Shown here: in pieces, positions 1-32,292 of the stretch
How positions within the stretch are numbered: the first letter of the stretch is position 1
Layout: each line of letters begins with the position of its first letter
Virus record (IMG/VR): IMGVR_UViG_3300025012_000224
Span: 1-32,292 of that record
Source of the DNA: a virus
DNA length: 32,292 nucleotides
Direction: 5' to 3' (one strand)
Made by a program: the position numbers and the translations under genes
The notes under the pieces: generated by a model
What the model was told of the DNA's origin: nothing
Databases searched by the model: none
The model's input: only the letters and a program-made list of their open reading frames with translations

Positions 1-2404
1 CATGGCCCAAAGGCTTACGAAGAAACACACGCAAAGCAGGATCCGTCGAGAATACCGGTTGGAGCCGATCCCCCGTGGGTTGGACCTCCAGTTCACAATA
101 AGCATCGTCCCCTGCGGCAGGGGCATTCACATCGGAGAAAACAGTCCCAGCAGGAGCATCCCAGATTCTGTAAAGCGGCACTTCTGCTCGGCGAACTCGT
201 GCCTTCAAGGTGGATATGGCCGCCCCATTGACCGTGGCTGCATAGGTTGGCGGACTCACAGGCTCATACGCCAAAGGAGCCAGTCCGAAGAACATGGGAT
301 CCGGACTAGACAGCAATGCCGGAGCCGCTGGGGGGTTTCCTGTTAGGCGAGAATCATCTACCCGGTAGGCTGAGTTCCAGAGATCCGTTGCCAGGGCAGG
401 CAACGTAACCTGAAGGTTTACGGCCCCAGCCGCATCCGTGGGCAGGATATAGGCCACCCCAGATACTAGCATCATGGGAGGAACTGCCGGCAATTGCCAG
501 TGGTCTAATCCTGTAACAGCCGGGAGTACCTCGTCATCCTGATACAATCTGGCACGCATCGTGTGATAGGTTTCAGCCGCATACCCGTAATCTGGAGCCG
601 GACCCAACGGTGAAGGGGCCGTCAGACTGGTTTCTTCATTGACCAGGTTTGCTAACGCTTCGGGAGCAGAACCACCAACCAGGGAAGCCCCAAACACGGG
701 GTACCCGTCGGTAACATCGTTGGGTAGAATGCCGTCCCGAACAAAGGACTCGAAGTCCTTTTCCTTCTGGAAATGAATGAGCCAGTAAGACCCCATCTCT
801 CCTGGGCGACCCGTGTCAGATCCGATCACAGCAAAAGAATGACGGAAACGGGCAACCTGCCAGGTCCAATAGTCCTGTGGGAAGTTAGCGTAGTTTCCAG
901 CCTGGGCCAGAACAGGTACACCGGAGACTAGAACCAAGGCCCCGCCAGAATCAGCAACCGCAACATGGGGATCCGCCGGGAAGAAGTAACGGGCTACTTC
1001 CTTGGTGGTATAGGGACTGGTCCCCTTAGGGGTGTACTTCAACCCAGTACCGGGGCTGTAATCATCCAGATAGGGGAGCCGATATCGGAAGAGGTTGCCC
1101 GAGACCAACAGGGTGTGGTCAAGACAGACGTAATCACCAGCCGGATCCCGTCCCGGAAGGGTAGCGACAATAACCGGGCTGTACGCAGTCCCGTCTGCTC
1201 CCAAAACCGGGATGCCATAGGGCAACAGACTACCACCAGCCGTTGGGTCCGTTCCCAAACGAACCTGACCCGGAGCCGGAACCAACCCATTCAGGAATCG
1301 TTTAGCCCCTGGAACCCCATCCCCATCCAGATCGTCCCAGGGGGAACGAAGGGCCGTACCGTCTATCTCGGATACCCCGGTGTAAAGCTCTCTCAGGTTG
1401 TACTGACCTGACGCTCGACCTGGATATGAGAAGGGATCATATTCCCCATCTGCATTGGTGCCCCACCCGAAGATTCCTCCAGGGCCACCATCACAAGGAG
1501 CACTTGCGGCTGAATCCAAATCAAAACAAGTGTCTCCCAGGATCCCCTGACCCGCCAACAGAGCCGCAACACAACGATCCTGAAGATCCTGGGCCAAGAA
1601 AGCTGCTGTGTCGCCATTGGCAGGCCAATGAATGAGAGCCAAAACCCCCCGGTCAGCCGGGAACAGTGTACCACTGACACAAACGAGACGATGAGCTGAC
1701 AGTAGCCCGACATCGGCCTGCCGCTCGTAGATGCGGAGGGTCTTGGTCAAATCCAACGGACCCCCGACAAAACCTGGATCCCTAGAAAAACCACCTGCGA
1801 AGGTCAACCCAGAGCCGCCACCAGGAGAGTCGGCATGACTGATGTTCCATACCAGGTCCGTGACGGGATCCGCTCCAATGGGGTTGAATTCGGCATCAAG
1901 AGCCGGAGAAGGTTGGACCAGATAGTAAGGATAGACAAGGTCACCCGTATTCAGAAGCGCACTGCCGCCAACAACCCGGCCATTGACATCTGAGTCAATG
2001 AGTTTCAGGGCACCCCAATCTGGAATGCCCGATCCCTGAAGATGAACGGCCCAACAACCCAACTTAGGGGGTTCAACCGAAATGGCCCCCATCAACTCAT
2101 CAAGTGCTCCTTCGACATTCTGCGACTCGAACAATGGAGGCTGTCCGTCGATCCCAATAGCGACAGCCATATGCGCCCCTTTGGGATCATCCAGATGTAG
2201 ATTCAGGGCAGCCGACAGACCGCCCAAAACCGACAAGGGGGGAAGCCCTGGTCGGGGAGTACCTCCTCCGGCAGGAATGTAGCCCACGCTTCCCATGGAC
2301 CCTGGAGATCCCGGCTTGGTAATCAGAACCAGGGCATCGGCTTCCGCCGCTGAAATCTTCCCAGGGCCAATCTGGATGGAACCTGGATTTACTATGTTTG
2401 GCAT
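1..2404 (-). CDS. Large phage structural protein, C-terminus outside window
   Basis: The reading frame opens with ATG at 2404 and stays open for 801 codons to the window edge, so the C-terminus is missing. The start lies one base after the TAA of the upstream gene, the tight spacing typical of this operon. Residues about 65 to 95 carry a DDPKGAHMAVAIGIDG segment followed by NVEGALDEL. This resembles the DPxGAHxAxAI-type linker seen in tail and fibre proteins, which often precedes a short helix. At about residue 355 a DDLDGDGVPG segment looks like an EF-hand or thrombospondin type 3 calcium loop. The rest is Gly, Pro and Asp rich and looks like beta-structure, with no enzyme motif that I recognise. 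A virion surface, tail or fibre protein is the best inference from context; the family is not identified. The gene itself is secure, the function is not. Confidence 0.85.
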   Translation of the reverse strand, partial: MPNIVNPGSIQIGPGKISAAEADALVLITKPGSPGSMGSVGYIPAGGGTPRPGLPPLSVLGGLSAALNLHLDDPKGAHMAVAIGIDGQPPLFESQNVEGALDELMGAISVEPPKLGCWAVHLQGSGIPDWGALKLIDSDVNGRVVGGSALLNTGDLVYPYYLVQPSPALDAEFNPIGADPVTDLVWNISHADSPGGGSGLTFAGGFSRDPGFVGGPLDLTKTLRIYERQADVGLLSAHRLVCVSGTLFPADRGVLALIHWPANGDTAAFLAQDLQDRCVAALLAGQGILGDTCFDLDSAASAPCDGGPGGIFGWGTNADGEYDPFSYPGRASGQYNLRELYTGVSEIDGTALRSPWDDLDGDGVPGAKRFLNGLVPAPGQVRLGTDPTAGGSLLPYGIPVLGADGTAYSPVIVATLPGRDPAGDYVCLDHTLLVSGNLFRYRLPYLDDYSPGTGLKYTPKGTSPYTTKEVARYFFPADPHVAVADSGGALVLVSGVPVLAQAGNYANFPQDYWTWQVARFRHSFAVIGSDTGRPGEMGSYWLIHFQKEKDFESFVRDGILPNDVTDGYPVFGASLVGGSAPEALANLVNEETSLTAPSPLGPAPDYGYAAETYHTMRARLYQDDEVLPAVTGLDHWQLPAVPPMMLVSGVAYILPTDAAGAVNLQVTLPALATDLWNSAYRVDDSRLTGNPPAAPALLSSPDPMFFGLAPLAYEPVSPPTYAATVNGAAISTLKARVRRAEVPLYRIWDAPAGTVFSDVNAPAAGDDAYCELEVQPTGDRLQPVFSTDPALRVFLRKPLGH

Positions 2405-2405
2405 G

Positions 2406-5400
2406 TTACGCCCTGTCTCCCACCAACATGATCAGATGACGGGTCCGATAGACTGCTGCACAAGTGCGGTTGTCCGCATGGGGATCAAGGAACCGCACCG
2501 CATTGTTATCATCCAGAGCCGCGAACCGAGTCAGAACCACCAACACCAGTTCATTCCTGCGGAACAAAAGCCCTCCGGCAACCCCCGGCACCTCATCCAC
2601 GATGCGGGCCAGGAAGGGGAAAAACACTTTGTGTCGGACGGCTCCGAACAAGGGTTGGGAAATCATCGTGGGTCGGTATACCGTGTCATCGGCAAACGGA
2701 TAGAAGGCCCGGAACTCAGCATCCTTGCGAGGTGTTTTCCAGTTATCAAGCCCCCCGAAATCAAAGGCGTGTTGAGAGTCCACTTGCACAAAGGGGTGTA
2801 GTGAGAGCAATCCTGTGTTGGCATTGAAATCGTCGATGGTCACACTGGTCGTGGCACAGAAATACCACTCCCTGGTTGTCCCAGCAACAACAGTTACCGG
2901 GTCCAACGGGGAACCGTCCAGGATCGGAATCTGACATCCTGGCAGAAGCCACGGGAACCCTTGGTCGAGTGAACCCACACCCGTTTGACCAGTCCAAATT
3001 TCGGGACTGATCAGAAGGGGATCCACCGTGAGAAGGGTCGGACAAACCCCATCCCCGGTGGTCATAATATCGCCTTCCTTGACCCCGGCCGTTTGTGGAA
3101 CACGAGAACGGAAATAGACTGCTACCTGGTAGCCACCACCAAGGACCCCGTAGTTGGGGATTGCATCCTGGGGGAAATACTTGATCTCACACAGGGTTTG
3201 TCCAGTTCCGGCCAGGTTCTGCGAGAGTACCACTTTGCGGCTACTGCTCCCATATTCTGTCAGGGTTTGGTCTATAGGTCTGGCCACAGGCACACTCAGG
3301 TCAATCACAGCCGTCTGTTGTGCTCTTGCTCCGTATACCCGGCGAGGGAAATATAGGTTTCGTCTGTCTCTGCTCACGATTGTTTCAAGACCGTTGTCTC
3401 CCACAGGAACTCCGGGATGAGCAGGACCGGCCGGGTCATAGGTCTCATTGGCCACGTATTCCAGTTTGACCTCTCGATACAGAGGTCGGAAACCGGGGGC
3501 CAAAAGGGCTTCCATATCCAATGGTTGTTGTCCAGGAGCATTCTCGATAATGGGGCCGGGTCCAGCCGGTCCGGAACCATCATAGACAACCGGATCCGGG
3601 ACAACCTCGAAGTCAGGGGTGTCCGTGGTTCCAGAACCCAACGGATAGGTGATCTCAAGTTCGACGAAGATCCGTCTCGGACTCCCATCCCGACGGGGAA
3701 ATCCCAAGATGGTTCTCCCTGCCATGTGGTAGGGGGCCACATTCAATCCACCAGTAGCCTCAGTGTCAGTCTTGTCGAGAGTGACCTCCAGATGCGTCGT
3801 GCCCAAGCCCTGAATCAACAGAACCTTGACTTGTTGATCCACGGCAGCCGTGAAATGTCCATCGTCATGATAGACACTGAGAACGTCAGTTATGACCGTC
3901 CCCACCGGGGCGAAGCTGTTGAAAAAGTTAGGGGCCGCATAGGTGTCAATGGCTTGTCCGCCCTGGAAAACAACCCCCAGAGTTGAAACCCCCAGGAACT
4001 CCAAATCGACATGGAGAACATCCCCCTCATACCAGGCATCTGCGTCCATCGGAACACCAGGTGCAGATTCGGCTTTCCAGGCATACTTGCCCGCATTGAC
4101 TGTTCCCGGAGGAACCGGACCACCCTGGGCTAGTGGCCCTAGTCGGTCTCCCGGCCAGAAAGAAAAGACCACTCGTTCGATTACGGGTTGATCGCCGAAT
4201 CGACGGGCGATGTGATCAAAGTTTCGGATGAACTCTCCCCGAGGGGTGTCTCCCGAAACAGGGAATGCACCACCCAGAGCATTTGACCGACCAATCTCGT
4301 TGCATACGAGGAACTGGGTAGAAACATCCCCTGAATCCCCCCCCAGAACCTGTTTTGAAGCTGTATCCACAGACCAAGTTCGAGTGGAACCATCCAGCAG
4401 GGAATGAATCTGATACTGAAGCTCGCTCGCCAAATCCCAACCGGGGAAAGCAATGTGTCGCCGCAGGTCCAGCAGGTTGTCTTGCACAACCACATCACAG
4501 AAATGACCATCGGGACGGTCAGACAAGCCAGCCGGGATTGGACCTAGAGGCCCGTTATAGCCGGGGTGTCCGTATCGAGGCGCACCATTGGTGTTCTCAA
4601 CGGGGTCAAAGCCTTTCCAGCCTGCAAGTTGAGAAGACACGTCATTGTGTCGATGGACAAAACAGATAGGGATCGCGTACACAAAGCCATCGGCAGCCCC
4701 AAGGTCTATAGCCGCTTGTTCCGAGCCATCTCCAGCAATCCAAAGACCATCATCCCGAATGTCATACTCCACGGCTGAGGAATTGAGCCAGACCTTGGTC
4801 TTGTCAGCCTGAACAAAGGGGTAGTTGGCTGCCGGGCTGGTCCTGGCGGCCTGTGCAAAGATTCCAGGTGTTGGAGGCGGCCCGGCAAAGAGATTTGAAA
4901 ACCCGTCCGGATGTTTCTTGTAGTTGACCCCTTCCTGAATCCCTGTTCGCCGAACTTGATACTGAACCTGAATCCGTTGAGTGGTTTCAGTATCCACCAC
5001 CGGATCCATCAAGTCATCAGGCAACCAGACGGGGGCGGGAGAACAGACGTTCCCATGTCGCCAGAGATGAGCTTGGTCGGGTTTGTTTGGTCTGTCGGCA
5101 CCCCCTGAAAAGCTGGCACCCGATGGTGCTAACGATCCTGGGTTGGCCACGGAAACGGCCAAAGAGATGAAGTTGCCTGTTCCTGGCGGACCAATGGTTC
5201 CGGCTCCGGGCACGACCGCCTCAAGCAAGACTGTATCTCCAGATGCTCGGGCCGAAATGACCGTGGAGAAAGTGTTGGCCGGATTGTTGAAAGCATCGGC
5301 AATGATGATGGCCTGAGCCTCCACCGTCGCAGCAGGAACCAGAAACTGATTGACCCCTGGGGCAGCACTGGCTGTCATCTGATTGACAGGGAGTATCCCG

Positions 5401-6047
5401 TTCACACGGATCCAATCCCCGGCCACTACTCCACCAGCCCCCACAGCCGTCACTTGAATGCTGGCCGATGCTTTGGGGCTTGGGGCAACCAGAGTCTTCC
5501 AGACCTCCAGGAAGATGAAATCTGTCCGCTTTACCGTGGTCGATGTCCCGTCGTAGATTTGAGGAGAGGCTAGCGGAATGATATTCCAACCCGGTGTCCT
5601 GGTGTAGTTGTACTCGACCACGATGGGCATCCCTGCCACCTTTGCCTCCAGACGAGGCAACAGGAAACAGTTGATCATCGTGCGGTCAGACCAGAATCCA
5701 AAATCATCAGCCCCAACCGACCCAATTGACACTGGGTTGGGACTGTCGTCCACAATGCCCGCTGGGGCCACTCCCATGGTGTAATCGGTGTAGCCATCCC
5801 GTCGCATGACTCCACGGAGCCAACCAGAGGGGGTCTGCCAACGGTCCAGAATCCCAGAGGCTTCCTGAGGGGCACCTTGCTTCAGTTGAAGCTCGGAATC
5901 GAGAACAGCTTTCCCGGACTGGAACACCACAGTGTAGAGCGAACGATCCCCGGTCTCCATAGACCGCGAGACTGTGTTGGGGGTCTGGACTACACAAGCC
6001 GGGTCACCAAGTCCGGCATACTGGATCTTGTGGTCTTTTACAGACAT
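2406..6047 (-). CDS. Baseplate/tail-associated structural protein, 1213 aa
   Basis: Translation starts at ATG 6047, with an AGGT ribosome-binding core six bases upstream, and ends with TAA. The start overlaps the end of the upstream endonuclease-like gene by 10 bases. Residues about 40 to 57 read VVFQSGKAVLDSELQLKQ. This resembles the QxGrxxLDadwNeq-type signature near the N-terminus of DUF6519/DUF4815-like proteins of phage tails and contractile injection systems; it is a motif-level resemblance only. The remainder is long and beta-rich, with NYTRTPGW and FIFLEVWKT segments and a long central region that I cannot place. No signal peptide or membrane segment is visible. Position among tail genes supports a baseplate or fibre-attachment role. 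It could equally be a fibre network component. Confidence 0.9.
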   Translation of the reverse strand: MSVKDHKIQYAGLGDPACVVQTPNTVSRSMETGDRSLYTVVFQSGKAVLDSELQLKQGAPQEASGILDRWQTPSGWLRGVMRRDGYTDYTMGVAPAGIVDDSPNPVSIGSVGADDFGFWSDRTMINCFLLPRLEAKVAGMPIVVEYNYTRTPGWNIIPLASPQIYDGTSTTVKRTDFIFLEVWKTLVAPSPKASASIQVTAVGAGGVVAGDWIRVNGILPVNQMTASAAPGVNQFLVPAATVEAQAIIIADAFNNPANTFSTVISARASGDTVLLEAVVPGAGTIGPPGTGNFISLAVSVANPGSLAPSGASFSGGADRPNKPDQAHLWRHGNVCSPAPVWLPDDLMDPVVDTETTQRIQVQYQVRRTGIQEGVNYKKHPDGFSNLFAGPPPTPGIFAQAARTSPAANYPFVQADKTKVWLNSSAVEYDIRDDGLWIAGDGSEQAAIDLGAADGFVYAIPICFVHRHNDVSSQLAGWKGFDPVENTNGAPRYGHPGYNGPLGPIPAGLSDRPDGHFCDVVVQDNLLDLRRHIAFPGWDLASELQYQIHSLLDGSTRTWSVDTASKQVLGGDSGDVSTQFLVCNEIGRSNALGGAFPVSGDTPRGEFIRNFDHIARRFGDQPVIERVVFSFWPGDRLGPLAQGGPVPPGTVNAGKYAWKAESAPGVPMDADAWYEGDVLHVDLEFLGVSTLGVVFQGGQAIDTYAAPNFFNSFAPVGTVITDVLSVYHDDGHFTAAVDQQVKVLLIQGLGTTHLEVTLDKTDTEATGGLNVAPYHMAGRTILGFPRRDGSPRRIFVELEITYPLGSGTTDTPDFEVVPDPVVYDGSGPAGPGPIIENAPGQQPLDMEALLAPGFRPLYREVKLEYVANETYDPAGPAHPGVPVGDNGLETIVSRDRRNLYFPRRVYGARAQQTAVIDLSVPVARPIDQTLTEYGSSSRKVVLSQNLAGTGQTLCEIKYFPQDAIPNYGVLGGGYQVAVYFRSRVPQTAGVKEGDIMTTGDGVCPTLLTVDPLLISPEIWTGQTGVGSLDQGFPWLLPGCQIPILDGSPLDPVTVVAGTTREWYFCATTSVTIDDFNANTGLLSLHPFVQVDSQHAFDFGGLDNWKTPRKDAEFRAFYPFADDTVYRPTMISQPLFGAVRHKVFFPFLARIVDEVPGVAGGLLFRRNELVLVVLTRFAALDDNNAVRFLDPHADNRTCAAVYRTRHLIMLVGDRA

Positions 6048-6835
6048 CGTTTGACCTGTCCAAACCGTTTCGGATCCGTCCGCAAATTACTCTGCACAGT
6101 CTCCCACAATGGGATCTGAGCAGCACACAAAGCCTCAATAGAGTCCCATAAAGGACCGGGGCTAAGCACAAACACCTGGTCCCCTGTCTCCCGCTGGAAG
6201 ATTTCTACCCGTGTTCGCGTCCCGGTCGGGAGAAAACCGCCCTCTCTTAACCAGCCCGCCGTTTCCACCCATCCTGCTGGGATCACATCCCAGAGAGGTT
6301 TGAACAGACGGAAAGCAGGGGTCCAATCCAAGCCGGTCACTTGGGGGCGATACTCATAGGACACCCCCTCATGGAGAAGCACTCGGACGAAATTGGCTTC
6401 CATCAGGGACCGACAAGGATGAGAGATCCCCCTCCTGATTCCCAGAATGGTGTGACCCGCTTCGTTGAGTTCACCTTTGGTACGACCCCGACTGATAGCC
6501 GTGCGATGCTCAGGGGACAGCTTTTGACCCGTCCAGGGGGCAACAGCCTTCAGCTTCTTCGACTGTTCGGCTCGGGCCTCGGGGGTTTGCCATCTCTGAG
6601 TGGCCGCTCTGGATTGCCGGGCACGACATTCAGGAGAGCGTTTCCGACTCTCTTCCGTATCGAGTCTGGCTCCCGGATGGGCCGCCAAGTAACTTTGTGC
6701 ATCCATCTTGTGTGCTGCCCGTAGATGCCGCCGTAGTTGTCGGCGAATGACGGCACACTCCAGGCAACGCAAGACCGGTTCAGCCTGACCAACCATCTGA
6801 CTGCCCATCGGATTCTGTGGGGCTACAACTTGCAT
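6038..6835 (-). CDS. Ros/MucR zinc finger plus NUMOD3 plus degenerate PD-(D/E)XK homing endonuclease-like protein
   Basis: This 265-residue protein is made of mobile-endonuclease modules. Residues 24 to 42 form CxxC-x9-H-x4-H (C24, C27, H37, H42) followed by a YLAAHPG segment, as in Ros/MucR-type DNA-binding fingers. Residues about 107 to 118 (SPEHRTAISRGR) resemble a NUMOD3 DNA-contact helix. From residue 142 the RSLMEANFVRVLLHEGVSY segment matches the first helix of the Vsr-like PD-(D/E)XK domain of phage homing endonucleases. The usual PDF and EVKG motifs appear as PAF (A174) and ETAG (A193), so two catalytic positions are lost and cleavage is unlikely. The ATG at 6835 directly follows an in-frame TAA; Met10 and Met14 are alternative starts. 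The 3' end overlaps the start of the 1213-residue gene by 10 bases. It may be a decaying homing gene or a retained DNA-binding protein. Confidence 0.85.
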   Translation of the reverse strand: MQVVAPQNPMGSQMVGQAEPVLRCLECAVIRRQLRRHLRAAHKMDAQSYLAAHPGARLDTEESRKRSPECRARQSRAATQRWQTPEARAEQSKKLKAVAPWTGQKLSPEHRTAISRGRTKGELNEAGHTILGIRRGISHPCRSLMEANFVRVLLHEGVSYEYRPQVTGLDWTPAFRLFKPLWDVIPAGWVETAGWLREGGFLPTGTRTRVEIFQRETGDQVFVLSPGPLWDSIEALCAAQIPLWETVQSNLRTDPKRFGQVKRCL

Positions 6836-6952
6836 TTACCCCCCACCCCCGCGAAAACACACAGGAATGCTTACCGTCCACCGGATGAGAGTCAGGTAGT
6901 TGGCTGTGGGCCAACTTGAGAGAGACCTGAGTCTGGTAGGACAGTGACTCAT
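6836..6952 (-). CDS. Possible 38-aa ORF filling the gap before the degenerate endonuclease gene
   Basis: The 117 bases between two clear genes hold one open frame. Its ATG (6952 to 6950) abuts the TAG of the 200-residue structural gene, and its TAA (6838 to 6836) abuts the ATG of the zinc-finger gene, in the same frame. The product would begin MSHCPTRLRS and end in four glycines. I recognise no family, and no good ribosome-binding site stands alone for it, though the abutting TAGATG could allow restart. It could be a real coupled leader, a decayed 5' extension of the endonuclease gene, or chance. The G-rich run just before its stop could act as the ribosome-binding site for the following gene. 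Confidence 0.25.
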   Translation of the reverse strand: MSHCPTRLRSLSSWPTANYLTLIRWTVSIPVCFRGGGG

Positions 6953-7555
6953 CTAAAAGGTCAATCTCCAGGTTATTGAGAGAATTGCGGTACTCGGCTT
7001 GGCGACACATGCGAAGGTCAAGTAGTTTGCCATAAGGTCGTATCCGGTCACATCAATGGTTGCGTCGTAGCTGGTTGGACCGTTGTTGATTGGATTCTTG
7101 GTGGCCGGGTTGAGGCTCGCTGTACACATCAACCCCATCTCATTGAGTGGCCCTACGGCTTCACCCTCTCCGAAGGTCGTGGTGAAGTCTACGATGTTCG
7201 TGGGATAGGCAACAGCAATACCAGCCACGTTTCGGTACTGAGTAGAGGCAAATGCCTTGCGGCCGATCTCTTCATTGAGCTTGCGTTGGGTTGTCTGCGG
7301 AGCATCCGGGGAGAGTAGGTTGCCTGTAGCCCCAGTGCCAACCCCGAGCATGGTCAACCCATTGCTCTGCACCCGACTGGGATCAAGACTGTTACGAAAC
7401 AGCCGGGCTGCCAAAATCCCGGCATCAAGGGTAATTGTTTGGAAACGCCGCCATTCAACAAGGATTTTCCCTGATCTGGCATCCCACATTTTGAAAAGAA
7501 ACTCGCCAGTAGCTCTCTGCATGAAACAAGGGGACATCTGTATATTATTGTCCAT
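6953..7555 (-). CDS. Phage structural protein, 200 aa, neighbour of the endonuclease gene
   Basis: The gene starts at ATG 7555, with a GGGGA about nine bases upstream, and ends in TAG. Its first 11 bases overlap the end of the homing endonuclease-like gene. Residues 17 to 35 read GEFLFKMWDARSGKILVEW, followed by LDAGILAARLFRNS. A conserved-looking core, TGNLLSPDAPQTTQRKLNEEI then KAFASTQYRN, runs from about residue 77. The C-terminus, ending ILSITWRLTF, has the beta-strand look of a small virion or fibre-associated protein. There is no signal peptide or catalytic motif. I do not recognise a named family. Its N-terminal 20 to 40 residues match the short ORF at 8488 to 8631, on the other side of the endonuclease gene, which suggests a duplicated or split relative. 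Confidence 0.88.
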   Translation of the reverse strand: MDNNIQMSPCFMQRATGEFLFKMWDARSGKILVEWRRFQTITLDAGILAARLFRNSLDPSRVQSNGLTMLGVGTGATGNLLSPDAPQTTQRKLNEEIGRKAFASTQYRNVAGIAVAYPTNIVDFTTTFGEGEAVGPLNEMGLMCTASLNPATKNPINNGPTSYDATIDVTGYDLMANYLTFACVAKPSTAILSITWRLTF

Positions 7556-8495
7556 GCTTCCGGATCCCCTTTCTCACCACAATTTGAAAATTCAACTCCG
7601 GATATTGCGCCTGAAAGGCCATGATCTTCGGATAGGTCTTGTGCGACGGGCTCCACCACCCCTTCACGTCTTCCAACAAAACATCTGTTTTGGGGAGCCT
7701 GTGCAGAAAGGCCACCGGATCTTGTAGGCTGACTCCCCGTGCAACTTGAGGGAGGATCCAAAAATCGGGTCTATATGTGGTTCGTTTCCCATCCATCATT
7801 AAGGGATATGCCTCGATCTCATAGAGCCAAACCTCTTTCGCTGCATCTAACTCTTGGGCACGTTGAATTTCCGAGGAGGACCGGAGCCAAATTTGACCCT
7901 GACACGGAGAGGCATAATAAGCGCCCTTTCCGTATCCGGAAGAAAAGGGCACTGTCCGGCCCTGCTGATAGGTCTTTCTTTGACTCTCGGATTGCTTGCG
8001 TTTGGTCTCCTCAGTTGCTTTTCGGCCTCTCTTTTTTTCGATCATCCGAACACGGCCCGCAAGAACAGCTTGCGTGATGGCATGGGGTTTTCCGCGTTGA
8101 GAAGCCGCTCGTTTTTCAACAACCTCTCGCGGCATAGGCCCTGTCTTGACCCCCTTGTTCCACATGACTTGCCGAGCACGAGCCTCCCGAATCTTAGCCT
8201 TGGCTTCTTCAGTATGTCGGGCACCCCTCCGATGAGAACTCCGAACCGGCTGTTTACGTCCTTCTGCATAGGCTAAAATTAGAGAATCAGACAACTTCCG
8301 CCGGGTCCCCTCAGACAACACTTTACCCCGATGTCCCTCAGAATTTGCTCGGAGATGAGCTTCTGACTGCACTTTGCCCGTCAGGGATTGGGAGATGCGT
8401 CCCCCGATCCTGATCCGTGTTTCATTGGACAAAGAAGCCCAATACCGTCGCATTGCTTCAGCCTGTCTGGCTTTGCCTTCCGGACTTTTAGCCAC
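7545..8495 (-). CDS. Homing endonuclease-like protein: NUMOD3 repeats plus Vsr-like PD-(D/E)XK nuclease
   Basis: The 316-residue protein starts with GTG, preceded by GGAG at 8503 to 8506 with a seven-base spacer. The first 180 residues are basic and contain at least three NUMOD3-like helices, around SEGTRRKLSD (61 to 70), HTEEAKAKIREA (94 to 105) and TEETKRKQSESQ (161 to 172); such segments contact DNA in phage homing nucleases. The C-terminal domain keeps the nuclease signature: SSSE near 206 to 209, YRPDF with D244, and EDVKG with E275 and K278, followed by a YPELNFQIV strand. I infer a double-strand DNA cleaving enzyme that spreads its own gene into phages lacking it. It overlaps the preceding 47-residue ORF by 8 bases and the following structural gene by 11 bases, so it was placed without breaking the 200-residue frame. 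Confidence 0.92.
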   Translation of the reverse strand: MAKSPEGKARQAEAMRRYWASLSNETRIRIGGRISQSLTGKVQSEAHLRANSEGHRGKVLSEGTRRKLSDSLILAYAEGRKQPVRSSHRRGARHTEEAKAKIREARARQVMWNKGVKTGPMPREVVEKRAASQRGKPHAITQAVLAGRVRMIEKKRGRKATEETKRKQSESQRKTYQQGRTVPFSSGYGKGAYYASPCQGQIWLRSSSEIQRAQELDAAKEVWLYEIEAYPLMMDGKRTTYRPDFWILPQVARGVSLQDPVAFLHRLPKTDVLLEDVKGWWSPSHKTYPKIMAFQAQYPELNFQIVVRKGIRKHGQ

Positions 8496-8631
8496 GGGGT
8501 TTCTCCGATTCTTTCAGTTCCCAATAGACCAGTTGCTCCCCTGTTCGGGCATCCCGAAGGTCAAAGATGAAATACCCCTTGGCCTGTCCCATGAGAGACA
8601 GGGGTTCGACTTGAGGAAGAAACATTCCCAT
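8488..8631 (-). CDS. 47-aa ORF, probable truncated paralogue of the 200-aa structural protein
   Basis: An AAGGAG at 8637 to 8642, five bases before ATG 8631, selects this start over the longer frame from 8676, which lacks such a site. The product ends in TAA inside the start of the endonuclease gene, an 8-base overlap. Residues 19 to 37, GYFIFDLRDARTGEQLVYW, align without gaps with GEFLFKMWDARSGKILVEW at residues 17 to 35 of the 200-residue protein on the far side of the endonuclease, sharing G, both F, DAR, G, LV and W. Similarity stops near the point where the endonuclease gene begins. I infer the leftover N-terminus of a second copy interrupted or replaced by the mobile gene. A small independent protein remains possible. 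Confidence 0.6.
   Translation of the reverse strand: MGMFLPQVEPLSLMGQAKGYFIFDLRDARTGEQLVYWELKESEKPRG
8503..8506 (-). promoter_or_regulatory. Ribosome-binding site deciding the GTG start of the homing endonuclease gene
   Basis: The minus strand reads GGAG, seven bases, then GTG. No competing ATG near the frame start has a comparable site, so the GTG at 8495 is preferred. Confidence 0.6.
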
Positions 8632-8636
8632 CTTCA

Positions 8637-8642
8637 CTCCTT
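8637..8642 (-). promoter_or_regulatory. Ribosome-binding site (AAGGAG) of the 47-aa ORF
   Basis: A strong AAGGAG lies five bases before ATG 8631 and inside the longer alternative frame starting at 8676. It argues that the short ORF is, or recently was, translated from 8631. The remaining 100 or so bases up to 8746 show no clear promoter or terminator. Confidence 0.6.
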
Positions 8643-8746
8643 GACGGGTCGGGTTCAGATGATCTTCGTGTCGCATTGGGTCTCCAGGGCGATTCCCTAC
8701 TTGTGCCCCCTGATAGACGAGTTACCGACCACGGGGGACTCGGGAC

Positions 8747-11700
8747 TTAGAGGTGAATGACCTGCATGGTTGTCACCCCAGGTGGCAGGGCTTGGCCGCC
8801 CTGCAACACCATACCGTGCTTCGGGTCATGCACGCCTGCAACAAGAGTGGCCGCCCCGCCTCCCAGCAAGGAACTTTGAGCCAATTTGGCACCACCACTC
8901 AACAAGTATGAGCCGCCTATCTGAGGTAGACCCCCTACAATGATGAGGTCCGTGGTCAGGAAAGGCTCCAGAGAGAGCAGGTTGGACACGGAAACGGGTT
9001 CCCAACCCTCCACCAGAACCACCAAGTGCCCAGCCCAGGTGGTTCCAGCCGTTGCTCGGACACAGCCCCTGGAAATCGGATGGGTGTTGATGGCCAGGGC
9101 CAGACTGATATGAGGGGCTGGCAGAAGAGCAAATTCATTGGGGGCCACTGGGGCAACCCGTCCGACGAAGGTCACGGTATCCCCCGAGAATTCTTCACGG
9201 AAAGTGACACCCATTCCGTCTACCAACGGGGGACCAACCCACTCGATGTAGGCAGAATCGGGCTTCGGGGTCAGGGAGTCTATTCCACCCCAGGGACCGA
9301 TCCGGGAGAACTCCCCGGCGAAGACCATGATAAACAAGGCTGCCCCGTCTGGGTATGCCGGACTCGACGGGTTGGCATACCAGGAAGCTGGCCGGGTTGG
9401 GGCTTTTGTGTCCGCACTGGACGGTACCGTTTCTTGAAGGGCCACGTCATGCAGGCCCACCCGCACGGCCTCTAGTCGCATGAACCAATCGGTTCGGCGC
9501 TGAATAGCCCCGTGTCCCCGACCGGCTTGAACCGAATGTGACGGCCAGTTAGGCCACAACACGGCGGTCCCAGGACCGAGAGTGCCCCCCAGCGGGATTT
9601 TCTGGGGCAGAATCTTACCTGTAGCATCCACTACTGGCCCCAGATAATGCCCCCCGCTGGCAAACAGGGTATGTCCGGGCATCCCCCCACCCTGGGACCA
9701 TTGCTCTTCCTGTGGGGTTTTGGCGGGTTCCCAGAACTTGGTCCCATGGAAAGCCAGAACGTGTGCCCCTACGGTATCTCCAACTACTTGCCCGGTTTCC
9801 TTCAACCCCAGACAAGATCCTACTCCGCCAGGGAGCAAGGGTCCGGCTCCTGTGGGGCTATAGACCTTTTCTGTTCCTTCGTTGGCCACCCAACCTGAGA
9901 ATCCCTCGGGGAGGATACCTTCTCCTGGGAGAGCTATGAGTCCAGTGTCCGCATCATCAGTGACCTGCATGAAGGACATGGCTTCATAAAGAGAAGCCGG
10001 GTCGTTGGTGTGTTCGAGAGTCTTGTAGGGGTCGTTCAAGACGAAAGCTGGAGTGTTCAAAACATCATTCGGGTCGTTCAAAACCGAATGGAACGTCTCT
10101 TGCCAAACGGTTTCCGCATGTTGTCCAGTTGGAACCGGAGGTGTGCCCTCGTTGAGCAAGGTCACACTATCCAGAAGGGGTTGACCCTGAAGATACGTGT
10201 TGGTGACCGGCTTTCCTGGATAGAAAGAGATGCTCAGAATTGCGTGTTCACTGGAGAAAGTCAGAGGATTCCCAGTTCTTGCAACCCGGTCATATCTCAA
10301 GGTGACCGTTTGGGTGTCCTTATCAAACGTCCAGTCCAGATAAGTGTAGATCCTCTGGGCCGCTTCATCATAGATCTGGAAGATGTCGTCGGCGAACAAA
10401 TGGGTAGGCAAAAGCGACACCCGGCGGGTGTCAAGAGCCTGCACCACTACGGTTTCCAATGTCAGATCCAGAGATCGTTCCCCACTGGTAATGACACTGG
10501 CCTGGTTCAGAACCATGTGTTCCGGGGCCTTATACTCATCTGTGGGTGATTTGAAGAGTCGATACCAGACCCAATTCCAAACCTGTTGGGTCACTGCCCC
10601 GGGAAGAGAAGCCCCAAATGCCACCTTGCCCATGCCAGCTTCGACTGTGGCCAGGGGCAGGTCCAAGTATTCGACATTGATCCATCCGGCTGAAGGCTCG
10701 GCTGTTTCTGTAGCAAACCCAACTCCTGGAACCCCCGGGGTTTCGGGCTGGTAGTAGGGTGGGAGTCCTAGCTGGGGCAGGTACACCGTCACTCCCCATT
10801 CGGGGGTGCGAAGCAATCTGACATCCGTAGTCTGATCCCAGGGCACATGTTGAATGACCGATGTGGCATCCGAGTTCGGAACCAGAAGTCCATCCGTGCG
10901 AGGGATCTCCCAAGAATTGATGTGACTCTGACTCCCCCTTTTCCAGACTCCCAGTGTTCGCTGAATCGTGATAGCCCCCGGTTGTTGGTCGGACCCGACC
11001 GGAGGCAGCACCACGTAGTCTACAGATTGCCAACGAACGGTCGTCGAGAGTGTCCCACTCAAACCGAAGACACAAGTATCCGGTGTGCCACCTCCGGCAA
11101 AGTCAGCTACCACCGCAGTTGGCGTTTGGATAACATCGTCTACGAAGAGCATCATCACACCCTTGTAGAGAGCTACCCGATAGGTGTGAATCTCGTGGTC
11201 CGTCCAGGTGCTGTCATAAGACCGGACCACTGTTCCAGCTTGGTCAACCAACTCGACCTTGGGGGTTGCCCCTATTCGTAGTTGCACTCCGACATAGACC
11301 GTACTACCCATGGTAGCTCCAAGAACCATGGGTAGAAGGACCACTCCGGAATCCCAGGCCGTGACAGCCAAACGAGCGGTAAAGGCCCGGCCCCACAGGT
11401 CTTGGAAACTCGGATCGGGAGAAGTAAGTCGTGCCGAATACAAGCCCTGCCCAAACGGCCCGGCCCCTGTTGGGTCTATGGGTGCCAGCACCGTCACCAG
11501 ATCAGCCAGATGGTGTGAAACGGTGAAGCCCGTAGGGGCGGTAGCGAGCCAACCCTGATCTTCAGGGTCCAACAGCCCCACCGCCCGAGCCACAGGCAGA
11601 GTCAGGAGCTTCTTGGCCTCCAATACGGGAAGCCCATCTAGATAGAGCAAGGTGGCTAGACGGACTTCACGTTGCCCATCCTGCAAGAGAATTTGGGCGT

Positions 11701-14700
11701 CCTGTATGCCTGTTCCAGACGTGACCGCAAATTCAGCCCGGAAGTCAAGGTTGGCATCGGGAGTGAAGAATGGCTCTAGTCGTTCGTAGCCATACGAATC
11801 TCCAGCCAACTGAGAAGTGGAACAAGCCCGGAGCCAGAGTGCTCCTTGCACAGGATCAATCTTGGAATATCCCAGACCTTGAGTAGTGTACCACTCCCCA
11901 CCAGGACTGTCCTCAGGAAGGTCACTCATCAAGGCGGAAACAACATAGGAATGTCCCCGGATACTGGCACTGTCTGGGATAACCCCATATCGGGCAAAAG
12001 ACCAACGGCTCCGATTCTTGGCCAACCGGCTCAAAGATCCCCAGAACACTTGACCTGGTCCCTCGGTAGACAACACCAGGGCAGTGCTGGACGGGGGTGG
12101 CATCACTGCCACGTTGCCGTCCAGGGTACCTATAGTGGTCGAGACTATGCCCGACACCTGAGCAATGGCAGTCTTCTGATTCGGGTCTGCTGTGATCCGA
12201 ACGGTCAGCGGGTAACCACTCCACGGAGTCTCGAAAAGGATCTCCGGATAGACATTCCCATACCGAGTGAAATCTGCTGGAAAACTAGGCGACACTCCCA
12301 CCGTGGTTGTACCATCAGTCTGTTGTACCAGACTACGAACGGTATACACCCCGGTCTGGGTTCCCGACAGAATCTGGAACCTGTCGTTGACCTGGAGGTT
12401 TCCGGGAACATCGCTGGTCTGGATCTTTACTGTGCTCAGGGCCGTAACCGTGCCCGTAACCTTGGGGCCGAGGGACCAAGCCGAGACATCATGGATCTTC
12501 AACGGGTCAAGTAGCCAGCCAAAGTGTTCCAGGCCATTGACCTGAAGTGCGCCTACCAGGTACAAATGGTGGTTGTCATGGAACCCGAGACAGATCCCGG
12601 TGAACACGCCATCCCAAGTGGCCAGCACGGCTTGGGTTGAGAAAGGATCCCTGGAATCCTCAATCTGGAACCGACCCGCCATGGAAAAAGAGGATGGGAA
12701 AGATAGGTCTAACCCCCGCCAATAGTAGGCAACCATTGGGTCGGTCGAGCTATAGGGTCCGGTATGTGCGTCAACAAGCAAATAGCTCTGGGAAGGAACA
12801 TCTACAGCCCCGGAGTCTGTTCCTGCCAGCACCCAAGCCGGGGAAGCAGCCGTTGGGGGGGTCTTGGCATCGAAGGCCACACCCACACCCACAGGCTCTC
12901 GTTCAAACGCTGGAACCTCTCCTCGGTCAGGATTCTGATTGAGGAGCAGGGTCGTGGGACTATTGAGCAAGGCGGAGTACCCTCGCTCGAAGCCCATGTA
13001 CCGGTGCCCGATGTAAAGCGGATTTGGAGTCTCGGCCGGACCCAGAACAACACTCATCGGGAACCTAGCAATGTCTGGAGCACCCTTCGGATGAGTGGCA
13101 TCCTGAACCTGTTCCCCATGAGCAGCCGGGTCATGATGCCCGATTCGACGGTCCCATTTGTTCAACACCAAGCCAGGAGTGTTCAACCCTGCCAAGGGCA
13201 TGATAGGATTGGCGAACCAACAGTAATCTACCAACACTTCACCCTGAGGGTCACCCGGCGGAAGAAGCGGCACTGGCACTGTGAGTTGGATAGAGCCGAC
13301 GTAGGGGTTGACATCCTTGACCTCTACAGCCGTGCCATTGACTTGGACGGTCACGTCCTGTTTGGTAGCCGGGGTCATGCTTCCCCAGGTTTTCACCAGG
13401 GGACCACGTTGAGTCCAGAACCAATCCTTGGTCAAGGCGGCAGACCCGAGGAACTGAGTCTGCTGATTGTGCATGAAGTTCCATGCCCCTGAGTAAACCG
13501 TGTTTGAGGCCGAGATTTCAGCCCCCAATACTTGCCAGCCAGAGATGTCGTAGGCTTCGGCGAAGAAGATCCAGGAGAGGCCACCCCGAGTACCTTGGGA
13601 AACCTGAGTGCAGTTGGCAATCGCCGTTGAAGCTAAGGGCAGGTCGTCCAACAGGAAACTGTAGATCCCAGCCTTGATGTTGCGAAGCAGTGTGAGTTTG
13701 TGTGGGAGATCACTCCAGGGGATGGTCAGAGTCACATCGTAGAGACCGGACCAGATTCGGATCTGGTCCACTCCTCCGGCGGCCTTCTGAAGCGTTATCC
13801 TGACCTGAACCCCAGTACCCACCGGGCCATCCTCGATAACCAGATGTCCAAACTGAGGCGAGGGGAAAGCCAAGATGGGCGGGTCATAGGTTGCCCCGGC
13901 GGCGTTGAACTGGAAGTCTGCCCTGAAGGTACATGTTGAGGGAATCAGTTTGCCCGAGTCATCCAGGAAGGTCCAACCGAAGGAATTGCCTCTTTCACGA
14001 GACAGATACAACCGGCCATTGAGAACCTGAGACACTCCTGTTCCAGTCTGAACGGCTGTCAACCCAGGAGCCAGATTTGGTAGTACGGAAGCATCATAGA
14101 GAAATGCCTGAGCCGGACTGATGGAGCAGGTGTAGTTCAGACTGGTCATCCCCCGAACCTGCATGTGAACCTGTGTGGCACTTCCCATGTAGGGATGGGT
14201 GATCACATCTGGGGTGATCACAATGGGGTAGTCTGGGTTGGAGGTGAAGCCATAGGAGGAGGCATCCAGAATCCCGGTTGTGCCTGGTGGTTCGAGAGAT
14301 TGCGGGAGCATGGTTTGACTGAAGGTGAACAGGAGTTCATCTCCTGCCAAAAGAGTCACAACACAAGTCGGAGGTTCCCCCATGGCCAGGAGAGCCACAG
14401 CCACAGCCAGAATGGGGTTTCCGGAGATGTCTGTCGGACCAGAGACTACTATCTGGTAAGTACCCCCAAGAGTGGTTCCCGTGTGGGTGATGATCACACT
14501 GAGAACTCCGGCTACGTTATCCCCCGGAACCGCGACCGTTCCCATCTGACCAACCACAACTGCGGTTGGGGTTGTTGTAGCTCCGAGAATCGGTGTGATC
14601 ACATAAGAGGCCGGGGCTACGAGAGCCGGATTGGCAGCATCCATTGGCTCTGAGAAGAACACTTCGATCTGGAACCCGTTCAGGCTTCTGGCTGATATCG

Positions 14701-14986
14701 GCCGAGGGGCGTTTCGTTCAACCCCGCCATAGGGACCAAGACCGTAGGGGTCTCCACCGTAGCCCCCTTGAACATTCACTGGGGGAGCAGAGAAAGCCAT
14801 ACTGCCGTAGGAGGTCAGACCGTAGGGACCACCATTCTGTTCGGGTGGGGTAGATACCCAGCCAACACCCCCATACCCAGTCCCCACGGGAGAGGAAGGA
14901 CAAACAACCTCCTCACCCGGGGCAGGGAACGGCCCAAACCCGAAAGGGCTAAGGGCCAGGCATTCTGATGGATCTACAGGTAGCAC
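8747..14986 (-). CDS. Giant multidomain tail fibre/adhesin-like protein, 2079 aa
   Basis: This is the longest gene in the window. It starts with GTG at 14986, with GGGGA at 14992 to 14996, and ends in TAA. Residues about 35 to 92 are a Gly/Tyr-rich low-complexity stretch with repeated YGG and GPYG. Two tandem Ig-like domains follow (about 94 to 200 and 205 to 310). The first has IEVFFSEPMDAANP and DISGNP, typical of SbsA/Big_5-type folds; the second has LLFTFSQTM. At least four LamG/concanavalin-like regions follow, near residues 323 to 510, 765 to 830, 1050 to 1120 and 1160 to 1325, with recurring strands such as YRVALYKGVMMLFVDD. Around 1625 to 1659 the VLNDP motif recurs. The architecture suggests a long fibre or adhesin that binds host-surface glycans. 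The receptor is unknown, and domain assignment rests on patterns rather than a search. Confidence 0.92.
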   Translation of the reverse strand: MLPVDPSECLALSPFGFGPFPAPGEEVVCPSSPVGTGYGGVGWVSTPPEQNGGPYGLTSYGSMAFSAPPVNVQGGYGGDPYGLGPYGGVERNAPRPISARSLNGFQIEVFFSEPMDAANPALVAPASYVITPILGATTTPTAVVVGQMGTVAVPGDNVAGVLSVIITHTGTTLGGTYQIVVSGPTDISGNPILAVAVALLAMGEPPTCVVTLLAGDELLFTFSQTMLPQSLEPPGTTGILDASSYGFTSNPDYPIVITPDVITHPYMGSATQVHMQVRGMTSLNYTCSISPAQAFLYDASVLPNLAPGLTAVQTGTGVSQVLNGRLYLSRERGNSFGWTFLDDSGKLIPSTCTFRADFQFNAAGATYDPPILAFPSPQFGHLVIEDGPVGTGVQVRITLQKAAGGVDQIRIWSGLYDVTLTIPWSDLPHKLTLLRNIKAGIYSFLLDDLPLASTAIANCTQVSQGTRGGLSWIFFAEAYDISGWQVLGAEISASNTVYSGAWNFMHNQQTQFLGSAALTKDWFWTQRGPLVKTWGSMTPATKQDVTVQVNGTAVEVKDVNPYVGSIQLTVPVPLLPPGDPQGEVLVDYCWFANPIMPLAGLNTPGLVLNKWDRRIGHHDPAAHGEQVQDATHPKGAPDIARFPMSVVLGPAETPNPLYIGHRYMGFERGYSALLNSPTTLLLNQNPDRGEVPAFEREPVGVGVAFDAKTPPTAASPAWVLAGTDSGAVDVPSQSYLLVDAHTGPYSSTDPMVAYYWRGLDLSFPSSFSMAGRFQIEDSRDPFSTQAVLATWDGVFTGICLGFHDNHHLYLVGALQVNGLEHFGWLLDPLKIHDVSAWSLGPKVTGTVTALSTVKIQTSDVPGNLQVNDRFQILSGTQTGVYTVRSLVQQTDGTTTVGVSPSFPADFTRYGNVYPEILFETPWSGYPLTVRITADPNQKTAIAQVSGIVSTTIGTLDGNVAVMPPPSSTALVLSTEGPGQVFWGSLSRLAKNRSRWSFARYGVIPDSASIRGHSYVVSALMSDLPEDSPGGEWYTTQGLGYSKIDPVQGALWLRACSTSQLAGDSYGYERLEPFFTPDANLDFRAEFAVTSGTGIQDAQILLQDGQREVRLATLLYLDGLPVLEAKKLLTLPVARAVGLLDPEDQGWLATAPTGFTVSHHLADLVTVLAPIDPTGAGPFGQGLYSARLTSPDPSFQDLWGRAFTARLAVTAWDSGVVLLPMVLGATMGSTVYVGVQLRIGATPKVELVDQAGTVVRSYDSTWTDHEIHTYRVALYKGVMMLFVDDVIQTPTAVVADFAGGGTPDTCVFGLSGTLSTTVRWQSVDYVVLPPVGSDQQPGAITIQRTLGVWKRGSQSHINSWEIPRTDGLLVPNSDATSVIQHVPWDQTTDVRLLRTPEWGVTVYLPQLGLPPYYQPETPGVPGVGFATETAEPSAGWINVEYLDLPLATVEAGMGKVAFGASLPGAVTQQVWNWVWYRLFKSPTDEYKAPEHMVLNQASVITSGERSLDLTLETVVVQALDTRRVSLLPTHLFADDIFQIYDEAAQRIYTYLDWTFDKDTQTVTLRYDRVARTGNPLTFSSEHAILSISFYPGKPVTNTYLQGQPLLDSVTLLNEGTPPVPTGQHAETVWQETFHSVLNDPNDVLNTPAFVLNDPYKTLEHTNDPASLYEAMSFMQVTDDADTGLIALPGEGILPEGFSGWVANEGTEKVYSPTGAGPLLPGGVGSCLGLKETGQVVGDTVGAHVLAFHGTKFWEPAKTPQEEQWSQGGGMPGHTLFASGGHYLGPVVDATGKILPQKIPLGGTLGPGTAVLWPNWPSHSVQAGRGHGAIQRRTDWFMRLEAVRVGLHDVALQETVPSSADTKAPTRPASWYANPSSPAYPDGAALFIMVFAGEFSRIGPWGGIDSLTPKPDSAYIEWVGPPLVDGMGVTFREEFSGDTVTFVGRVAPVAPNEFALLPAPHISLALAINTHPISRGCVRATAGTTWAGHLVVLVEGWEPVSVSNLLSLEPFLTTDLIIVGGLPQIGGSYLLSGGAKLAQSSLLGGGAATLVAGVHDPKHGMVLQGGQALPPGVTTMQVIHL

Positions 14987-14991
14987 GCTGG

Positions 14992-14996
14992 TCCCC
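14992..14996 (-). promoter_or_regulatory. Ribosome-binding site supporting the GTG start of the 2079-aa fibre gene
   Basis: GGGGA on the minus strand lies five bases before GTG 14986, within the 19-base gap after the tailspike gene. No ATG near the start of the frame has a better site. Confidence 0.5.
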
Positions 14997-15005
14997 GTTC
15001 ACCGG

Positions 15006-18000
15006 TTAGCAAACATACCATCTCGGGTTGCCACCCACATCAGCACCTTGATAGAGTTTCACGAAGCCGTGATTGACGCCGATTGGCCAAGCATTCAAGA
15101 CGCCTCCAGGTCCATCAATCCAACCCCCAGCAGCGATGGCACTCACAAGGATGTTGTTGACACCCGCATTACTCTCTTCATCTCGAATGAGCAGAATGCG
15201 TCCTGGACGTTCATCGACCAAGTTGATGGTAATCGTCCAAGCCCCGCCCCCGCCCACGGTCTGTGCCCCCAGAATCTCATCCCCTGGTTGCACCGTATAG
15301 GGAGACATAAGGTTGGTGACTTGTCGATAGGGACGGATCACGGTGCCATGCACTTGAAGCTGATCCGGGGCCGGACAAGAGATCCCTACTCTTTCCGGAG
15401 CAGTCCCGGCAAAGTAAACTGCTCCGCTAGCCACTCGAAGATCCCCAAGTTTCAGAGTCAGAGCATTACTCGTGGAGCCGAGCCAGACAATGCTGGATCC
15501 CGGTCCCGGAGTACCAAGCAGAACAAGGACCCCGAACAGATCCAAGGCTGTAACCCCAAGACCCGTGGTGTTGACGGTGGTGACCACTGTAGCTAAAGGA
15601 TCTGCGGCCCCGACGGCAAACCGCTGAACACCCTCAGGGGTTCGAATCCAGAAAAAGCCTGAAGATGGGTCTGCGGGGAGATACAAACCACTAGCGATCA
15701 ATACCGGAGCCGTAGCGGCATCCGGATTGACCACGTAAATGCGCCCCGAGTCCACTGGCCCCGGTTTTTGTCCGGGCATCAGGACTATGTCGCCTGCCGG
15801 ATTGGTGCCTCCGCCTGCTTCTTGGCTGCTACCCCCTTCAATCCAGACGGAGCCTGCTGTGGGAACTACAAAAGCCCCGTGTTTATTAGCGTATCCGCCT
15901 CGAACAACCACATTCCCCATAGCCCCGGTCAGAGACTGATCCAGACTCCGGGTTTGGAGGTAGAGGTCGTAGGGTTCATCGAAAGGCACCCCAGCGGATC
16001 CGGCTTGAACCACACACATGGGCGGCCGAGGTGTCCCTGGAGAATCGTTCGGCCAGGCTCCCCGACCCATGCTGAGGATGGCCCCACCACCCATTGGGTT
16101 GGGGTTCAGATTGATCTCGGAACCCAAACCATCCCCAACAAGGGGGCCGCTGTCTATGGTGCCTTCAGTTTGAAGTCCACCTCGAAGCAACCCATCTGTT
16201 TCTGTCCAAATGGGGGCGGTTGCACCCGAGATCCGTACAGCCCCGTAGTCGGCCAGAATGTTTCGCCCAAGCCCATGGCCATACAAGAAGGGGGTGATGG
16301 TGGCCAGACCATCATAGGCCGTGTCAAGACTATAGAAAGGCGACACAGAGTTGGGCATGGAGATCATAACCAACTTGTCGAGAGCATTCTGAGCGTCCCC
16401 CACACCCAGCCGTTTTGTGACTGGCACGGTTGGGCCAATGCCGGTTTCGGGAGGGGTATACTGATCGGCGTAGAGAATGCTTCGGTCATGAGCAATGGCT
16501 GAGAAAGCAGTCGGGGGACCGTCCGGGAAAGTTACGGTTCCCGTAATGGCACAGGCTCCCCAATACACATAAATATCGCCACTTGTGCCTGCTGTACGCA
16601 CAGTCAGATCATCCTCGAACAGCGTCCAAAGGCATCGCATGTTCACATTGAAGGCAACCGGACCTACGCCATCATCTGTAATGTCCACCGTGCCCTCGAT
16701 GGTGGACTCCAGTAGTTGTATCGTTTCTGCGTAACCAAACAGAGAATGTCCAGCCCCGTTTCGAGCCACGACGGCTGTTCGGGTCGTTTGGACCGAAACT
16801 CCGGTTTGCAGAGTTGGGTTGATCTGGATGCCGGATTCACCCTCGATACGGCAGGTGTCCGCTGTAAAGGCAAGTGAAGGACCGGTCAATGTAACGGCAT
16901 ACCGAAGGGCATCGGCATTAGCATTGGAAATGACCTGGGATTGCCGCAACCCAATCTGCATGGGACCGGTGCTAATCGCACCCAAAGCAGGTCCCTGGGT
17001 GACTCCAAGCCCATTTTGTGTGATCGTGGACTCATCCAGAAAGACCGTTCCCTGACCAGCGCAAAGCAGAACGGGTTGGGCTGTAGAACCCCCATTCACC
17101 AAGGTCACATTCCGAATCAAGAGTTCCGAATCCGCAGCCGTACCTGTGAACTCATGGTGGGCGTTTAGAGCCGAAGTGGTACTGACATAGACCCCGTCCA
17201 TTCCTCCTTGGTTGGCTACAGTGTCACCAACCAGGTGTATGTGCGGTTGAAGAACGAGGTTTTCCTCGTAATACCCTGGAGCAACCATAATCCGATACGG
17301 GTTCGCCGTACTGGCAACCGGTTCCCCTCGGCCCACTGCTCCCATGGCATAGGCGACGGCCTCAGTGATGGAGGAGAAATCTCCAAAGCCTTCAGCCGCC
17401 ATTCGAATACCCGACTCATCCCGAGCCACGGAGTCTGGTCCAGGGATCCGAGAAATGTTCGTTGGCTCGTTTGGGGTTGCCGTGTTGTTCCGGCCCCGGT
17501 TGGCATCCACATAGAGAACCCGACCCCCAGTAGACAGTCTTCGAACCAAGAGCATGAGTCGTTGGACATTCTGGTTTTGGTCGTTGGCCCAGCCTTCAGG
17601 AGTGGCATCAACGGGCACAACCCCGGACTGATCCCGACGTTCCCCCGCACTGACAAGCTTCAACTCGGCAAACTGGGTGAGTCGCCGAAGTCGAACGAAC
17701 TGAGTGCTTTCAGTCGGGAGACCTGCATCCACAACAAGCCGAAGCAGGTAAGACCCTTCCCAGTCCACGTTGAACTTACAGGTCTGGGTGGTGCTTCCCT
17801 CGGGGGGCAGAAGGACTGCCGTTGAAGGGGTCCCGTCGAAGTTGTTCGGGTTAGCCGCCGCCGGACCCGACGATTTCGGGATGAAGGACAACGACCAGGC
17901 ATAGGTCGTTGCTGCATCTACGGATTCACAAATGATCTGGTAGCTTTTACGGAGGTCCTCCCTGGATTGGTCGGTCAGAACCGGCCCGACCACTGGACCC

Positions 18001-18041
18001 CCAGGGCTGGTGTGCATTGTCGTTCGGATGTGGGCTGCCAT
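15006..18041 (-). CDS. Beta-helix tailspike protein, 1011 aa
   Basis: ATG 18041 follows GAGAGGAG with a six-base spacer, the best ribosome-binding site in the window. Residues about 30 to 120 look like a PKD/Ig-type domain (DAATTYAWSLSF, then WEGSYLLRLVVD). After VLYVDANRGRNN (about 176 to 187), residues 220 to 520 have the form of a pectin lyase-like right-handed beta-helix: FSSITEAVAYAMG, YRIMVAPGYYEENLVL, then IRNVTLVNG. This is standard for phage tailspikes that bind or cut surface polysaccharide. The last 100 residues (YTVQPGDEILGAQTVGGGGAW, then RILLIRDEESNAG and a closing PRWYVC) resemble a common phage fibre-tip domain. No catalytic triad can be assigned by eye, so enzyme activity is open. 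It sits between the baseplate genes and the giant fibre, as expected for an attached receptor-binding protein. Confidence 0.93.
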   Translation of the reverse strand: MAAHIRTTMHTSPGGPVVGPVLTDQSREDLRKSYQIICESVDAATTYAWSLSFIPKSSGPAAANPNNFDGTPSTAVLLPPEGSTTQTCKFNVDWEGSYLLRLVVDAGLPTESTQFVRLRRLTQFAELKLVSAGERRDQSGVVPVDATPEGWANDQNQNVQRLMLLVRRLSTGGRVLYVDANRGRNNTATPNEPTNISRIPGPDSVARDESGIRMAAEGFGDFSSITEAVAYAMGAVGRGEPVASTANPYRIMVAPGYYEENLVLQPHIHLVGDTVANQGGMDGVYVSTTSALNAHHEFTGTAADSELLIRNVTLVNGGSTAQPVLLCAGQGTVFLDESTITQNGLGVTQGPALGAISTGPMQIGLRQSQVISNANADALRYAVTLTGPSLAFTADTCRIEGESGIQINPTLQTGVSVQTTRTAVVARNGAGHSLFGYAETIQLLESTIEGTVDITDDGVGPVAFNVNMRCLWTLFEDDLTVRTAGTSGDIYVYWGACAITGTVTFPDGPPTAFSAIAHDRSILYADQYTPPETGIGPTVPVTKRLGVGDAQNALDKLVMISMPNSVSPFYSLDTAYDGLATITPFLYGHGLGRNILADYGAVRISGATAPIWTETDGLLRGGLQTEGTIDSGPLVGDGLGSEINLNPNPMGGGAILSMGRGAWPNDSPGTPRPPMCVVQAGSAGVPFDEPYDLYLQTRSLDQSLTGAMGNVVVRGGYANKHGAFVVPTAGSVWIEGGSSQEAGGGTNPAGDIVLMPGQKPGPVDSGRIYVVNPDAATAPVLIASGLYLPADPSSGFFWIRTPEGVQRFAVGAADPLATVVTTVNTTGLGVTALDLFGVLVLLGTPGPGSSIVWLGSTSNALTLKLGDLRVASGAVYFAGTAPERVGISCPAPDQLQVHGTVIRPYRQVTNLMSPYTVQPGDEILGAQTVGGGGAWTITINLVDERPGRILLIRDEESNAGVNNILVSAIAAGGWIDGPGGVLNAWPIGVNHGFVKLYQGADVGGNPRWYVC

Positions 18042-18047
18042 ATTGAT

Positions 18048-18055
18048 CTCCTCTC
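18048..18055 (-). promoter_or_regulatory. Strong ribosome-binding site (GAGAGGAG) of the tailspike gene
   Basis: The minus strand reads GAGAGGAG, six bases, ATG. It lies in a 53-base gap, longer than most gaps here, which suggests that the tailspike has its own efficient translation start rather than relying on coupling. Confidence 0.75.
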
Positions 18056-18066
18056 AAAGACCCCTT

Positions 18067-18085
18067 CTACACCCGGAGGGTATAG
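18067..18085 (-). other. Short hairpin upstream of the tailspike gene
   Basis: On the minus strand CTATACCC and GGGTGTAG form an eight-pair stem with one G-U pair and a three-base loop. It lies between the stop of the 470-residue gene and the tailspike ribosome-binding site. No U-run follows, so it is not a classical terminator. It could be an RNA processing or stability element, or chance. Confidence 0.35.
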
Positions 18086-18094
18086 CCGGAAAAC

Positions 18095-19507
18095 TCACGA
18101 GTAGAACTGAATGGTCACGTCCTCTTCATCTACTACTCGGGGGATCTGCATCCCCAATCGGTCCACGGTCACTTCGTATGCCTGACTCCCGATAGTAACC
18201 CCCATTCGTCTCCGAAGCCGAAGTAGACTCGGGGCAGCCCGCACCCCTGGGATGTACGCCCCCACCCCAGGAGGATCCATCTGACCTATGGTTCCTCCAT
18301 GATTGCCCAGCCAAACATGGAGCCGATAGCTCCCAGCATTTGGACCCTCAGAGAAAGTCAGGATCTCACCCTCCTGAATCGTCCGCCATTGGGTCTGAGC
18401 CGGATCAAAAATGTCCGACCCAACCACACTAGCCGCACCATAGAGTCCACTGGTGGTAGTGTACCTCCGACGACTCGGGTCATCCCCAACCGGGAACACC
18501 CGGACTTCGGTAACACGGAACCGACCAACATGTCCCTCGTCAGTAGAGAACGGGGTACCTTCCTGTCCCCCTACATGAATGGAGTTGGGACCAGTCAAGA
18601 TAGTCAGAATGGCTCCTGGTAACACAGAGGAGAAATCCCGAGTGGGGTCAGAAAACAGTGTACGGTCAGTCAGAGTAGCACCCAATGTCCCGGCAATCCG
18701 AGTGGCCCCCTCCCAATATCGGCGAAGGTCTTGGTAGTGGTAGTCCTGGTAGCCCAGAATGGCCTGGTCAGTGAAAACCGCTTGGAATGCATCCCGGAAC
18801 AGATGGCGGTAATCAAACAGAACATGGGCAGGTTTCAATGCTCGCAAGACGAGTCGGACATTCTCCAGGAGTTGAAAGGGGTCTACCGGGAACTGTTCCA
18901 AGTCGATGAGTTGCCCATTGGGCAACGGAAGAATGACCCCCGTGGCGTTGCTGACGTTGACCTCGAAGGTATATTGTTCTTCTGGCCCCCAAGCTGATCG
19001 GCCACCAGGAATCTGTCTGGCGGCTACCGCTCGTTCAATAACCTCAACCGTAGCCTCGGTCAGAAGTCCCACACCTTCTGTAACGGCCTCGGTGGTAGCC
19101 CCCTTGAGAAGCAGACCAACCATTCGTCGGAGGAACGTGCGATATGAGATGTCCCCCGAGATGTCTGGTTGTCCATCTGCTGTGGCATCTGGGAACACAA
19201 GAGAACCCAGAAGCTGATACAGAAACTCGGATCGGGTGTACTCGTAGGCAGAATCCGCAAAGACCTCCTGGGCTGTGATCTGGAACTCGGCGATTCGCTC
19301 GGCCACTGCCTGATACTGCAAGGTGTAGTAGGGTCCCTGAATCTGGGCCACGTAGTTACTCGGCAAGACCCTCATGAAGACCGCCATGATAAGGTCTACT
19401 TGTGTCCGAGCCTGCATCATCCGATCCTGTCCGGGTTTCTCTACCGGAGCAGGGTTCTGCTGAAGCAGGTTCGGGAGAGCCGTTTTGGCATCTGGCTTGT
19501 CTGCCAT
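18095..19507 (-). CDS. Baseplate-associated protein in the gpI-like position, 470 aa
   Basis: The gene starts at ATG 19507, 18 bases after the J-like gene, with AGGAG in that gap, and ends in TGA. The N-terminal 170 residues are largely helical (RTQVDLIMAVFMRVLPSN, then YQAVAERIAEFQ, then SEFLYQLLGSLVF). A middle region has LVLRALKPAHVLFDYRHLF, and the C-terminal half is beta-rich. In many contractile-tailed phages the gene after the baseplate J protein encodes a gpI-like protein that joins fibres to the baseplate. This position, and the fibre genes that follow, suggest the same job here. I see no direct signature motif, and 470 residues is longer than a typical gpI, so the role is inferred from context. 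Confidence 0.88.
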   Translation of the reverse strand: MADKPDAKTALPNLLQQNPAPVEKPGQDRMMQARTQVDLIMAVFMRVLPSNYVAQIQGPYYTLQYQAVAERIAEFQITAQEVFADSAYEYTRSEFLYQLLGSLVFPDATADGQPDISGDISYRTFLRRMVGLLLKGATTEAVTEGVGLLTEATVEVIERAVAARQIPGGRSAWGPEEQYTFEVNVSNATGVILPLPNGQLIDLEQFPVDPFQLLENVRLVLRALKPAHVLFDYRHLFRDAFQAVFTDQAILGYQDYHYQDLRRYWEGATRIAGTLGATLTDRTLFSDPTRDFSSVLPGAILTILTGPNSIHVGGQEGTPFSTDEGHVGRFRVTEVRVFPVGDDPSRRRYTTTSGLYGAASVVGSDIFDPAQTQWRTIQEGEILTFSEGPNAGSYRLHVWLGNHGGTIGQMDPPGVGAYIPGVRAAPSLLRLRRRMGVTIGSQAYEVTVDRLGMQIPRVVDEEDVTIQFYS

Positions 19508-19525
19508 GGTCAGCTACCGCTCCTA

Positions 19526-22500
19526 CTACGTGATCGCCAAGGATCCAGTATCTACATCAAACGTGAATTCCAAGTTCCCGAGTTCCAAGAACTCGGTCGG
19601 TCCCGGTTCGATGTTTCGGGCCCCCGTGTCCCCATAAACCGTGTATGTGACGTGATAAGTGCCTGTTGCCGGGGTCGTCCCCGTAGAGAGAACCACCAAC
19701 ACGCGACTGGAAGTGATCGCAATACGTTTGGCTGCAAGCTCAGCCGCCGTTGCAAATGGGTACTGAACCTGCAAAGTTGCGTCATCGCTATAATCGGGGA
19801 TGACCATCCCCGTACTACCAATGATGAAAGCACTGTTGGTCTGGAGCTTGATGGGGAATCCATTGATGTTCGGGGGATCATCGAACAAGGTCATGGGTGT
19901 GTTGTTCAGGAAAACGCCCCGGAACTCATTGATCTCCCCACCCCCATCCAGAGTCTGAGAAGTGAGGGCGTTCCGCAAAACAAACACTTTGGTCAAGTCC
20001 GTTGCCCAAGCGGGGATCTCCTGGAAATCCGATGCTTGGCTCGAAGCCACACTCTCCCGAACCACCATCGCACCATCCCCCTTGGCCAACTTGATGAGGG
20101 GAACCACCACGTAAGACACTCCCTCCACACCATCCAATACCCCGATCATATCGGCTTGACGAACAGGCTGTCCTTGTACCAAGCCCCCAAAGAATCGGGC
20201 CAGGGCTGTCCGGGCACTTCCATCTACGGTTGCGGAGGAATAGTTCGGTTTCAGAACCAGAGTGGCCTCAATGTCTACCGGAACCCCAACGGACTCCTTA
20301 GCCAAAACATCAGCCGTGATGTGCCGGGTTTGGTCAAATTCCTGTTGAGCCACAGCCACCAGGGAGTTTGTGGTGTACTCGACAGTGAAATTCTCATCGT
20401 GTTGGTAGTCAATCAACACAGACTCCCCCTCGACGAGCGTGGTTCCCGTTGTCAGCCTGAGTCCAAGCGGGTTTTCCCCATCCTCGGGAACAAAGGTGAA
20501 GTCTGGTTGACCACTCGGGTCATATGGGCCTTTGTACTCGACAGTACGGGTCACGTTCCAAACCTGCACTGTCAAAGGATTGGCCCCCAGATACCCCAGA
20601 TACTCAACCCCTCCCAGAATGACATGAGACTCCCCAGTAACCACGATAGGCTCCCCAGAGGGGATTGATGTCTGAGGTGTCGTGGAGGTGGGCTGAACAA
20701 CCTGAATGTAGTCCCCTGCTTCCGATGACTTGCCCATGTTCAAGGGGTCATCTCCAGCAAACAACATGTAGAGAGTTGTAGAGACAGTGCCTGATCTAGT
20801 GGGGTCCCCTGTGAAAGAAGTGATGCTTCGAACGGGTTGTCGGCGGAACACATACTTATCACTGGTTCGATAACGATAAGACCCCACGAAACCATCAGCC
20901 ACATGCACATCCGCCGGGTCATTGTGATCGAGAGAAAGCTGAAGCCCGTCAGGGGGAATGATGAGAACATCGGTCAAGTCGAACACATGGCCAGTCTGGA
21001 GATCCTTGAACTCGAACCCCCAATCCGGACGATCCAGAATCTCGATGATGGGGTTGGAGTCCGAAAGAGCAGCGTTGATGGCCCGGAACTTCAGGTTGGA
21101 CACATCACCTACGGGGGCAAACTGACCGTCTTTCACGATCTCAAACGTGAAAGCAAAGTCATCCGTGACTGTGGCGAGGCTCTCACCCCGAACCCAAATA
21201 TCCACCTTTCCCCCGGTGTGTCGTCCCAGGGCTGCGTCCCAATCCCGCATCATCAACGGATGGCTGGCATCCACCACCGTTGCCTGAATGATTCCGGGCA
21301 CCGCTATACCCTTCTGCACGTACCCCCGATAGGTTCCAGAATCTACACTCGACAACACCCCGTCAGCCCGAACAGCTAGGTCCAAGTTGGATTCTGAATC
21401 AGCCCCGCCGAAGGTTGCCCCCTCATTGGTGACTCGCACGCCTGACGGCCCGCTAATCACCGTTTGAATCTGACCAACGGCCAGGTTCCCAGCCTTTCCG
21501 ATGCTGTCAGCCTGAATGAACACCCGTACTGAATAACGTCCTGTTGAGGGACTGTAGGTTGTACCAATGCCGTCGGGTGAGATCTGACCCGATGAGGTGG
21601 CTCTGAACGTCGAACTCCCGCCACTGATTCCCTGACCTACAACAATGGGCAAGAGAGCTGTGGGACGGATGGTGACATAGAACGTGGCCTCACCTCTGGC
21701 CCGGGTGCCTGGGTTTCGAGTCACTCCCCGTCGAGAAGCCAGATGATCAAAAGCATTGTCGATCATCGTCTGTACGTCGGAATCCGACCTCAAGAAAAAG
21801 GCTTGTCGCAAAGCCACCTTATAAGGGGACTGGGACACTGCCACGGACGTTCCTGAATGAGAGGGGTCATCAATGGCAAGTAGGGTTGCAAAGGACTGAG
21901 CCGCCTGAAGGAAACCGATGATGAAACGGATTCGTTCAGCTTCGGTGGTGAAGGGGTCGATGAAAGTGTCCCGCAAAACAGACCCGGGCTTTACATCTAA
22001 GTCGGGTTGCGAACGATAGATGGAAAGCACTGTGTCCCGAAGAATCTGTTGTCGGGTCACGGTGGGCAACGTCGTCACGGCAGTAGTCACCTGAAGAGGA
22101 GACCCCAAAACCTCGGGTGAGAAAGCGGATTCGTATTCTGCCCCATCAATCCAGTAAATGGCCGTGACCACATAGTACAGCGGGTCTGTGTCCAGGATGG
22201 TGTTGAAAGCGGCATTGGGAATGGCCGGATTCACCGTCGAAGACAGCGTGGCCTTTCGGTCATGGACAAAGGAGTACCGTTGAATCAGATCAACCCCTTG
22301 CACTTGCACAGTGGTCTTGTAGTGCAGGAACGTGTCCGGGATCTCCATCATCTGATCAAAATCTGTCTGATACTGGGTGCCCAAACGATCCCGTTGTGCC
22401 CCAGTCACACGCAAGTAGAGGGGGTCTGCTATGGGACTCCCATCCCCCTGAGTAACCACCATCGCATCAGCCGTGAGTTCCCCGATGGGGGTCAGTCGTT

Positions 22501-23023
22501 CGACCGTGGCCCCTGAGACAATCTGTTTGGGGTTGATCTGGGTGTATCCCGAAGTGCCTCCCCCTGGGGAGGTAGCGGCATAGAAATTGTACCCGACCAC
22601 GTTCGGATCATCAAGACCGTCTATGGAGATTGTCACGTAGTCATCAAACCGCTCGAAAGTGATCCCACCCGGGGGTAGAACATCAGCCCGCACATCTCGG
22701 TCCAGGGCCAGATGGATGTCTGCCGTGGCAATATCCGTGACAGCCCCGTTGGTAAGCACGGCCCGAATGCGAACGGAATTATCTCCCGGATAGAGTTGCA
22801 AACCTTCAGGATGCGAAGACGGGTTTGGGATGGTGAACTCAGTACCACTGAAGATTACAGTCTCAGGGTCAGAAGTGAACCCTGCTTCTCTAATGGAAAC
22901 CTGCACATCGGCTGTGTCCGCAGGCAACCGACCCGTAAGGAACCGGGAAGATCGATCTGTGGTCAGAATAAGGTGGGTCCGGTACTGGTTATCCGGACCC
23001 AGGAATTCAGGTGTCGTTGCCAT
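19526..23023 (-). CDS. Baseplate J-like protein with N-terminal Ig/FN3-like domains, 1165 aa
   Basis: Residues about 325 to 660 carry the baseplate J fold hallmarks: RDTVLSIYRSQPDLDVKPGS then LRDTFIDPF, a LASRRGVTRNPGTRARGEA segment, IVVGQGISGGSSTFRATSSG, and GATFGGADSESNLDLAVRAD followed by TYRGYVQKGIAVPG. This matches the family containing P2 gpJ and T4 gp6, which form the ring of wedges around the tail tube. Residues about 40 to 300 look like Ig/FN3-type domains (VVGYNFYAATSPGGGTSGY), and about 500 residues follow the core, so it is much larger than a minimal J protein. I chose ATG 23023 over 23035 because AAGGA lies 11 bases upstream and TAG-C-ATG abuts the previous gene; the earlier ATG has only a GAAGG directly against it. 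It ends in TAG. Confidence 0.93.
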   Translation of the reverse strand: MATTPEFLGPDNQYRTHLILTTDRSSRFLTGRLPADTADVQVSIREAGFTSDPETVIFSGTEFTIPNPSSHPEGLQLYPGDNSVRIRAVLTNGAVTDIATADIHLALDRDVRADVLPPGGITFERFDDYVTISIDGLDDPNVVGYNFYAATSPGGGTSGYTQINPKQIVSGATVERLTPIGELTADAMVVTQGDGSPIADPLYLRVTGAQRDRLGTQYQTDFDQMMEIPDTFLHYKTTVQVQGVDLIQRYSFVHDRKATLSSTVNPAIPNAAFNTILDTDPLYYVVTAIYWIDGAEYESAFSPEVLGSPLQVTTAVTTLPTVTRQQILRDTVLSIYRSQPDLDVKPGSVLRDTFIDPFTTEAERIRFIIGFLQAAQSFATLLAIDDPSHSGTSVAVSQSPYKVALRQAFFLRSDSDVQTMIDNAFDHLASRRGVTRNPGTRARGEATFYVTIRPTALLPIVVGQGISGGSSTFRATSSGQISPDGIGTTYSPSTGRYSVRVFIQADSIGKAGNLAVGQIQTVISGPSGVRVTNEGATFGGADSESNLDLAVRADGVLSSVDSGTYRGYVQKGIAVPGIIQATVVDASHPLMMRDWDAALGRHTGGKVDIWVRGESLATVTDDFAFTFEIVKDGQFAPVGDVSNLKFRAINAALSDSNPIIEILDRPDWGFEFKDLQTGHVFDLTDVLIIPPDGLQLSLDHNDPADVHVADGFVGSYRYRTSDKYVFRRQPVRSITSFTGDPTRSGTVSTTLYMLFAGDDPLNMGKSSEAGDYIQVVQPTSTTPQTSIPSGEPIVVTGESHVILGGVEYLGYLGANPLTVQVWNVTRTVEYKGPYDPSGQPDFTFVPEDGENPLGLRLTTGTTLVEGESVLIDYQHDENFTVEYTTNSLVAVAQQEFDQTRHITADVLAKESVGVPVDIEATLVLKPNYSSATVDGSARTALARFFGGLVQGQPVRQADMIGVLDGVEGVSYVVVPLIKLAKGDGAMVVRESVASSQASDFQEIPAWATDLTKVFVLRNALTSQTLDGGGEINEFRGVFLNNTPMTLFDDPPNINGFPIKLQTNSAFIIGSTGMVIPDYSDDATLQVQYPFATAAELAAKRIAITSSRVLVVLSTGTTPATGTYHVTYTVYGDTGARNIEPGPTEFLELGNLEFTFDVDTGSLAIT

Positions 23024-23024
23024 G

Positions 23025-24203
23025 CTAGTTCCCATCCTTCAGCAACTGTACCGGGTTGGATTGTGCGAACAATCCGGCAGCCTGGGTGGCCGAGAGACCT
23101 GCTTGTTCCGGGCCCAACATAAGACCATTGCTCCCCATGAGAGCCACCACATCGGGGACCGTGAAAACGATGGTGACGTTGATTGGTTCCGAAGACGCAT
23201 TCTGAACGGTCACATCCAGAAGGAAAGTCGTCGGATCCTGAGCATGGGGCTTCACAGTGATGTTGAGAACTGCGTAGAGCTTTTCCTTGAATGTGACCGT
23301 TTGAATCTTGGCCTGGTCCGTCTGAAGAGCCTGTAACCGGGATAGAGCCTTCCGGACATCCTCACTGATGAGAGTTGCCACCCCGGCAATCGCCTTGGTC
23401 CCAATCCGAGAACGGAGCATGGTGCCATACCACGGATGGTACGGATTGCTGTTCTGGTCGGTCAACAGAATCTTGAGGGCCGCCTGGTAGAGAAGATCCT
23501 CATTCTGAACCATAAGAGCCTGACCAGCCCCATCAAAACGATAGTCATTCTCGATATAGGTGGTTCGACACCGGAGACATCTGTTGGGGGCTGCCGTGTA
23601 GGTCACTTTGAGTACCGGGTTGGTTCGTAAGGCTTCAGAAAACCTGGGGTATCTCAGAGCGGTCAACGTCGGAGGCCGGTAAAGTTCCCAAGAGGGATAG
23701 AGTTGGGAACCACGAGCAGCCACCTGATAGCCATTGGAGCCGTCCCCGAAACCCAGGGCACCAGCCGCAGAACCAGACACCTTGATGAAGGAGTCCACTC
23801 CAATCTTCGTGGTTTCCTGGAAGATCAGATGGCCGTTGGTCTGGTCAAACTGAACTACGGTGACCCCCTGCCGTTTCAGGTAGGTGATTACCTGGGTTGC
23901 TGTCCATCGGGTTTCTCCCCGGATCCCGAAGGATATTGTGACTGCACCTACCGTAGACTCGATTGTCAGGGTGTCCTCATTCTCAACCATGGTGAATGGT
24001 CCTGAACCCGTCCCGTAAAGGACGGCAGGGATATAGAGACCTCCCTGGGGAAGGAAGAAATCGTTGTTGGCCAGAACCCGTACCTGGCCACGAGCGGCTA
24101 TGGGTTGACTGGTAGCCAGGGATCGTCGGTCAGAACCCAAGGGAACGACTTCTTCCACCGTCAAGTGGGAACACGGCCAGGCAATCTGTATGTCTCGTGA
24201 CAT
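23025..24203 (-). CDS. Two-part baseplate protein with C-terminal gp25/W-like domain, 392 aa
   Basis: The gene starts at ATG 24203 after GGGGAG (24209 to 24214) and ends in TAG one base before the J-like gene. Residues about 233 to 347 resemble the gp25/W (lysozyme-like) baseplate wedge family: NEDLLYQAALKILLTDQNSN, PWYGTMLRSRIG, then VRKALSRLQ and a paired-strand end LYAVLNITVKP, LLDVTVQN. The 200 residues before it include LPLGSDRR-like strands, an ATQVITYLKRQG helix and SGSAAGALGFGDGSNG, a pattern seen in secreted filament and tail proteins. A CxxC (C209, C212) separates the halves. gp25 pairs with the J/gp6 protein in the wedge, and the genes are adjacent here. A free gp25 is about 130 residues, so the N-terminal half is an added domain. 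Confidence 0.85.
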   Translation of the reverse strand: MSRDIQIAWPCSHLTVEEVVPLGSDRRSLATSQPIAARGQVRVLANNDFFLPQGGLYIPAVLYGTGSGPFTMVENEDTLTIESTVGAVTISFGIRGETRWTATQVITYLKRQGVTVVQFDQTNGHLIFQETTKIGVDSFIKVSGSAAGALGFGDGSNGYQVAARGSQLYPSWELYRPPTLTALRYPRFSEALRTNPVLKVTYTAAPNRCLRCRTTYIENDYRFDGAGQALMVQNEDLLYQAALKILLTDQNSNPYHPWYGTMLRSRIGTKAIAGVATLISEDVRKALSRLQALQTDQAKIQTVTFKEKLYAVLNITVKPHAQDPTTFLLDVTVQNASSEPINVTIVFTVPDVVALMGSNGLMLGPEQAGLSATQAAGLFAQSNPVQLLKDGN

Positions 24204-24225
24204 TCAGTCTCCCCGCAAGGCTGAG

Positions 24226-24261
24226 ATTATAGCCAAGCCAATGAGACAGCTTGGCTATAAT
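24226..24261 (-). terminator. Perfect hairpin between the 293-aa gene and the baseplate core genes
   Basis: TTATAGCCAAGC (24227 to 24238) and its exact complement GCTTGGCTATAA (24249 to 24260) flank a 10-base loop. One more A-T pair (24226 with 24261) reaches into the stop codon of the upstream gene. This is the best-formed hairpin noticed in the window and lies in its largest gap between the early block and the gp25/J genes. There is no U-run after it, so termination would be partial at best. Each arm also contains a TATAAT-like string when read outward, but no good -35 was found. Terminator, processing site and promoter-overlap are all possible. Confidence 0.45.
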
Positions 24262-25142
24262 TACTTGGCATCCGGGTACTCAGAAGGCAGATCATCAAAC
24301 GTGAACTGGTAGTAGTCCGACTTGGAGTTGCCCTTGAATGCCCGAACAGTGCCATCCTCTTCGGTTTCAAAGAGCATCTCGTACATGTCCTGGACAAGAT
24401 TCTGCACTCGGAGATCATTGGCAAACCGATCCTCATCGAAGTCACCCACCCCATCCAGGACACCTCCAAAGGCTTGTACCAGCACCTCGTCCCGTTCATG
24501 GGTCAACTGTTCTCGAAGATCACAGAGCTTGAGGATACGGGCCTCAAGATCTAACAGGCGTTCCTTGATGGCCTGGTTGTCCCAAGACCGGATCTGATGC
24601 ATGGTCTTTACGATCATGTCGCTGTCGAATGACCCCTGGGAAATCCGACCACCCTGTCTGGCCGGATAATAGTGATCTGCCCGGACCCAACCTCCACGAT
24701 GGCCTCCAAAGCCAGTGCTGTCTGTTCCAGGCAAGGGGTCGTTCGCCAAAGCCGACATCGGAGCCAGCACCCCCCCATAAGGAGACTTCTGGATTGTCTG
24801 CTGATTCCCATCAGCATCCGTGGAAACTACCTCGGTGCTGTCCGGATACCAGAAAGGGGAAATGTCAAATGGATTCCCACCGTTGGCTATGTATGCCATG
24901 ACGAGCTTGCTCAGGGAAGACCCCTCGGGGGTGACCGAAAAGCCCATGCGTTCTTCGGTGACTGTTGTGTTCTCACCGGAGGTAACTGTTCGATACGTTA
25001 CCTGGATTAGTCCGATTCGAGCAATCTCGGCATTGATGGTGGCTATCCGAAGTCCGATTTCTCGACGGTCTCGCAGCAACCAACTGGAATAAGCCCGGAA
25101 GTAGCCTATCGGCCAGACCGACATTTTGTTGAAGGATGCCAC
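24261..25142 (-). CDS. Hypothetical tail/baseplate protein, 293 aa
   Basis: I do not recognise the family. The start is GTG 25142, chosen because GAGG at 25150 to 25153 lies seven bases upstream and overlaps the stop of the previous gene. The next Met (residue 7) has no such site. Residues about 195 to 235 form a long charged helix likely to be a coiled coil (KERLLDLEARILKLCDLREQ). The centre is Gly and Asp rich (GTDSTGFGGHRGGW). The C-terminus is acidic (DDLPSEYPDAK). No signal peptide, membrane helix or catalytic motif is visible. Location directly before the gp25-like and J-like genes suggests a baseplate hub or tail-tube associated protein, with the coiled coil serving oligomerisation. 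That is inference from position only. Confidence 0.85.
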   Translation of the reverse strand: MASFNKMSVWPIGYFRAYSSWLLRDRREIGLRIATINAEIARIGLIQVTYRTVTSGENTTVTEERMGFSVTPEGSSLSKLVMAYIANGGNPFDISPFWYPDSTEVVSTDADGNQQTIQKSPYGGVLAPMSALANDPLPGTDSTGFGGHRGGWVRADHYYPARQGGRISQGSFDSDMIVKTMHQIRSWDNQAIKERLLDLEARILKLCDLREQLTHERDEVLVQAFGGVLDGVGDFDEDRFANDLRVQNLVQDMYEMLFETEEDGTVRAFKGNSKSDYYQFTFDDLPSEYPDAK

Positions 25143-25151
25143 GGGCTTACC

Positions 25152-28043
25152 TCACAACACGTCTGGTTCAGGATCTGGTGGCACAGGCGGAGGCAGTACC
25201 TCTGCATCGGCCATGGCCGGGAAAGGTGGGGTCGAGGAAGCCATGTAGGTATCCGGAGTTGGGTTCCCCGACTCAGATTTGCAAAACTCCGCGATGATGT
25301 CCATACCGAACGCCGGGCCAAAAGGGATCACCACAGCGATCCCAGCCCCATAGGCCAGAGGACTGTCACTCGGCTTATTCTGGGCGGACACCAAGTCTGA
25401 AAGCACCCCGATGGTTCCATCCGAAACCAGGGTGAGAACAGCACACTTGGGGATCTGAAACGCGAACCCCAGGATGCTTTGGATGATGTCATTGATGCGT
25501 CGAATGAGGTTCTGGAGTTCGACAATCCGACCCTCAATGAACTCGATGTACTTCCTGATGGTGTCAATGATGCTTTGGATGGCGTTCCGAATGGCCTCAA
25601 TCCAGTTCAAGATAACAGCCAGGAAGTTCTCCAAACCGGGGAGCCAATCTAAGAGTCTGACGTTGAGCCAGGCTCCGTCGGCCGGGGATCGACTGAGGGC
25701 GGCCCCTGCAATACCCAAAGCCAGGGCTGCTTGTTGGAGTAGACTCCCGTTGTCATACTTGGCCAGAAGTCCTCGGGCATAAAAGACTCCCATCTGGGAT
25801 GTGGTTTCGAGAACAGTCGCCCGTGTGATATTGGTCAGGTCAGTGGCCCCGATATAGAACACTGGGGACTTGTCGGCGGACCCGACCTTGCGAGAGAGCG
25901 AAGAGATACCCTCAAGATAGGGGGCCAAATCATTGGGCAGAAGAAGAGTACCGTCATTCTGGATGTATTTCTCATAGACTCGGCGAATAGGCGGCGGGGC
26001 ACTGGACATGACCTCAGCGGTAAGCTCTTTCGAGCTTGTGGCAAACACAAACTCGAACCCCTCTGGGGGGAGAAGTTCCCCCTCCTGCATCTGTGGTGCC
26101 CGCTCTGTAATCAAACCAGGCACCCAGAACATGTCGTTGACGATCTCAGCAGGAATTCCCATCTGGTAAGGAGACAAAGCCAAACCATCAGCGGACCATC
26201 TCCCGGCTGGACTACCGGGGTTGATCGACTCCAAGATGGAAACGTCAAACACATAAGAGGATACTGCTTCGTGCCCCGCCCCACTCAATATCTGCTTCCA
26301 GGTGGCTGTTCGCAAAGCCTGTGTGTTCTGCACCACATAGGCTTCCATCTCCGGCTGTGGCCCAGTCTTGTCATAGAGGGTTGCGACCATAGTTTGAATC
26401 TTGTCGTAGAGGGTCGTCCGAAACACTCCCGGATCTCCACTCGCCTTGTCCAATGCCCCCATGTAGTCATCGAACAACCAACCCAGAAGATGCTTGAAAG
26501 GCTCCAGTAGGCAGCGTTGGGCAGCCACACCGTTCAGAATCAACTTGTTACTGGCCGCCAGGTTGTACTCATTGGCGGGGAGAATCTGCCTGAGTTGATC
26601 CAGGGGGGTCAAGTCTGGCCGGGAAAGGGCCAGAGCCACCAAGGCCGCTTTGACTGCTTCCAGGTACTTCATGGTGTTGGCATTGGGGAAGGCCACCCGG
26701 AACGGTGCCGAGAACGGACTCAGGTCATTCTCTTGTACCGAGTCATCTCCGAGTGAAACCGTGATGGGCCGTCCTGGAGTGTGCGCTCCTGTCTGTGCCC
26801 GGACCATGTTGTACTTGTACTGTTTAGTCCCGTTCCCGATCTCCCGAGTGCAGGTTGCCACCCGAACGTAATACGTCCCAGCCGGGCCAAGAAGCTCAAC
26901 CTTCATCTGTCCGTTATCGTTGGTGACTTTGCCCATTTGCGGCATGTCCTCCAACTTCAGGTCGATGGAGTATTCCGACGTGGCCCACTGGCTCAATGTG
27001 CCTGCCAGGGGTACAAAGAAGGTCTGTTGGAAAACAGGCACATCCCCCTGGGTCAGCATGTCAAGGGGAATCACCTCGTTGGCTGTCGGGGAAACCATCC
27101 CAAAGAGCCGGGCCGTGACATCCCTCCCAGCCCCATTACTGTCGGTTCCTTGGTTGTACGCCAGGGTAGAAGCCCCCTGAATCATGGCAGCCCCGCCATG
27201 TAGAACAAGAGGACGCCCGCTAGCTAGCCGAACGATGTTGGCCTCCCGTGGTTGGGACCGACCAACCCCGGAGGCATTCTCTTGCAGAGTAGAGTCATTT
27301 TGGGGTCTGTCCCAACAAATTGAGATTCCTGGCTCAATGGTTGAAACCGTGACCAGGAAACCCTTGGGGGGAAGCGGGGGGAAGGGATTGAAAGGATGTT
27401 TCGGAGCCGTGCTCAAGACCCATTTCACCTGAGCGATGGATGGGGGGTCCACGTTGTACTTGAAGAAAGCAGGCAAGTCCTGGGGATGCAGGATGCTGGC
27501 TGCTGCATTCCCATACAGAACCTTGGTGATGACCGGGGTAGGCAGACTTCCAGGTGTGTCATAGGTTTGATTGAAATACCGAACCAGGGCACTGATGAAA
27601 GCCAAAAGACGTTCGATGTCTGAAACGTCTACCGAGAGATAGAAGAACATGGACAACACTTTGGTCTTACTAGACACATCTGGCCGAGTCGGATCCGTGT
27701 GATCAGTCAGTCGGCCGATCATCCGACGTTCATATTCACTGAAGCCACCCTGAAGTTCGGTATACGGATAGGACGTGAGTTTCCAGTCCCCGGTGAGATA
27801 GAGACCCAGTTGTTTCAGGTCGCGTAGAAGGCTCCGGATCTCGTCGAGAATAGCCTGAACCAGAGCCGCGATAGGGTTGAGGAACCCGACCAGAAATGCC
27901 TTGACCAGTTGCAGGGCAAGCAAGGCCACATCGAGCACTGCGACCAGGAACTCGGCCACACTATTGATGTCCTCTCGAAGGTCCTGGAGAAGATCCGGGA
28001 CCTCGAAAGTCATTGTGCCCCACTGGTTGGGCGTATCGGCCAT
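25152..28043 (-). CDS. Large tail protein with helical hydrophobic ends, 963 aa
   Basis: ATG 28043 follows a G9AG run that can serve as ribosome-binding site, and the gene ends in TGA. Residues about 25 to 85 are strongly hydrophobic and helical (FLVAVLDVALLALQLVKAFL, then ALVQAILDEIRSLL). A second helical stretch lies near residues 805 to 885 (FLAVILNWIEAIRNAIQSII, then IVELQNLIRRINDIIQSI). Between them, residues about 235 to 440 look like Ig/FN3 beta-structure (FLVTVSTIEPGISICWDRP, then GTYYVRVATCT). The final 60 residues are Pro rich. The hydrophobic ends recall tail proteins that are released into or insert in the host membrane, or tape-measure-like helices, but the length and beta core do not match a tape measure. 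I cannot name a family. Operon position supports a tail or baseplate hub role. Confidence 0.88.
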   Translation of the reverse strand: MADTPNQWGTMTFEVPDLLQDLREDINSVAEFLVAVLDVALLALQLVKAFLVGFLNPIAALVQAILDEIRSLLRDLKQLGLYLTGDWKLTSYPYTELQGGFSEYERRMIGRLTDHTDPTRPDVSSKTKVLSMFFYLSVDVSDIERLLAFISALVRYFNQTYDTPGSLPTPVITKVLYGNAAASILHPQDLPAFFKYNVDPPSIAQVKWVLSTAPKHPFNPFPPLPPKGFLVTVSTIEPGISICWDRPQNDSTLQENASGVGRSQPREANIVRLASGRPLVLHGGAAMIQGASTLAYNQGTDSNGAGRDVTARLFGMVSPTANEVIPLDMLTQGDVPVFQQTFFVPLAGTLSQWATSEYSIDLKLEDMPQMGKVTNDNGQMKVELLGPAGTYYVRVATCTREIGNGTKQYKYNMVRAQTGAHTPGRPITVSLGDDSVQENDLSPFSAPFRVAFPNANTMKYLEAVKAALVALALSRPDLTPLDQLRQILPANEYNLAASNKLILNGVAAQRCLLEPFKHLLGWLFDDYMGALDKASGDPGVFRTTLYDKIQTMVATLYDKTGPQPEMEAYVVQNTQALRTATWKQILSGAGHEAVSSYVFDVSILESINPGSPAGRWSADGLALSPYQMGIPAEIVNDMFWVPGLITERAPQMQEGELLPPEGFEFVFATSSKELTAEVMSSAPPPIRRVYEKYIQNDGTLLLPNDLAPYLEGISSLSRKVGSADKSPVFYIGATDLTNITRATVLETTSQMGVFYARGLLAKYDNGSLLQQAALALGIAGAALSRSPADGAWLNVRLLDWLPGLENFLAVILNWIEAIRNAIQSIIDTIRKYIEFIEGRIVELQNLIRRINDIIQSILGFAFQIPKCAVLTLVSDGTIGVLSDLVSAQNKPSDSPLAYGAGIAVVIPFGPAFGMDIIAEFCKSESGNPTPDTYMASSTPPFPAMADAEVLPPPVPPDPEPDVL

Positions 28044-28046
28044 GGG

Positions 28047-28286
28047 TTAGCTCCCCCCCCCGTGTTCTAGTCGGGTTAACTGTTCCCGCAAAGCAGCCAA
28101 AGCATTCTGATCCTGTTGCATGGCCAGATCCAACAACCCCCGGAGCTTTATTAGGTTCTCACGTTGAGCGTGTACCCTCTCTGGTGTGATGACCCGCTCA
28201 GACCTCTCCCCCCAGGTGCCCGGTTGAACTCCTAGTCGGATCAACAAGCGTTGAAGCTCCTCAAGACTGGGTTCAGGTTGGCTCAT
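28047..28286 (-). CDS. Small helical protein, 79 aa
   Basis: The start ATG overlaps the TGA of the upstream gene as ATGA, so translation is probably coupled. Two predicted helices span SLEELQRLLIRLG and the stretch from RENLIKLRGLLDLAM to LREQLTRLEH, giving a charged, coiled-coil-like protein without cysteines or membrane segments. It ends HGGGS. The frame is the same as that of the 963-residue gene, separated only by TAA CCC, so rare readthrough would fuse the two. I do not recognise a family. A small chaperone, tail cap component or assembly factor would fit this location. Confidence 0.78.
   Translation of the reverse strand: MSQPEPSLEELQRLLIRLGVQPGTWGERSERVITPERVHAQRENLIKLRGLLDLAMQQDQNALAALREQLTRLEHGGGS
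28051..28061 (-). promoter_or_regulatory. G9AG run serving as ribosome-binding site and coding end
   Basis: Nine G residues followed by AG encode the final glycines of the 79-residue protein and lie seven bases before ATG 28043. The run is the likely ribosome-binding site for the 963-residue gene. A homopolymer of this length is also prone to slippage and to sequencing error. Confidence 0.5.
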
Positions 28287-31200
28287 GTTCTACTCGCCGT
28301 TTCCCTGAGAAGCAGGAGCCGTTTCTGTTCTGCCAGTCTCTCAGGCAGTTCTCTGTCGAACCGCTCAATTCCGGCCAGGGTTCCCAACGTGAGGTGAACC
28401 CGATAGTTCAACCAGGTGTACCTCACAGGCCGGAACAAGTCGCTCACGTCCAAGACCTCGTTTACCCGATCCGGCAACACAGGTCGGATCAGGACTCCTG
28501 CAACCAGATCGGTATAGGCCGTATAGGCCAATGCCGGGGGTACTAGCCTGACCATCCGTAGAGGATCCGGCGGTGGTCCCGGATCTGGCATGAGGGAGTC
28601 CAACCGGGTGTCCAGAATCCACACACGACGGTCCAACAAGGAGATGGTATCGGAGCAGTTCAAGAAAGGAGCCGTCTCAACGTGCCCGAGAAGATTCTCC
28701 ACCAGGGCATTCGTGAACAACCCCCAACCCACCTCAGGATTCGTCGGAATACCCAAACTGTGAATGTGCCGGTCCTTCTGGAAAATGTAGTAGCGACCGC
28801 CCTTACGACCGAGCATCACCCCCTTGAGCTTCTCAATGAGGGTCAGCATTCGTTCTCGGGTGGAAAGTACCAGGTCAATGGCTTCATCCGAAAACAACCC
28901 AGAAGGCCGGATCACCCGGTAGCTGAAGGGCCGGATGGAATGGTAGTTGGTCAGTAGATCCTGATATTGCACGAAGGACTCGGTCACAGGATCTCGGAGT
29001 CGGGTCGGTCGCAGATCCATTTGACCTTCGATGCCACCGGACAAACCAGAGGCCGTGACCGTTGGGTACACTGCATAGGCCCGAAGGGGATCCGCTGGGT
29101 CGAAGACCACATTTGCGGCTCCCCCGGTAAAGGTTGTCTCCGGGTTCACAACCAGGGCCGGAGAGAGTGCATCCGTATCATCCACTTTCAAGACCCGATA
29201 GAACCCCCGGTTGTCATCTAAAGCCGATGGGCCTCCGGCTACAAACAAAGGTGCCCGAATAGCTACCCCGTCATCTCCGAACTGACGAAGCCCCTGTTCA
29301 GGAGGTGCCGGTAGCAACCCGTCCAAAGGCACCCAACCCAGGGGGTCTACCAGAACAATGTCCCCCTTCTGAACACCACGAGCACCAAACGTGAATCCGC
29401 CAACTCCGCCAGCAGCATTCAAGTCATCCCGGAGTCTGTTGACTGCGGCAGAGTAAGCACCTCCACCTATGATATCTCTGACCCAACCGCCCTTCTGGTA
29501 ATCAGGAGAGGCAGGGTCCCAATCGGCATCGGTGCGAAACACCTCACGGTCAGTAATGAGGTTCAGGAGTTGCTCATTGGATTGTTCGTGGGGCACAGGG
29601 GCTTGCCGGAGCCAGACCTCAAAACGCATCCCCACATAGGTGCCTGCATCCGGTGTGGCTTGAAGACCAGGGACAGCCAGCCTGATTTGATCTCCCGCCT
29701 GGATGCTTTCGATCTCGACCTCATCAACGACCTGGCCTTCCTTGTCCAGGAGTCGAAACAGATCCCCCGGATTGATGTTCACATCCGCGTTGTCGAACGG
29801 CCTCAGGTTGGTTCCGTTGTGCGGCCCCGTCAGGTCATTCCAGACATCTTGGGCTTTGGCTCGGGTTCCGGCAGGCTTGGTGGCCTCCCAGTTCATTGTG
29901 AAATTGGCTGCCGTCACCAAACCCTTCTGCCGACTGGTGCTGTAGGCACTGACCCGTCCTCGCCGAATCTCATAGGCAAACCGAAGTGGAATGAGATTCT
30001 GACTGGCTTCCGTGTTGGTATCATGGAATCTGCGAATGCGCCGAATCGCAAACTCGACCTCTTCAGGCACGGCCAATCCCGTGTACCGAAACAGTTCCCG
30101 CATTCCAATCTCGCGGTCCTCATCATTCATTGGAGGGGACGGATCCGGAAGGCTGTGGTCCGGACCACCCGCCGGATTGCCGTCCACAACTCGGGCATAG
30201 GCTTCAGTCAAGTTCAAGGCCGCTCTGGGCACAGAAGGTTCCAGGAAAACACCTGCTTGAGCATAGTGCCCCACAACACCTGTATTGTCTGCCAACTGAA
30301 AGCGCGTGTTTGGCAACAGGCACACGAAAGAACCCCCGGCACCATCCAATGCACTACCGAACGGAATGTTCAGAACCCGCCACTGAGCCGCTGTCAGGTA
30401 CAGATCCAGAGACCGAACCACTCGGTCATACACAGGCTGAAGCTCGTCCAGAATGAACTGATGGTTCGACTGTCGTGGCTGATAGGCAGGAACAACCACA
30501 CCCGGAGCCGGAACTATCTGGATTCCACCTCCAGGTGCCCCACTCAACTCCACATATCCCGGAGCCGGATGGACAACCGATTCAGTTGGGCCACGGAACG
30601 TCAGCCAACGGAAACCCCGTACCGAATTGTCCAGAGCTTCATCGTAGGCTACACAGTTGTTTCGGGGCAGCCCCAAAATCTCCCCACTGACGTTGACGGG
30701 GAAACGGGTCATCCCCGAGACCTGCATTCCGGGCTGTATCAAACCTGCAAAGACACCAGCCACGATTGGCCCCACAGCATCAAACATGGCCAAAGGATTC
30801 AGTGTCAGAACCGCTGTTGTGCCCACAACCGTAAACGCGGTGTAGATGGCTCCAATGACCGACTGTTGAGCCGTAGCCAGAACCGGGTCATTCAAGGTTG
30901 TCAGATCACACAGGATGAAAACCCGGCCGGGAGCCAGATCAAAACCACTGGTACCACCTGGATGGACAAATCCGTTTGGAACCTCGAAGTTGGTGATTGT
31001 CAGTGTCCATGTCGCCGGATCATAAACCACCACCTTTGGGAAAGCGAAAGGTGCCCAACCCGTATCTTGTCCGGCATAGCAGTTTGGGGCCGTTGCCCTG
31101 TAGTGATCCGACGCTCCGATGTTGGTTCGTTCCACAGCATGACGAACCAGGTAACTACCTGCCTTAGCCGTTGAGGGATGGGCTGCGTTTCGGCCCTGGG

Positions 31201-32292
31201 AAATCACCAACACATCCCCGTGCTGAACATTGGCAACCGCCCCGGCCCCCACGGTAGGTTGCAGCACCCGGTCATCCACAATCTCATTGCCCGGAGCACC
31301 TAGCTCAAACTTGCTGGCTGTGAAGCCCCACCCTGAGCAGATAGTCCCTGCCTCGTTTCGTTCATTGGAGGGGGCGGCTGAGAGATGAGCCTGCACACCG
31401 GTAATAGGGATGTTCCCGTGGCCCTCAAAGGCCATAACCTTCAAGGATCCCTCACCAGGGAGACCAGCCCAGATCCCGGGGGAATCGGCATCAGGAGCCG
31501 TGGACCGAGCCAAGAAAGTGAACGGAATGGGAAACCCCCCAAAGAGACCGTTCGAGTACCGCAGAACATCTGACCAAGTTGAGAGGCCCACAGTGTAACC
31601 AACAGTGATATTCTCAATGGTCAATTGGGTCTGGAAAGGAATCCCGGACTGCGGATGCACATACCCCCGTCGTTTGGCCAGACGGAAGTCGATATCCTCA
31701 TGGAATGTGAGCCTGTCCTCATCCACCCAAGCAGTGACAGACTCGCCGGTAGCCGCCACATCGGTATCTATGGACACAGTGAACTCAAACCCATAGAGCA
31801 TCTCTCGCCGCCAAGGCAGAACCAGGGCATGTGGCAAGAACCACTGATTTGGAGGACCAAACCCCCACGGCATGAAACCTGTCTGGCTGATGATGATCTC
31901 ACGGTTGTTGACCCACACGGGATCTGGTGGGGCTTCGCTAGTCCCATAGACAATGGCGGGTACTGGAGGGGAAACCAGCACAAAGCCCTGGTAATCTGTG
32001 ACCGTTACCGTGGCCCCCTGAATCTGAATCGTCAGGGCAAGCTCACCCCCGGCCCCGGCTGATGGGAGCGGGTTTGGTCCAAGGGGTCCGTTGACAATGT
32101 CCACATCTCGCCGAGCGTACAACCGGATTGTGATGATGTTGTTGGACCGGGGGGGAACCAGGGACCAGATATCATTGAAGTTCCCAACCCCGACACCCGT
32201 ACCGTCGTTCAAAGCAATCTGGCCAACCGAAGTGAAATCCAAAACAGTATACCCGAAAGCCAGATCCTCATAGACTCGCACTCCGGGAGGCG
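28283..32292 (-). CDS. Large phage tail structural protein, N-terminus probably outside window
   Basis: The frame is open from the window edge to a TGA at 28283. The first in-window start would be GTG 32281, but GGAG sits directly against it with no spacer and the frame continues upstream (codons for Pro, Pro, Gly), so I treat the gene as 5' partial. At least 1332 residues are visible. The first 900 are beta-rich with repeated Pro/Gly turns. Residues about 830 to 900 include a small barrel-like stretch (NINPGDLFRLLDKEGQVVDE). The last 200 are helical (DEAIDLVLSTRERMLTLIEKL, then LPERLAEQKRLLLLRET). No family is recognised and no enzyme motif stands out. Being first in the tail operon of this window, it may be a tail tip, baseplate or fibre network protein. 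Confidence 0.86.
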   Translation of the reverse strand, partial: PPGVRVYEDLAFGYTVLDFTSVGQIALNDGTGVGVGNFNDIWSLVPPRSNNIITIRLYARRDVDIVNGPLGPNPLPSAGAGGELALTIQIQGATVTVTDYQGFVLVSPPVPAIVYGTSEAPPDPVWVNNREIIISQTGFMPWGFGPPNQWFLPHALVLPWRREMLYGFEFTVSIDTDVAATGESVTAWVDEDRLTFHEDIDFRLAKRRGYVHPQSGIPFQTQLTIENITVGYTVGLSTWSDVLRYSNGLFGGFPIPFTFLARSTAPDADSPGIWAGLPGEGSLKVMAFEGHGNIPITGVQAHLSAAPSNERNEAGTICSGWGFTASKFELGAPGNEIVDDRVLQPTVGAGAVANVQHGDVLVISQGRNAAHPSTAKAGSYLVRHAVERTNIGASDHYRATAPNCYAGQDTGWAPFAFPKVVVYDPATWTLTITNFEVPNGFVHPGGTSGFDLAPGRVFILCDLTTLNDPVLATAQQSVIGAIYTAFTVVGTTAVLTLNPLAMFDAVGPIVAGVFAGLIQPGMQVSGMTRFPVNVSGEILGLPRNNCVAYDEALDNSVRGFRWLTFRGPTESVVHPAPGYVELSGAPGGGIQIVPAPGVVVPAYQPRQSNHQFILDELQPVYDRVVRSLDLYLTAAQWRVLNIPFGSALDGAGGSFVCLLPNTRFQLADNTGVVGHYAQAGVFLEPSVPRAALNLTEAYARVVDGNPAGGPDHSLPDPSPPMNDEDREIGMRELFRYTGLAVPEEVEFAIRRIRRFHDTNTEASQNLIPLRFAYEIRRGRVSAYSTSRQKGLVTAANFTMNWEATKPAGTRAKAQDVWNDLTGPHNGTNLRPFDNADVNINPGDLFRLLDKEGQVVDEVEIESIQAGDQIRLAVPGLQATPDAGTYVGMRFEVWLRQAPVPHEQSNEQLLNLITDREVFRTDADWDPASPDYQKGGWVRDIIGGGAYSAAVNRLRDDLNAAGGVGGFTFGARGVQKGDIVLVDPLGWVPLDGLLPAPPEQGLRQFGDDGVAIRAPLFVAGGPSALDDNRGFYRVLKVDDTDALSPALVVNPETTFTGGAANVVFDPADPLRAYAVYPTVTASGLSGGIEGQMDLRPTRLRDPVTESFVQYQDLLTNYHSIRPFSYRVIRPSGLFSDEAIDLVLSTRERMLTLIEKLKGVMLGRKGGRYYIFQKDRHIHSLGIPTNPEVGWGLFTNALVENLLGHVETAPFLNCSDTISLLDRRVWILDTRLDSLMPDPGPPPDPLRMVRLVPPALAYTAYTDLVAGVLIRPVLPDRVNEVLDVSDLFRPVRYTWLNYRVHLTLGTLAGIERFDRELPERLAEQKRLLLLRETASRT

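Follow-up and report, generated by a model that had tools for sequence, protein, structure and literature searches.

Our results indicate that a homing endonuclease gene (HEG1) and a substitute N-terminus of the gene that it interrupts very probably form a free-standing phage element that combines homing with a built-in rescue. In the 32,292-nt stretch of phage DNA analyzed here (hereafter the window), all genes concerned lie on the minus strand. A 2079-aa structural gene (8747-14986) is farthest upstream in gene order. It is followed by a stub of 62 codons (8488..8676), which is the displaced native 5' end of a baseplate gene, and by HEG1 (7545..8495), which encodes 316 aa from a GTG start. 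Next come T200 (6953..7555), the chimeric full-length baseplate gene of 200 aa, and HEG2 (6038..6835), a second homing endonuclease gene, of the PD-(D/E)XK type, at the 3' end of T200; a 1213-aa structural gene (2406-6047) is last in order. The stop codon of the stub overlaps with the GTG of HEG1, and the stop codon of HEG1 overlaps with the ATG of T200. The first ~40 codons of T200 (7436..7555) constitute the substitute, or rescue, N-terminus, as recognized from alignment and from a Gln at a position otherwise occupied by Asn. A sequence-only reading of the window had described the endonuclease gene with a short ORF before it and a 200-residue protein after it, in agreement with this layout.

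The short upstream ORF is present, but it is longer than the 47 residues originally assigned to it. By homology the stub starts at ATG 8676, preceded by the Shine-Dalgarno (SD) motif GGAG, and relatives align through MRHEDHLNPTRQGVKMGM. The start at 8631, which would give 47 codons, is an ATG inside this ORF, and its SD-like CAAGGAG is fortuitous. Native homology in the stub reaches the W-E codons (about 8518), while its tail, LKESEKPRG and a stop, is the leader of the element and holds the ribosome-binding site of HEG1. The reported similarity between stub and T200 N-terminus is real, with a local BLOSUM62 score of 61 against a maximum of 56 in 5000 shuffles (mean 23.4, sd 3.9). Furthermore, a profile of the N-terminal region of intact relatives matched both the stub (E=7e-17) and the T200 N-terminus (E=4e-6), and therefore the two segments represent the same domain rather than different families. 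The N-terminal region of the relatives matches the stub along its whole length, while T200 has only a shortened substitute. Hence, the stub and T200 residues ~39-200 are halves of one ancestral gene, and T200 from residue ~39 on is the resident gene.

Relatives of T200 were gathered from IMG/VR and from one genome collection, in which the scan found only three intact loci. Nearly all relatives have one ORF, in which an N-terminal region of ~55 residues is directly followed by the T200 C-terminal region. A duplicated N-terminus was found only in the window and in loci L016, L039 and L112, all with HEG1 or a homologue, and in L013, without HEG. These data agree with the earlier proposal that a mobile endonuclease gene landed in a structural gene and left an N-terminal stub, which may still be translated. 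They contradict the proposal that two tandem related structural genes were involved, because all 111 distinct intact relatives have a single gene composed of a stub-type N-terminus and the T200 remainder. Likewise, in the relatives' locus without the endonuclease, the stub aligns with intact N-termini, but there is one gene and no upstream paralogue. Intact HEG-less relatives also lack the 47-residue ORF with its own stop codon; the exception is L013, discussed below. The divergent DNA of the two copies had been taken as a sign of an old or fast-evolving duplication. Instead, the duplication is only apparent: the element brought the second copy along as a substitute N-terminus, which explains both the divergence and why the similarity ends at the start of HEG1.

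Near-full-length HEG1 homologues occur in L016 (51% identity), L039 (52%) and L112 (44%), which brings the HEG1-bearing copies found to four, including the window. All three homologues share the target gene, the insertion site and the anatomy of the window: the stop codon of a native stub overlaps with the HEG start, and the stop codon or 3' end of the HEG overlaps with the start of the next gene, which has a short substitute N-terminus. The homologue in L039 (L039:4345-5028) lacks the N-terminal ~95 residues, including part of the NUMOD repeats, with the nuclease domain intact and at the same site. In cultured-phage records, the HEG1 homologues were partial and distant only (LR745208.1, 36.8%; Agrobacterium phage OLIVR4, 26.7%). 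The four carriers and one scar among intact relatives constitute a presence/absence polymorphism of the HEG at one site. Carriers of the element fall in different branches, requiring five state changes on the C-terminal tree, which is a quick tree with many weak branches. The scar is L013, which has a stub and a substitute without HEG, and its leader keeps an in-frame KGLSHV and stop, comparable to the C-terminus KGLSHA and stop of the HEG in L016. Judging from its sequence, L013 is a HEG-deletion scar. In this same locus (L013:7920-8210), the stub and the rescue N-terminus have nearly identical DNA over about 50 bp, which suggests gene conversion or recent copying between both.

The composition of the mobile unit is most apparent from L039 and L051, which lacks HEG1. 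These two loci are collinear, with 91.6% identity over 4.3 kb. Their match runs to GAGAAGGACA (L039:4314) and resumes at TCATCACC (L039:~5117), so that L039 has ~802 bp in place of only 3 bp in L051 (ACA, spanning the Asn codon AAC and the next codon ATC). The L039 stub and the native 5' end of L051 are identical at 159 of 163 nt, and the right flanks at 388 of 402. This clean insertion, with near-identical stub and flank, shows that the substitute N-terminus came with the HEG. The edges are similar in other pairs: homology between L112 and L079 restarts at the codon right after CAA, and homology between L016 and L006 stops inside the Asn codon. By analogy with L039/L051 and from these homology edges, the whole mobile unit of the window would consist of the leader with its SD, HEG1 and the substitute N-terminus, ~1.08 kb in total (7436..8517, minus strand). 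In the target gene, it is flanked by the W-E codons on one side and by the ITLDAG codons on the other. The left edge (~8518) is less certain than that of L039, because the window has no close empty-site relative; the closest empty-site DNA reaches at best ~72-76% identity. Taken together, comparisons of these loci show the composition of the unit, its insertion at a single site in one gene, its occurrence in different lineages and its scar.

All 111 distinct intact genes have Asn at the insertion point, and all five element-bearing genes have Gln there (Fisher 6e-9, with relatedness ignored). Among the intact genes, the Asn codon does not vary in its first two bases; the Gln codon of the window is CAA (7439-7441). 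The simplest reading is that the conserved Asn codon would lie within the site that is recognized or cleaved, which the conservative substitution in the rescue copy would abolish. If so, the rescue N-terminus probably makes the gene immune to re-cutting. The case for a common origin of the five substitutes depends mainly on the Gln that they share and on their being shorter than the native N-terminus, and the Gln could reflect functional convergence. A firm tree of the substitutes is precluded because the N-terminal segment is too short. Over 18 columns, the nearest neighbors were mixed: the substitute of the window was closest to that of L039 (0.72), and the substitute of L013 to its own stub. 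One intact gene of the Asn type (L043:4920-5100) has an N-terminal segment, FYFKMTDARSG, that resembles the substitutes of L039 and the window, and KMTDARSG is common to this intact gene and the L039 substitute. Possibly, an L043-type lineage was the donor of the rescue segment.

HEG1 matches Pfam NUMOD3 (3.2e-8) and a PHROG homing endonuclease family (7e-6), and no LAGLIDADG match was found in it; it has NUMOD3 and a PD-(D/E)XK-like fold instead. The structure prediction has helical N-terminal repeats and a C-terminal PD-(D/E)XK domain at residues ~184-311 (pLDDT 75-92). Foldseek alone gave no significant match for HEG1 (weak E-values), and the fold likeness comes from VIA-align. The predicted nuclease domain is closest to TnsA (Z 8.1), with several PD-(D/E)XK chains below it and I-Bth0305I at Z 5.0. 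The predicted catalytic fold of HEG1 thus resembles that of these nucleases, at identities of 12-17%, and HEG1 has NUMOD3 repeats in front. Because E209, D244 and E275-D-V-K278 are invariant in the four homologues, HEG1 is probably active. Its HEG-type DNA-binding and nuclease modules, together with the site polymorphism, place HEG1 in the class of free-standing phage homing endonucleases.

T200 belongs to a baseplate gene cluster, in which a wedge subunit profile matches a 1169-aa gene (2e-23). The predicted structure of T200 (model pLDDT 70) resembles A511 gp105 (Foldseek 2.2e-5, prob 1.00), and over 140-150 residues also the phi812 baseplate arm (Z 8.6) and T4 gp8 (Z 7.4); its identity with gp190 of phage G is 34%. 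On this model, T200 is a gp8-like or A511 gp105-like baseplate wedge-arm protein. A protein of the baseplate wedge is plausibly essential, and this would explain the need for a rescue copy. In the window, L016 and L039, the SD of T200 (AAAGG or GAGGG) lies within the final R-K/E-G codons of the HEG, so translation of HEG and T200 is probably coupled.

From these features, we infer how cleavage, homing by recombination, resistance and the function of the chimeric protein would fit together. In a co-infecting relative, HEG1 would cleave the baseplate gene ~55 codons from its start, where a conserved site spans the invariant Asn codon. Repair of the break would copy the HEG and the altered 5' end behind it, using homology in the stub upstream and in the gene remainder downstream. 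The resident 5' end would stay as a stub ahead of the HEG, while the gene remainder would be fused in frame to the substitute N-terminus. This would yield a full-length protein translated by coupling from the last codons of the HEG. The substitute would lack the original site, as its Asn codon is changed to Gln, and should hence resist cleavage. A later deletion of the HEG could leave a scar.

An alternative explanation might be that a 5' tandem duplication or copy error came first and the HEG later entered the spacer, in which case the mobile unit would not include the N-terminal copy. L013 would fit this explanation, since it is duplicated without a HEG and its two copies have similar DNA over the MWDAKTGEILVEW stretch. 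Yet, L013 keeps the last codons of a HEG, and every duplication seen among the relatives examined comes with a HEG or a HEG tail. Moreover, HEG and substitute are present or absent as a single clean insertion in L039/L051, and the Gln and the short N-terminus are common to all five carriers, even though their resident genes belong to different branches. We therefore consider a prior duplication very unlikely. Insertion into one of two complete tandem paralogues, with truncation of the upstream one, is less likely still. It would account for the homology of stub and T200 N-terminus, but the 111 distinct intact genes are single, without a second copy in any intact relative, and the L039 stub and the remainder of the downstream gene are contiguous in L051.

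The location of the HEG within a conserved gene, at a conserved codon, could also be expected of an intron- or intein-encoded endonuclease with a spliced product. This is highly improbable, however, as positions 6000-9000 gave no match to group I or II intron families in Rfam up to E=1, the HEG frame differs from that of the stub with overlapping stop and start, and splicing would duplicate the domain, since the downstream gene starts on its own and already has an N-terminus. A tRNA-associated insertion was considered as well, but there is no tRNA within the window. HEG1 may also have been domesticated for marker exclusion during co-infection and kept for the benefit of the phage, with the rescue N-terminus as self-immunity. 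A study of jumbo phages offers a precedent for HEG-driven interference (PMC11620839), and the catalytic motif of HEG1 is intact. In contrast, the sporadic distribution and the deletion scar suggest turnover over retention. Domestication thus seems unlikely, although it is compatible with homing combined with rescue and does not compete with it as an exclusive explanation.

The 3' end of the same gene may have undergone a similar process. HEG2 homologues occupy the same place in L002, L005, L011, L029, L032 and L039. The HEG2 of the window has a degenerate catalytic motif, WTPAF and VETAG versus WTPDF and VELKG in its homologues, with loss of the catalytic Asp and Lys; it is probably inactive, a likely dead HEG. 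In L039, HEG2 (5564-6604) adjoins the 3' end of T200, and it is absent in L051. The last 60 nt of T200 are only 57% identical between these loci (L039:5522-5582 versus L051:5513-5573), compared to 98% in the preceding 150 nt. Yet, 17 of the 20 residues are the same, with 14 synonymous codon changes. Between L039 and the HEG2 carrier L032, identity is 78% in the last 60 nt and 79% in the preceding 150 nt. This recoded end implies that HEG2, too, brings its own end of the host gene, in this case the 3' end as in the WHO elements of yeasts. Close to the stop, the TGG-Arg codon reads AGA/AGG in seven of eight HEG2 carriers versus 8 of 57 insert-less loci (Fisher 6.5e-5, with relatedness ignored).

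On balance, we lean towards the view that one baseplate gene in large contractile-tailed phages is attacked from both ends, by HEG1 at the 5' end and HEG2 at the 3' end, each supplying a cleavage-resistant segment. If true, this baseplate gene would be rewritten from both sides by natural home-and-rescue drives. The intergenic junction between T200 and the 1213-aa gene carries inserts of about 0.6-3 kb in L018, L062, L079, L082, L092, L093, L096, L099, L101, L103, L110, L112, L147, L149, L165 and others. The one in L112 has a different HEG-like ORF with CxxC/HNH-like motifs. This junction looks like a hotspot of diverse HEGs.

Free-standing phage HEGs of the T4 seg/mob type move by intronless homing through double-strand-break repair, and resistance usually arises because the site is disrupted or has diverged. 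To our knowledge, no free-standing phage HEG carries a substitute coding end of its target, and we found no phage precedent for a gene-end-replacing homing element in the open-access literature. The HEG1 element shares with the seg/mob type an intron-less HEG among conserved phage genes (survey PMC10448857).

More similar are the WHO elements at FBA1 in Torulaspora and Lachancea yeasts, which combine a HEG with a resistance-conferring 3' end of the host gene; after homing, the host gene is a full-length chimera and its former end persists as a fragment across the HEG from it, and a working host gene remains when the HEG is lost (PMC7282813). Both WHO and HEG1 elements (window, L016, L039, L112) thus have a HEG beside a chimeric host gene, with the displaced end beyond the HEG. 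However, WHO elements replace the 3' end with the HEG downstream, whereas the HEG1 element replaces the 5' end with the HEG upstream. WHO elements are eukaryotic, encode LAGLIDADG enzymes with zinc fingers, are independently transcribed and form clusters, whereas HEG1 is a phage gene with PD-(D/E)XK and NUMOD3 modules and is probably translationally coupled. Hence, with its different nuclease and the other end replaced, the HEG1 element does not belong to the WHO elements, but it works in the same manner. The mORFs of fungal mitochondria, which have foreign C-termini in atp6 of Allomyces and in atp6, atp9, cox2 and nad3 of Glomus (PMC3630166), also combine a HEG inserted in a conserved gene with a diverged second copy of one gene end, and the displaced resident end matches relatives. 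They differ in being mitochondrial, with C-terminal replacement and LAGLIDADG or GIY-YIG enzymes.

The closest known systems are therefore the yeast WHO elements and the fungal mORFs, with 3' replacement, and the HEG1 element, which replaces the 5' end, is their mirror image in phages. Synthetic home-and-rescue (HomeR) gene drives are likewise inserted in a target gene, whose function a rescue copy maintains, but they are engineered, CRISPR-based and used in insects (PMC7968924). The HEG1 element offers a natural parallel to such drives, with a concrete predicted cleavage site and resistance change. Its occurrence in phages as a 5' version, with another nuclease family and another host gene, points to 'insert plus recoded rescue' as a convergent solution for HEGs that have to enter conserved coding sequence but lack a self-splicing intron or intein.
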